Part shown: positions 1 through 64,000 of the stretch, in pieces
Layout of the letters: every line of letters starts with the position of its first letter
How positions within the stretch are numbered: the first letter of the stretch is position 1
Assembly (NCBI GenBank): GCA_029706075.1
Contig: JAINUG010000308.1
Span: 894,083 to 958,082 of the forward strand
Reading direction: 5' to 3'
Source of the DNA: Aldrovandia affinis
Taxonomy: Eukaryota > Chordata > Actinopteri > Notacanthiformes > Halosauridae
DNA: 64,000 nucleotides
Made by a program: the position numbers and the translations under genes
The notes under the pieces: generated by a model
What the model saw: the letters and a program-made list of their open reading frames with translations, nothing else
What the model was told of the DNA's origin: nothing
Databases searched by the model: none

Positions 1-262
1 AGGCAAACACCAATAAATATAAAGCCATTCTGAGTGATCAACTTCAGCCTATGGTAAAGCAGCATTTCTATCCGGATGGGAATTGTCTTTTACAGGATGA
101 CAATGCCGCATCCTCAAGTCATGAGTGGTCACGAAATGAGCATGAAAACAATGTAAACAATATGGCATGGCCGTCTCAGTCCAACCCAATTGAACACTTA
201 TGGGAGATTCTGGAGCGGCGCCTGAGACAGCATTTTCCACCACCATCAACAAAACACCAAAA
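1..262 (+). mobile_element. Tc1-like transposase relic (C-terminal third)
   Basis: The frame is open from base 3 and reads like the end of a Tc1/mariner transposase. HFYPDGNCLLQDDNA (about 64-108) matches the second catalytic aspartate block, and NPIEHLWEILERRLRQHFPP (about 184-243) holds the third catalytic acid (E of IEHLWE). A usual transposase is about 340 aa; only about 85 residues lie here because the window edge cuts it. The segment between the two blocks is shortened relative to the family. No terminal inverted repeat is seen to the right, so the copy is probably inactive. Confidence 0.75.
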
Positions 263-308
263 GATGCGTAGCGCTAATCCAAGACGAAGGCGCATGAAGG
301 CCTGTCCT

Positions 309-360
309 CAGTGGCGGATACTGTAATAGGCGAACATAGGCAGTCGCCTAGGGCGGCACG
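309..360 (+). repeat. possible hAT left terminus, unpaired
   Basis: CAGTGGCGG followed by ATAGGCGAA and GCCTAGGGCGGCA resembles the outer end of a family of vertebrate hAT transposons (CAGTGGCGG...GCCTAGGGCGGC). A rough partner, GCGCCACTG, ends at about 3566, but the 8 bases outside the two ends do not match as a target duplication. The identification rests on remembered consensus only. Confidence 0.35.
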
Positions 361-1944
361 CAGGCAAGGGGCGCACGCGCACGCACACAGCCCTCCATAT
401 ATAGACACAGACGCGCGCTCACTTCAGTCTCGCTCATCAGTGCTACGCTAGCATCGGGCAGGCATGGTGTGACTTTTTCGTCCCACTGCTTCTGCTGTCT
501 GTCAGCCTATGCAGTCTCCTAGTCCTCACCTGCTAGAAGTCCGAAGTAGGGGAGGGGTGGAGGTCAATAGCGCCTCTCAAACTCACACTGTACAGTACAA
601 GTCAATCAATTAAATCATAAAATAACATTACAAACAAATGCGCCCCTGCTGTCGTAACACACACAAGCAAATGGAAATAATATCTAAATAGCTACTGATG
701 TACAGCTGCAATTTTGCCTGGTTTAAAATATAATGATGAATATAATGATGAATGAAAACGAGTCTGTACACCACCAAGGTGAAATGGTTTAGTCTCTTGA
801 CCCTGCATTGATGGGCAATCGTTAGTCACACAAACAATCGTGTCACAAACACATTGAGGTAGGCTACGTTGCCAAAATGAGAAGATCAAAGCCTTCGGGA
901 TTTCAGTTTATAAAAAGGAGAAAATAAGAAGAGGAGAAACGGGCCAAAGATAAAGGTAGGCCTATGTGTTATGTCATCTCATCATGAACACTATGTTACT
1001 TTGAAGCAGTCTAGTAAATAATTGTGCTAGCTAGGTATTGCATCAATTGCTATACTAAAGTTAATGCTAGCTAGTAGCTCAAGCATTTAGCTAACATTAC
1101 ACTGGCTATAATGACGCTGAACTTTCTCTAAATACGCCTTTCTTGACTATCATCATGAACATCATTTTATGTGCATTTTTTGGGACAATAATAACAATTC
1201 CTACTAGCTAGTTAACATGCATATAGTCCAGCTAAACTAGCAGCAAAACAGCAGAAGCTATCTTAAGTCTAGTTTGTGCATAAACCACATTGAGCCAGAC
1301 TCAGCCAGTATTGAGAAGGTGCAACTCCGCTGATCTGTTGGTGTTCATTGTGGCCCCCCCCCCAAACTTTTCGTCATGTCCGATGAAGATCAAGCGCCAT
1401 GGCTTGCGAAGAGCACGTTATGAGATTTGCTTTCACTAAAATAAAATGGAGTAGCCTAAGTGTATGTAGGCCTAATTGGTATCATGCGGCAATACTAAAC
1501 TAAATGAAACTAACATGCATGTGTATCCGTTTCCTACAGAGAAAAGCGTTGTATGTGTCCGGGAGGAGGAAGAGGAAATTACATATTGCAGTTGAATTTA
1601 GTTTGTCTTTTCACCAAAGGAACATATATTAAAACGTGTTTATTAACAATATTAACTACGTTTCATTGATGCATTTGTGATACTCCGCATATTGTGACCA
1701 CATGTCCCACATTTTGGCGTGGTGTCCCACGTCCCGGAACTACGGACGTTGTCCCGTTATGATATAATTTTATATAATATATAAAATCATTTTATATATT
1801 ATTTTATTTTATTTTATTATATCCGTTACCCCGCATAAAAATATCACAACCCCTTGTCAATTAACGTTGTTTCAGAATTCTATCCCTGCTATTTTGACTA
1901 TTAGGCTACGGTAATTAAAATATGGACATCAGCAATCGCTTCAT
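361..1944. other. stretch without a recognised gene
   Basis: A CA-rich patch near 370-420 and AT-rich sequence follow (TATATAATATATAAAAT near 1770). Reading frames are short and show no recognisable domain or splice-bounded exon. It may be the interior of a decayed DNA transposon if the end at 309 is real. I see no gene in it. Confidence 0.5.
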
Positions 1945-3187
1945 TATTTTTCATTCGTTATTATTCCTTGTTGTAAGGTTCCTGCTCTCCGGTGCAATCA
2001 TATCCAATCTCTGCAATCGCTCAAGGCATTGCCCCGTGGTACAGCGGCCAATTATGCAGCCTACAATTGATTGTAGTGATTATTGTAATATTTAACATAG
2101 CATAAACCAGTGTGCATATATACATATATAGGCCTATGTATTTAAAAACGCATATCTTACAGAATTATACGGGTGTAGAGACGGCTCTCTCATTCACGTG
2201 TATTGAACCACTCCTGACAAGAGCAAAGCTAAAATACTTTGATCTTCTTAGTTGAATACAGGCTGTATTTAAAATAGTTGTATATTGAACAATTTGCCGT
2301 ATCTGCCCTGCACCAAAGCAGCTATTCCATTTTTTAGATGGCGCCCTGTGGTTGGAGGTATGAACAGTGTGACAACTTACCCGTGACAGATCTGCCCCAC
2401 CCTTCCGAGAGTTATTGGTTTGGTTGATTTTGCCCTTTTTTGTGATTAGTTTGCTTGGCCCAGACTGTACCGTCCCCTTCCACCATCGAACCATATGATT
2501 TACAACACTGTCCACAAGATCAATTTGGTCTATGACTAACTTTTTAGCAGCAGAAATCAGATTAAATTAAACACCGAAACGAATACAATACATCCTAAAT
2601 AAAACAAAGTAAAATATACAGTAATAATAGCAAGAATGTACGGTATATACAGAGGACACGATAAAGCAACAGAATCCTCTGTGATCATTTCAAAATACGT
2701 TGTAGCCTATGCTGTAACTTTAGACACATCAGAAGAGATCTTATAAAACTATTTCAGGACACTTGACCATTCTTTTGAACATAATTCCCATTTGCATTAT
2801 ACTATAAACGTTGACAGCATGTCCTGGATTCAAGATAATTGGAGAATTTCAGGCAATATAACCCAAGAGCGTTGCTCGACTTTAAGCACTATTACTGGGG
2901 CCCAAACCACTTGTACGGAGTGGTTCAATGCACACAAATTAGAACGTCTCTACGCCCGTGTAATTGTGTAAGATACGTGTTTTAAAATAAATATATGTAT
3001 GTATGTATACACACTGGTTTATGTTATGTTGAATATTAAACATTAACTACAATAAAATGTAGGCTGCATAATTGGCTGGTGTATCATGGGGCAATGCCCT
3101 GAGCGATTGCAGAGATTGGATATGATTGCATGGGAGAGGAGGGACCTTACAACGAGGAATAATAACAAACGAAAAATAATGATACAT
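1945..3187. repeat. 1.24 kb element with about 280 bp inverted repeats
   Basis: The segment 1945-2222 is found again, reverse-complemented, at about 2908-3187. Shared landmarks are ATCCAATCTCTGCAATCGCTC, GGCATTGCCCC, CCAATTATGCAGCCTACA, CATAAACCAGTGTG and ATTGAACCACTCC. The arms differ by substitutions and small indels, so the structure is old. The core of about 690 bp has no recognisable protein. The most likely reading is a non-autonomous DNA transposon with long terminal inverted repeats. An old inverted duplication is the alternative. No target duplication was identified. Confidence 0.7.
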
Positions 3188-3605
3188 TTTATGTCAGTAG
3201 AAGTTTGTACTTTATTTAAAATGCAGTAATAGTCAGAATGACAGCGATAGAATTCCAAAACGAGGTTATTTGACACTGGGCGATGATATTCTTCAGCGGG
3301 CTAACAGATATTAGCCTACTTAGTATAGTGATAACATAACAGATACATTGTTTGTGCAGGACAACATCTGCAAAGGCATTAAAGAGGAAAAAGCTGATGA
3401 TCTGAATGGCCATAATGAACTGGACCCTCATCATACCCACAGGTAATGTATTCCTCTTAAACCAATCTCTTTTGCAACTGCACCACAGGTGCACTACAGT
3501 CTCTTGTCACAAAACTACAGAATAGACAAGGACAGGTCTTATAGCGCCTTGTCGTGGATTAGCGCCACTGTCTGCGCATTGTGCTTTAACAACGAAACTA
3601 GAGCC
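3188..3605. other. no gene seen
   Basis: A frame of 92 aa on the - strand (3216-3494) has no recognisable motif and partly overlaps the inverted repeat. I treat this stretch as non-coding. Confidence 0.45.
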
Positions 3606-3756
3606 CCCAGCACTTAGTGTCTAAATGTGCTGTTCTTCTCTGTGTCCCAACATTCCCAGCACTTAGTGTCTAAATGTGCTATTCCTCTTCTGTGTCCCAA
3701 CATTCCCAGCGCTTAGTGTCTAAATGTGCTGTTCTTCTTCTGTGTCCCAACATTCC
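3606..3756 (+). repeat. 49 bp minisatellite, three units
   Basis: Three head-to-tail copies of a unit of about 49-50 bp, each beginning CCCAGCACTTAGTGTCTAAA and ending TGTGTCCCAACATT. The copies differ at only a few positions. The array abuts the LINE 3' end that follows and may be part of that element's 3' untranslated region. Confidence 0.85.
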
Positions 3757-3935
3757 GAGGTGTTCAGCTTGGTCGCCTTTTGAGGGGTCAGTGAATAATT
3801 TGGCAGTTTTTCCTACATTGGCTCAACTAGGTTTTTTTAATTCCCTCTGGAAATTGTCCACAGTGAAGCGACGTGTGACAACTTCACTTAAAAGTGGTGC
3901 TACACTAAATATAGATTGGTTGGTTGATTGATTGT
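3757..3935 (+). mobile_element. LINE 3' end, 5'-truncated, (GATT)-type tail
   Basis: The sequence parallels the 3' end of the LINE at 44111-46677: GGGGTCAGTGAATAATTT against GGGGTCAGGGAATAATTT, then TTCCCTCTGGAAA, GTGTGACAAC and a tail of GATTGGTTGGTTGATTGATT. It is therefore a strongly 5'-truncated copy of the same L2/CR1-type family in the + orientation. No coding sequence remains. Confidence 0.75.
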
Positions 3936-4971
3936 CTGTTATGCCTTGTTCCAAATAACTGTCACATACAGTATACTGATGCATTCACAAATAATGTATT
4001 AATATAAGACTGAGTGTGTGTAGTGATGAAACAGATGAAACTGTGGACAGACAAGCAGACAGCAGGGAAGACGATAATCAAGAGAGAGGGAAGGGCTGGC
4101 TGTGCAGAACAAAACCTGCCATTCTTAATGGAATCAGATCTTTCAACCGTGGGCTGGAAATGAAGAGTCGTCTCTGAACCACCACTCCGCAATAAGAGTG
4201 ACTGAGCTGACTCTTTGAGAACGTCAGCGCCCTGTCTTTTCTGCGTCCTGTAACAAGCACCCCTCTTCTTCCTGGGTCGCTGGAGGGCTTTAGAAAGCAA
4301 CCAAACATGAATTTTGCTCACTTTTTGGAATCACTGTAGGGCTGTATCTTAATGTGCCACACTGGCTCTTGAGTAGACAAAAAGCTTTTGTTTTTCGCAC
4401 AATTTAATGAGGGATGTTACTTTAAATGGAATTATAAATGAGCATTTAGAATGCACAGAGTTTGCCATCGCATTGCTAGTGGGGTGAAGGACTGACCCAT
4501 TAAAAGAAGAATGTGATATTACGCAATGGGATTTTTGCTTGTTTGTTTGTTTAGACTATTAGACGCTGCTTATCTTGCAATTGATGATGAGCAGCTGGCA
4601 AAAAGCATGGTTTTGAAATTACAATTAACCCATATTATGTGTTGACAACTTTCACAATTTAACACAGCACGGGTTCAACATGATAACATGGTCTTTTGTG
4701 ATGGCAAAACTAGCTGCAGTACACATTTCACAAAGTAGGCTACCGTATGAAGTGAAAAATGAGCATTCAACAACAAGAGCATGAAGCTTACTTGGTGCTG
4801 CAAACCTAAAGCTTTCTATACTCCTAATTTTGTGAAAATGTGCTGAATAGAACTAATGAAAATGGTTACACATAAATAAAGACTGGTGATTAGATCAAAT
4901 TAATTAAAAGCACACTGATGAGAAGGGCGCGCTGGTGAATACATCGATGTAATATTATCCAATTTCAATTG
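3936..4971. other. no gene seen
   Basis: Unique-looking sequence between the LINE tail and the gypsy element. Frames of 119 and 76 aa on the - strand (3962-4321) overlap each other and show no domain. The last five bases, AATTG at 4967-4971, are the target duplication of the gypsy insertion. Confidence 0.5.
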
Positions 4972-5565
4972 TGTCATGGTTGTTCCCCTGACTTACCACC
5001 AGAGGGCGGTGTTGCGCCTTTCTGGTAGGAGGGGCGGAGCAAATCAATCACCATTTCCTCACTATTTAAACCTCAGCTGTTTTCCGGTTCTTTGCGAAAT
5101 CGTAAGCCTTCATTACGATTTAGCCAGTAAAGGTTGTAGCGTCTTTTTAAAGATACTACTACGAAGCACGTTCTTTAGTATTTAGAAATATCCTTTAGCA
5201 AATGTAGGATCTTTTTGTTACCTGTTTTTGGACACTCACTCGCTCCTCCTGAGTTAGTTGTGTTTCGGTCAACACAGTCTGTGGACTGTGTTCTCAGGTC
5301 TTATTTTCTTCGCTGGTTATTGGGCTCTTCTAGCCGATTATCGTTTCATTCAAACACCCGGTGTTGGTGGTTTATTTATTCCTTTGTTTGTGTCTTTGTG
5401 GCACCTAGTCACCCGTTGGGTGATATTTTCGGTTTCCCCCTTTTGTTATTGTTTTTCCTATTCTCTGTTATTCAGAGTTTGTGGTTAAGCTGTAAAGTTA
5501 CAGTTTAACTTATCGATACCCCCGGGGTTCTGCGATTGGCACCAATCCCTAAACCCACCATAACA
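4972..5565 (+). repeat. gypsy 5' LTR
   Basis: It begins TGTCATGG and ends CCATAACA (TG...CA). It is 594 bp long and shares nearly all its length with 13819-14392. A TATA-like TATTTAAA lies near 5064, downstream of which transcription would be expected to start. The main difference from the 3' LTR is about 21 extra bases near 5310-5333. Confidence 0.92.
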
Positions 5566-5578
5566 GTACGATTTCGCC

Positions 5579-6540
5579 ATGAATACGGCGTCAGCTGACC
5601 CTCGTGGTATCGAACAAATGGCAGAGTTGCAAAGCCGAGAAATGGAGAGACAGAGATCAACCATTGAAATTTTATTAAAGCAACAACGAGTCATGCAAGA
5701 CAACCAGGCTAGTATGGTCTCGTCTGTTCAAAGACTGGAGGGCTTGATCCAGACACTGATCGACGGTCGTCCCCAGCCTGCGGTAGGATTCGCCGGTCCT
5801 AATCCGGTCGTCACTCCTCGTTGGGGTACACCTGTGGGAGAGGGATTACGAGAGGCAAAGGTTCAGCTTCCTCCTCGTTTTAGTGGCGAGTCCGGTAAAT
5901 GTCGGGTTTTTTTAGCACAGTGCCAAATCGTATTTCAGACTCAGCCATCTAGATATAGCTCAGAAGAGTCGCGAGTGGCACTCGTGCTATCATTGTTATC
6001 GGGGCAGCCCTCGAGTGGGCAGTACCTCTTATTCGTTCTCAAGCACCGGTATTGGCAGACTGGGGTTAATGAGTAGAATGGAGTTGGTTTTTGACCACGA
6101 ACTTCACGACAGCGAGTCTGCGACTAAATTGACGCGCATGCGCCAGGGTAACCAAAGCGTGGCGGAATTCTCTATTTCGTTCCGTACTCTCGCGGGAGTT
6201 ACAGGTTGGCCTGAGAATCCTCTCATAACGTGTTTTACTAACGCGCTATCTGATCGGTGCGAGACGCTCTAGCTACGATTGGCATCCCGATTCACTTGAT
6301 GAACTTATTACCACTGCTATACGGATCGATAATCGTATTAGGAACGCCAGCGCAGAGAGGGGGAACAGGGAGTTCCGGGTGACTACGAAAGGGTTCTTAC
6401 CTCAGTTTCCTAGACGTCTGGGCAAAGCAGACGAACCCATGGAAGTTGACAGTGCTAGTTTTCGGGCTCCGGCCAGAGGGGATTGGAACGGTTGCCGGTA
6501 CTGTCGACAGAGGGGTCACATTATTCAAGATTGTCCCAAA
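5579..6540 (+). pseudogene. gypsy gag region
   Basis: Starts just after the 5' LTR. An N-terminal helical stretch precedes a gag core of the Ty3 type (KVQLPPRFSGESGKCRVFLAQ at about residues 95-115, followed by the RQGNQSVAEFSISFRTLA stretch). A CCHC zinc knuckle, [14 protein letters not shown], lies at about 6494-6535. This part would encode the particle protein. It is fossil sequence in which the frame is not continuous. Confidence 0.8.
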
Positions 6541-6599
6541 CTGAAGGGAAACGAATAGCCTCACTATCGGGCCGGAAGCTGGTAGTGAGACATCAGTCC

Positions 6600-8283
6600 T
6601 CTTTCTTCCGTACCTTCATTCCTGTTGAACTATCCTGGGGGAGACAAAACATTAAAATAAACGCATTTCTTGATTCAGGAGCTGTTGATTGTTTTGTGGA
6701 CTCCGGGTGGGCTAAAAGAATTCACTTACCTGTTCGGGTTCTTTCACAATCTTGTGGTGTTACCGCTCTTGATGGCCGTCCGCTGGGTTCCGGTCGCATT
6801 AAGGAATCCACGGAGACTGTAAACATGCGGATCGCTTACGGCGAGCACACAGAACAAATAAAGTTTTTTTTGGTCGAGTCGCCTACGTACCCATTAGTTC
6901 TCGGACACTCCTGGTTGATTAAACATAAACCACAGGTCAACTGGGGCAGTCATAAAAACCCTATTGTTCAATGGGGGAATCAATGTTTCTTTGGGTGCTT
7001 ACCGTCTATTCAGTCATCGCCCGGGGTCGGTCGGTCTAAAAATCCCGAGACTGATTCGGAGACCGACGAATCAGAGCTCTCTTCACCCAAACATACTCAC
7101 TCATCCGTACACTCCAATGAGACGGAGAAAGAACTCGAATGGGATCCTCAGTGTGATTGGGGAGTCCCACTGGAGGAGTCCACGGCCGAGGAGATTAGTG
7201 ACCTGGAATCCTTATCTTTTGATTCTTTAGAGGCAGACATGCCGTCTACGGACGATGAGCCCAATTTGTCACGAGTTCCTAAAAGATCGGTTAGCTACTC
7301 CAGTTCCGATTCCCATAAAAAATTCCGACCTGACACCATTGAGCACGAGTTTCCAAAAGATCAGGAGGGAATGGAACTCATGAGTGCGGAATGTTACTCG
7401 CTACCTCCCGGCATTCCAAAGACTTATTCAGATCTTAGCGAGGTGTTTAGTAAGCAAAGGGCTACTAAGCTACCTCCGCACCGGCCTTATGATTGCGCTA
7501 TTGAGCTTCACCCAGGCACAGTTCCCCCACGTGGATCCCTATATTCACTATCTGTACCTGAGAGTGCGGCTATGAAGAGATACATTTCGGAATCTCTAAC
7601 TAATGGTTTTATCAGGCCATCCACGTCTCCTGCTGGGGCGGGGTTCTTTTTTGTCGGAAAAAAGGATGGGGATTACGACCGTGTATCGATTACAGAGGGT
7701 TAAATAATATTACCATAAAGAATCGTTATCCTCTTCCACTTATGAACTCCGCGTTTGAACGTCTCCAAGGAGCGTCTATTTTTTCCAAGTTGGACCTTCG
7801 CAACGCATATAATTTGGTTCGCATCCGTCAGGGTGATGAGTGGAAAACAGCATTTAATACGCACAATGGTCATTACGAATACCTGGTTATGCCATTCGGC
7901 CTCACGTGCGCGCCGGCTGTCTTCCAGGCGTTTGTTAATGACGTACTCAGAGAGATGTTGGAGAAATCGGTGTTCGTTTATCTTGACGACATTTTGATTT
8001 TCTCCAATTCTCTCTCTGAGCACGTGAAACACGTCAGACAGGTATTAAAATGCTTGTTAGAAGCCCAATTATTTGTTAAAGCAGAGAAATGTGTGTTTCA
8101 CGTACCTTCAGTTTCCTTTCTAGGATTCATTGTCGCAGAGGGCAGGATCCAAATGGACCCCAATAAAGTGACTGCGGTCAAGGATTGGCCTGCTCCGGTC
8201 TCTGTAAAACAGGTGCAGCGTTTTTTGGGGTTTGCAAATTTTTATAGACGGTTTATCCGCAATTTTAGTTCAGTGGTCGCGCC
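6600..8283 (+). pseudogene. gypsy protease and reverse transcriptase region
   Basis: An aspartic protease signature ([14 protein letters not shown], about 6659-6700) lies at the 5' part, followed by a long acidic linker. The reverse transcriptase follows, with FVGKKDG, the [14 protein letters not shown] block, [13 protein letters not shown] and the catalytic VYLDDIL at about 7978-7997, then the connection [12 protein letters not shown]. The hAT insertion begins right after it, at 8284. The region is broken. Confidence 0.88.
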
Positions 8284-8320
8284 CAGGGCTTAATTTGTGC
8301 CGGATCCTGCCGGAACAGGA

Positions 8321-8383
8321 TCCGGGACCTCTCGGGTTTTGACTGCCTGTGTTCCGGTACCTATTTGTGAGGATCCGGTACCT
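8321..8383 (+). repeat. hAT subterminal motifs, left cluster
   Basis: Three copies of TCCGGNACCT lie at 8321-8330, 8353-8362 and 8374-8383. Two more lie near the right end (11762-11771, 11815-11824), in the same orientation. Repeated short motifs near hAT ends often bind transposase; that role is inferred here. Confidence 0.7.
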
Positions 8384-8676
8384 CTCGTGGTAGAAAAACA
8401 AAAATGATAACATAAAATAAAATACAAATATATATTTTAATTTACAGACCCATTATCAAGTAATTTCACGTTCTTTATTAGTTTCGATTTAGTCTTTAAA
8501 AGTCGGGAGATCTAACTGTTGGGTGTAACGTTAAAGCGAGTGCACTGAGCGAAAAGCTTGCTGGGTAATTAGACCCCGCATGTCACACGTGTAGCCTACA
8601 CAGTCAAAAAAATTGACAAAACTTGCTGCAGATTGCTGAGCAGAGAGGATCAGAAGTGAGCAACAGCAAAGAAAAA

Positions 8677-11151
8677 ATGTCAAAAAGACAGTTAAACTTG
8701 CTATCCTTTTTCCAAAAAAAGGAAGAGTCGCATGATGCTTCTAAACGAGTCAGATGTCGTCGACTACAGACGAGAGTGGTTGCAGCGGTAATGCTAACGA
8801 GCAAGAGCGGGAGCAGGAGCAGCTACAGCAGGAGGCTAACGTTAGCCCAGCAGCAACTAGCCAGGTTCACCGACAGCCGGTCGAGCCGGAGCAGGAGACG
8901 GGTACCGCGGCAGCAGCTAGCCACGTTCACCGACAGCCAGAGCAGGAGGCGGCGGCGTGTTCCGCGGCAGCAGCTGGACAGGTTCAACAGCGGGAGGAGG
9001 TACACCGTAAGTCAGATTCGGAGGGAGAGGAGAGTGCTTTCAGGCTGAAAGCACTCTCCTCTCCCTCCGAATCTGACTTACGGTGTACCTCCTCCAGCGG
9101 AGAAGAGTGCGGGACGTCTAGCGATAGATCAGGGATGGGACGCACAACTATTTGGACAGCAGCTCAGTTCAAGGTTAAGCAGACCTACTACCCTGGCTTG
9201 TAATGGAAAATTCAAGTTTGGGCTGCACAACATGTAAGGCGGTGGGGTCTTTGGGGCCAGAAAAGACAGGGGGGATGAAACTAGCAAAGGAATGGGTCTC
9301 ATGTACAGTAACCTCGTCTGCTTCGGATGTTAAAAAACAGCAACGGGCACTCAGAAAAAAAGTATTTGAACATGCCCGGACCAAGGGTCATTTAGCAGCA
9401 GCAGGCATTCTTGATAGGGCGAAAGGAGAAACCTTAGTACAGGCTATAGTTAATAGTCAGTCAGAACAAATAGCCACTACATCTCGCGTATTTCGCACGG
9501 CGTACAAGGAGGCTAAACGCCACAGGCCCCAAATGGCTTTGAACATGAGATCGATTGCCAAGAGTTAAATGGACTTGATATGGGGAGAATTCTACATTCA
9601 AATGTTGCGTGTGCAAATATACAGAAACATATTTCAGCAGAAATGAAAAGAAAACTGTTTGAAAAAATAGTACAGTGTGTACCCAAACTCAGTCTAATGC
9701 TGGATGAGGCAACCAGTTTAAACAAAAAGAGTTCCTTGATCATATACCTCAGAGCTCAGTTGCCTGATATGGACAAGCCTACAAACATTTTTACTGAACT
9801 CGTAGAGCTAGATGATCTAACTGCTGAAGGAATTGTCCGTCATCTATTATCTGCTCTGGAGCGCCTGCATTTGACGACGGAATTTCTCTCTAAAACCCTC
9901 ATTGGAGTAACGTGTGATGGCGCTTCTGTCATGTTAGGGCGTAAAAGCGGAGTAGCAAGTAGGCTCCAGGCCATTTTCCCTAACATTACTGTTTGGCACT
10001 GCTCAGCCCATAGGCTTGAGCTCGCAGCGGCGACGAGTGAAAGAGATGGGCGCTATAAATCATTTTAAAATATTGATGGACAAGCTATATGCAATTTATA
10101 GCACCGAATGGAGCTGAGAGAGTCTGCAGAGAGCTTAGATGTCCAGCTATGCAAAATCGGTCGAATATTAGATACTAGGTGGGTGGCATCAAGTTTTAGA
10201 ACAGTCGAAGCAGTGTGGAAGAACTACCCAGCACTTTACAAACATTTTAACACGGCATCAGAGGATCCCTCCTGTGATGGCATTACCAAACAAACATACA
10301 GTGGACTTGCTATGCGCATATCTTCCCATGCGTTTGTGAACAACCTAGGCCTCATGGGCGATGCATTGCAAGAATTATCCGAACTGTCACTCGAACTTCA
10401 AAAAGAGATGGCACCATCATTTCGGCACACAGGGCAGTTTGTAGGGAAATCAGAGTATTTGAGGCCATGTCGGAGCGGCCAGGCGCTACACTGAACTCAG
10501 CCAGCGGGGAATTGAGGAAACTCTTTTCCAGGCGTCACACTGAACGTAGGAAAACCCAGCGACAAAACACTTAACCAGAGGCAGTTTTTCCTAAGTGTGG
10601 CTAAGAACTTGGAGGACCGTTTGTTGTCTCAAGGGGGGCGGTTGCCCGATAAAACTGGATACAACAAGTTTATTGAGGAGTTGAAGGTGCTTTACGCACA
10701 GTACTGGCCCGAGAACGCAGGTGCGATGTATGGAGAGACTGAGGTTGAATCGCTGTGTCAGCGCTTTGACATTGACAGCCCGCGCGCAGTCATACGGGCC
10801 TACAGAGAGTACAGAGACTCAGATGGAAAAGACATCCCTGATGCACTGAAGGAGCTATTTGTTGCGGTCAATAGCATTCCTATAGCAAGTGCTGAGTGTG
10901 AGCGTGGATTTTCTCAAATGAACTTGATTTGCACTTCGACCCGTGCCAGTTTGCACACATCCACCATATCATCTTTACTCTTTCTGAATCTTGTTGGACC
11001 CCCCCTGGCCAAATTCAATCCAGTACCTTACGTAAGGTCGTGGGTGGCCAAAGGACACAGAACTGCCACAGACTTACGCAGCAAAACCCGAAACAGGGAG
11101 GAGGAGGAGAATCTGGACATGGCTGTGATGTGGGGTGTTTTGGACCACTAG
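8677..11151 (+). pseudogene. hAT transposase, TTF-zinc-finger type, degraded
   Basis: The start MSKRQLNLLSFFQKK at 8677 resembles N-termini of hAT-derived proteins of the KIAA1586/ZMYM6-like type. A TTF-like zinc-binding segment follows (CTTCKAVGSL ... EWVSC, 9224-9306). The RNase-H-like catalytic core lies at 9580-10494: LSLMLDEATS holds the first aspartate, GVTCDGASVML the second, and VWHCSAHRLELA is a typical hAT block. The C-terminal dimerisation region is at 10597-11151 (IPIASAECERGFSQMNLI, LLFLNLVGPP). The reading frame changes several times (near 9200, 9570, 10070 and 10500), so no intact transposase is made from this copy. The 103 bp palindrome at 8993-9095 interrupts the N-terminal part. 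Confidence 0.85.
8993..9095. repeat. 103 bp perfect palindrome
   Basis: Arms 8993-9043 and 9045-9095 are exact reverse complements over 51 bp, around one central G at 9044. It lies within the hAT N-terminal coding region. The second arm reads on in the frame SPSESDLRCTSSSGEE, so one arm is probably ancestral coding sequence and the other an inverted copy of it. Confidence 0.97.
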
Positions 11152-11310
11152 ATAAGGTAAGCATTTGTCTATTAATAGGCCGCCGTGCCAATCTTGAAAT
11201 AATATTGGAATTTTAGAAAACTTTTTGTGATTCGTTATTATGAACTGTTGCAAATTATTATTATTGTTTTGTTAGACCTGTTGAGCATTGAATTGCTGAC
11301 TGCAAGTGCT

Positions 11311-11725
11311 GTAAGCCCCACAGTTAAGCATGTGGTGATGTGGGCATTTGCGTAGTAACCCAAAAAAATCTTAAATTATTGCCATAACACTGATATCATG
11401 CAAATTATTTTTAAATTGAGGCCGGTAAGCCCCACAGTTAAACTTGGTGATGTGGGCATTTGCGTGTGTTGTGCAGAGGAGCCTAAATAATCGTAAATTA
11501 TTGCCAGAACATTATATCATGCAAATTCTTTGAAATTGAAGCCTGTAAGCCCCACAGCTAAACATTTGGTGACGTGGGCATCATGTGGTGATGTGGGCAT
11601 TTGCGTGTGTTGTGCAGAGGAGCCTAAAATAATCGTAAATTATTTGCAGAACATTTATATCATGCACATTATTTGAAATTGAGGCATGTAAGCCCCACAG
11701 CATAGTAAGTGGGTATTTGCGTACA
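11311..11725 (+). repeat. tandem array inside the hAT 3' region
   Basis: The phrase GTAAGCCCCACAG recurs at 11311, 11425, 11545 and 11688, followed each time by GTGATGTGGGCATTTGCGT-like text and, in the full units, by ATCATGCAAATT. This gives three full units of 114-143 bp and a partial fourth. The third unit carries a local duplication of the GTGATGTGGGCAT stretch. Confidence 0.9.
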
Positions 11726-11761
11726 TGACATGTTGTTTTCAGCACCGTGTTCTATATGTGT

Positions 11762-11824
11762 TCCGGGACCTGCGTCCGCCACGTCATCCCTCCGGTCTCA
11801 TATGCACTTTGCGTTCCGGCACCT
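11762..11824 (+). repeat. hAT subterminal motifs, right cluster
   Basis: TCCGGGACCT at 11762-11771 and TCCGGCACCT at 11815-11824 repeat the motif of the left end in direct rather than inverted orientation. A weaker TCCGGTCTCA lies at 11791. Confidence 0.65.
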
Positions 11825-11855
11825 TCTGATTTACAAATTAAGCACTGGTCGCGCC

Positions 11856-12420
11856 CATCACGGCGCTTACAAAAAAGACTGTTTCTTCTCGGTTCCAATG
11901 GTCCCCTAAAGCGGAGGCGGCCTTCGCTGAACTAAAAAGAAGATTCTGTTCTGAACCTATTTTAATTTCTCCCAATCCTTCATTACCTTTCATTGTAGAG
12001 GTTGACGCCTCTGAGCTAGGGGTAGGGGCTATTCTGTCCCAGCGGTTGGCCATGGATAAAAAGGTTCATCCGTGCATATTTTTCGGAGCCTTTCGCCTGC
12101 CGAGAGGAATTACAATGTAGGAGATAGGGAGTTATTAGCGGTTAAAATGGCGCTGGAGGAATGGCGTCATTGGCTTGAAGGGGCGGAACATCCCTTCACT
12201 GTCTGGACGGATCATAAAAATTTAGAGTACATCCAGGGTGCTCAACGTCGTAATTCACGGCAAGCTCGTTGGGCATTATTCTTTACTAGGTTTAATTTTT
12301 TGTTGACTTACCGCCCTGGTTCAAAAAAAATATTAAGCCTGACGCCCTGTCACGCTTGTACGATGGGTCCGAAATGGATCATCCGCCCACACCCATTATT
12401 CCCACGCACAGATTTTATCT
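11856..12420 (+). pseudogene. gypsy RNase H region
   Basis: Continues the pol gene after the hAT. An [15 protein letters not shown] block (about 11999-12043) and [20 protein letters not shown] with [11 protein letters not shown] (about 12110-12233) are typical of Ty3/gypsy RNase H. It would degrade the RNA template in the RNA-DNA hybrid. The region is fossil and not continuously open. Confidence 0.85.
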
Positions 12421-12429
12421 CCAGTGTTA

Positions 12430-13450
12430 TGGGAGATAGAAAGGGTGGTGCATGAGGCTCAACGCCTTAAGCCGGATCCTGGTGGGGGTCCACGGGGATG
12501 TCTCTTCGTTCCTTCAGGAGCTCGCTCCCAGGTACTGCAGTGGGGTCACTCCTCCCGGCTCACTGGTCACCCAGGCGTACACCGTACGCACGATTTTCTG
12601 GGTAGACGGTTCTGGTGGCGGGGTATGGAGAGGGATGTGCGGGAGTTTGTTGCGGCCTGTAGCATTTGTGCCCGTAATAAGGTGTCACAGCTGGCACCAT
12701 CAGGGTTACTGCGGCCACTTCCGGTCCCACATCGTCCCTGGAGCCATATCGCCTTGGACTTCGTTACCGGTCTACCCAACTCGAACGGTCATACCGTCAT
12801 TTTGGTCATAGTGGACAGATTTTCCAAGGCTTCCCACTTCATTGCTCTTCCCAAGCTGCCGTCAGCGCTCGAAACGGCGCGCCTTATGATGGACCATGTC
12901 TTTCGCCTTCACGGCTTACCGCAAGACGTAGTGTCCGATCGGGGTCCTCAGTTTGCGTCCAGATTCTGGCGGGCGTTTTGTTCGCTGTTAGGGCGCTCTG
13001 TGAGCCTGTCGTCAGGGTTTCACCCACAGACCAATGGACAGACGGAAAGCACTAATCAAACTATGGAGAATACTCTCCGCTGTCTTGCTTCCGCCAATCC
13101 ATCATCATGGAGTCGGCATCTTGCCTGGGCGGAGTACGCTCATAACACTCTGCGCAACGCTTCGTCAGGTCTCTCTCCATTCGAGGCTCAGTTTGGGTTT
13201 CAGCCTCCTCTATTTTCGGCGCAGGAGGGTGACGCAGGAGTGCCTTCCGCAGCAGCCTTTGTGCGACGTTGTCGTGTCACCTGGCGGAGGGTTAGGGCGG
13301 CTCTAGTACGCGCAGTTGATCGCCAAAAGGAGTTTGCTAATCGGCGTCGACGGGCAGCTCCATCGTATAGGGTTGGTCAACGGGTGTGGTTGTCTACACG
13401 AGATCTGCCGTTACGGGTAGTCTCGGAAACTCGCGCCGCGCTTTATTGGT
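12430..13450 (+). pseudogene. gypsy integrase
   Basis: The HHCC zinc-binding part ([21 protein letters not shown] at about residues 43-63 and CSICARNK at about 79-86) is followed by the catalytic core: [11 protein letters not shown] (first D), [14 protein letters not shown] (second D) and [12 protein letters not shown] (E). A further conserved block, WAEYAHN, follows. The protein would join the DNA copy to the chromosome. This stretch is long and open for about 340 residues. Confidence 0.92.
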
Positions 13451-13510
13451 CCTTTTAAGATCCTACGTAAAATTAACCCTGTCACCGTTCTATTACAGCT
13501 TCCCCAATCT

Positions 13511-13806
13511 ATGCGGATACATCCTACGTTCCACGTATCTCGCATCAAACCACTACTCATTAGCACCTTGGCGCCTCCCGAAGTGCCGCCACCGCCGCCT
13601 CGTATCATTGGGGGTGGTCCCGCTTATACGGTGCGTAGTATCGTGGCTTCGCGGCGTGTAGGCAGGGGTACTCAGTTCCTAGTGGACTGGGAGGGTTACG
13701 GTCCTGAGGAGCGCAGTTGGGTTCCGTCCCGGCACATCTTGGATCCATCGTTGATCCAGGATTTTCACCGGCGTGGGTCTGAAGGGTCGTCAGGAGTCGT
13801 CCCTTA
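13511..13806 (+). pseudogene. gypsy integrase C-terminal part with chromodomain
   Basis: FHVSRIKPL precedes a chromodomain-like block: [12 protein letters not shown], then [20 protein letters not shown] and the closing helix LIQDFHRR. In chromoviruses this domain steers integration toward marked chromatin. It lies just upstream of the polypurine tract and the 3' LTR. Confidence 0.88.
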
Positions 13807-13818
13807 AGGGGGGGGTCC

Positions 13819-14392
13819 TGTCATGGTTGTTCCCCTGACTTACCACCAGAGGGCGGTGTTGCGCCTTTCTGGTAGGAGGGGCGGAGCAAATCAATCACCA
13901 TTTCCTCACTATTTAAACCTCAGCTGTTTTCCGGTTCTTTGCGAAATCGTAAGCCTTCATTACGATTTAGCCGGTAAAGGTTGTAGCGTCTTTTTAAAGA
14001 TACTACTACGAAGCACGTTCTTTAGTATTTAGAAATATCCTTTAGCAAATGTAGGATCTTTTTGTTACCTGTTTTTGGACACTCACTCGCTCCTCCTGAG
14101 TTAGTTGTGTTTCGGTCAACACAGTCTGTGGACTGTGTTCTCAGGTCTTATTTTCTTCGCCGATTATCGTTTCATTCAAACACCCGGTGTTGGTGGTTTA
14201 TTTATTCCTTTGTTTGTGTCTTTGTGGCACCTAGTCACCCGTTGGGTGATATTTTCGGTTTTCCCCCTTTTGTTATTGTTTTTCCTATTCTCTGTTATTC
14301 AGAGTTTGTGGTTAAGCTGTAAAGTTACAGTTTAACTTATCGATACCCCCGGGGTTCTGCGATTGGCACCAATCCCTAAACCCACCATAACA
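13819..14392 (+). repeat. gypsy 3' LTR
   Basis: It is 574 bp, begins TGTCATGG, ends CCATAACA, and is followed directly by the target duplication AATTG (14393-14397). Its near identity to the 5' LTR dates the insertion as recent. Confidence 0.92.
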
Positions 14393-14397
14393 AATTG

Positions 14398-15109
14398 TGT
14401 GTCTTGGGGATACAGATTGTTATGTTCCTTTTGAGTTTTGTCCCTGTGGTAATATCGACAAGACAGGGTGCAGGGAGCAGGCATTGGCCAGATGGACTGT
14501 GCTGACAAAATGATAGTGGCTTTATTATCCAGCCGAAATGTGAATGAAATAGGCTTATTAAAGACCCACTACAGCGTTTTGTTAACAACATCCTGTATAT
14601 ATCTGTCGTGGCACCCACTAATGCTTTCGAACGATTTGGGTCGTAATACACGAAATCATGTTTTAAGAAATTGTAAAAAAAAAAAAAAAAGCAGCACTGG
14701 TAAACGTCACGTGCAGTCATCGCAGTAAGGGCGTTCCTTTGGCTTGATGTATGGCTGTGGTAAGTAAACATTCAGTGACATTTCTGATGACCATCCAAGG
14801 GATCTAGCTCTCCCGCCGAACTCAGTCAATGGCACAGATACGGGTCATTTATTGAGCTAGCAATCTACAGCTAAAGTGCCCAAATTTTTTTTTTGGGTGC
14901 CAAACTTTAACCAGATGGCTAGACTTTTTACTGCTTCATGAGAACAAAATCGGTACAAACCGATGTGGTGCCCATTTAAAAAAACTTTGATAACAAGCTG
15001 CCAGATATAGTAATATCGACATTACTACACCATGTCTAGTTTGTCTTTTCCATCGACATAGCACCGAGCTCTTACAATCACCTGTCTGTCTACTACGTTA
15101 GATACTGCG
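14398..15109. other. no gene seen
   Basis: Unique-looking sequence with a 16 bp A run near 14675. Frames of up to 131 aa overlap on opposite strands and show no domain. Nothing recognisable until the L1 remnant. Confidence 0.45.
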
Positions 15110-15283
15110 CCCACTATATGCTATACTTATTCCTTTAATGTCGTTATTCTGTTTAACCCATTGGCTGAGTGGTTCAATATACAAAGCGAAGAAGAGTGGT
15201 GAGCAAGGACACCCCTGCCTTTTCCTCTCTCAAGGGTGAAGGTATTTGACAAATCCCCATTTATTTTAATTCTTGCTGACGGC
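15110..15283 (-). pseudogene. L1 ORF2 reverse transcriptase fragment (downstream piece)
   Basis: Read on the - strand, ARIKINGDLSNTFTLERG and then RQGCPCSPLLFALYIEPL are RT motif 3-4 blocks of L1/Tx1-type elements. QWVKQNNDIKGI follows and the similarity fades near 15110. The YADD box, which should come next, is not recognisable. This piece continues the RT cut off at 17156. Confidence 0.85.
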
Positions 15284-17155
15284 TTATTACATTATTACAT
15301 TACAGGCATTTGGCAGACGTTCTTATCCAGAGCGACGTACAACAAAGTGTTAACCGTAGTCAAGAACAGTTTCACTGAAAGCCACCCTAGAGGGAAGTAC
15401 AATTCCAGGTGCTAGGAGCAACCACATAGTTAAACTGGGACCCTGTAGGTAAATCTGTAGCCACAATTCAAAGGCAGCAATAAAACAATCAGTGCGGAAA
15501 ATATCGGCGAAATAATGCCTAAACCGAATACAATACATAAACAAGTAGACATGAGTGCAATACTAAACAGCTACATCCCTAAGTTACAAAACCGGACTAC
15601 AGGGAGAGGTGCACCCTGAAGAGGTGAGTCTTCAGTCGTCGCTTGAAGGTGGCCAGGGTCTCAGCTGTTCTGACTTCCACGGGAAGGTCATTCCACCATC
15701 GAGGAGCCAGAACCGACAGGAGACGTGACCGGGAAGCACAGGTGCGGAGGGGGGGAGGTGCCAGGCGTCCTGAGGTAGCAGAATGGAATGGTCTGGCAGG
15801 TGTGTAGGGTTTGAAGATCTTGAGGAGGTATGTTGGGGCTGATCCCTTGACTGCCTGGTATGCTAGGACCAATGTTTTGAATTTGATGTGAGCTATAACA
15901 GGCAGCCAGTGGAGGGTAGTGAGCAGGGGGGTGACATGGGAGTGTCTGGGAAGGTTGTAGACCAGACGGGCTGCAGCATTCTGGATGAGTTGCAGGGGTC
16001 TGATGGCAGATGCCGGAAGGCCAGCCAGAAGCGAGTTGCAGTAGTCCAAGCGGGACATGTACCATTGCTTGGACCAGGAGCTGGGTAGAGTACGTGGTAA
16101 GGAAGGGATGGATTCTCCTGATGTTATACAGGAAGAATCTGCATGCCTGGCTTACCGCTGCAATGTTCTTTGACAGGGACAGCCTGTTGTCCATCACCAC
16201 ACCGAGATTCTTCGCTCAGGGTGATGATGTCACCAGGTTGTCACCTAGATAAATGGAGAACTCAAGGTGGGGAGAGTTTAGAGCAGGAATGAAGATTAGT
16301 TCTGTTTTACCTGGGTTGAGCTTTAGGTGGTGACTGTCCATCCAGCTCTGAATGTCCCTCAGGCAAGCAGAGATGCGGGTCAAGACCTGAGTGTCTGATG
16401 GGGAGAAGGAGAGAAAGAGTTGAGTGTCATCAGCATAACAATGGTAGGATAGGCCGTGGGCAGAGATTACAGAGCCAAGGGATCGGGTGTACAGAGAGAA
16501 GAGAAGGGGACCGAGGACTGAGCCCTGTGGAACCTTGGTGGGGAGGGAGTGAGGGGGTGATACTTTACCAGCCCAGGCGACCTGGAAGGAGCAGCCGGAG
16601 AGGTAGGATTCGATCCAGGCGAGGGCTGTACTGCAGTACCCGGTGAGGGGAAACAACCAGAAGACAGGGAGGAGTTCACAAGGGAGGTGACAAATGGGAG
16701 GATGTCAGGTGTGATAGCCTGGAGGAGGGATGAAGGGATAGGGTTGAGGGCACAGGTGGTAGGGCGGTGGGAGAGGAGGAGGTGGGAAATATCAGAGTCT
16801 GAGAGGGGAGAAAAAGAGGGGAAGCAGGAGGAGGGCACAGAGGGAGTGGAGGGCACAGAGGGAGTGGAGGGAGTGGAGGGCACAGCAGGAGGGGAGAGCA
16901 CAGAGGGAGGGGAGGGGGTGGAGGGCACTGTGGGAGGGGAGGGGGTGGAGGGCACAGAGGGATGGGAGGGCACAAAGGAGCTGCGGATGTCTGCGATTTT
17001 CTCCTCGAAGAAAACAGCAAAGTCATCTGCAGTGAAGGGGGACTGAGGTGGGGGAGGAGGCGTGCTGAGGAGAGAGGAGAAAATAGAGAACAGTTGACAA
17101 GGTTTAGAGATTGAGTTCTGAGTTTTAGTTTGATAGAAATTTGCCTTAGCGGCAG
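15284..17155 (-). mobile_element. L2 LINE (copy A), inserted in the L1
   Basis: On the - strand an L2-type ORF2 runs from 17155 down to 15597 and a 3' UTR of about 310 bp ends at 15284. The RT shows [32 protein letters not shown] and KLNPGKTEL. The C-terminal part has [35 protein letters not shown] and [27 protein letters not shown]. The upstream part joins SLSSGCFP directly to YCSTALAWIESYLSG, so the RT finger region (about 130-150 residues) is deleted. A Pro/Ser/Thr-rich stretch at 16830-16975 comes from a GA-rich minisatellite. The 3' end contains the fish L2 tail ATTTGGCAGACGTTCTTATC. Confidence 0.9.
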
Positions 17156-19080
17156 TGACGGCAGAGGAAAACAGGATATATAAACATTTAAATGTATTGA
17201 TGACGTCATCATGAAACCCAAATTTTCTTAGTACCTTGAACAAATAGGTCCAGCTAACAGAGTCAAAAGCCTTCTCGGCATCCAGACCCAAGATTACTGC
17301 ATCAATTTTAAATTTGTGAATGTGCCTTGGGTCTGCCTTTCCCTAATAAAACCAGTTTGATCATGGGAGATGAGTTCTGGCAGTAAACTTTCTATTCTCC
17401 TATAATGGATGTATACAATTTATAATCGACATTGAGGGCCGATATTGGCTTATATGAGGCACATTCAAGTCTGTCTTTCCCCTCTTTTGGGATTACTGAC
17501 ATAATGGCTTCTCGCCAAGAGGGTGGGACCTCTCCCCTTTCTAATGTCCAGTTACATGCTGAAAGCAGGCCTGGTGTGAGTTGTTCCCTGAATGTTTTAT
17601 ACCATTCTGAGGTAAATCCGTCTGCGCCAGGGAACTTATTAGCCTTGAGTCTGGTGATGGCCATATGCAACTCCTCTACAGTTATTCTAGACTTAAGCAT
17701 GTCATTTTGTTCTGTGGTGACAGAGGGAAGGTTCAGGGAGTGTAAAACGGGTTCTATGTTGCCATCACCTTGATCTTGTTGTTTAGTATAGAGCTGTTTA
17801 TAATAAGATTCAAACCTACTTTGAATTTCCTGTATCTTATAATGGATTGTTTTAGTTATAGGGTCTCGTATTTTGTAAATTGTAGAATCTGCCTCTTGTT
17901 TTTGCAATTTCCTCACTAAGAGTTTCATAGATTTACTTCCAGCATCGTAATATCTCTGTTTTAAGAACATAATCTTATTTTCTATTTCTTGGGTGCATAG
18001 ATTATTAATCTACTTTCAATTTTTTTGATTTCTTGGAAAAGGCTCTGATTAATTTTCTGTTTATGTTCTTCTTCTAATTGCTTTAATTGAGTCTGCAATT
18101 TGTCAAGCTTCTGCTGTCTCACCTTCTTCAGGAGGGAAGAGTACGCGATAATCCTCCCTCTCAGCACAGCTTTACCAGCATCCCACAGCACAGACGGAGA
18201 CACCTCCCCATTATCATCTTCCATGTACAGCTTAATTTCTGTCTTAAATTGTTCCTGTACATGAGGGCTGTTAAGTATACTTGAATTAAGTCTCCAAAGA
18301 GTGGATTTACTTCTGTTGCCTAAACATAAAGAGATCGTCATAGGTGAATGATCCGAGATATCCATGGTCCCTATCTCACAATCAATTATCCTATGTCTAT
18401 TAAATTAATATAGCCACACCTCTTCTGCGCCCTGATTTATGTGATGAGGAAAAAACTTGAAGCCCATTCTATTCAACTTGTTATGTTCTACTTCAGAGAG
18501 GTGAGTTTCCTGTAGAAATGCAGTATGTGTTTTTTCTCTGCATTTTTTTAATTTGGAAAAATCCCCGTCTAGAATTTTTGCTCATTTACTAAATTGGGAG
18601 AAAAACGGGGAAAAAATCAGAAATAAATAAATAAATAAAAAAGAAATGCAGTATGTGTTTTCTCTGTTTTTATTAATTTTTGCTCATTTAAAGGAAGTAC
18701 TCCATTAACTAATTTGATTGATTGTCTATTCCTCGCAGCATAATCTATAGTACCTGTAATTTGATTACAACTCAAAAACAAAGTGTTACTTTTCATCTCC
18801 CTTGCCGCTTCTATGAACTGCGACTCATAACATTCAGGCGAACTTAAAAAAATAAAATATAAAAAACATATAAAGAAAAAAACAGAAGTATGTCCAAACA
18901 GTGGTCCTACCACAATGGACCTTGTTAGAGTTTAGATGGAAATTATGCTCTGAAGGGAGAGCCTCTCTCACGCACGCAGCGGGGAGGGCCTTCAAAAGTG
19001 TCAGCCGTATACAAACGGTAGTCATCCCGTCTTTCCTCGACAGTTTATAATTAGGTAAACAGTTCACAGTTCGGGGAAAT
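17156..19080 (-). pseudogene. L1 ORF2 endonuclease and RT (upstream piece)
   Basis: The APE-type endonuclease is decayed: FLQETHL (about 18500-18530) is the catalytic E block, a deletion follows, and ISDHSPM (about 18340-18360) is the C-terminal SDH block. The RT begins around 17970 with a typical L1 linker, then ITRLKANKFPGADGFTSEWYK, EAIMSVIPKEGKD, YKPISALNVDYKLYTSII and LDAEKAFDSVSWTYLF (about 17240-17290). The frame shifts near 17390, near 17975 and several times in the endonuclease. The last L1 residues before the L2 insertion read LYIL near 17170. Confidence 0.85.
18515..18690. repeat. direct duplication flanking a SINE-like tail
   Basis: L1 sequence 18515-18588 recurs at 18643-18690 (GAAATGCAGTATGTG ... 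TTTTTGCTCATTTA), with about 26 bp missing from the second copy. Between them, 18589-18642 reads CTAAATTGGGAGAAAA and ends in (AAAT)n. The same tail closes the SINEs at 27650-28030 and 29150-29516. It looks like a retroposed, extremely 5'-truncated SINE with a long target duplication. Confidence 0.65.
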
Positions 19081-19184
19081 TATATAAAATAAAATGAATT
19101 TAAATAAATCATAACATATGCTCAACAGACCTGTCGTTGTAAACTAAACCTTAAACTTAGAAAAATCCACACCATCCGTCCCGA

Positions 19185-20171
19185 TCAAATCTCTTCCGGA
19201 GTGGGTGAGCGCCTGAAGGACTGGAGCCTCTCCTTGTAGCTTGGTTTCAGGTGCTGTTTCCCACGTCCAGCCCCTCTGCTCACCGCACGCCAGGTCAGCC
19301 GCTGTATCCGCTCCATCAGTGATCCGGGTGGTTTAATCACGGTGACTGGATATTTTCTTTCTGCCATGTCTTTCGTCGCTTCCTCGGCAGAGTGGTACAC
19401 CGTCGTTCCCTCTTCATAATTCACTCGCAGCCTCGTGGGAAATAATGATTTAAAGATAATGTTGTTGTCTTTTAAAATTATCTTTGCGCTGAAATACTTC
19501 TTGCGTTCCATTAAAATTTCAGGAGCGTAGACGTGGTCAATGTTTATTTTATTACCTTGCCAAGTAAAGCCCTTTTTTGCCCATGTTAACCTCAGGATCT
19601 CCTCTTTCACTTTATAGCTCAAAAACTTCGCACAATGGATCTGGGTTTTGCCACGTCTATGGGTCTGGGGCTAATGCTCGGTGCGCTCTCTCAATTTGGA
19701 GCTCCCTAGAGGGGTCAAGATCCAACTGCGACCTCAGCAGTCCCTCCACGAATGTTATCATGGCGGTGCCACCCTCCAAACCTTCTGGTACACCGTATAT
19801 TCTTATATTCTCGCGCCTAAACCGACCCTCCAGGCCAGTTAGCCTACTGCTGAGTATCTCTTGTACATTTAGCATTTCTGCAACCCCCTCCTTCACATTC
19901 TGAATTCGCATTTCTGCCCCTTCGATGCGTGTTTCGGCTTCTTCAAGTCTCTTGTTGGATTTATTTATTTCGTCCTTTATCTTGCTCAGTTGTTTTTGGT
20001 TGGCTTGTCTGAAGTTTCTCAAAGATTGTCTCAAGGCTAACGTTGGCTTGCTCTGAAAGAGCCCCGCCATTATCACTAACGTTAGTTTCGGGTGAACTAG
20101 CACTAACAGAATTTTCATCATCAATTTCCTTACTTTCAGGCTGTTGAGGGTCTTTCTTTTGTTTTCCCCAT
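19185..20171 (-). pseudogene. L1 ORF1 (coiled coil plus RRM-type RNA-binding protein)
   Basis: The start MGKTKERP at 20171 is chosen because acidic residues and a Ser/Asn-rich N-terminus follow after a frame change near 20140. A coiled coil spans about residues 50-110 (QKQLSKIKDEINKSNKRLEE). RRENIRIYGVPEG marks the RRM of L1 ORF1 proteins. After a second frame change near 19630, the C-terminal domain continues with LMERKKYFSAKIIL, FPTRLRVNY and HSAEEATKDM. The protein would bind and chaperone the element RNA. Two frame breaks mean this copy is dead. Confidence 0.85.
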
Positions 20172-20349
20172 ATTCCTGTCGATACGAGCCTTCTTCACCA
20201 TCCTGTATTATTTCACCTTTAAAACCTTTTATTCACAGTTTTGGGGCTTTTTCTACATTGCTGTCGGGAGAGCTTTTCTTTATGCTACCATTTGCTGACC
20301 TGCGTAAACCGGAAGTCAGGGCAGAAATTTCACGAACTGACTTGTGGCA

Positions 20350-20543
20350 AAGGTGGCATCCTATGACAGTGCCGCGTTTAAAGTCACTGAGCTCTTTACG
20401 AACCATTCTGAATTCTAAATGTTTGTCTGTGGAGATTGCATGCCTATGTGCTGGATTTTATGCACCTGTCTGCAATGGGTGTGGCTGAAACACCTGAACT
20501 CAATAATTAGTAGGGGTGTCCACTGACTTTTGGCCATATAGTG
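20350..20543 (+). mobile_element. terminal fragment of another Tc1-like element
   Basis: The right end reads GGGGTGTCCACTGACTTTTG and GCCATATAGTGTA, like the ends of a widespread fish Tc1 family (tgtccacatacttttggccatatagtgta from memory). AGTGCCGCGTTTAAAGTCAC upstream fits the subterminal part. It abuts the next Tc1 copy, which lacks its own left terminal repeat, so one element interrupted or replaced the end of the other. Confidence 0.6.
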
Positions 20544-20593
20544 TATTAGGCAGCAAGTCAGTTCTTGAAGTTGATGTGTTGGAAGCAGGAAAA

Positions 20594-21480
20594 ATGGGCA
20601 AGCATAAGGATCTTAGCGACAAGGGTCAAATTGTGATGGCTAGACGACTGGGTCAGAGCATCTCCAAAATGACAGGTCTTGTGGGGTGTTCCCAAAATGC
20701 AGTGGTTAGTACCTACCAAAAGTGGTTCAAGGAAGGACAACCGGTGAACCGGCGACAGGATCATGGGCGCCCAAGGCTCATTGATGCGAGTGGGGAGCGA
20801 AGGCTAGCCCGTCTGGTCCGATCCCACAGAAGAGCTATTGTAGCACAAATTGCTGAAAAATGTAATGCTGGCTATGATAGAAAGGTGTCAGAACACACAG
20901 TGCATCGCAGCTTGCTGCGTATGGAGCTGCATAGCCGCAGACCGGTCAGAGTGCCCATGCTGACCCCTGTCCACCGCCGAAAGTGCCTACAATGGGCACG
21001 TGAGCATCAGAACTGGACCATGGAGCAATGGAAGAAAGTGGGCTGGTCTGATGAATCACGTTTTCTTTTACATCATGTGGATGGCTGGGTGCGTGTGCGT
21101 CGTTTACCTGGGGAAGAGATGGCACCAGGATGCACTATGGGAAGAAGGCAGTGTGATGCTCTGGGCAATGTTCTGCTGGGAAACCTTGGGTCCTGGCATT
21201 CATGTGGATGTTACTTTGACACGTACCACCTACCTAAACATTGTTGCAGACCAAGTACACCCCTTCATGGCAACGGTATTCCCTGATGGCAGTGACCTCT
21301 TTCAGCCGGATAATGCGACCTGCCACACTGCAAAAATTGTTCAGGAATGGTTTGAGGAACATGACAAAGAGTTCAAGGTGTTGAACTTAGCCTCCAAATT
21401 CCCCAGATCTCAATCCGATCGAGCATCTGTGGGATGTACTGGACCAACAAGTCCGATCCATGGAGGCATCACCTCGTAAC
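20594..21480 (+). pseudogene. Tc1 transposase (family X, copy 1)
   Basis: [20 protein letters not shown] begins the paired-type helix-turn-helix DNA-binding half. [12 protein letters not shown] is the GRPR-like linker. The DDE core has VGWSDESRF (first D), FQPDNATCHTA (second D) and the expected third acid region near 21410-21450, which is out of frame. Frame changes occur near 21150 and 21420. The original protein was about 340 aa. It would cut and paste the element at TA sites. Confidence 0.88.
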
Positions 21481-21524
21481 TTACAGGACCTGGAGCTAGG
21501 GTTAGGTTTGGAATTGTGTTTTGG

Positions 21525-21765
21525 TCACTCCCCCAAGACAAGCCAAGGGGAGTCATGCACTGGCACATCACTTGGTATCCCCACCGCCGTATCGTGCTAC
21601 CCACCGTTCGGGTTTTGAGAAGATTTGGAAACGAGCCACGCGAGAATTATGACACAAGACCCAGTTTGCGGTTATGGTGGAGTTTGAATATGAGTTGGAA
21701 TTATGGTTGGTGACAGAGTGTATGTAGCTTTGCAATGGGTGAATGATTGAATAAGAAAATGAAAT
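21525..21765 (-). repeat. retroelement terminal direct repeat, outer copy
   Basis: Direct repeat of 22237-22447, about 710 bp away. Shared text on the + strand: GTCACTCCCCCAAGACAAGC, GGGGAGTCATGCACTGGCAC, GGTATCCCC, GTTCGGG, TTGGAAACGAGCC and GTTTGAATATGA. Penelope elements are known for such tandem pseudo-LTRs. Confidence 0.85.
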
Positions 21766-21969
21766 GAAAAAGAGTCGGTGCAGGAGACTTCGGGACCAGG
21801 CCGAAGGGCTATTCAGCCAGGCATCCCCTCCGTTCCCCCATTCACCTTAACTCAGTGACCTTCAGTGTGTATGCCGGTTCAGAGAATTCAGTCAGAGAGG
21901 GTGTACGGACACAATAAATGTCTTAGGAGGGAGCAGTAGACAAAAACATTTCACTCATAAAATTGGCGG

Positions 21970-22236
21970 TAGGATTGGGGGTAGAAAACCAGAAGAAGGG
22001 GTAAAATAGGGTAAGGGTAGGGTATGATCCAGATTAGGTTGGGGTAACCATTAGAATTATGGTCTTGGTTAGGGTTGGGGTTTGAAAGGGGGTTCCAATT
22101 AGGGTTAAGGGTAAGGTAGGTAAAGGGTCGGGTAGGGTTCAGGTAGGGTTAGGGTTGGGTAGGGATTCAATTTTAGGGTTGGGGTGACCGTTGGGGTTAT
22201 GGCCTTGGTTAGGGTTAGGTTTGGGTTGTAGTCTCG
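21970..22236 (-). repeat. telomere-like TTAGGG-variant array
   Basis: On the + strand the segment is built of AGGGT/TTAGGG variants: GGTAAGGGTAGGGT, GGTTAGGGTTGGGGTT, TTAGGGTTAAGGGTAAGG, GGTAGGGTTAGGGTTGGGTAGG, TTAGGGTTGGGGTGACC and GGTTAGGGTTAGGTTTGGG. The vertebrate telomere repeat is TTAGGG. It lies between the two direct repeats of the retroelement. Confidence 0.8.
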
Positions 22237-22447
22237 GTCACTCCCCCAAGACAAGCCAGGGGGAGTCATGCACTGGCACATCAATGGTATCCCCATCGCT
22301 ATCTCATGATGCCCACTGTTCGGGCTTTGAGGAGACTTGGAAACGAGCCCCGTAAAAAATGGTGACAAGGGACAATGACGTTATTGTGAAGTTTGAATAT
22401 GAAATAGGAATTATAATGGTGACGGAGTGTGAATGAATTTTGGTGAA
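22237..22447 (-). repeat. retroelement terminal direct repeat, inner copy
   Basis: Lies directly after the RT stop on the - strand and repeats 21525-21765 with substitutions and small indels (roughly 80 percent by eye). Followed outward by the telomere-like stretch. Confidence 0.85.
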
Positions 22448-22559
22448 GTTCTTTTTGATCTGAAAATGTAATTGAACCGTTTTGCTGGAGAAAGTGGTGA
22501 TGAATGGGATGACATTTTTGGAGCGTGGCACCTTCTTGTTATGACTATCGTGCAGCTGA

Positions 22560-24148
22560 TTGATGGTAGATGATTTTATTGTTCTCAAAAAGCGTTTTGA
22601 ATACCCCCTTGGCCTGAGTGCCTGAAAGAGGGTTTGTGTGGCTTTGTCAAAATCTGATTTTCCTGTGCATAATCTATGGTACCGGATGATTTGAGATTTA
22701 ATTAGTCATTTGAATGTATGCTTGGGGTGAAAACTAGCCTTATGTAGCAGGGTGTGAGTGTCTGTGGATTTGAAAAAAACTTTGGTTTTGAATCTATGGT
22801 GTCCGTTGTCTGTTGGTGTTAGAAAAACTGTTGTATCCAAGAAGTCTATGGTGTTTTGATTTATTGTATGTTTACAGGTGATCTGTGGGTGATGTGTATT
22901 CATGAGATGTAGGAATTCCTGAAATGAATCCCTACCGTGGTGCCACACTCCAAAAATGTCATCCAAGTATCTATAATAAATGTAGGGTTTGTAATTACAT
23001 TTGAGGAACAGTGTTTCCTCCCACTCTGCCATGTAAATATTGGCATATGCCGGGGCAAACTTTTTGCCCATGGCTGTGCCCTGTATTTGTAGGTAGAATT
23101 GTGAATCGAATTCAAAATCATTGCGGGTTAAACTAATGTGAAGTAGTTGCAAAATATGTTGGTCAGAGCGGGAGGGGTCCGGGTTATTGTCAAGTGCCTG
23201 TTTAACTGCTTTCATGCCAAGGTGTGTCTGTATATTAGTGTAAAGACTATTGATATCTATACTAAAGAGAAAAGAATGTTGTGGAACCTGAACTGCGCTT
23301 AATTTGTCTATAAAATTATAAGTATCTTTTAAATAACTTTTATGTTGTTGGGAAATGGGGTTAAGGAAATGGTCGATGTAGTGGGCAATGTGATATGTTT
23401 CGCTGTCGCAGTCTGAAACAATAGGTCATCCCCTGGGGATCTCCCGAGGGACTGTCCATGCCTGAGGATCTGAATGGATTTTGGGAAGTAAGTAAAATTG
23501 TCTGGGGCGTGGAGTGGGTGGGCCTAGTAAGTAACATAGTTGTTTGAAATTTATAAAGTTGGTATAATATAATTGTTTAAGAATGATTTGGACTTGTGAC
23601 CGGGTTTCTGCCTGTATTGAGTGGGTAAGTTCTATATAGTGTTGTTTGTTATTTAATTGTCTTTTGGCTTCAAAGATGTATTGTTGTGTGTCTTGTATGA
23701 CGATGCCTGAGCCTTTATCGGCTGGTTTTATAACTATGTCCGGGTTATTGCATAATGTCTGTATAGCTGTTCTCTGATCAATAGGTAAATTATCCGCGTC
23801 TATGTGTCTGTTGTTAAAGGGAGTGTTTGAAATCGTGTTGTTTGATGTGATAAGCCGTTTTATTTCATTGTGTAATGTGTTGTTTATTGGTTCCAAAGTT
23901 GATGGAATGATAAATGGTATACGGTTAGTGTTTTGAGTATATTTAAAATGGTCCATTAATTTCAGCTTCCTATTGAAGGCATGAACGTCCCTCCTGAGTT
24001 CCCCACGGTCCGACCCACCTGTCACTGGTGTCGGAATGAAAGTCAGTCCCCTCTCCAGCAATGCCCGCTCCGACCTAGACAGTTTAAAAGATGTAGTGAG
24101 GTTGAAAACATTGGTGTGCCGGCCCATCACGGGTATGCACTTTTCCAC
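22560..24148 (-). pseudogene. Penelope-type reverse transcriptase
   Basis: The N-terminal part (24148-23426) shows FNLTTSFKLSRSERALLERG, FNRKLKLMDHFKY, the block IVIKPADKGSGIVI and FYLLPKIHSD, all hallmarks of Penelope-like RTs. After a frame change near 23430 come RPIVSDCDSE and LFSIDINSLYTNI (first catalytic D). The next part (23215-22706) has YLQIQGTAMGKKFAPAYANI and RYLDDIFGVW with the YLDD box at about 22958-22969. The C-terminal thumb, LIKSQIIRYHRLCTGKSDF and then IPFITTFSSKTVQLHFQIKK, runs to about 22450. A GIY-YIG module should follow in most families but none is seen. It would copy element RNA into DNA at a chromosomal 3' end. Confidence 0.87.
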
Positions 24149-24199
24149 CCTCAGTAGTTTAACTGGTCTAGCCAGAAGTTGAGGATCTGCAATGCTGTC

Positions 24200-24767
24200 G
24201 GACCCGTCCAGTGGATGTGGTCCCTAGCCTCCACCTGAAATCTCAACTTACTGATCTCGGCCAAGTGATTGCCATGGTTAATAATATGATTATTGATTAT
24301 TTGTAGCGTATTTTGTTGTGCTCTGGTCAGGAAGTCCGAATAGTGGATGGGGGTGTATAAATTGTGGCGTTGGGGAAGGCCCCCTTAGCCGCCCTCCACA
24401 TCTGCTGCAACTGTTTGATGGCTGTTTTTAGAGGGTGTTGATCCTTATTGTTAATTCCTACCGATAATATGACTCTCTGCGTATGTGGGTTGGGTGAGAG
24501 TTTGTCCAGAAGATGGGCAATATGTAGGAAATTGGCACCAGGGAAGCTGTCTATTTGTATATATTTATTAGTGAAATAGGGGATTCGACTGAGGTTTGAA
24601 TCCCCTAGAATGACTGTTGGTTTGTGGATCTGAATAGTCCAGTCTACTTGTTTTCGTAACGTGTTCAGATGGCGAAAAGGTTTTTGTGGAGGCCCCCGTA
24701 CAGAGTCCTCGCTCCCATCGGAGGATGAGAGAGAGACATTTGCCAGGGCCAAATTTTGCGTCTCCAC
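24200..24767 (-). pseudogene. SGNH hydrolase-like (esterase) domain of the retroelement
   Basis: Four SGNH blocks appear in order on the - strand. VILGDSNLSRI gives the nucleophile Ser (GDS, about 24597-24605). DSFPGANF gives the block II Gly (about 24539). ILSVGINNKDQ gives the block III GxN (about 24450-24458). RDHIHWTG gives the block V DxxH-type His, at about 24205-24225, reached after a frame change near 24330. Such domains occur in ORF1 of CR1/L2 LINEs, where an ester- or lipid-related role has been suggested. The domain sits directly upstream of the RT. A short overlap with a frame change near 24775 joins it to the N-terminal ORF. Confidence 0.75.
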
Positions 24768-24783
24768 CTGTATGACTGATGTA

Positions 24784-25779
24784 TTATTCTCTGCTATTAT
24801 TCTCGGCCATTAGCACCGTGCTGTATAATTGGGGGGCGGGTCCTATATCATGACCGCGCGGTTGCCGAGGAGAGACCACCGTTGGAATATCCTCTGTGTC
24901 ATCCCTGGTGTTAGGGGGGCTCAGTTTTGGGGATGAACATGGAAATTTATTCTCCTTTATGTTCCCCTGCATCATACCACCCCCTCCACTTTTTATATTG
25001 GGAGTGCCCAGAATCGATGTGGTCCCTTCCCCGGCTTCCACGCGGGGACCGCCCCATAGAAAATCTGCGGAAGGATCAGATGTTATCATATTGGTAATGT
25101 TATGTGTCACTTGGTCCTGTTTTGATAGGGACGGGTCCGACAGAATGCTATCACACACAACAACTGCTACATTGCTCACTGGTGCTCTGTCTCTTACAGG
25201 GGAGGGAAGTCCTGAGCTAGGGAAGTTGGGTTGGTGCTGTCCCTGACCTAAAATCTGAGCCTGGATTGTAATGCCCCTATTCGTCTTCTGGATGGGGGGC
25301 TCTGTTATATTATTATTAGGGGCCTCTTTTACATTGTTGGCTAACATTGCCTCTACTGTGGTAATCGTTGAGGGGGTCAACCTGCGTTTATACCTCACAC
25401 GAGCCCAGAATGTTGCCCTCTGTATAGCCACTGGGTCCCACACATCCACCTTATCCAAAATATCTGCGATAACCCTATCATAATGTGATCTAAGGATCAG
25501 CATGTTACCCTGCATCCAATTTAATGTATTCAGATGAACCTCTTTGCTTGTCTCTTCCAGGGGTGAAGAAGGCTTTATGAATTCTGTCAATTTATTCACC
25601 TGCCTCATCATTCCAGGAGGGAATGAGTTGGACTTGAGGGATTTTACCACTATTTCTGAATGATGAATAGCCTGTATTAATTTGAAATACAATTTGGTCT
25701 GTTTCAGGTCTTTACTAGTTGTTTGTTTGGTGGAAATGTGGGACCCTAAATGTCTCTGTGGGCCAATTAATGATGCCAT
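24784..25779 (-). pseudogene. unrecognised N-terminal ORF of the retroelement
   Basis: A frame of 331 codons beginning MASLIGPQRHLG. The first half is helical and basic (residues about 20-150, with TFWARVRYKRRLTPSTI at about 130-146). The second half is low-complexity, rich in Pro, Ser, Gly and Asn. It ends MAENNSRE, and ENNTSVIQVETQN continues in another frame into the SGNH domain, so the two were probably one long protein. I do not recognise a known fold; there is no GIY-YIG signature. A nucleic-acid-binding role would be inference only. Confidence 0.6.
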
Positions 25780-25847
25780 TTTTAGAAAACACCAGTTTTA
25801 AAACTAAAACCAAGATTAAAAGTGGCTGGTATATTATCTCCTTTAAA

Positions 25848-25895
25848 ATGGCCGCCCCACAGTCGCAGAATGGCCGACCCACAGTGGCAAAATGG
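25848..25895. repeat. short tandem repeat in the retroelement 5' region
   Basis: ATGGCCGCCCCACAGTCGCA, GAATGGCCGACCCACAGTGG and CAAAATGGCC form about 2.5 copies of a 21-22 bp unit. An A-rich stretch (25940-26090) separates it from the element end. Confidence 0.6.
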
Positions 25896-26556
25896 CCAAC
25901 ACACCTAAAAACAGGACCCCTCTAAAACCTAATACCAAAAATGACAGTATTACAATATAGGAGAGTCAAAAAATTGTAAAAAGTAAAAGAATAAAACATT
26001 AAAAAATTAAAAAGATAAACAATAAAATAAAAACCCCTTTAAAACCCTTTAAAACCCAATAAAACCAATAGTAAAAAAGGGGGGAAAAAGACCCTAAGGT
26101 TAAGGTTAGGGTCTGCTGCTAACGTCTTGGTGCCAGATACCACCTTCAGAGGTCTTGTGGAGTCCATGCCTCGACGGGTCAGAGCTGTTTTGGTGGCATG
26201 AGGGGGACCTACACAATATTGGGCAAGTGGTTTTAATGTTGTGGCTGATCGGTGTATATATTACTTACAATCTGTCAATCACTCCACAGTGGCAGAGGCC
26301 ATTGTTAACAATTAACAATATCACAGGCTTTGTATTGAATAACACGAGCTACATGGTTAAGACACCATTCAACACCAAAATATAAAATATTATGTTCCCT
26401 TAATTGAATTAAAAAAATCAATGATATTAAATTATTATTTTTATTTTGCCTTTAGGCTGTAAATAAAACATTTTCCTTTTGCTTTCAATTGACCCTTCGC
26501 TAAACCATGCCCCCCTTAGTTATTGTTGCTAAGTCCGTCAAGCTTTCGGAGCCAGC

Positions 26557-26804
26557 ATGGCGCTACCGCTGTCGCTAACTGCTCTCCCTGGAGAAATTTT
26601 ATCCAATTTTTGGAAAATAGACAAAGAGATTTCCGATAGAACCAGACAGAAGAGCCTACAGTATGCTTTCGAAGGTTATATCCAGGATATCACAATTACA
26701 GGATAGAAGGGATAGCCTACAGATCACAAAGTAAAAGTGAATCACCTGGCGATTGAGACAGAGGACAACGACATTAAGGAGCAACACTGTTCCTGTAAAG
26801 CTGG
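26557..26804 (+). pseudogene. exon ending in a CxC (possible SWIM finger) motif
   Basis: ATG at 26557 opens MALPLSLTALPGEILSNFWK, then DKEISDRTRQKSLQYAFEGY. The frame stops at about 26706. In other frames YRSQSKSESP and HLAIETEDNDIKEQHCSCKA follow, ending at the donor GGTAGGT at 26805. CSCKAG resembles the start of a SWIM zinc finger (CxC...CxH), whose second half would lie in the next exon. Similar sequences are, as far as I recall, multicopy in fish. Two frame breaks make the exon non-functional. Confidence 0.55.
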
Positions 26805-27243
26805 GTAGGTCTTTATTCACTTTATTCACTATTACAATCATTAAAAAGCAAAAGCAGTAGGCCTATATAACGTTACATTCAGTAGTAAGTTAGCTAGCAT
26901 TAGCTAACTAACGTAACATTAGTAGCCTGTGCTGTAACGACATTACTCTGGTTAGCTCCACAGGTTTCTGCACCCATTGACAAAGTGCTGAAATAGTAAT
27001 TATAGTAACATCTTAACGTTAGCAAGCTGGCTGGATCACGAATAACAAAGCTAACATTTAGTCTAACTTTACCAACGTTGCAACCCGGAGCTGTATATCC
27101 AGATCGTAGCCACGTTAGCGTCGCTGGCTAAGCTTGCTAGCGCCACGGATAGCTACGAACCTTACGATAATTTAGGTTAACCAGCTAACATCTGATAACA
27201 ACAGCATAACATTATTTTACGGTTGATAAGAGTAATTACTTAC

Positions 27244-27444
27244 CTTGGAGCAGACAAAGCTGTGCTTGTTGATCTTGGAGGTGTTCAACTGGGCATGAGG
27301 ACATCCACATAGCTTTATACACAGTCTACACTTTTCAGGATTTGATTTAGGTTTTGTAAAGGGAAAAAAACGTATATCTCCTTCAAACCTCTCTGGGTAA
27401 CGAGTGTCACTGTTACATGTGCCCCAGGCACAACGTTTAACCAT
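27244..27444 (-). pseudogene. THAP-domain first exon
   Basis: The start MVKRCAWGTCNSDTRY at 27444 is chosen because the C2CH zinc finger begins there (C5, C10). FFPFTKP and KCRLCIKLCG follow, and HSFVCSK ends the exon at a good donor (AAG/GTAAGT at 27243). The third Cys is present; the His of CxxH would be the first residue of the next exon (VCSK/HF in typical THAP proteins). Exon length is 67 codons in phase 0. THAP fingers bind DNA in transposases and in host regulators. No second exon is visible to the left, so it is a remnant within the element. Confidence 0.8.
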
Positions 27445-27649
27445 AATTTGCCAAAAATCCGCAAAACCAGCTCGAAAATGAAGAAAAATTTGAAATTTTG
27501 CGTGAAAGTCAACGGGGGGCAGCAAAAAACTGTCGGACTCTCTGTCGGAGTATGTACAGCACGGCGCTGTGATTGGCCAGTTTGCGTTTTGGGGCGTGGT
27601 TTAGCGAAGGGTCAATTGTTTTTATAAGTTAGTGCAGTTTAAAAATATC

Positions 27650-28030
27650 CGCAGGGGGCGGCGGATAGCGTAGCGTTCTAACGCACCACAATTTGGCTGG
27701 TCCGATGTGGTGGGCGCTGCCTGTCAGGGACACAGTCCGACACCCGGGTCTCTACCAGACCGAGACCGGCCCTGGTCATCAGCCCCAATCGGGGGTGGCA
27801 TTTGGCTGTCCGCCCCAGGGGGAAGGGGGTGGGTGAGCCGGCTCAGGTTCGTCGTGAAGCACATAAGGAGTCTCCAGAACGTGGGTGGGCAAATTCCGTC
27901 TTGAAGGAAGCGGAATGCGCTGCCCACGGAGAATTAGCTTGCCTTGTAGAGAGGAGCAACGGACCCGTATTGGGAGGGCAAATGGAAACAAATAGAGGGA
28001 ATCATTTGCTACTAAATTGGGAAAAAAATC
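27650..28030 (+). mobile_element. tRNA-headed SINE, copy 1
   Basis: The head GCGGCGGATAGCGTAGCG is tRNA-like. The body shares GGCATTTGGCTGTCCGCC and CCAGGGGGAAGG with the reverse copy at 29150-29516 (TAATTGGCTGTCTGCCTCAG). The tail is CTAAATTGGGAAAAAAATC. No protein is encoded. The head is too diverged to name the parent tRNA. Confidence 0.55.
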
Positions 28031-28129
28031 ACAGACAAAATATATTTGTCTGCCCACTCATTTCAACATACCAGTTTGATGCTCCAGCATGGGCATGATA
28101 AAAGTGACAACATTTTCACAATTGAAAGC

Positions 28130-29110
28130 AGTTCCTACTTACAAATTAATCAGTATGATTATGTGTGGGCAGTGGCAATTTTACCGCGGGTGCAGGGGGT
28201 GCATTTGCATGAATTACAGCCATGAGTCTGTTTGGATATGTCTATCAGCTTTGCAGACCTAGATTGGGCAACGTTTGCCCATTCTTCCTTACAGAACTGT
28301 TCAAGCTCAGTCAGATTGCGCGGTGACCGTCGATGGACTGCACTCTTCAAGTCATTCCATAGGTTTTCAATCTGTTTTCAGATTTAGGTCAGGGCTCTGA
28401 CTAGGTCACTCAAGAATATTTCAACACTGGTTTCATCTGACCACAACACTTTTTGCCACATGCCTTCAAAATGACTTCAGGGTGTTTTTTGCATACTGCA
28501 AATGGGACTGAATGTGGACTTGTTTGAGTAGTGGCTTCCTTCTTATCACCATATTATAGTTGCTATTGGGCTCTTGGTGGCCTCGCTGATCAGTCTCCTT
28601 CTTGCTTGGTCATCCAGCTTAGACAGATGGCCTGATCTAGGCAAGGTCCTGGTGGTGCCATGCACCTTCCTCTTCTTAATTATGGTCTTGACCGTGCTCC
28701 AAGGTATATTTAAGGCCTTTGAAATCTTTCTATACCCATTTCCTGATATGTGCCTTTCCACAACTTTATTCTGGAGTTATTTTGAAAGTTCCTTGTTGCT
28801 CATGGTGGATCATTTACTATGAAATGCACTACCCAGCAGTGGAATCTTCTAGGAACAGCTGATTCTATTCTGAAGTAATCAGAATCACGACAATTGGACA
28901 GAGGTGGAGGCCAATTAACTTGGTTTGTGATCTACAAGGTGATTGGTTATTCTTGAGCTAGTTTACAATTGGTATGATAGGGGTGTAGACATATCAATCC
29001 AAGTTATTCAATTTTTTTATCTTTAATTAATGTTCAGAAATTTTGAATGTTTTTTTCACTTGGAAGTTGTAGGGTAATGTGTAAATAAAGGTGGAAAAAG
29101 TCTGTACTTT
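28130..29110 (-). mobile_element. Tc1-like transposon remnant
   Basis: On the - strand two pieces of transposase remain: RHISGNGYRKISKALNIPW ... GHLSKLDDQARRR (28546-28761, DNA-binding half) and VHRRSPRNLTELEQFCKEEW (28159-28350, C-terminus). The catalytic core between them is mostly deleted; a WSDET-like trace and QNTLKPVLKVD-like noise lie at 28400-28480. Terminal repeats are not clear. Inactive. Confidence 0.7.
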
Positions 29111-29149
29111 AATGTTTTATTTTCACCAAGTTATTGCAATCTTTTTAAA

Positions 29150-29516
29150 CATTTTTTTAAATAGATTTTGTTTCAGATTTGTCCAATTTCCCCCCAATTT
29201 AGGAGCCAATTACACCCTCTCTTTTCATGTCAATGCCCCACTTGTATTGTGAGTTCACTGCCGTAGCCCTAAGACCGGCAGTGACAAACGCGATGTACCG
29301 CCTCCTCCAAGCCGGCACTCGCCAAGCCATCGACTGTAACTCTGGTATACAGAGCCACTCCTATACACAGCAAACTTATATCGGCTTCCTTCCCCCCTCC
29401 CTGAGGCAGACAGCCAATTACAGCGCCCTAGCGGCACTCCCAGCCGATACTGGCTGACACTAATGCGAAGTGGTCAGCGTCGAAAATTGTAACCGCTAGA
29501 CCACCCGGGAGGCCCC
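29150..29516 (-). mobile_element. tRNA-headed SINE, copy 2
   Basis: Read on the - strand it starts GGCCTCCCGGGTGGTCTAGC, an A-box-like tRNA head, shares the central TTGGCTGTCTGCCTCAGG with copy 1, and ends CCTAAATTGGGGGGAAATTG. A related head, GGCCTTCCGGGTGGAGTAG, lies at 52171. Confidence 0.6.
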
Positions 29517-30384
29517 CTTATTGCAATCTTTTGATCTAAGCAAACGAGTCGTTCCCCACACAGGCGTTCTGATCTATGGTCTGGACATTAATTTCCACAA
29601 CTTCATAGATCTGCAGAAGAGCTTTTGTGTTCATTTTGATTTGGAATCCTCATCTTGCAAATGAGAAGTAGGTTACTTGAGAACCAGTTAATTGAGAACC
29701 AGTTATATTTTTTGATTATGAAACTGGAACTGCAAAATATTTACAGTTACAGATTACAGATTTTATATTTCTGTTAGTGGCTGTGCATTTGCTTTGATAA
29801 AGCAATAGTCAGAATGGGGACCATCTTCACAAATGGGAGCTTCTTCTATTCTGTACCATAAAACCCTCATGGTATCAGCGGGACCACACTTGATTCACAG
29901 AAATGGAGCATGACATCGACAGAGCCCCGCACACCTCAGCGAGACAGCGTGACCGGCACATGTTTCTGGGACATCGGTCAGACACTGTCCCAGGAGTCCT
30001 CATCCATGAATGAGCACTATTTTCCTTTGTATTATTCAGAAAATTGCCGCTGGGCTGGTTTTTATAATCTCTCTATTTACTTAATTGTTTAAAGTGTTTA
30101 TTATCTCAGCCGTTTCTGTGGGAACTGGCAGGCGGGCGCTTGGGGCAGGCGCCGGCTCTGGCCTTACCTGCCCTGCCCTGCTCGTCACCTCTGTGCCCTG
30201 CGTTCCAGGGCACTAATTAAATATTAATTGCGGCACTGTTGTCTCTATTCTCATGGCTGCGGTTACTATGGCAAACTGAAGGTCACATGAGATTGCTGCC
30301 ATTTGTTCCATTGAAACCCTGCCCCTATTCGGTACTTGGTTACAGTGCAGTCTGTTCTTTATAAATGAGTCCTTCTGTCCTCTG
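29517..30384. other. no gene seen
   Basis: Unique-looking sequence. A G/C-rich patch of GGGCAGGC and CCTGCCCTGC lies near 30120-30200. No domain or convincing exon. Confidence 0.45.
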
Positions 30385-30386
30385 TA

Positions 30387-30387
<1 letters not shown>

Positions 30388-30425
<38 letters not shown>
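30388..30425. repeat. (AT)n microsatellite
   Basis: About 18 uninterrupted AT dinucleotides followed by CAGTATATATCATATC. Confidence 0.95.
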
Positions 30426-30428
<3 letters not shown>

Positions 30429-30717
30429 TATATATCATATCAAGGTAACTACTAAAATAAAGGAAACACCAATGTAAAGAGTATTAATAGGGCTTTAATA
30501 GGATCACCACGAACTGCAATGCACCTTGGCATAGAAAACTGTTTGCAGTGTTTTTTTGCTGCTGAACTCACCCCTGCTGTTTCACCAAGCTTCAGGACCC
30601 TGGACAGCAGCTGCCTCTGCCAGGCAAACACAGCTCAGAGTGATTGATAATCAGCCCAGGATGTGCTCGGGTGTCTGGCCTGGTGTAAAGTCACAGTCAA
30701 ACAGTCAAAACCACAAA

Positions 30718-30873
30718 GGCACAGCCCGGCCTACACTGCAGCTCACTCTACACTCCACACACTAAAGGACAGTCTGCCCAGTACAGCTCACTTTACACTC
30801 TACACAGTAAAGCACAGCCTGGCCTACACTGCAGCTCAATCTACACTAAAACTATCTGGCCTACATTGCAGGC
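30718..30873 (+). repeat. 46 bp minisatellite, about 3.3 units
   Basis: Units share GGCCTACACTGCAGCTCA or CCAGTACAGCTCA, then CTACAC and a CACTAAAG/CAGTAAAG close. The copies differ at about 10-20 percent of positions. No coding context is evident. Confidence 0.75.
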
Positions 30874-31035
30874 TGCAAAATGCAGAACAAACTTTTTGTT
30901 TCTCTTCTCCTGGAGGTTTTCTTAAAGGAGAAAGTTTGGAGATCCTGAAGGCGGATGACGAGCACAGCGATACGCCCTTTTCCTCAAAATCTATGATTCT
31001 TAGCTGCAAGATGAGAGAAATGCTTCACAGACATA

Positions 31036-32223
31036 TACAGTGGGTATAAAAAGTATTCACCCCTTTTGGCATTTCTCACATTTAATTTTCTTACTTCATG
31101 GAATCAAAATAGATTTAATTTGGATTTCTTGCCATTGATCAGCACAAAATACTCTATAATGTCAAATAAAAAAAATAAAAAACTCAAACCTTTTTGGTTT
31201 TTAAAACCACCAGGTCTCTTGCAGACTGCAGCAGGGTTTCCTCCAAGATTTGTCTATATCTTGCTCTGTCCAGTTTGCCCTCTATTTTGACCTTTACATT
31301 TTCCAGTCCCTGAAGCACAGAAGCATCGCTATAGCATTAGGCTTCCACCACCATGTTTCACACTAGGGATAGTGTTCTTGGGATGGTGAGCAGTGTTAGG
31401 CTTGCACAAACAGTAGCGCCTTATGTTGATGCCAAAAAGTTAAATCTTGGTCTCATCAGACCATAAAATCTTCCTCCAATTTCTTTGAGTTTCCCACATG
31501 CCTTCTGGCAAACTCTAAATAAGATTTTCTTCAACAATGTCTTTCTATTTGCCACCCTCCCATAAAGCGCAGATTTGTGAAGAGCCCGGGCTATTGTTGT
31601 CCCATGGACAGTTTCTCCCATCTCTGCCATGGAAGACTGTAACTCTGTCAGAGTGGCCTCACTAAGAAGTGCCCTTCTCGCACAGATGCTCAATTTTGGA
31701 GGATGGCCTGTTCTAGGCAAATTCATAGTTGTTCCATATTCTCTCTATTTCTTTATGATGGACTTAACAGTACTCTGGGGATATTCAAAGTCTTATATCA
31801 TTCCCGATTGGTGATTTTGAAAAACAATTTCTCTGATTTGCTTTGAATCTTCTTTGGTCTTCATGAAGCTCTTGTTTCAAAATGCACTAACCAACTGTGG
31901 GACCTCTCACAGACAGGTGTATTTCATTTAAAATCATTTGAAACACCTTACTTGTACACAGGTGGAATCCAATCAAATAATTATGTGACCTGTAAAGACA
32001 ATACATTGCACCAGAGTTTATTTAGGTGTATCTTAGCAAAAGGAGTAAATGGTTATGCAATGAATTATTTTCTGGTTTTTATTTGTAATTAATTCAAAAA
32101 AGGCTTTAGGGTTGTTTTTATTTTACAATGTAGAGTATTTTGTGTTAAATCCAGATTCCAGGAAGTAAGAAAATAAAATGTGAAAAATGTCAAAGTGGGT
32201 GAATACTTTTCATACCCACTGTA
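31036..32223 (-). mobile_element. Tc1-like transposon with both ends, decayed
   Basis: The left end TACAGTGGGTATAAAAAGTA and the right end GTGAATACTTTTCATACCCA plus CTGTA are inverted copies; TA flanks both sides (31036-31037, 32222-32223). The - strand transposase is reduced to LPRTGHPPKLSICARRALLS ... TIARALHKSALYGRVANRKT (31421-31726) and scattered remains; NFLAST-like text shows that the frame is lost before the first catalytic aspartate block. Element length is 1188 bp, shorter than an autonomous Tc1 (about 1.6 kb). Confidence 0.85.
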
Positions 32224-32956
32224 TTTCTCTTTGTTTACGGAGTCTGGTTTTGGCTTTCAATGGGCTGTGGTGTGCATTAATGGGCCTGGTGACATTTCCC
32301 TGGTTCTAGCCCCTCTGAGTTGGGTTTGACTTCTGAAACCCCGGACAGTGGATAGCCGTTTTCTATATTCTCCTTTCCACACGCTGCTGTGGAGATGAAA
32401 GGCACAGAGCTGAATAAGGCACGACACGCCCTGAGCCACTGTCCCTGATAAGTACATGCACAAACCTCTTTCCCAAACCTTTTTTTATTTTCCTTTCTTT
32501 TTCCTTTTAACTTTGCTTAAGTCATTTATCTCTTTTGGTGTGATCCGATAGGCTATCTCTCTTAGTGAAGAAGAAGGCCTTCTGTGATCTGCAGACTGAA
32601 GAGAGTCTTGTTGCCTCTAATGATGTTCTCCTCAGCAGCGTTTCTGAAGTGTCTGTTTTAATCAGAAACACGATACAGCCCCAGCCATAGCATCCAACGA
32701 AGGGAAGTGAAGCTCTCTCATGTATCATTTTGATGGATCCTGTCTGTTTAAATACTGAAAACAGCAGGTCTCTGCAATTAGTACAGTAAGCCACAAGCCT
32801 GGGTCAATGCAAATGGTCAAATTAATGTTGATCAGGGTGTTCTAAGGTGGAAGTAGAACTGTATATACTTCTGTAAAAGAAACACAGGTTTCTTTTACAG
32901 GTATACGTAGGTTGTGAAGTGAATAGTTGAGGTTTCAGTGATGTGTTTTCTGACAG
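32224..32956. other. no gene seen; upstream flank of the coiled-coil exons
   Basis: Unique-looking sequence. Frames of 68-94 aa on the - strand have no recognised motif. Earlier exons of the coiled-coil gene could lie here or further left but I cannot identify any. Confidence 0.4.
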
Positions 32957-33042
32957 GTGAAGAGCACTATTTCCAAGGCTAAAAAGAATAGGATTCAGAT
33001 CCTGGAGAAACTTCTGGCTGAACAATCCAGAGTCCAGCAGCT
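32957..33042 (+). pseudogene. coiled-coil gene relic, exon a
   Basis: Bounded by TCTGACAG and CT/GTAAGG. It reads VKSTISKAKKNRIQILEKLL and then AEQSRVQQ, a heptad-like helix, and leaves two bases (CT) that join the first base of exon b to make Leu. Phase agreement with exon b supports both. The family is not recognised. Confidence 0.55.
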
Positions 33043-33777
33043 GTAAGGTCTGTTGCACACAATATTTCTGACTGTAAAATTCATACTCAAGGGAAGCCCT
33101 GGACAAACCCTATGTAAATAAGTCATTCAATGTACACAACTCCTGCATCAAACCGGTATCACTTACGCCCCTCAGAGAGAACAGAGAGAAGTCATGCATA
33201 CAATGCGGGAGAGTCAGTTATTCAGTGTTTCATCTAATGTTTGACATATTTTCTTGTGTCTGCATAATTTACCGTTTGCTTGCCTCAGAAAGATTTGGGA
33301 TGTTGGAGCAGGACCAGGTAGTCCTGCAGAGTGGGAAAGCACATCCGAGTCAGGACACAGGCAGCTCTGTACAGCTTTAAGTATCAGGCAACAGACTGCT
33401 TTTAACATGCCGAGGGATCTGAATTAAGACGTGTGTCATTTTAGCTGTATGTACAACCTTTGCTGCATACATAATGGACACCAAACATGCTTAATCAATA
33501 GACATATACAATTTGACATATTTTAGAAAATAAAAATGTTGGACTTAAATATCTATGCATTCCATGGAGGTAGCACCACCTTTTGGAAAACATTGCGATC
33601 CTTCACCGCCGAGACACCAACACTGTTTTATTAATATAAAATATTTAAAAGTCCAGATGAGCAACACGTGCTATACACCACATTCTAGTACTATATAATT
33701 GCATCAAACTTCAAATCCTTGGAAATACAGATATACAGGTACAGTGCTTTGTATGTATTTTGCCCTCTGTGTTGCAG
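33043..33777. other. intron-like stretch
   Basis: Between exons a and b. It contains nothing recognised. Donor and acceptor (GTAAGG, TTGCAG) are canonical. Confidence 0.4.
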
Positions 33778-33889
33778 GACGTTGGACTCTGAGCACCGTG
33801 AGTCAAAATTGCGGGTGATGAAGTCTCTGAGGAAGAAGGTCCAGGAGACGGAGGAGAGCAGGAGAACCGACGGCCTCCTCAAGACTGAG
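33778..33889 (+). pseudogene. coiled-coil gene relic, exon b
   Basis: Acceptor GTGTTGCAG, donor GAG/GTGTGT. It reads TLDSEHRESKLRVMKSLRKK and VQETEESRRTDGLLKTE, highly charged and helical as in coiled coils. The phase from exon a is correct (2+1). An alternative donor two bases later (GTGTGA) would suit exon c better. Confidence 0.6.
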
Positions 33890-34112
33890 GTGTGTGAATT
33901 AACCATGGACTAAAACAGTCTGATCACAAGACTTACCTGGAATTAACCCAGGATTAAAATGAGCGTTAACTATAATAACCCGGAGCTATAAAACTAGTAT
34001 TTACAAGAGTTGCTGATGCCGAACCCTCCTAGAATGAGACACATTGTTGGTATGAGGCAAAAAAATAGTATGCTAATTTTTGTATACATGCATTGAAAGT
34101 TTATTCAGCTTT

Positions 34113-35040
34113 TCACCTCCTTTCAAATCAAATCAAATCAAATCAAATGTATTTGCACTTTTCACAAATTAATTATCACAAAACGCTGAACATAAGGGAA
34201 CCCAGGCCTAAGGCGACAGTGGCAAGGAAAAACTCCCTTGATAGGGAGAAACCTTGGGAGGAACCAGACTAAAAGGGGGGGAGCCCATCTTCTTCTGGCC
34301 GGCACAGGGTGTGTCAAAAAAAGACATGCGTATCATGGTCAGTCCAAGGTGACTCAGGGCTGGATGACTTTGCGCCTTAGGTAGTCAGTGGGGGAGGGCT
34401 AAACCACGTGAAGGGGGTCCAGATCCAGGGACTGGGGTAGGCGTGGGGGTGAGGGTTGATGGGGGCAGCTCACACTTCTCGCAGGATCTAGGGCTCGGGG
34501 GGCGAGTGCCCCCAAGTCAGAGGCTGAGGCAGAGAAGAGAACATGCAGTCAGAAAAAAGCAGTGCTATAGCCAGTAGCATTATGTGAGAGTAGGGGAGCA
34601 CAAGCATACTAAATATACAGATAGCCCCAACAGGTGTAAGCTATGGCAGCATACCTATTAGGAGAGAGACAGAGAATACATACAGCCATGAGAGTTCCAA
34701 ACCATCCACACCCGATCAAGCATAACCAGCCTAACAGTGGTGGTAACACGTTGAGGTGACAGTATGGAAAGTTTCTCACTCCGTAAGACACTAGGGCACG
34801 GCCTTCTCCATCTCTCCACCTAGACTATGTTTGGCAGTAGGCTAGGCTGAAAATATGTTTTTAATCTAGACTTAAAAATGTAAACTGTGTCCAAATCCCT
34901 AACATGCTTTGGTAAACCATTCCACAGCAGAGGAGCTCTAAAAGAGAAGGCTCTACCACCAGCTGTGCTTTTCAAAATTCTAGGGAGTGATAGATGGCCG
35001 GCTTCTTGTGAACGAAGCAGTCGTTATAAGGGATAATCAT
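34113..35040 (-). mobile_element. LINE 3' end, 5'-truncated, (ATTTG)n tail
   Basis: On the - strand, RAFSFRAPLLWNGLPKHVRD and YIFKSRLKTYFQPSLL (about 34830-34970) are the C-terminus of an L2/CR1-type ORF2. The 3' UTR with GGTTTCTCCCTATCAAGG and GGCAAGGAAAAACTCC-type text follows and ends in five ATTTG units (34123-34149). The copy sits in the putative intron between exons b and c. Confidence 0.8.
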
Positions 35041-35526
35041 TTAGGTCAGATATATAGGTGCAAGTCCGTTTCAGTTGTTTCAGTTTCCTGAACAATGACA
35101 TTTTTTGGACACATGGTTTTTGCACGACGCGGATATACCACACATTCGTATTACAAGACTGACTTATACGGCACACTCACCTTTTGTCCAATCGGATGTG
35201 ATTCTTATCGTGGTCTACCTGTAAGCAGTCTGCTTAAGAGGATACATTTTATTTATTTGCTCCAAAGGTTTTATATGTATATTTGAGTCATTATGAGCAA
35301 AAGGTCTTATTAGCAGTAACCCACAGTTAATTCGGGTTACTGAGCAGCGCTGGGGCAGGCGATGGCCCGAGATCGATGGCAAACAGTTGTCAGTTAAAGG
35401 CTTCGTCACCATCGGCCAAAGTGGCAAAGACCTATTCAGCAGGCTTGGGATTTAAGTCATTCTCTTCTAGACATTGGAGGATGTTTTCTAGTTGGGTGAA
35501 ATTTGACTTGGCCTGAATGGGTGCAG
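35041..35526. other. no gene seen
   Basis: Intron-like stretch between the LINE and exon c. Short frames only. Confidence 0.4.
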
Positions 35527-35594
35527 GATGATCGAGGTCAGCACCCAGTTGGCGGAAATGAAGAGGCTTGTCTCCATGTCCTCTCTTGAGGAAG
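35527..35594 (+). pseudogene. coiled-coil gene relic, exon c
   Basis: Acceptor GGGTGCAG, donor GAAG/GTGAGC. It reads MIEVSTQLAEMKRLVSMSSL EE in the best frame. The phase joins exon b only if the second donor of b is used, and it does not lead openly into exon d. Assignment tentative. Confidence 0.4.
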
Positions 35595-36222
35595 GTGAGC
35601 CCTTGCCATGTGATGCATTTACCCTTCCTGCCACAGTCATGTGGTACCCAAAATACACTCTACACTCCTGGGGTCACAGTCTCTGTCTGGTTGGTGGGGT
35701 TTCTCAATGTTTCTGTATGAAAAACAATTTAAACACAGAAGACATGGCTCTTCCCACAAGCAGAGATTCCCAAATCAACATCAGTGAATCGAACTTGAAT
35801 GAGACTTAAATGAAATCAGCGTGTCATGATTTAGGTCCTACTCTAAAATTAGTTGGCCCTACTCTACCCAGCAAGGTATCGATAGCTAAGAAAATACAAT
35901 ATGTGTGGGTATGGAGGTGATTTTTACTTGTATTATATTTCTGCCAAAGTTTTGACTGTTGTAGCTGGCAAACAGGCTAGAAAATGTGCTGTGTTCCACT
36001 GTTGGGTCTGCTGATCAATTGTAGAAGACATAATAATAACAGTAGTACTTGAATAAAACACTTAACAGTTTTAAATTCGCCATCCAGCATGGTGGAGGCT
36101 GGAATTTAGTGAAAGGTGCCTTAACTGTAATCCCTGGTCCATATGACAGCATTACACTCAGTTAGTGATCATTATCAGACACCTGCACTATTAACTTTCT
36201 TTCTCATTGTTCTCTCTTACAG
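35595..36222. other. intron-like stretch
   Basis: No recognised feature. A very short exon-like segment (36223-36245, AAGGCAGCACTGCTGG between CTCTTACAG and GTAAGT) ends it; I could not fit its phase to exon c. Confidence 0.35.
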
Positions 36223-36450
36223 AAGGCAGCACTGCTGGTTAATCGGTAAGTTAGTACCATTACTAAAAATAAAATCAAGTGTGACACAGATTTGGATTGA
36301 TTGGTGTCCAATATTGGTCGAATGTATCTGTTGGCCTACTCAAGACCAATATCTGTTTAATGTATCCTTCACAGAGTTTAGCAGTAGATGCAAGTATTAC
36401 AGGCTGTGAAAGTGAACAGTGCAGATTCAGTGATATGTTTTCTGACAAAG

Positions 36451-36529
36451 GGATATACTGCTTTTGGACCGGAGGAAAAGTTGTACCTGGAGAAACTGCA
36501 GACAGAGGCAAAAAGTGAGCAGTTGGAAG
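36451..36529 (+). pseudogene. coiled-coil gene relic, exon e
   Basis: Begins after TTTTCTGACAAAG and ends GAAG/GTATGT. It reads GYTAFGPEEKLYLEKLQTEA and KSEQLE. Its last base joins AG of exon f (1+2) to give Glu. Its upstream flank CAGTGATATGTTTTCTGACA matches the flank of exon a (CAGTGATGTGTTTTCTGACA), which points to an old duplication within the gene. Confidence 0.55.
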
Positions 36530-36627
36530 GTATGTATAAGAAATGCAAATACCCTGTATGAGTATACCTTACAGCTCCACAGTAATTACAGCCCCTGTAT
36601 CTGAATTGTGGCTATTTGCGTCCACAG

Positions 36628-36764
36628 AGAAGATCAAGAAGATGGAGTGTCCAAGCCTCCTAACACACAGAGAAAAGACATCTGGAAAATACGAATAACA
36701 TTATCCAGGAGAAATTCCAGATTATGAAGGAACTGTGCCAAGAAAAGGACAACGCTCTACAGCA
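36628..36764 (+). pseudogene. coiled-coil gene relic, exon f (frameshifted)
   Basis: Acceptor TCCACAG, donor GCA/GTGAGT. It starts EKIKKMECPSLLTHREK; the frame then ends in TAA, but the second half in another frame reads EKRHLENTNNIIQEKFQIMK and ELCQEKDNALQ. A single frame change near 36685 would explain this. It joins exon g with matching phase (2+1). Confidence 0.6.
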
Positions 36765-38362
36765 GTGAGTGTTACGCATTGTACTGTCTGTGGACATGTG
36801 GATTGTAAACGTTTGGTCTGCAGGAAATAATTATACTGTCTTGTACAACAAACGTAGCTGAGATCCATAAACGACAGGGATTAAAATCTGAAGGATCTGA
36901 TGTAGGGAAATTTTCCGAGACATGTACCGTATGGCATTTTAGTGAAATGGATTTTATTAATTATCGCTTCCATATTAGGTCAATCATACCATGTTGAACC
37001 TCCGCTTTTCTCTGGAGATTTGGGGAACATGATCAGTACAAACAATACAATTGACATTAAGTAAATATAGACAACATATGCCGCGGACATTGTGTTTGCC
37101 CCTGTTGCTGTAACAGCCATATAGGAGTCGAAGGGCTTAACCTCTAGACCCACATCATAGACAACTAATTCCATGGCGAGCCTGGTACCCCGAGATTTCA
37201 AGACTTAAAGCATTCACTGCCTGACTACAGTACAGCTACTTGGGACTTTCTAAGTCTAATCGAAATTCAGTGGCATCAGAACAGAGAGCATTCGCTGCCG
37301 GCATATGCAGCTACTCGACATTCTAAGTTCTATAGAGTAGTGTTATCGGGACTCGGAGCATTCGCTGTCTGTATACAGAACAACTACATTCCGAGCCCCG
37401 CTACCCTAGATATGATGCAGGACTGACTTGTCAGCGCAGAGGGACTGATGCCGGAACAGTCTGTGCCGCCTCGCTCCCGGCGTGTTACACCTTCCCTTTC
37501 TAGCACTAAAAGGGGAAGAAGAAGACATAAGTTGCAAATCATTTGCAACTTATTTCAACCTTAGCAAAATCTCACAAAACAGACATTACACAATATATAA
37601 CAGAAAACATACAAGACAAGGCAGTATAACATATTCCCCAAACATAGAAAACTAGAACGCAGAGTGCCCGGAGCCTTCGTTAAGTGAATGAATTTGGATA
37701 TTGATTTTATTCCCCCTGACCAACAGTACCCCAGCTGTTGGTTATTTTGACAAAGACTGTTGTTTGCCTAATGTGCCAGATTACAGGTTTACAGGGCTAT
37801 CGGAATAGTGAGTGCCCCCTACTGTGAGGGAATGATTGAGGAAAGTGTTATATGACTGTCCCAATCTTTCTGTTGGTGGCCATAAAACTATTTACGGTGG
37901 CCAGAAGACTGTGGGAAAATTGGTTCCCAGGATGTTAGCAGATCTCTGGTTTATAAAATGACATTGCAGTGATGGATAAGACATGTCACAGGAAAACACA
38001 AACACCTTCTAACATCAATACAGCAAAACCCTTGATGGACATGACAGCCGATAGATACAGTAATTCTGCTAACTACAACCTAGTACATACACTATATCAT
38101 GTATTATACATACAGTCCCAAAACCTGTGATAGGGGGGGTCGCTCCCAGGTCAACCACCTGTCGGATGCGGGGGATGGACAGGACAGGCTGCAATCATGT
38201 TTATTATGGTTGCAATTTCCCACCCCCTCCCCCCCCCCATAACCAATGATGGGTTCGCCAGAAAACAGAAATCAGTGCAGGGAGGGAGGGGCTGGCTATT
38301 CAAATCATAGAGCCAGCTCTTTCCAACCCTACACTGAGGTCTTTGTGCTCTCTGTGTTATAG
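36765..38362. other. intron-like stretch with a short perfect palindrome
   Basis: No gene seen. A perfect palindrome of 13 bp arms around one base lies at 37527-37553 (ATAAGTTGCAAAT and its inverse). Three imperfect phrases GAGCATTCGCTG / CATTCACTGCC recur between 37208 and 37360. A C-run lies at 38227. Confidence 0.5.
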
Positions 38363-38504
38363 GAAGCTGGCCCAGGAGGAGGTGGAGCAGTGTGTAAGTG
38401 AGATAATGGCTGCTGGGCCCAAGCAATGGGTTCAGACTTTCAAAAGGAAGATCTAGGACATAGCTGAGAAAAACAAGAAGACTCAGAATGTCCTTAAGAA
38501 TCAG
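38363..38504 (+). pseudogene. coiled-coil gene relic, exon g (in-frame stop)
   Basis: Acceptor GTGTTATAG, donor CAG/GTAAGA. It reads KLAQEEVEQCVSEIMAAGPK, QWVQTFKRKI, stop, DIAEKNKKTQNVLKNQ. The TAG at 38454-38456 lies in the middle of otherwise open coiled-coil sequence. Phase agrees with exon f. Its acceptor flank (GTGCTCTCTGTG) matches that of exon h. Confidence 0.6.
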
Positions 38505-38957
38505 GTAAGAAAATATCCTCTGAACCAACACCTTACTTCTCGAGGACCACCTTCACAAACACCACTGTCCCTCCAGTGGCATGGGAGACTTTTATGATTT
38601 GTTTTTATTCCAGCTAACTAATTTAGCAGTTTAGCTTCAGAATTTAAGGAGGGTTTATATCAGTTTCACCTAAAGGCTGTTATCATTGGCCATTCATTAT
38701 TGTTCTGTGACTTAAGGCCTCTACATGCTCGAACGACAACAATGCGACAGCAACACAACCAGGGGCCCGTTCCTCGTATGTGGCTAACTGAGTTAGCCGG
38801 ATAACTTTCAGGATAACTTGACATAAGTCAGGCTTTTCCGGTTCCACGAAGCAAGTTTGGCTAAATCACTATAGTAACACATCCATAAACTTGAACCTGC
38901 TCCAGCGCAGGCTAACTTAAGTTAGCTGGAACTAAGCTTGACACTCCCCAGGAAAAA

Positions 38958-40315
38958 ATGGCAGCTCCCTTCCTCAGAGATCCCATTGATGAAGGAGCAA
39001 TATTAATCCGATTAGTGTTTCACAGGGAGAGTTCTTCGAGATCGCCAAGACCCTTTATTATATTCTGATGACTTCCTATATGAGCGCTACCGATTCAGCC
39101 GACAAGGAATTATTTATTTAAAAGATTTTCTCGAGCCATACATCGCCAATACCACCCGCTGCAGCTGTGCATGTACTGCCTCTCAGACTGTATGCATAGG
39201 CTTGCGCTTTTTTGCGAGTGGCACATTTTTGTACACTGTCGGTAATGCGGAGAACATTAGGAAAGCCGCTGCATGCCGTGCTGTTCAGAAGGTTTATTTG
39301 GTGCTCAAGAAATGTATCAACGTGTTCATTACATTCCCTGGCCATGTCCAAGTAAATGCAATCAAAGAGGGCTTTTATGGAATTGCAGGTAACGGAGTTA
39401 TTCAATATTTGACCATTTAATGAAAATGCATTCCTATCACCATTTTTCATTACGGCGCTTACGACATTATTATGCAGTTTCCCAACGTCACTGGCACAGT
39501 GGACTGCACTCAGATCCGCATTAAATCGCCTTCTGGCCCAAACGAGGGAGATTTTTGAATCGATTTGAATCGAAAAGGCTTTCACAGCATTAATGTGCAG
39601 GTACTTATGACATCATTTTCCTTGAAAATTCCATTGTTCTAGAACAATAATTGTTTTTATAGCAATCATATGCCTGTCTTTGACAATAGGGGTCATGGAT
39701 CTTGCAATTGCCTGCTGTAGGTTACGCATGTACTGTACAATACCCATGATTTGACCTCAATTAATCTTAGAAGATCTGTGACTCCACCTGTTTCATCACT
39801 AATGTTGAGGCCAAGTGGCCAGGCTCCGTCCACGACTCCAGAATATTCAGTCTACACTGTGCTACAGCTTCGAGCGAGGTATACCAAATCTCATGTCATT
39901 TAAAAATTGCTTATCTTATGTAGAAGTGATCTAACATTGTACATATTATATACGATGGGCTCCTAATTGGAGACGGGTTATGCCTGCAAACCCTTCTTCA
40001 TGACCCCGTATGCAGAGCCAACACCAGGGCCTCAAGCTCGTTTCAACGGGGCTCTTGCTAGAATAAGAGCCCGGATAGAGATGACCTTTGGCCAAACAAA
40101 GGCCAGATTCACGTATTCGGGGGCTGCGGGTGGCGCCAGACAGGGCATGTGACATCACTGTTGCATGTGCAGTGCTCTACAATGTGGCAACGATCAGGAA
40201 AGAGAGGGTCCCAGTTGTCAGGGTCCATCCTGAAGATGACCTGGAGCCAGTCCACTTGGATGAGCAGACCGGACGAGCTGCAAGGGACAGAATTGCCCAC
40301 CATCATTTTGGTTAG
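38958..40315 (+). pseudogene. Harbinger transposase (HARBI1-like)
   Basis: It starts MAAPFLRDPIDEGAILIRL. DDFLYERYRFSRQGIIYL and FASGTFLYTVGNAENI fit the N-terminal half. The DDE core is spread over exon-like pieces: GTVDCTQIRIKSP (first D, about 39497), VEAKWPGSVHDSRIFS (second D, about 39800) and RARIEMTFGQTKARF (E, about 40065). It ends YNVATIRKERVPVV. The family normally has introns, and GT/AG-like borders fit some of the gaps; other gaps are frame changes (for example after GDF near 39553). Probably inactive. Confidence 0.82.
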
Positions 40316-40639
40316 GTGTTGAGATTAATTTGGTTAATGTATGTTCGATTCATTTTATGTTTGTCTTTTTATGTTTACATGTTTTATTTATATGGTTAAT
40401 GGGTATATGGTTTGCCACCCTCTTTGCTTTTAAGTTACCCATTGAAAAAGAGGGACATCATGTTCAAGAATAATTTAAGAGAATCATGTTGTACAATAAA
40501 GCCTTTATTTGAATTCTATTGGTCAGCCTGTAAATGAAGGTGCACAAGAAATAAGAATTTCAGTTCAGTTACAATTCATGGCAAAGCTCACAGATACTTT
40601 AGGCAAAGCTTTACTTTACATGGTTACACTTACATCCAG

Positions 40640-41450
40640 CTGCCGGTCAAGCAATGCAATGTCCTTGTGGAGCTTCCTCATTTTAAGCTGCCAGTAGGCA
40701 ATCTCAGTCCTCAAGTAGTGCTTATAGAGAGTCCACACATCTCCCTGGCTTTCACTTTCATTCTGAAAGACATCATTCATAATTTAGTTCAGTGTGGTGG
40801 TCAGATGCCAACTAAACTCAGACCTCCCCTCACAATGTGAGTGTATTAAATGAGAACTCACCTCTCCATCCCCAGTTCCAGCAGAGTGAGAGGGGCCAGG
40901 CTCCATCGGATCAGGGCGTGGTTCAGCAGTACTTCCCTAAAGGAATGCATTGATTTAGTCCAAATACCACTCACAAGGATTGAGCTGGATAGGAGTATTA
41001 CAGTTTCCACAACTTGCTTTTACCACGTCACTGGACAACATAGACAGTCTCCTCATCGTCTGGACTGGCCTGTTAGTGAATTAAGAATTATTAGGAACTT
41101 TGGAAAAATGTCTTTGGTTTTAGAAAACACACACAATGAAGAAGCAATATCAATGAAGCTTGTTCAGAGAAGCTGATGCCCTCCATTATGGGCCTACCCC
41201 TATTGCGCTGGTGTGCCAGCTCCTTGGCAGGGGTGAAATCAGGAGTCTTAGGTCCTCCCCCCATTTTGACCATATCGGCCCTCTTTTTGCTTGCTAAAAT
41301 ATGAAAGATATGACACTGACAAGCTGTTCAATACAATACCATGGCACAAATTTTATTGACTCACTATTTTGAATAAATGTTTTTGTGCTTAGTTTGAACT
41401 TGCTCCCACATTCTCTTGATGGCCAGGTTGGAACTACATAGGGGGGTTGA
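40640..41450 (-). pseudogene. Harbinger Myb-like DNA-binding gene, fragments
   Basis: On the - strand, NLAIKRMWEQVQTKHKNIYS (about 41385-41450) is the Myb/SANT-like part. ASKKRADMVKMGGGPKTPDF and KELAHQRNRGRPIMEGIS (about 41165-41300) are conserved in fish Harbinger second ORFs. ESQGDVWTLYKHYLRTEIAY and WQLKMRKLHKDIALLDRQLD (about 40640-40770) form the helical end. Splice-like borders separate the pieces (CTTAC at 40631 is a - strand donor). In this superfamily the protein guides the transposase to the element ends. Confidence 0.75.
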
Positions 41451-41689
41451 AAGCACCCATAATTATATGACACAGCGTTATTAGTACACCATAGCATGTC
41501 ATTATTGTAGAAAATGAATAAGGTGAACTCATGATAAGAATAGAGAGAATCATTTTCTTGAAAATAAATTTAAAAAAAAATTATATATATATATAAAAAC
41601 AATAAAGACAACACATTCATACAGATATACATATATAAAATTACAAATACAACAAAATTAATGTAAGTTCAAGTTCCATACATTTTACA

Positions 41690-42930
41690 TTTTACATTTT
41701 AAGCATTTAGCAGACGCTCTTATCCAGAGCGACTTACAAGATGTGCATTAATACAAGGTAAGAACAATCAAAGTTAGCGAACAAGATCAGTGCAGTAAAA
41801 CGGCAAAAGACATCATTGCAGGCGTCTGCATATCATACCTGTAACATTGGGAAAGAAAAGGTTAGTGGGTGTTTTTTTATTTTTTTTTTTTTTTGGAACA
41901 AGTAAACAGTGGTGACGACAGATTGACTAGATGGACAGTGTTCAGTGGTAGTGGAGTCTGAAGAGGTGGGTTTTGAGTCTCTTGCGGAAGATTGGAAGTG
42001 ATTCCGCAGTCCTGACCGATTGCGGGAGGTCGTTCCACCAACGAGGGACCAGGACAGAGAAGAGGCGAGACCGCGAGAGAGCGGCTGCCAGGCGCCCGGA
42101 GGGATGGGGCAGTCAGTCTGCCAGCGGAGGCGGAGCGGAGGGGTCTGGACGGGGTGTAGGGCGTGATGAGTGACTGGAGGTATGGGGAGCAGTACCTCTG
42201 GCCGCTTGAAAAGCAAGCACCAGTGACTTGAATCTGATGCGTGCTGCGATGGGGAGCCAGTGCAGAGAGGAGAGTAGAGGGGTGACGTGGGTGAACTTCG
42301 GCTGGTTGAACACCAGGCGAGCAGCAGCGTTCTGGACTAGTTGCAGTGGCTTGATGGCACAGGCCGGAAGGCCTGCCAGCAAGGAATTGCAGTAGTCCAG
42401 ACGTGAGATCACCAGGGCCTGGACCAGGAGTTGAGTGGCCTCTTGGGTGAGGAACGGTCTGATCCTCCGGATGTTGTGGAGGGAGAAATGGCAGGTCCGA
42501 GAGATCGCTGCAATATGGCTCGAGAAGCACAGCTGGTTGTCCAGGGTTACCCCAAGACTCCTGGCAGACTGGGACGGAGACACTATGGAGCCTTCCACGG
42601 TAATTTACGCATCAATCATCGGGGAGCCCTTCGCTGGGAGGAAGAGCAGCTCTGTCTTCCCCAGGTTCAGCTTCAGGTGGTGGGTGGACATCCATGCGGA
42701 GATGTCAGCCAGGCATGCAGAGATCCGTGCTGGGACCTGGGTATCAGATGGAGGGAAGGAGAGAAACAGTTGAGTGTCATCAGCATAACAGTGATAGGAA
42801 AAACCATGAGCAGAAATAACAGAGCCAAGTGACTTGGTGTACAGAGAAAATAGGACAGGGCCTAGCACCGAGCCCTGCGGGACACCGGTAGATCCATCAA
42901 TCATGATTATACTGCTGGGTGGGGGGGGGT
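41690..42930 (-). mobile_element. L2 LINE (copy E), 5'-truncated
   Basis: On the - strand, [39 protein letters not shown] and [15 protein letters not shown] (42605-42910) form the RT palm. [28 protein letters not shown] and LHWLPIAARIRFK follow after a frame change near 42600, and another frame change near 42150 precedes [12 protein letters not shown] near 41950. The 3' tail AGCATTTAGCAGACGCTCTT lies at 41700. The copy begins at the RT, so its 5' two thirds are missing. It lies next to L2 copy B, of a different subfamily, in the same orientation. Confidence 0.88.
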
Positions 42931-43283
42931 CACAATTCCTTTTCACTTCTTCAATTTATGCACTTCTGATTATTTATGAATACTTGTATATTACATTACA
43001 GGCATTTGGCAGATGCTCTTATCCAGAGCGACGTACAACAAAGTGTTAACCGTAGTCAAGAATAGTTTAGCTGAAAGCCACCCTAGCGGGAAGTACAGTT
43101 CCAGGTGCTAGGAGCAACCACATAGTTAGACTAGGACCCTGTAGGTAGATCTGTAGCCACAATTCAAAGGCAGCAATAACACAATCAGTGCGGAAGATAA
43201 TGCCTAAACCTAATACAATACATAAACAAGTAGACATGAGTGCAATACTAAACAGCTATGTCCCTATGTTAACAAAAACCGAA

Positions 43284-44027
43284 CTACAGGGAGAGGTGCA
43301 CCCTGCAGAGGTGAGTCTTCAGTCGTCGCTTGAAGGTGGCCAGGGCCTCAGCTGTTCTGACTTCCATGGGAAGGTCATTCCACCATCGTGGAGCCAGAAC
43401 CGACAGGAGATGTGACCGGGAAGCACAGGTGTGGAGGGGGGGAGGTGCCAGGCGTCCTGAGGTAGCAGAATGGAGTGGTCTGGCAGGTGTGTAGGGTTTG
43501 AAGATCTTGAGGAGGTATGTTGGTGCTGATCCCTTGACTGCCTGGTATGCTAGGTCCAATGTTTTGAATTTGATGCGAGCTATAACAGGCAGCCAGTGGA
43601 GGGTAGTGAGCAGGGGGGTGACATGGGAGTGTCTGGGAAGGTTGTAGACCAGACGGGCTGCAGTGTTCTGGATGAGTTGCAGGGGTCTGATGGCAGATGC
43701 GGGAAGGCCAGCCAGAAGCGAGTTGCAGTAGTCCAAGCGGGACAGTACCATTGCTTGGACCAGGAGCTGGGTAGAGTACGTGGTAAGGAATGGACGCATT
43801 CTCCTGATGTTATACAGGAAGAATCTGCACGCCCGGCTTACCGCTGCAATGTTCTTTGATAGGGACAGCCTGTTGTCCATCACCACACCGAGATTCTTCG
43901 CGCAGGGTGATGATGTCACCAAGGTGTCACCTAAAGAAATTGAGAAATCAAGGTGGGGAGAGTTTAGAGCAGGAATAAAGATTAGTTCTGTTTTACCTGG
44001 GTTGAGCTTTAGGTGGTGACTGTCCAT
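43284..44027 (-). pseudogene. L2 (copy B) ORF2 C-terminal region
   Basis: An open stretch of 247 codons: KLNPGKTELIFIPALNS, the CAKNLGVVMDNRLSLSKNIA block, [47 protein letters not shown] and WWNDLPMEVRTAEALATF, ending in RRLKTHLCRVHLSL. This is the thumb and C-terminal part of L2-type RT. It stays open because the insertion lies upstream. Confidence 0.88.
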
Positions 44028-44110
44028 CCAGCTCTGAATGTCCCTCAGGCAAGCAGAGATGCGGGTAGAGACCTGAGTGTCTGATGGGGAGAAGGAGAGA
44101 AAGAGTTGAG

Positions 44111-46677
44111 TGCCTGGAAAGACAGTCTGGTACAGTACAAATATGCTCTCTCCTCCGCAAGGTCAACCTATTTGTCTGATCTGATTGAGCATAATAAGAA
44201 TCATCCAAAATTTATTTTTGATACAGTGGCCAAACTGACAAAGAACCAGACTGAAACCAATGCTAAGCCTCCGGCAGCCCAAAATAGTAATGATTTCATT
44301 AACTTTTTCTCTGAGAAGATTGAGAAAATTAGAGATGAAATTACTAAAATGGCACCTTCTGCTGTAGCGGACACTGATCAGAAAGCACAGGCTTACCAGG
44401 ACAGGGGTCCTATGGCTACTCTTGAGTTTTTTTAGGGCTCTGGAGTGGACTGAATTTTCTAAATTGGTTATGTCCTCCAAACCATCTACTTGCCAATTAG
44501 ACCCAATCCCAACAAAACTTGTTAAAGAACTTCTTCCTGTTATGGGGCAATCCATGCTAGACATTATTAATCTGTCTTTCATCAGGCTATATGCCAAATT
44601 CTCAAAAAGTGGCAGTAATTAAGCCACTTTTAAAGAAACCAAACCTTGACCCAGAAAATCTCAGTAAGTACAGGCCAATTTCTAATCTTTCTTTTCTTTC
44701 AAAAATTCTAGAGAAAGCTGTAGCTCAGAGACTGACTTCATTCCTGATATCAAATGACATCTATGAAACTTTTCAGTCAGGATTTAGGCAACATTATAGC
44801 ACTGAGACTGCTCTTATTAAAGTTGTCAATGACTTACTGATATCAGCTGACCGTGGATGTGTCTCTATTCTTGTGCTTTTGGACACAATAGACCACCAAA
44901 CTCTTCTGAGCAGACTTGAAAACCTAGTTGGACTGCGTGGACAGGCACTCTCCTGGTTTAAATCCTACCTGTCAGATAGGTATCAATTTGTGCAGTTAAA
45001 TGATGAGCCCTCTGCTCTCATCAAGGTGGAATATGGTGTCCCTCAAGGTTCTGTTTTGGGGCCATTATTGTTCTCCCTTTACATGTTGCCACTTGGTGAT
45101 GTCATTCGTAAACATGGCGTACATTTTCACTGCTACGCAGATGACACACAATTATACTTATCAATGAAACCTGGCGAAGGACAATTCGAACAGTTGGAGA
45201 CCGGTTTTAAAGACATAAAAGACTGGATGTCAGATCATTTTCTATTGTTGAATACTGATAAAACAGAGATGTTGGTCTTGGGGCCCAAAAACCTCAGAAG
45301 AGGGTTATCTGATTTATCTCTTAATCTGGATGGTTGCTCTGTTGCTGCAAGTTTGGTGGTAAAAGACCTTGGTGTTACTATAGACCCTGGTCTCTCATTT
45401 GATAGTCACATCAAAAACATTTCCAGAGTAGCCTTTTTTCACTTGAGGAATATTACCAAAATTAGGGGCTTCCTGTCATTAATAGATGCAGAAAAATTGG
45501 TACATGCCTTTGTTACATCTAGATTAGATTATTGCAATGCATTACTGTCTGGCTGTTCCAATACCTCACTCAGGAGCCTACAACTCGTACAGAATGCTGC
45601 TGCAAGGATCCTGACTAGAACAAAGAAGTATGAGCACATTAGTCCTGTGTTAGCGTCACTTCACTGGCTTCCTATAAACTATCGTGTAGACGATAAGGTA
45701 CTTCTCTTAACTTATGTGTTGCATGGACTTGCACCCTCTTATTTGACGGATCTACTTCATCCCTACAATCCCCCACGTTCACTTCGTTCACAAGCTGCAG
45801 GCAACTTGGTAGTCCCTAGAATATAAAAAAATACAACAGGTGGCAGAGCTTTGTCCTATAGAGCTCCTTTACTGTGGAACAGTCTACCCATCTCTGTGAA
45901 GGAGTCAGACACGGTCTCCATTTTCAAGACTAGGTTAAAAACACATCTCTTTAGTCTCTCTTATAGTCATTAGGTGCAGATGTGGAGGGGGCGTAGCAAT
46001 AGAGCCTTCTGGTGCAATGAGCTATCCTTACTGTCACCAATCATAAGTGATGATCCACCCCTATCAGGACTGCTGATGATGTGGTGGGATGGTCTCTGAG
46101 TGCCCTCATGGCTGCATGCTCCCTGTGCCACTCACCTAATTAGTTATGCTGCCCTAGATTACTTCTGCTGGTGCAAAAGTGTTATCACTCTACTCTTTCC
46201 CCTGATCCGGTGTGATATTTATCATAGTCATAATTGCACCTTTCCTCTTTTCTCCCTGGCTTCGTAGCACCTGCCCGGAGCTCACCTGCCCCAGAGTCAA
46301 CCCCCCACCCCTGCCATGTGTTAGCCGGATGCCGCTGGCCCGGAACCTAGCTGCTGGTTCCATCCCCCGCCCTGCCCTGGATCTGGAGGGATGAGGTCCA
46401 CCCCACCCCTACACTTAGAATGCCCTTCCGGTGGTCTGTTAAGCCTCATGAGCCTCAAGGACTATTTGTTTTGTTTTTCTCTGTAACCTACAATTTTCCA
46501 GGAGTTCATCTCGACCGCCTTTTAAGGGGTCAGGGAATAATTTTCCAGTCTCCCACATTGGTTCCAAAGGTTTTCTGTTTTTTTGATTCCCTCTGGAAAA
46601 TGCCAATTGTGAAGCGCTGTGTGACAACCTGTTTGTAAATGGCGCTATACAAAAATAAAGATTGATTGATTGATTGA
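44111..46677 (+). mobile_element. LINE (L2/CR1 type) nested in L2 copy B
   Basis: Opposite in orientation to its host. It begins inside ORF2 (WKDSLVQYKYALSSARSTYL), so the endonuclease is truncated, and it ends with AAAGATTGATTGATTGATTG. Its 3' UTR matches the fragment at 3757-3935. No clear target duplication is seen. Because it interrupts copy B, it is the younger of the two. Confidence 0.88.
44150..46000 (+). pseudogene. LINE reverse transcriptase (nested element)
   Basis: The linker NHPKFIFDTVAKLTKNQ and FINFFSEKIEKIRDEI precede the RT. The longest open part (44591-45826, 411 codons) covers [87 protein letters not shown] and [13 protein letters not shown], then [20 protein letters not shown]. 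The block after LVLLD has lost the SAAFD core ([13 protein letters not shown]), removing a catalytic aspartate. The C-terminus SFRAPLLWNSLPISVKESDT continues after a frame change near 45830. Frame changes also lie near 44430 and 44590. Confidence 0.85.
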
Positions 46678-47089
46678 TCAGCATAACAATGGTAGGATAA
46701 GCCATGGGTAGAGATTACAGAGCCAAGGGATCAGGTGTACAGAAAGAAGAGAAGGGGACCGAGGACTGAGCCCTGTGGAACCCCGGTGGGGAGGGAGCGA
46801 GACGGTGATACTTTACCAGCCCAGGCGACCTGGAAGGAGCGACCGGAGAGGTAGGATTCGATCCAGGCGAGGGCTGTACTGCAGATCCCAGATGCTGCCA
46901 GGGAGGACAGGAGGATGGAGTGCTCCACAGTGTCGAAGGCAGTATTTATATACATAGGCTACCTGCATAAATGCACCCACATTTACACTCACATATAGCC
47001 TACACACATACTGATCCACCCATACACAGATTCACACACACAAATATTAAAACTCCTACTTCTATATGGTTATCTACACATATCTGCAT

Positions 47090-47838
47090 TAGGGCTGGGA
47101 CTTTAACGCGTTAATTTCGATTAATTAATTACAGAAAAAACAACGCGTTAAAATTTTTTACGCATTTTAATCGCACTATATTTTTGCACTCCAGACACCA
47201 CGGAACGTTTCTCAGTGGACGAATTCCAGGCATACCGATCATACCGATGCACAACGTGCATTGAGTGAAGTCAGACAACAAAGCCCCACTCTGAGTAGAG
47301 CGTTGTAGGCTAACATTGAAGAACCAGATGAGACCACGTTGTTTGGCCCGGTGGATGGGATATTTAGATATAAAAAACTCCCTGATGGAAGTGTGGATAA
47401 GAGAATAGTTGTGTGCACATTGTGCAACAAAGAATTTGCATATCACCGGAGCACTTCAAGCCTACGGTATCACCTCAATGCTAAACATGTTGCAGCTAGC
47501 GTGGAAGCCAGAGCTAACGCTGATCAGGCTAATGTTAGTCCTAGTACGAGCAAGCAGAGTCGCCAACCCACACTCGACCAGATGACGGGGTTCAGAGCCA
47601 AGATGAGTAAGACCACGTCTAACAAAGTAACCAACTCACTGGCTCACTGGATTGCCGTGGACTGTAGACCACTTTCGGTGGTCGAAGATAAGGGGCTAGA
47701 AAAGGTGCTACAGATTGCGTCGTCTGACACAACTTATGAACTGCCATGCAGAAAGACAATTTTGAAAAAAAATTCGATTAATTAATTACAAAGCCTCTAA
47801 TTAATTAGATTAATTTTTTTAATCGAGTCCCACCACTA
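47090..47838 (+). mobile_element. short hAT element with a BED finger
   Basis: The ends TAGGGCTGGGACT (47090) and AGTCCCACCACTA (ending 47838) are inverted. The 8 bp ATCTGCAT flanks both sides (47082-47089, 47839-47846), as expected for hAT. At 749 bp it keeps only the start of the transposase, so the rest was deleted. AT-rich subterminal stretches with ACGCGTTAA and TTAATTAATT lie at both ends. Confidence 0.92.
47339..47785 (+). pseudogene. hAT transposase N-terminus with BED zinc finger
   Basis: VVCTLCNKEFAYHRSTSSLR and YHLNAKH give the C-x2-C ... H-x4-H spacing of a BED finger (about residues 25-52). PTLDQMTGFRAKMSKTT and SLAHWIAVDCRPLSVVEDKG are the usual next block in ZBED1-type hAT proteins. 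After about residue 140 (PCRKTI) the sequence jumps to the right end of the element, so the catalytic core is absent. Confidence 0.85.
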
Positions 47839-47855
47839 ATCTGCATACATACATG

Positions 47856-49073
47856 TATACACCGATCAGCCACAACATTAAAACCACCTGCCCAATATTG
47901 TGTAGGTCCCCCTCATGCCACCAAAACAGCTCTGACCCGTCGAGGCATGGACTCCACAAGACCTCTGAAGGTGTCCTGTGGTATCTGGCACCAAGACGTT
48001 AGCAGAGGATCCTTTAAGTCCTGTAAGTTGCGAGGTGATGCCTCCATGGATCGGACTTGTTGGTCCAGTACATCCCACAGATGCTCGATCGGATTGAGAT
48101 CTGGGGAATTTGGAGGCTAAGTTCAACACCTTGAACTCTTTGTCATGTTCCTCAAACCATTCCTGAACAATTTTTGCAGTGTGGCAGGTCGCATTATCCG
48201 GCTGAAAGAGGTCACTGCCATCAGGGAATACCGTTGCCATGAAGGGGTGTACTTAGTCTGCAACAATGTTTAGGTAGGTGGTACGTGTCAAAGTAACATC
48301 CACATGAATGCCAGGACCCAAGGTTTCCCAGCAGAACATTGCCCAGAGCATCACACTGCCTTCTTCCCATAGTGCATCCTGGTGCCATCTCTTCCCCAGG
48401 TAAACGACGCACACGCACCCAGCCATCCACATGATGTAAAAGAAAACGTGATTCATCAGACCAGCCCACTTTCTTCCATTGCTCCATGATCCAGTTCTGA
48501 CGCTCACGTGCCCATTGTAGGCACTTTCGGCGGTGGACAGGGGTCAGCATGGGCACTCTGAACGGTCTGCGGCTATGCAGCTCCATACGCAGCAAGCTGC
48601 GATGCACTGTGTGTTCTGACACCTTTCTATCATAGCCAGCATTAACTTTTTCAGCAATTTGTGCTACAATAGCTCTTTTGTGGGATCGGACCAGACGGGC
48701 TAGCCTTCGCTCCCCACTTGCATCAATGAGCCTTGGGCGCCCATGATCCTGTCGCCGGTTCACCGGTTGTCCTTCCTTGGACCACTTTTGGTAGGTACTA
48801 ACCACTGCATACCGGGAACACCCCACAAGACCTGCCGTTTTGGAGATGCTCTGACCCAGTCGTCTAGCCATCACAATGTGGCCCTTGTCAAAGTCGCTCA
48901 GATCCTTACGCTTGCCCATTTTTCCTGCTTCCAACACATCAACTTCAAGAACTGACTGTTCACTTGCTGCCTAATATATCCCACCCCTTGACAGGTGCCA
49001 TTGTAACGAGATGATCAATGTTATTCACTTCACCTGTCAGTGGTTTTAATGTTGTGGCTGATCGGTGTATATA
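47856..49073 (-). mobile_element. Tc1-like transposon (family X, copy 2) with both ends
   Basis: The terminal repeats TACACCGATCAGCCACAACA (left) and its inverse GTGGCTGATCGGTGTA (right) are about 33 bp, flanked by TA. It is the same family as the split copy at 20544-26257 and serves here as the reference for where that copy is interrupted. Confidence 0.92.
47878..48919 (-). pseudogene. Tc1 transposase (family X, copy 2)
   Basis: It starts [20 protein letters not shown] at 48919; the DNA-binding half is complete through [32 protein letters not shown] holds the first catalytic D. The frame shifts near 48390 (after EEMAPG) and near 48245, then FQPDNATCHTA gives the second D. The third acid lies in the out-of-frame piece near 48080 (about [12 protein letters not shown]). 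Nearly full length (about 340 aa) but not continuous. Confidence 0.87.
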
Positions 49074-49108
49074 TCATATATAGTACATGTATACACACAT
49101 ATGATACA

Positions 49109-50728
49109 TACAGTGCATCCGGAAAGTATTCACAGCGCTTCACTTTTTCCACATTTTGTTCTGTTACAGCCTTATTCCCAAATTGATTAAATTCATTTTT
49201 TCCCTCAAAATTCTACACACAACACCCCATAATGACAACGTGAAAAAAGTTTTTTTGCGATTTTTGCAAATTTATTAAAAATAAAAAACAAAGAAATCAC
49301 ATGTACATAAGTATTCACAGCCTTTGCCATGAAGCTCAAAATTGAGCTCAGGTGCATCCTGTTTCCACTGATCATCCTTGAGATGTTTCTACAGCTTAAT
49401 TGGAGTCCACCTGTGGTAAATTCAGTTGATTGGACATGATTTGGAAAGGCACACACCTGTCTATATAAGGTCCCACAGTTGACAGTGCACGTCAGAGCAC
49501 AAACCAAGCATGAAGTCAAAGGAATTGTCTGTAGACCTCCGAGACAGGATTGTCTCGAGGCACAAATCTGGGGAAGGGTACAGAAACATTTCTGCTGCTT
49601 TGAAGGTCCCAATGAGCACAGTGGCCTCCATCATCCGTAAATGGAAGAAGTTCAGAACCACCAGGACTCTTCCTAGACCTGGCCGGCCATCTAAACTGAG
49701 CGATCGGGGAGAAGGGCCTTAGTCAGGGAGGTGACCAAGAACCCGATGGTCACTCTGTCAGAGCTCCAGCGTTCCTCTGTGGAGAGAGGAGAACCTTCCA
49801 GAAGGACAACCATCTCTGCAGCAATCCACCAATCAGACCTGTATGGTAGAGTGGCCAGACGGAAGCCACTCCTTAGTAAAAGGCACATGGCAGCCCGCCT
49901 GGAGTTTGCCAAAAGGCACCTGAAGGACTCTCAGACCATGAGAAACAAAATTCTCTGGTCTGATGAGACAAAGATTGAACTCTTTGGCGTGAATGCCAGG
50001 CGTCATGTTTGGAGAAAACCAGGCACCGCTCATCACCAGGCCAATACCATCCCTACAGTGAAGCATGGTGGTGGCAGCATCATGCTGTGGGGATGTTTTT
50101 CAGTGGCAGGAACTGGGAGACTAGTCAGGATAGAGGGAAGGATTAATACAGCAATGTACAGAGACATCCTGGATGAAAACCTGCTCCAGAGCGCTCTTGA
50201 CCTCAGACTGGGGCGACGGTTCATCTTTCAGCAGGACAACGACCCTAAGCACACAGCCAAGATATCAAAAGAGTGGCTTCAGGACAACTCTGAGTGTCCT
50301 TGAGTGGCCCAGCCAGAGCCCAGACTTGAATCCGATTGAACATCTCTGGAGAGATCTGAAAATGGCTGTGCACCGACGCTTCCCATCCAACCTGATGGAG
50401 CTTGAGAGGTGCTGCAAAGAGGAATGGGCGAAACTGCCCAAAGATAGGTGTGCCAAGCTTGTGGCATCATATTCAAACAGACTTGAGGCTGTAATTGCTG
50501 CCAAAGGTGCATCAACAAAGTATTGAGCAAAGGCTATGTGATTTCTTAGTTTTTTATTTTTAATAAATCTGCAAAAATCTCAAAACAACCTTTCACGTTG
50601 TCATTATGGGGTGTTGTGTGTAGAATTTTGAGGGAGAAAATGAATTTAATCAATTTTGGAATAAGGCTGTAACAGAACAAAATGTGGAAAAAGTGAAGCG
50701 CTGTGAATACTTTTCAGATGCACTGTAC
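49109..50728 (+). mobile_element. Tc1-like transposon (family Z), nearly complete
   Basis: The ends TACAGTGCATCCGGAAAGTA and its inverse ACTTTTCAGATGCACTGTA begin terminal repeats about 150 bp long that match well throughout (for example ACAACACCCCATAATGACAA on the left). Length is 1620 bp, normal for an autonomous Tc1. TA flanks both ends. Confidence 0.93.
49510..50526 (+). pseudogene. Tc1 transposase (family Z)
   Basis: MKSKELSVDLRDRIVSRHKS opens the first helix-turn-helix, MSTVASIIRKWKKF lies in the first half, and [16 protein letters not shown] is the GRPR linker. The core has [13 protein letters not shown] (first D), [13 protein letters not shown] (second D) and [14 protein letters not shown] (third acid, E), the DD34E set. 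It ends [11 protein letters not shown]. Only two frame changes are seen, near 49722 and near 50295. All three catalytic acids survive. Usual length is about 340 aa, as here. Confidence 0.92.
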
Positions 50729-50742
50729 AAGCACATACAGTA

Positions 50743-51040
50743 CATACAGTGCATCTGGAAAGTATTCATATCGCTTCACTTTTTCCACATTTTGTTATGT
50801 TACAGCCTTATTCCAAAATTGATTAAATTCATTTTTTTCTCAAAATTCTACACACAACACCCCATAATGACAACGTGAAAAAGGTTGTTTTGAGATTTTT
50901 GCAGATTTATTAAAAATAAAACACTCAAATATTGCGTGCATATGTATTCACATCCTTTACTCAATACTTTGTTGAAGCACCTTTGGCAGCAATTACAGCC
51001 TGAAGTCTTCTTGAGTATGATGCTACAAGCTTGGCAAGGA
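50743..51040 (-). mobile_element. truncated Tc1-like element (family Z), second copy
   Basis: It starts with the same terminal repeat (TACATACAGTGCATCTGGAA) only 14 bp beyond the first copy. Read on the - strand it ends with [15 protein letters not shown], the C-terminus of the same transposase, and breaks off at 51040. The two copies face each other tail to tail. Confidence 0.88.
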
Positions 51041-51104
51041 GAAATAATTAGTGAGAAAATATAATCTTTATTGTAGACAAACTAGGAAGCATACCATATT
51101 CCTA

Positions 51105-51410
51105 TTCCACTTGCAATCTTCCGCAAGAGACTCAAAACCCACCTCTTCAGACTCCACTACCACTGAACTCTGTCCATCTAGCTAAATTGTCTTCACCACT
51201 GTTTACTTGTTCAACACTATTAAAAAAATAAAAAAAAATAGTGTTACAGGTATGGTACGCAGATGCCTGCAATGATGTCTATTGCTGTATTACTGCACTG
51301 ATCTTGTGCACTAACTATGATTGTTCCTACCATGTATTAATGCACATCTTGTAAGTCGCTCTGGATAAGAGTGTCTGCTAAATGCTTAAAATGTCAAATG
51401 CAAAAATGTA
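51105..51410 (+). mobile_element. L2 LINE 3' end (same subfamily as copy E)
   Basis: [14 protein letters not shown] is encoded at about 51120-51160. The 3' UTR ends with TAAGTCGCTCTGGATAAGAG and GTCTGCTAAATG, the inverse of the tail of copy E. Strongly 5'-truncated. It lies just upstream of coiled-coil exon h. Confidence 0.85.
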
Positions 51411-51550
51411 TATTGCCACCGGCATTGGAATGTTTTAAATTGTTCAACTTGTTGGAGGAAATAAATGTTTGTTGTTTAACTAATTGACAACACAGAGGTT
51501 TGAAAGTTGTGCAGTGGTAGCCTGATGCCTCCGTGCTCTCTGTGGTGTAG

Positions 51551-51683
51551 GAAGGCAGCTCAGTTGGACTTTGAGCGTCGTGACAAACAACTGAAAGTCA
51601 AGGAGGTGCTCAGGTTCCACAAACAAAAGGTCGAAACCATCAAGAAAGAGCATGTGGAAACAGAGTTGTCCTACAAGGCTGAG
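51551..51683 (+). pseudogene. coiled-coil gene relic, exon h
   Basis: Acceptor GTGGTGTAG, donor GAG/GTGAAC. It reads KAAQLDFERRDKQLKVKEVL, RFHKQKVETIKKEHVETELS and YKAE. Fully open over 44 codons with strong heptad-like charge. It needs one leading base, but exon g ends in phase 0, so at least one exon between g and h is missing or unrecognised. Entry resembles exon g (K-A/L-AQ after the same flank). Confidence 0.6.
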
Positions 51684-51860
51684 GTGAACAACTGCCCCAA
51701 CACAAATACCAAATAAAATATATTCACACTGTAGTGCAGCTCATAAATTGTTTACACAGAAAGCTGTACACTAGATGATTTAAGTTCTCATCATTGTTTG
51801 TTGCTAATTTGTTGGTCAGATAACTAGTCAGATAACTAACTGTTATTGGTCTCTCCACAG

Positions 51861-51899
51861 ATTGATTGTCTTAAAAAGGAGCTACAGGAGAATACATAA
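51861..51899 (+). pseudogene. coiled-coil gene relic, exon i
   Basis: After CTCTCCACAG, IDCLKKELQENT continues in phase from exon h, then TAA at 51897-51899. No good donor precedes the stop. It is either a decayed exon or a true end of one transcript form. Confidence 0.4.
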
Positions 51900-51976
51900 G
51901 ACATAATTCAAGCAGCTTTTTCAAGTGGACGTCTTTGTCCGAGACAGAATTTTAATTCCTCTCCCTTTCCCTCCAG

Positions 51977-52023
51977 ATGAAGGCCTGTGCCTCCAAAAAG
52001 GACAGGAAGAACCTCTGCAAGCA
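51977..52023 (+). pseudogene. coiled-coil gene relic, exon j
   Basis: Acceptor CCCTCCAG, donor CA/GTGAGT. It reads MKACASKKDRKNLCK and joins exon k in phase (2+1) to give QQELSTWV. Confidence 0.5.
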
Positions 52024-52088
52024 GTGAGTTAATTTAAGACTGGCTGCTGTTTCTGTCATCTGAACGGTGTGATTGGACCTATTCACAG

Positions 52089-52134
52089 GCAGGAGCTCAG
52101 CACTTGGGTTTCCAGATGGTCATCTGGAGAATCG
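52089..52134 (+). pseudogene. coiled-coil gene relic, exon k
   Basis: Acceptor TTCACAG, donor TCG/GTAAGT. Reads QELSTWVSRWSSGES after the split codon from exon j. Ends in phase 0. Confidence 0.5.
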
Positions 52135-52170
52135 GTAAGTTAATAGCTTGTCAAAATGACCAAAGTTTGG

Positions 52171-52215
52171 CCTTCCGGGTGGAGTAGTGGTAAGAGTGTC
52201 CGGCTAGGATGCATG
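52171..52215 (+). mobile_element. SINE head fragment
   Basis: GGCCTTCCGGGTGGAGTAG with GTGGTAAGAGTG resembles the tRNA-like head of the SINE at 29150-29516 (- strand). Only the A-box-like part is recognisable. Confidence 0.4.
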
Positions 52216-52418
52216 TTTCTGACACTGAATATCTGCAAAATGCCTCATCTACAATTCTATTATCATCATGGAGCCGTGGAGGTTTAACCAGCGTACTGTC
52301 TGTACAGATTCTCTCCCTGGCTGGACAGCAGCTCACTCTCCAAAGGAAACCGCTCCTTCCCCCTGCATCGAAGGTCAGCAGTCCTGGGACCTTCTAGGGG
52401 TGCATTTCCACACCACTC

Positions 52419-52541
52419 TGAGGTGTCGCCGATCCTCAGTGCAGTCGATACCTTCCATCAAGTGGAAGAGCTCAGGTATCCTTCTCAAGAGATCAAGGAA
52501 AAAAACGTAAGTGGTGTGGGATGAGGGTCGGCGACACCTCA
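52419..52541. repeat. 20 bp inverted repeat flanking an exon-like segment
   Basis: TGAGGTGTCGCCGATCCTCA (52419-52438) and TGAGGGTCGGCGACACCTCA (52522-52541) are inverted with one mismatch. The 83 bp loop holds the possible exon l and its donor. Confidence 0.85.
52445..52506 (+). pseudogene. possible coiled-coil exon l
   Basis: TGCAG before and GTAAGT after. One frame reads DTFHQVEELRYPSQEIKEKN, coiled-coil-like, but its phase does not follow exon k. It lies in the loop of the hairpin at 52419-52541. Confidence 0.35.
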
Positions 52542-53815
52542 AAGGATTATTCTATCAGTCCGGTCCACATCTGCAACATTTCTGACAGCTCCCGTCTGCA
52601 CCCACAACATTTCGTACCGTTCCCACCACACTCGCGACATTTGCGACTCCTTCTGCCTGCACCAGCAACGTTTCTCTTTTCTTCATAACTTTTCCCTCCC
52701 ACTGAGATTCTGACTGCAAATTAGATTTTGCTTTAGTTTAAGCACATCCAATCTACAGTGATGTTAACCAGATTTGCTCTTGAGGTTAATCATTTTGTCG
52801 CCATTTCCAGGGCAGAGAGGGAATTTTCCACCCCTATTTCAGTCATTTATGCCATTTAATTCAGCAAACAGGAAATTGGTTTGTGGTTTTTCGCCCTCTC
52901 AAGAGCAAATCTTAGGTTGTTATTCCTATAATAATTAGGTGCTTGAGAAGTAAGATGTGCATATACAGAGTGTGGGTAACCTTGACTACGAGAGAAAATG
53001 GGGGTGGCCCATTAAGCAACACGTCTAACTCACGGTTATAATACATTTAATCAGTTTATTTATAGAGCACCCAAAACAAATCACTCACTCATATCACTTA
53101 TTAAACCTTATTTCTAGAACATTGCTTAACGTAAAAGTCAGAATAGCAAACATCTCCAGACATGCCTCTAATTTGGGAAAACCCCTGCTTAGATGCGCTG
53201 AATAGACTGGTGTCTGTGAGGTGTGTAATTTTCAATCTCCACGTCGCACGCACTTAATTCAGCTCTGAATATTAGGGCCCTATTCAGAGCTGAGTTAAGC
53301 CTTTATAGTGCGAGGCACCGTATTCGGTAATTTCCGTGGACATCAAAAATGCCTTCCCCCATGCTTCTCAGTGAGGTCTTGGAACCATGTGATTTCTTCC
53401 AGCCAATCAGCAAATATCATGCTATGTCACAGATAGTGTCATCATGGCATCTGACCAATCAGCAGTGGCCTGGAGCAGCGGGAACTTCATTGTTTTTCAG
53501 GAAGGGGAAAATGCACATTTTTGCTCCTACCTTCTCCCACACAAAAGTTCATAACTTTGAAACTAACCATGGTAAGTTGATGAAACTCACACATTATACG
53601 TTTGAATGATGCTAAATGATGAGATAGGTGTTGTTTGCGCAGGATTAGTGAAATCAGTGAAATGTTTGGCATGAAAAATGGTGAGCCCATATACGATCAT
53701 ACGCCCCCGTGTGGTAAAACTAGTGCAAGTGACTGTGTGAGTCCTTTCCCAGACACACGCCCGATGCATCTAGTAAGCCATACTTACTTGCGCTGGAAAC
53801 ACAGGAGGTCCCGTA
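52542..53815. other. no gene seen; MITE-like inverted repeat at 53253-53299
   Basis: CTTAATTCAGCTCTGAATA (53253-53271) and TATTCAGAGCTGAGTTAAG (53281-53299) are inverted with one mismatch around TTAGGGCCC. This looks like the ends of two small elements meeting, or a fold-back element. Frames near 53349-53609 show no domain. Confidence 0.55.
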
Positions 53816-53965
53816 GTTCTCTGTGGCTCAGTTGGTAGAGCACAGCATTGGCAATGCTTAGGTTGTGGGTTCAATCCCCACTGGGGCCACATATACTGAA
53901 AATGCATACATTCACTACTGTAAGTCGCTTTGGGTAAAAGCGTCTGCTAAATGGCGTATATTATA
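53816..53965 (+). mobile_element. tRNA-derived SINE with L2 tail
   Basis: The A box TGGCTCAGTTGG (53824) and the B box GGGTTCAATCC (53868) stand at tRNA-like spacing in a head that folds poorly as a true tRNA. The 3' part GTAAGTCGCTTTGGGTAAAA and GCGTCTGCTAAATGG matches the tail of the L2 LINEs in this window, whose RT would mobilise it. About 150 bp, compact for fish SINEs. Confidence 0.88.
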
Positions 53966-54094
53966 TTATTACTTACGTAATTCAATATTTGTGATTTATT
54001 ACTTTTAAGTGGTACCACCAGTAATTATAATGCTATTTTTCACTTCTTATTATATATTTACAATTTATATGTCAATCATATTATATATTTAGCA

Positions 54095-55437
54095 TGGAGA
54101 GTCCTCCTGACATGAACGACTCCAAAAGGAAGAAGTCCCTTCGATGTGAATGACTCGCTGTCTCGTTGCTTCCAAATAACTCAGAAGTTAAAGCTGCGAC
54201 TGTCCATCTCAGACCCACCTGGAAAGGCTGAGGACCACAGTGACTCAGACTCAGAGATTGTCTTTGGGCCTTCTCTCTCCCCCACAGCTTCAAATGAGTT
54301 AAGTGACACTGTCCCTCTACTAGATCAGGATGCTAGCCAGAATACTACCCCTCCCCAGGCCTCTGTCCACAGACCTCAGCCGCGATGATGAGCCCAAACC
54401 TAACCCCTGGGCTTGTTCGACTCTCGTCTCTGAGGCGGCTGCGCCCTGGTCGAACCCGTCCTGCTCATCTCACGGTCATGAAAGGCGGTGTTGTGGAAGC
54501 AGATCGGCTCCACGCCCGGGACTGGAGCTGTCTAACCACTTCACAGCCCTGTTACATGACGAGGCCGAGTTTCCCAGGTTAGCGAGAGGGTCCTCCTCAG
54601 CCTCTCGCCGCTCGATGGTAAAAGCTGCCGCTGCTGCAGCCAGGAGAAAGTCTGCTGCCATACGAAAGAGGAGCGCTGGCCCTGCGAACCTGTGGAGGGG
54701 TGCTGGCTCTACGGAACCTGCAACGGATCTCGTGAACCCTTTGGCTGGCCCTGCGACCCCCACTGCTGATGCTCCCTCTGCCCCCGACCGCTACTGCCTC
54801 TGCCCCCTCTTGCCCTCCGGTGGCGAAAGTGCCCTTTCCTGCCCCCCCAAGCCTACTCGCACCTCCCGTAGGAGTGACCCCCCCCCTCACCTCCCCCCCA
54901 ACCTACCGAGCCCCATCCCACTGCGCTTGTTGTCGGCTCCTCTATGGTGCGCCACGTTGTTGTCCCAAAAGCTGTAACCTACTCCATGCCAGGGGCCACA
55001 GTCTCCGACATAAACTCTGTTATTACCATGCTGATCGAAGACCATCCTCAGGCCTCATCAGTCATCCTTCATGTTGGAGCAAACGACCTCAAGTTTCAAC
55101 AGTCAGAGACACTAAAAAAGCACTTCATGACCCTGATCAACACTGTATCTGAGTCTGGAAAGGCCTGCATTATCTCTGGACCTTTCTCCTCCCCTCGCTA
55201 CGGTGATGTCAAGTACAGCTGAATCTGCAACCTTCACATATGGTTAAAAGGCTACTGCTGCAGCCTGAGTATTCCTTTCATTGACAATTTCACGATGCTC
55301 TGGGACCGAAAAGACCTCTTCGCCAGGGACGGCCTTCACCTAAACAGGGACGGAGCTTGCATGCTATCCTTGTCCATGGACCTGGCCCTAAAGTCCCACG
55401 CCTCGTCCAGATCGTCCCACGCCCCGTCTAGATCCTG
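54095..55437 (+). pseudogene. LINE ORF1 with SGNH/esterase domain
   Basis: A Ser/Asp-rich N-terminus (ISDPPGKAEDHSDSDSE) and a Pro/Ala-rich middle precede the esterase. VVGSSMVRHVVV holds the nucleophile Ser (about 54928-54960), MPGATVSD the block II Gly, VILHVGANDLKFQ the GxND (about 55065-55100), and FARDGLHLNRDGA the DxxH (about 55318-55355). Such ORF1 proteins are typical of the CR1 superfamily. One in-frame TGA lies near 55220 within the esterase, and frame changes occur upstream. Confidence 0.85.
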
Positions 55438-56186
55438 ATGTACTGCAAGTTCGACCCGTTTTAGCTGCCCAACACCCAAACCCATATGCCCCATACTCAT
55501 ACACAGCGGAGTTCATGCCGTCCAGGAACTCATCCATGAGCTCCCCTGCTTCTACCAACTCATTGATTGACTAAGTCTAACTGGACTAAGTAACAATCCT
55601 GAATGGGTAAAGTCATATTCATATTGTAATACTCGGAATTAGCAAACGTATACTGCGTTTTGGCTGCTGGAAGCTACTGGCATGGTCTGCCGTAGTTTGT
55701 TTGTTTACTGCCGTAAAGTTATTGGCACCGTAGTAAAAATGTCGTAATGACTGTGCTGGTTGTAGAGGGAATATTCATTTTTTTCCATCGTTTTCTTTGC
55801 CATCTTAACCAACCCTGGACGGTTCTGTTCTCTTTATTCCCTGAAAGAATGATTATGACCCGAGTTTTTCTTTAAAGCTACTTAAGTTTCTAGATTTCTC
55901 TTATACTGTATTTGGCTACATTGATTATCAAATATTCAAATCAGCTCAGTGTGTAGTGTGGCTTGTTCACCAAATCCCTGGCCTTATATTGGGGTCAGGG
56001 AGCTACGGGCTAGTCTTAAGTATTTTTTTATTTTTTTTTTTTTTCCTTTTTGTTGTATGTCTGTGTGTGTGTTTGTTTGTTTGTTTGTTTTGTATTTACA
56101 TGTTCTCACAAGTGTACTTTTATATCTCATCTCCATTTTGGTTACATACATGGGTGGTGTTACTTTCTACATAAATTGGATGTTCT

Positions 56187-59051
56187 ATGATGGATGGTGT
56201 TAAAGGTCTAAAGATAGTTCATCAGAATATTAGAAGCCTGTTACCTAAAATCGATTCACTTAGGACATGGGTTGTTCAACACATGCCAAGCATAATTACA
56301 TTATCCGAGACCTGGCTTAATGATAAAATAACAAATGATCAAATTAAACTCGAAAATTATGTCCTGTATAGAGAGGACAGATCCTCTAAGAAATGTGGTG
56401 GAGTTGTCACTTATGTTTTATCTAGCTTGGTCTCTGAATTAATCATTCCTGAAGTTGGGCCTCTTGACTTCGAATGTATTTTTGTTAAAGTCACCTTGCA
56501 TAAGAATAAATATATAATTATTGGAAATATTTATAGACCTCCCTCAGCACCTGCAGAATCATTTAACTCTATTAATTCTACTCTAAATTCTATCTCATGT
56601 AATAATGAACTTATAATTCTTGGTGATTTCAACATGAACTGGCTAGCTTCATCACTAACCAAAGTAAAAAATATATTCCATAATTTAAACCTAACCCAGC
56701 TAATTGATAAGCCCACCCGAGTCACAGCTACCAGTGAATCGTTGCTTGACTGGATCCTAGTCTCTCATCCCAACAGATTCTTAAAAGCAGGGGTTCTGTC
56801 TGATTGCCTCAGTGATCATTCTACTGTGTACTGTGTCTGGAAAATTAGACTACCCAAAGCACCACCCAAAGTGATTAAAATCAGGCAATATAAGAAAATG
56901 AATGTTGACCAATTTATAAATGACCTAATTGCAATTAACTGGGACAGGTATCAATTAATACCAAATGTTCATGACTCTTGGGATCTCTTTTACTCTGAAT
57001 TCTTTGAAGTGCTGGATAGGCATGCTCCACTGAAATCTGTAAAAGTTAAGGGAAGTCATCTCCCATGGATAACACCGGATCTCATAAGCGCCTTCAGGCA
57101 TAGGGATCGAGTCTGGGCCAGATTCCGGAAAGACAAGGACCCAGCTGTCTGGGAGGAGTACAAACGGCTGAGAAATGATAGTAAGACCATGGTCAGAAAT
57201 GCCAAATCCAACTATTTTAAAGATTCTTTGGCTCGTGATTTCAAAAATCCCAAGCAATTTTGGAATAAGATTAAAACTATAACTGGTGTATCCAAAAATA
57301 ATATTATTGACCAAATAAAAGTAAATGGTATTTTACGTGATCCACAGCTGATTGCAGTCATTTAACCAGCATTTCTCCTCTGTCACTGCTTTGGCCTCAT
57401 CTGTTCCCGCGACTGATCTCTTCAGCAACAGGCCTCCTAATCATAGCTTTTCTTTCAGGAAAATTTTACCTTTTGAAGTTTGTAATGCCATCAATAGCTT
57501 GAAAGTAAATGGTGGTCCGGGATTAGATGGTTTAGAACCCAAATTCCTCAAACTTGCATCCCATATTCTAATGTACCCATTATGTGATCTGTTTAATATG
57601 TTACTGTCCACATTTGAAATGCCTGATATATGGAAGTGCTCTCGTATTACCCCTTTGTATAAAGGTGGAGATGCACTTGAAATGAATAACTACAGACCAA
57701 TCTCAATTATCTGTTCTGTTGCAAAAGTGTTTGAGAAATTGATATATAATCAGCTTTCTAAATTTCTTGACAAGTACAATATTTTATCACCTCATCAATC
57801 TGGTTTTAGGTCAAAATTCTCAACATCAACAGCTCTATTAAAGCTCACTAATGACATCTGCTCTGCAACTAATGATGGTAAATTAACTGGTGCAATTTTT
57901 ATCGATTTAAGCAAAGCTTTTGACTTAGTTGACCACCACCTACTTCTAGATAAACTTCATTCTGTTGGCCTCTCACGCAATGCTTTACTCTGGTTCAATG
58001 CATACCTTCACAATAGAAAACAATGTGTTGTCATCCAAGGGTTCCAATCCGATACAATGGTCCAAGAACGTGGCGTGCCGCAAGGTTCAACCCTTGGCCC
58101 ACTTCTTTTCTCAATCTTTATTAACAACATACCTTCTGTCTGTTCTGATTCCAGCGTTCATCTGTATGCAGACGATACAGTGTTATATACATCCAAAAAT
58201 AATGTAGCACAGACTCAATCAGCCTTACAATTTGACTTTGAGATACTACAGAAATGGCTTACTGAGAATACATTAATGCTAAACAAATCCAAATCTCTCT
58301 TTATGATTTTTGGTAGTCGTAAAAAACTGAAGGCTATTGAATCGAAGGCATGCGTTATTTTATGTGCCGATAATACACCTCTGCAAAAAGCTGAACGCAC
58401 CAAGTATTTGGGAGTATGGCTTGACTCTCATCTCACATTTAATTTTCATATTACCTCTACTGTTACAAAAATGAATCGCAGCATTGGAGTCCTTTATAGA
58501 GCTAGACACTGTTTTTCCTTCATGGTCAGAAAGAAACTTGTCCAACAACTTATTCTACCTTTAATGGACTATGCGATGTTGTTTATCAAGTTGCCTCCAA
58601 AACCCATCTATCGCCTCTCAATGTGGCTTACAATAGACTCTGCAGATTTGTTCTCGGCTGTCCGTTCAGAACTCATCACTGTACTATGTATCAAACCCTA
58701 GACTGGCCTTCTCCTGCTTTAAGAAGACAGAGACACTGGCTGCAACTGATCTTTAAATGTATCCATGATGACTATCCTTCCTATCTAAAGCAGTTGTTGG
58801 TCCCTTTCTCTTGTACTTATCGTCTAAGACACTCTGTACAGTATTTTTTCACTGTTCCTGCGTTCTCAAAAGCAATGGCCAAGAAATCCTTCATGTTCAA
58901 AGCCCCGTCTGACTGGAATAACCTACCTGTGAACATTCGATCCATATCTTCATTTTACCTCTTTAAAAATGCTCTATGTTCTAACTTTATGGTTAATTGT
59001 ACGTGCTTCATCGTTGGGGCTCCTGCGCTGGTGAGGGGATGTGGGACGTAG
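56187..59051 (+). pseudogene. LINE ORF2: APE endonuclease and reverse transcriptase
   Basis: Endonuclease: KIVHQNIRSLLPKID, ITLSETWLND, NIYRPPSAP, LIILGDFNMNW and CLSDHSTVYC, all blocks present, 56187-57365 open for 392 codons. The RT (57352-58701, 449 codons) has NYRPISIICSVAKVFEKL, SGFRSKFSTSTALLKL, AIFIDLSKAFDLVDH (first D), GVPQGSTLGPLLFSIFIN and LYADDTVLYTS (YADD). The C-terminus YNRLCRFVLGCPFRTHH ... PSDWNNLPVNIRSIS continues at 58623-59051. The first two pieces overlap at 57352-57365 in different frames (about one base change) and a similar change lies near 58600. Otherwise intact. Confidence 0.9.
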
Positions 59052-59501
59052 CCGTCCTGTACAACGGGTGTGACGGGTTAACTCGTTGGCTCTACTCCTA
59101 TGTCTAGGCAGGGGGGGCCGATTGGTTGATCTGGGGCGCTCGTGGGCGGGGTGGCTGTTCGCTTCTCCTGCCAGTCCTGGAGCTCAATACTTTTTACACC
59201 CTGTATTCTATTCACCTTTTTAATGTTTTGTTGGGCCTTTCTCTCGGTGACTGCCTGGCGGTGTCATCGCGGGGTAAGCTTACTCTTGTTTGCCCTGTGA
59301 TGGCATCGTCAGGTGGCCGCCGTGGAGTAGGCCTATTACGATGGAGAACGAGCGTCATACTCTCTTGTAATGTCTATTTGTTGTGTTGTATGTCTCTATG
59401 TGTTTCTTTTTCTTTTCTTTTTTTTTCTTTCGGTGAGGGGGAGGAGGGGGTGTGTTCTGTTTCTGTATTACATTGCATACAATGTGGGACCCTCTCGAAA
59501 A

Positions 59502-59518
59502 TGAGATACTGTATCTCA
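59502..59518 (+). other. LINE 3' hairpin
   Basis: TGAGATACTGTATCTCA: 7 bp stem and a 3-base loop, close to the 3' end of the LINE. In CR1/L2-type elements such hairpins are thought to be recognised by the RT. Followed by AAGGGGTTTTCC and the element tail. Confidence 0.75.
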
Positions 59519-59559
59519 AGGGGTTTTCCTAATAAAATAATTTCCTAAAAAAAATACTC

Positions 59560-62340
59560 ACGGTTCGGATTACTTTCCCCCGTCCACCCCGTCACTGCTC
59601 AAGGCCAAGCCAGACCATAGCGAGAAATGTCATTAATATTTCCCTCAACCCTACTCTAAAGCATTCAAATGCCCCCTCCAAACCCCTACAGAAAAAAATT
59701 AGGGCAGCTCTGTTTAACGTAAGGTCCTTGGCTAACAAATCTCTTCCGATTAATGATCTTATTACTCAGCATAGGATAGACCTACTCCTACTCACAGAGA
59801 CCTGGCTAAATAGTAACAATAGTGCAGTTGTTCTGTTAGAGTCTGCTCCCCCTAATTTCAAATTCATTGATACACCCAGAGAGAATAAGAAAGGTGGTGG
59901 AGTCGCCATACTTTTCTCTGATAGTCTGGAATGTAGAAAGGTCAACTTTGGAACCTTCTCTTCATTCGAATACCTTGCCGCTGTACTAAAAACCACCCCT
60001 AATGTATTGCTTCTTGTCATGTATAGACCCCCAAAATATTCTGCAGCCTTCCTTGAGGAATTTGCCGAATTACTGTCCATTATTTCCATGAATTACGACC
60101 ACCTGTCTATAACAGGAGATCTTAATGTTCACATTGACATTGAGAGTGATAGTCTTTCAAAAGGGCTTCTGGATCTTCTTGACATCTTCAGCCTGCGCCA
60201 ACACGTATCCAGGCCTACCCATGTCCGCGGCCACACCCTAGATCTTGTTATGACAAAAGGTTTTGAAGCATCATTTACAAAAGCCATCGATGTTGCAATG
60301 TCAGATCATTCGTGTATTTTCTTTGAACTCAACCTCTTCCTAAATATATCAAACCGCTCTAAATTTATAAATAAACGTTATATCAACGATAGTACCAGCA
60401 CAGGGTTTGTAGAAATGATGCTGTCCTCTCCCAGTCTCGCGCCCGCCCCAGTGGACAACCTCCTACAGGCCTTTGTCACTAAGACCACTGACATCTTAGA
60501 TGTTATTGCACCCATCAAAACCAAGTTAATCTCTGGTAAAGATAGAGCTCCATGGAGAAACGCTACTTCTGTCTCAGTGCTAAAAAGAGCATGTCGGAAA
60601 GCAGAACGAAACTGGCGTAAATCCAAACTCCATGTTCATCTTGAACTGTATAAAGACACACTACAGTCTTACGACGCTGAGTTAAACAGAACCAGAAAGC
60701 TCTTTTTTTCCGACACTATTAATAGAAATGCTCACGATGCACGCACTCTTTTTCCACGGTAGCAAAACTAACCAAACCCGTGTCTCAATTAGATCCAGAG
60801 TTTCTCTCCAAGGAAAAATGCAACGAACTTGCTTCCTTCTTTAACCAAAAAATAGACGATATCAGACAATCCATCACGGCAATTAGCAGTGCTCCCCCAG
60901 CAGCAGAACCCAGCAGTGGGACTCATAGAATGTCAATGTTCAAAACCATTAGCCCTAAGGCTCTTGAGGAAACAGTTTCCAAGCTTAAAACATCCACTGA
61001 CTGTCTAGACTCGCTACCCACAAAACTTTTAAATCAGTTTTTAATTCCATTGCATCTGATGTGTTACAAATAGTAAACAGCTCTCTTCAATCAGGCACCT
61101 TCCCAAAAGCCCTAAAAACAGCTGTGGTTGCACCACTATTGAAGAAAAATGGCCTAGACTCTGCGATACTAAATAACTACCGCCCTATCTCCAATCTGCC
61201 ATTCATAGGTAAAATCATTGAGAAAACGGTCTATAAACAACTTCATGATTTCTTAGTCATAGGCGGCCTGTTTGACCATTTTCAGTCCGGGTTTAGACCA
61301 AATCATAGTACCTAAACGACATCCACCTAAACACAGACTCAGGCAAAGTCTCTGTCCTCGTCCTGCTGGACCTTAGCGCCGCGTTTGATACCATCGATCA
61401 CGAAATACTCTTGGATAGATTAGAAAACTGGGTAGGCTTACGCGATACAGCACTACAGTGGTTTAGATCTTATCTACAAGATCGCGATTATTTTGTCTCC
61501 CTTGGCGGTTTTCTATCTGACCGAACAAGAATGAGCTGCGGTGTCCCTCAAGGGTCAATTCTGGGCCCACTTTTATTCAATTTATACATGCTTCCTCTGG
61601 GAAAAATTCTCCAAAATAACAACATAGCCTATCACACCTACGCTGACGACACTCAGATTTACATATCTCTCTCCCAAGACGATCTTGCTCCAGTCAACGT
61701 CCTACTAGATTGCATTGAACAAATTAATAACTGGATGGGTCAAAATTTCCTGAAACTGAATAATGACAAAACTGAGACTATAATTTTTGGATCCAAGGAA
61801 AAAAGGATGGGTGTTAGCAGCCAACTCAAAGCCTATTCGCTAAATCTTAAAGACAAAGTCAGAAACCTTGGTGTCATTCTGGACTCTGATCTAAGTTTTA
61901 ATGCTCATATCAATACTTCCATTTAAAAAACATCTCTAGAATTAAGGGCTATATGTCCAAGCATGACCTAGAAATACTTATCCATGCCTTTATATCTAGT
62001 AGACTGGACTATTGCAACGGCCTGTTCTCGGGACTCTCCAAACAGGCACTTAGACAGCTTCAACTCATTCAAAACTTTGCTGCTAGAATCCTGACTAACA
62101 CCAGAAAATGTGCTCATATTTCTCCCATTCTTAAATCACTACACTGGCTGCCTGTATCATATAGAATAGATTTCAAAATTCTACTCGTTGTCTACAAAAC
62201 TCTAAATGGTATGGGACCAAAATACATAACAGACATGCCAATACCTTATAATCCCGTTAGATCACTAAGATCATCTGACAGTGGCCTTTTAACTGTCCCT
62301 AGAGTTAAAAGCAAACATGGTGAGGCAGCCTTTAGCTTCT
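59560..62340 (+). mobile_element. LINE (L2/CR1 type) lacking both ends
   Basis: It starts inside ORF2 upstream of the endonuclease and ends abruptly after KSKHGEAAFSF, before the C-terminal block (APYLWNQLP in relatives) and any 3' UTR. Loss of the 3' end is not explained by normal LINE integration, so a later deletion or rearrangement at about 62340 is likely. Confidence 0.85.
59690..62340 (+). pseudogene. LINE ORF2 endonuclease-RT (second + strand LINE)
   Basis: Endonuclease: ALFNVRSLANKSLPIND, LLLTETWLN, LLVMYRPPKYS, SITGDLNVHID and AMSDHSCIFF (59728-60762). RT: VVAPLLKKNGLDSAIL, NNYRPISNLPFIGKIIEKT, FQSGFRPNHST (61061-61315), LVLLDLSAAFDTIDHEIL, CGVPQGSILGPLLFNLYMLP, HTYADDTQIYIS and SRLDYCNGLFSGL. 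About 25-30 bp are missing after NHST, removing the ETAL block. Other frame changes lie near 60765, 61060 and 61925. The catalytic acids of RT and EN are otherwise present. Confidence 0.87.
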
Positions 62341-62655
62341 AGGCCATCAGGTGAACCCTTTTTCGTTCAGTTTCGTTCCCAGAACAGGGGCACTAAATAA
62401 TTTTTGCTTCATAAAAAAGATCTATTATCAGTAAGTAAGGAACAAAAAGTTCTCCACGTGAAATCCTGCAGTATTTTTATAATTGGTGTTTTAAAGTCGG
62501 ACTATCACTAAAAGTGAGTAGTAATATTCTTAGTACGTGTAATAATTTCCCAACGGGAGTGGTGAAGTTAGACCCGTTTGACCAATAGCGTGCCCGCTTC
62601 AGTCCACGTCACCGCTTCCAGGATCTAGATCCAGCCCTTCAGTTTCACAACAAAC
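62341..62655 (+). promoter_or_regulatory. upstream region of the 62.6 kb gene
   Basis: CCAAT at 62582-62586 lies 70 bp before the ATG. The ATG context AACAAACATGGCGGC (62646-62660) is both a good Kozak context and a YY1-type motif, common at the 5' end of vertebrate housekeeping-type genes. No TATA box at a fitting distance. The assignment as promoter is inference. Confidence 0.45.
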
Positions 62656-63235
62656 ATGGCGGCGCCCTTGTCTTCGAGTAGCGAAGACGATGCGTTCGAG
62701 CCAAACCCATGGCAAAAGCAGAAAAGAACGGCCTCAAAACGATGTAAAAACAGTTCAAAGCGATGTTATATGCATCTAATATCTGTCCAAAAAGAAGCGG
62801 TCCAGGATTTTACACAGACACGGTGGGACACCTACAGAACCAACCTCCAACGTTGGCTTCATCTGCAGGGAGAGAGTAAAGAAATAGCAGAGACGTTCAA
62901 ACATTGTGTGGACATTAACTTTGACAACATCCCGAAGACGCAGGGTTTCATGCAACATGCTACAGGCGTTTCATTGATAAAAAGCGTTTGGTCGCGGAGA
63001 AACGAGTCACACAGACACCGGGGAGCCAGGCGCAGCAGACACGGACAGTGTTAGCACCCTATCGACATCTGAGACTCCCGAAAGAAACTCCGGTCCAGGA
63101 CAGGTCTACCCGTAGCTTCTGCTGGCCATGTACTTCCAGTGTTGTGCATCATTTGCAAAAAAGTGGACAAGTACATCAACGTTGGAGGAAAACGGCAGAA
63201 GGATACGCTTTCACAAGCAACATCCTTGTCTGCAG
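62656..63235 (+). pseudogene. first exon of an unrecognised multi-exon gene (frame changes)
   Basis: MAAPLSSSSEDDAFEPNPWQ starts an acidic N-terminus, then a helical part (QRWLHLQGESKEIAETFKHC, VDINFDNIPKTQGF). In a second frame, CYRRFIDKKRLVAEKRV follows. In a third, DTDSVSTLSTSETPERN and SGPGQVYP. The first frame returns with LPVLCIICKKVDKYINVGGK and ends SLSAG at the donor GCAG/GTAAGC. These coding-like pieces fit one ancestral exon with about three indels (near 62955, 63035, 63110). The CIICKK and CYRRF Cys-rich blocks may bind zinc. I recall similar multicopy proteins in fish but cannot name the family. Pseudogene or assembly errors. Confidence 0.6.
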
Positions 63236-63348
63236 GTAAGCAAAAATATACACACACACGGGAGGGGGGGTTGGGGGTCACAAGAGACTCACTGAAAGAA
63301 TTGACCCTTTATAGAATGATGTCCCATCTGGCAACGATAAAAATTGTC

Positions 63349-63566
63349 AATTCGCTCTTTGCACATCAGCCATCTTTGGGGAATAATACAACTCCTGGCT
63401 TCCTGTGAGCTAAATTTACACAGCTGTAATGAGTTAAGTTCTCCTGATTAGTTCTAAGATTGGTCCTCACCTGATTATACCTCTATGCACCTGTGTCAAT
63501 CTGCTTCACAGGAAGCCAGGAGTTGTATTATTCTCCAAAGATGGCTGATGTGCAAAGAGCGAATTG
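63349..63566. mobile_element. palindromic MITE in intron 1
   Basis: Arms of about 61 bp (63349-63409 and 63506-63566) are almost exact inverses: AATTCGCTCTTTGCACATCA, GCCATCTTTGG and AATAATACAACTCCTGGCTT, against CAAAGAGCGAATT at the other end. The loop is about 96 bp. One extra G in the left arm is the only clear difference. No coding capacity. Confidence 0.93.
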
Positions 63567-63782
63567 GACTTATTATGTATAATATTGACTTATCATTTCA
63601 TGATTGTATGGGTATTTCATTAATCCAATAAATAGCCTACAGATTCTTTTTTTTTTTCATATTACAAACTGGTAAAAAAACATATTTTCATGTATGACTG
63701 TTGTTCACAGAGCCCTACCTCCCCCCAAATACAACCACTACAAACACACACAGAACATTTACTTATACTTTTTTGTTTAAAG

Positions 63783-63939
63783 GTCTGTTGCAGGAGGCAG
63801 CTGAGATGAAGGAAGACTTTAGCATTCTTTTGCATATTAAAGACAAAGACTGTGTGGCGCTGGAGGTGCGGTACCACAAGACCTGTTACAGAGATTACAC
63901 CAGGTTCTTGTCGAAAACTGCCAGCAAAGCCGAAGAAGA
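63783..63939 (+). CDS. second exon of the same gene, continuing past the window
   Basis: Acceptor TTTGTTTAAAG, donor GA/GTGAGT. It reads GLLQEAAEMKEDFSILLHIK, DKDCVALEVRYHKTCYRDYT and RFLSKTASKAEEE. Its phase fits the exon 1 donor (SAG + G). The CxxxxxxHxxxC-type block YHKTCYRDYTRF resembles the CYRRF block of exon 1, so the protein seems to hold two related Cys/His modules. Open and undamaged here. Function unknown. Confidence 0.6.
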
Positions 63940-64000
63940 GTGAGTTATTATATTGCATTATCAGTTTGCTCACATTGCACATTTCAAAAGTAAAGCATTT

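Follow-up and report, generated by a model that had tools for sequence, protein, structure and literature searches.

A decayed Penelope-like element with an SGNH-bearing ORF1 inside a Tc1 transposon of Aldrovandia affinis, and the telomere-like tracts of its relatives

Does a Penelope-like element (PLE) that carries an SGNH hydrolase domain and no visible GIY-YIG endonuclease mark an undescribed lineage, as originally predicted for this locus? The window (the whole stretch of 64,000 nucleotides analysed) contains a decayed PLE inserted within a Tc1 element, at 21490-26111 on the minus strand. The predicted bounds, 21495-26110, agree with this almost to the base, and the reading as a PLE-type element was right. 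The uninterrupted Tc1 site is found in a second Tc1 copy elsewhere in the window. The left part of the host Tc1 (20544-21489, plus strand) matches this copy at 48976-48018 on the minus strand (959 columns, 97% identity), and the right part (26112-26261, plus strand) is 92.5% identical to 48013-47853, in a blastn match spanning 26108-26261. At the 3' junction (21490-21510, minus strand), the sequence, the comparison of R ends and the uninterrupted Tc1 site place the element end ...CAATTCCAAACCTAACCCTA before about 7 unassigned bases and then Tc1. At the 5' junction (26092-26111, minus strand), a telomere-like CCCTAACCTTAACCTTAGGG separates Tc1 from the element's truncated 5' end, as seen in the sequence and the alignment. 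A remnant of the 5' UTR follows (25798-26091, minus strand), and alignment to relatives (on C335, C2354 and C902) shows that truncation has removed about the first 480 bp of the UTR and, with them, the hammerhead; a pattern search of the window found no hammerhead motif. That the 5' end lies exactly at a hammerhead cut, an idea taken from the resemblance of GGGTC to GGGACC, was ruled out by this alignment.

The 3' part of the insertion, all in minus orientation, is composite. A first copy of a 3'-terminal repeat, R (22207-22430), is joined to the reverse transcriptase (RT) through a deletion, as seen from window repeats and alignment to relatives. It is followed by a degenerate CCCTAA-like tract (21950-22225; TTAGGG-like on the plus strand), a segment U (21722-21942) found before R in other copies (blastn to C1359, C2330, C902 and C335), and a second copy of R (21497-21721), which came up in the window repeat search, is 80% identical to 22210-22430 and adjoins CCCTAA tracts elsewhere.

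The predicted RT blocks, which we take to be PLE-type, are present in a single minus-strand frame, 24223-22304, interrupted by TGA codons at 23428-23426 and 22708-22706. The middle piece of the RT matches Pfam RVT_1 with an E-value of 1.5e-5 (25.3 bits, under the 29.6-bit cut-off) and has no relatives among phages, viral contigs and prokaryote genome contigs; a PDB profile search with the ORF2 alignment returned nothing at E 0.01. The ORF2 remnant (22438-24223, minus strand) is cut at 22438, where relatives continue into the endonuclease. The absence of GIY-YIG holds for the window copy (no match at E 1e-3) but not as a trait of the family. ORF2 of the relative L032 (L032:1376-3616:-, 747 aa) comprises RT and GIY-YIG; PF01541 scores 25.2 bits on it, above the 22.6-bit cut-off, and 29.3 bits on its C-terminus alone. 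In C335, the C-terminus of a 739 aa ORF2 is related to the GIY-YIG-bearing relatives, and PF01541 gives no score on this C-terminus alone. A count drawn from 76 of 152 RT matches and 53 of 110 endonuclease matches covered 41 main-clade copies in which the end of the RT is preserved, and the endonuclease lies downstream of the RT in 25 of them; the other 16 have no endonuclease match, for which decay, divergence or scoring limits may be responsible. One of the 25 is the C335 copy, which aligns with the window over 1774 columns at 92.7% identity. Nine DNA matches on five contigs all stop at one window base, 22438, which marks the missing GIY-YIG as deleted from the window copy; the deletion lies between the end of the RT at 22438 and the start of repeat R at 22430.

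All four predicted SGNH blocks were found in the window, spread over two frames: GDSN, PGA and GIN lie in 24809-24327 and DHIH (within DHIHW, at the end of ORF1) in another frame, 24384-24151, both on the minus strand. The window SGNH domain therefore contains at least one frameshift. PF13472 matches the window piece with E 9.7e-4 and all seven aligned family sequences, including this piece, at E of 0.1 or less (best 3.7e-4), all under the Pfam cut-off. The top PDB match of the family profile is 4c1b, "ORF1-encoded protein", which is weak (E 0.19) and covers the GDS, PGA and G-N blocks; we take 4c1b to be the ZfL2-1 retrotransposon esterase. GDSN, PGA, GIN and DNIH/DHIH are kept in most aligned relatives, the exceptions being DEMY for the last block in L036 and PRA for PGA in L039. 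The S, G, N and H blocks of SGNH hydrolases of the retrotransposon ORF1 type are thus present, and the product is a putative esterase. Upstream, the predicted unknown ORF of over 300 codons does exist, with 337 codons (25797-24784, minus strand), but is not separate. It holds an N-terminal domain and linker that are out of frame with SGNH here and in one frame with it in relatives, in proteins of 500 and 518 aa. In the relatives' reading frames the two regions are therefore one protein, ORF1, and the RT is ORF2. Single-sequence structure prediction of the N-terminal domain gave a mean pLDDT of 40 and was not used.

The expectation that SGNH lies upstream of the RT and travels with it is borne out in the genome, where RT or endonuclease is close to SGNH at 47 of 66 merged SGNH places, 33 of them with the RT 846-939 bp downstream. 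A new PLE lineage in which SGNH was acquired and GIY-YIG lost, and which might join itself to exposed telomere ends like Athena, would account for the domains of the window copy and for telomere-like tracts oriented as end-priming would give. This is nevertheless very improbable, given the endonuclease counts above, with the close C335 copy among them, the shared match end that marks a deletion, and the open RT plus endonuclease reading frames of relatives, which refute a GIY-YIG-less lineage for this family. The C-terminal GIY-YIG in the RT ORF that is typical of endonuclease-bearing PLEs is present in relatives and absent from the window copy, and the family does not share the lack of this domain seen in Athena/Coprina, the endonuclease-deficient PLEs; an Athena-like reading was dropped once GIY-YIG turned up in relatives. 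Of the two findings that together would have refuted the original prediction, one was made, GIY-YIG in relatives, and the other was not, as SGNH still matches its profile, though below the cut-off. Since SGNH in PLEs has been published (PMC3905857, PMC5408684) and the lack of GIY-YIG is a deletion in this copy, an undescribed endonuclease-less lineage is unsupported.

In relatives, ORF1 is preceded by a minimal hammerhead motif. No hammerhead came up with a pattern in which helix III had to be paired and stem II closed. Because the motif is without helix III, the search was repeated with a looser pattern, written after seeing examples; it gave 14 places, one judged a chance match. In 12 of the 14, 84% of the paired cells are standard, against at most 49% in slid versions, and five pairs show changes on both sides, although a covariation measure counting further pair types (1 of 5) did not stand out from shuffled versions, 448 of 500 of which scored as high. 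A stricter pattern has six matches genome-wide, all on contigs with PLE matches, and none in the reversed control. Nine loci compared with Rfam at its gathering cut-offs gave no hammerhead, and neither did the surroundings of one copy with E relaxed to 5. PLE ribozymes are described in PMC6155905 as minimal hammerheads without helix III. The motif and its pairing agree with this feature of endonuclease-bearing PLEs, and the ribozyme is a predicted one.

What looks new to us is the setting. In C2330, C902 and C1359, copies stand head to tail, mixed with strand-consistent CCCTAA-like tracts. Near 30 loci, in element sense, CCCTAA outnumbers TTAGGG by 175 to 12 and prevails in 24 of the 25 untied loci, and in three arrays the CCCTAA rotations and their opposites number 656 vs 46, 538 vs 26 and 927 vs 18. 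The bias is measured against four controls (opposite orientation, window sequence beyond the element with 66 vs 55, C902 at 40-60 kb, and Markov sequences) rather than against an outgroup such as the more distant PLE groups of this genome (27-37% identity). Repeat R ends in a CCTAACC stub, and all eight R ends examined carry AAACCTAACC, including two that meet other DNA. No CCCTAA was seen within 150 nt upstream of 5 of 13 hammerheads, and 20 kb of sequence around the plus-strand C335 copies is free of CCCTAA blocks.

These tracts could be an element-borne minisatellite (in the 3' UTR, the ORF1 linker and the RT-endonuclease linker) amplified in tandem, with telomeres playing no part in targeting, and we give this an even chance. 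The degenerate tracts are alike from copy to copy and also occur inside ORF1, as NPNPN linkers; the sole insertion with a known uninterrupted site sits in Tc1. Pure runs of at least 5 units lie beside copies in only one of eight examined contigs. The genome has 466 (TTAGGG)5 places; among the first 100 of these, 92 fall on contigs for which no RT, endonuclease or SGNH match is listed, and the other 8 (C113, C180) are more than 1 Mb from such a match. Against a minisatellite, the pure runs of C1359, up to 18 units, resemble real telomeric DNA and adjoin one R end, and some copies or arrays have a contig end no more than 60 kb away (C902, C846, C1810). On attachment at chromosome ends, as in Athena/Coprina, the picture is mixed, since other copies sit deep inside contigs (C335, C890, C2244). 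The arrays might also stem from unequal recombination and segmental duplication in subtelomeres, rather than from repeated retrotransposition. Identical flanks do repeat in C2330, where the 70 bases examined upstream of the hammerhead at 28030 are the same as those upstream of the one at 16569, but neighbouring copies there are 51 to 94% identical to the window RT and cut at different points, and we hold this origin to be the less probable one, at roughly one chance in three. The 92 of 100 places and the scarcity of pure runs led us to rate telomere targeting and, very slightly, the main reading given below as less likely, and the minisatellite as more so. It is thus doubtful, if conceivable, that this is a vertebrate PLE with GIY-YIG and an SGNH ORF1 that has telomeric repeats as its home, where a CCCUAA tract next to the hammerhead would pair with the TTAGGG strand and prime strand-uniform arrays in telomeric or subtelomeric DNA.

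For the locus itself, the probable reading is a dead, 5'-truncated, internally deleted copy of a two-ORF PLE family built and working as follows. Pieced together from relatives, the family would have a minimal hammerhead, a 5' UTR of about 0.5-0.8 kb, ORF1 (N-terminal domain, low-complexity linker, SGNH domain), ORF2 (PLE-type RT and GIY-YIG endonuclease) and a 3' UTR with R and a CCCTAA-like tract. The hammerhead would cut transcripts of tandem copies into units, ORF1 would bind or pack the RNA, and the SGNH domain may have an accessory lipid- or membrane-linked role, as proposed for ZfL2-1. ORF2 would nick DNA and begin reverse transcription within the transcript, in the CCCUAA tract near its 3' end, so that first-strand cDNA would be continuous with the G-rich, TTAGGG-sense strand, and the outcome would be head-to-tail copies spaced by one-strand telomere-like tracts. 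The window copy would then have moved or been captured into Tc1, bringing short telomere-like stubs at both ends. For a PLE of Anolis, both tandem pLTRs and reverse transcription that begins internally have been reported (PMC11167929).

The RTs of PLEs share ancestry with telomerase, and the telomere-bound PLEs named in the literature at hand are without an endonuclease. If the telomere-home reading were true, it would be a second route by which these telomerase relatives came to live on telomeres. A fish-like PLE that combines an endonuclease with an esterase-type ORF1 and has a tract complementary to telomeres at the end where its cDNA would begin could be used in vitro to ask what directs such RTs to telomeric DNA, whether base pairing, nicking or mere chance. 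It could also account for the telomere-like bounds of sturgeon GIY-YIG PLEs.

Four known systems come close, each compared as far as the consulted parts of its source describe it. SGNH esterases were reported in RepBase PLEs by Schneider et al. 2013 (PMC3905857); these likewise have the esterase in ORF1 with active-site residues kept, with no mention of telomere-like tracts or arrays, and our family may belong to this set. Like our family, Poseidon of Anolis (PAc, PMC11167929) has RT and C-terminal GIY-YIG in one ORF, and its hammerhead, tandem pLTRs and internal start of reverse transcription would correspond to the predicted ribozyme, the head-to-tail copies and the proposed cDNA start described here, but neither an SGNH ORF nor a telomere-like tract is described there. 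Athena and the Terminons of bdelloid rotifers (PMC5408684, 2017) have a PLE RT, GDSL/SGNH ORFs in some families and a link to telomeres, but Athena is without the endonuclease that our family has; the rotifer and LINE esterases were judged independent captures. Lake sturgeon, also a fish, has degraded GIY-YIG PLEs bounded by TTAGGG-like repeats (PMC12031113), from whose main text SGNH is absent, whereas in the family described here it stands beside GIY-YIG.

The retroelement lies on the minus strand at window 21490-26111, interrupting a Tc1 transposon whose left part runs up to 21489 and whose right part resumes from ~26112; with the bounds set in this way, the coordinates of the original prediction are nearly exact. 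The uninterrupted form is represented by a second Tc1 (window 48976-47853), and the uninterrupted site has 600 matching places in the genome (<=2 mismatches). By our reading, about 8 target bases appear to be missing at the insertion, and a target duplication is not visible. Stop-to-stop reading of the minus strand gives a 337-codon ORF at 25797-24784; GDSN and GIN fall in a frame at 24809-24327, DHIHW in another at 24384-24151, and the RT in a single frame (24223-22304) that holds two TGA codons. Pfam matches to the RT (RVT_1, E 1.5e-5) and the SGNH domain (PF13472, E 9.7e-4) are below cut-off, and together with the frames they bear out the predicted RT and SGNH blocks. There is no clear second copy of the element within the 64-kb window. 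The RT also contains an inverted repeat of 26 bases (22507-22532 and 22939-22964, 96% complementary), in which the YLDDIFGVWH codons are the reverse complement of the VPRSKNVIP codons ~400 bases downstream. As both peptides are kept in a copy on contig C335 of the same genome, an RNA hairpin here may be conserved.

Contig C1810 (958,082 bases) has the window as its right end, and the genome searched for relatives comprises 1.22 Gb; its transposons look like those of a ray-finned fish. The middle piece of the RT has at least 152 matches (303 candidates, 150 scored), made up of a main clade of ~40-98% identity and two other groups (31-37% and ~27%). These two further PLE-like groups are found on C113, C1989, C1778, C1113 and other contigs, with open frames of up to 779 aa. 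ORF2 runs from the RT into a C-terminal domain in frames of 739 aa (C335:6781388-6783604) and 747 aa (C2330:11376-13616). The 747-aa ORF2 matches the GIY-YIG endonuclease (EN) profile PF01541 with 25.2 bits (cut-off 22.6), and its C-terminus alone with 29.3 bits; the C335 C-terminus alone receives no PF01541 score, and is related to that of C2330 (tblastn E 1.9e-22). EN is found <=2.5 kb downstream in 25 of the 41 main-clade copies retaining the RT end (22 of the 25 at 427-798 bp), in a count that took in 76 of 152 RT and 53 of 110 EN matches. Four eligible main-clade matches lie outside the 41 (C2178:2414636, C2013:86458, C902:20483 and C1898:340609), three of them with a listed EN match downstream and one without. 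For the 31-37% group, EN is downstream in 3 of 13 entered matches, which is not a count of absence, as the query is diverged. Nine DNA matches (on C335, C1359, C2354, C2330 and C902) all stop at window 22438, and the 3'-terminal repeat (R), which sits ~1.9 kb further on in C335 and C1359, begins at window 22430. Thus, EN was removed from the window copy by a deletion, and the lack of GIY-YIG, originally suggested as a mark of a possible undescribed lineage, is not a trait of the family. An internal deletion has also produced a comparable derivative at C902:16130-16167, where the ORF1 SGNH region is joined straight to the RT C-terminus.

A single ORF (500 and 518 aa) covers the 337-codon part and SGNH in relatives. 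The window must therefore have a frameshift between the two, and the 337-codon frame is not the separate ORF that it had been taken for. PF13472 is matched by all seven aligned family sequences at E <=0.1 (best 3.7e-4). The S, G, N and H blocks are kept in most aligned members, the exceptions being L036, with DEMY instead of DNIH, and L039, with PRA instead of PGA. The best PDB chain for the SGNH profile is 4c1b, 'ORF1-encoded protein' (E 0.19), which we take to be the zebrafish ZfL2-1 esterase. Against the genome, the SGNH query gave 98 candidates; scoring of all of them left 80 matches, which merge into 66 places, the window among them. On the same strand, 47 of the 66 are followed by a main-clade RT within 3 kb or by EN within 4.5 kb, with RT at 846-939 bp in 33, and 65 share their contig with an entered PLE match; this count took in 91 of 152 RT and 39 of 110 EN matches. 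These counts place SGNH and RT in one element, in agreement with the predicted co-travel. A second SGNH-like ORF is present in the window (54878-55219, plus strand; VVGSSMVR and HVGANDL, from translations only), upstream of LINE-like frames (56175-58698, plus strand). It is not matched by the PLE SGNH query at E 0.001, so the two SGNH types in the window are far apart.

Elements are arranged head to tail on C2330 (all minus), in the C902 array (nearly all plus) and on C1359 (all plus), and CCCTAA-like tracts lie between and within copies. Within 1.5 kb either side of 30 loci, read in element sense, there are 175 CCCTAA vs 12 TTAGGG, with a CCCTAA lean in 24 of 25 untied loci (5 tied), although a sign test overstates this, as loci overlap. 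CCCTAA rotations outnumber the opposite in C2330 (656/46), the first 40 kb of C902 (538/26) and C1359 (927/18), compared with ~164 and ~64 in first-order Markov sequences for C2330 and C1359, and control counts of 66 vs 55 (window outside the element) and 41 vs 16 (C902 40-60 kb). Pure runs reach 18 units in C1359, with none above 3 units in the other seven fetched contigs. The eight R ends located with <=4 mismatches bear AAACCTAACC in every case and CCTAACCC in six, and directly past this stub two of the eight adjoin clearly non-telomeric DNA, namely Tc1 (window) and AT-rich DNA (C2330). Some ORF1 linkers are themselves telomere-like DNA: at C2330:25509-27398 and C902:23488-24792, NPNPN-type repeats translate CCTAACC DNA whose strand sense matches that of the inter-element tracts.

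Such tracts might indicate a home at telomeres; however, they are degenerate and partly carried by the element itself. Among the first 100 of 466 genomic (TTAGGG)5 places, which reach C535 so that C902 and C1359 could not appear, 92 are on contigs for which no RT, EN or SGNH match is listed and the other 8 are >1 Mb from any. C365:6459-24298 holds 65 of these 100 (reverse at 6.4-8 kb, forward at 12.5-24.3 kb), and no RT, EN or SGNH match of this PLE is listed there. Also against a telomeric home, copies occur deep within contigs (C335, C890, C2244), the C335 plus-strand copies have no nearby CCCTAA block, the copy near the right end of C1939 is oriented opposite to the expectation for end priming, and the sole insertion whose uninterrupted site is known lies within a Tc1.

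Across ~255 kb (fetched sequence plus the window), a hammerhead ribozyme motif, YCCYCTGAAGAAGC..GCGAAACGTYRGGA, is found 14 times, always in the sense of the arrays and never in the window element. The match at C902 59725 is judged to be chance because its middle part is long. The motif precedes ORF1 by 476-815 bp in the nine copies where ORF1 follows, and CCCTAA is found <=150 nt upstream of 8 of 13 hammerheads (TTAGGG in 0 of 13). For 12 of the 14 places, standard pairs make up 84% of pair cells (<=49% in slid versions) and 5 pairs are changed on both sides; the count of further pair types shows no excess over shuffles. A stricter pattern finds 6 places genome-wide (reversed control 0). The motif was not reported in an Rfam search. 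PLE ribozymes usually lack helix III, according to a review (PMC6155905).

The architecture in relatives, the co-travel, the ribozyme motif, the strand bias and the window deletion are all apparent at the level of sequence. As a mechanism, tandem transcripts would be cut by the ribozyme, cDNA would start within a CCCUAA tract, and SGNH may have an accessory role. The combination of SGNH with a PLE, originally proposed as possibly undescribed, is already in print (PMC3905857; PMC5408684, as far as consulted). In a limited search of the open-access literature, no report was found of a single PLE uniting SGNH, GIY-YIG, a ribozyme and telomere-like arrays. In the parts of the sources consulted, ZfL2-1 is described as an active, lipid-binding esterase (PMC3905857), Poseidon of Anolis is known to start reverse transcription internally in vitro (PMC11167929), and GIY-YIG PLEs of lake sturgeon are bounded by telomere-like repeats (PMC12031113).
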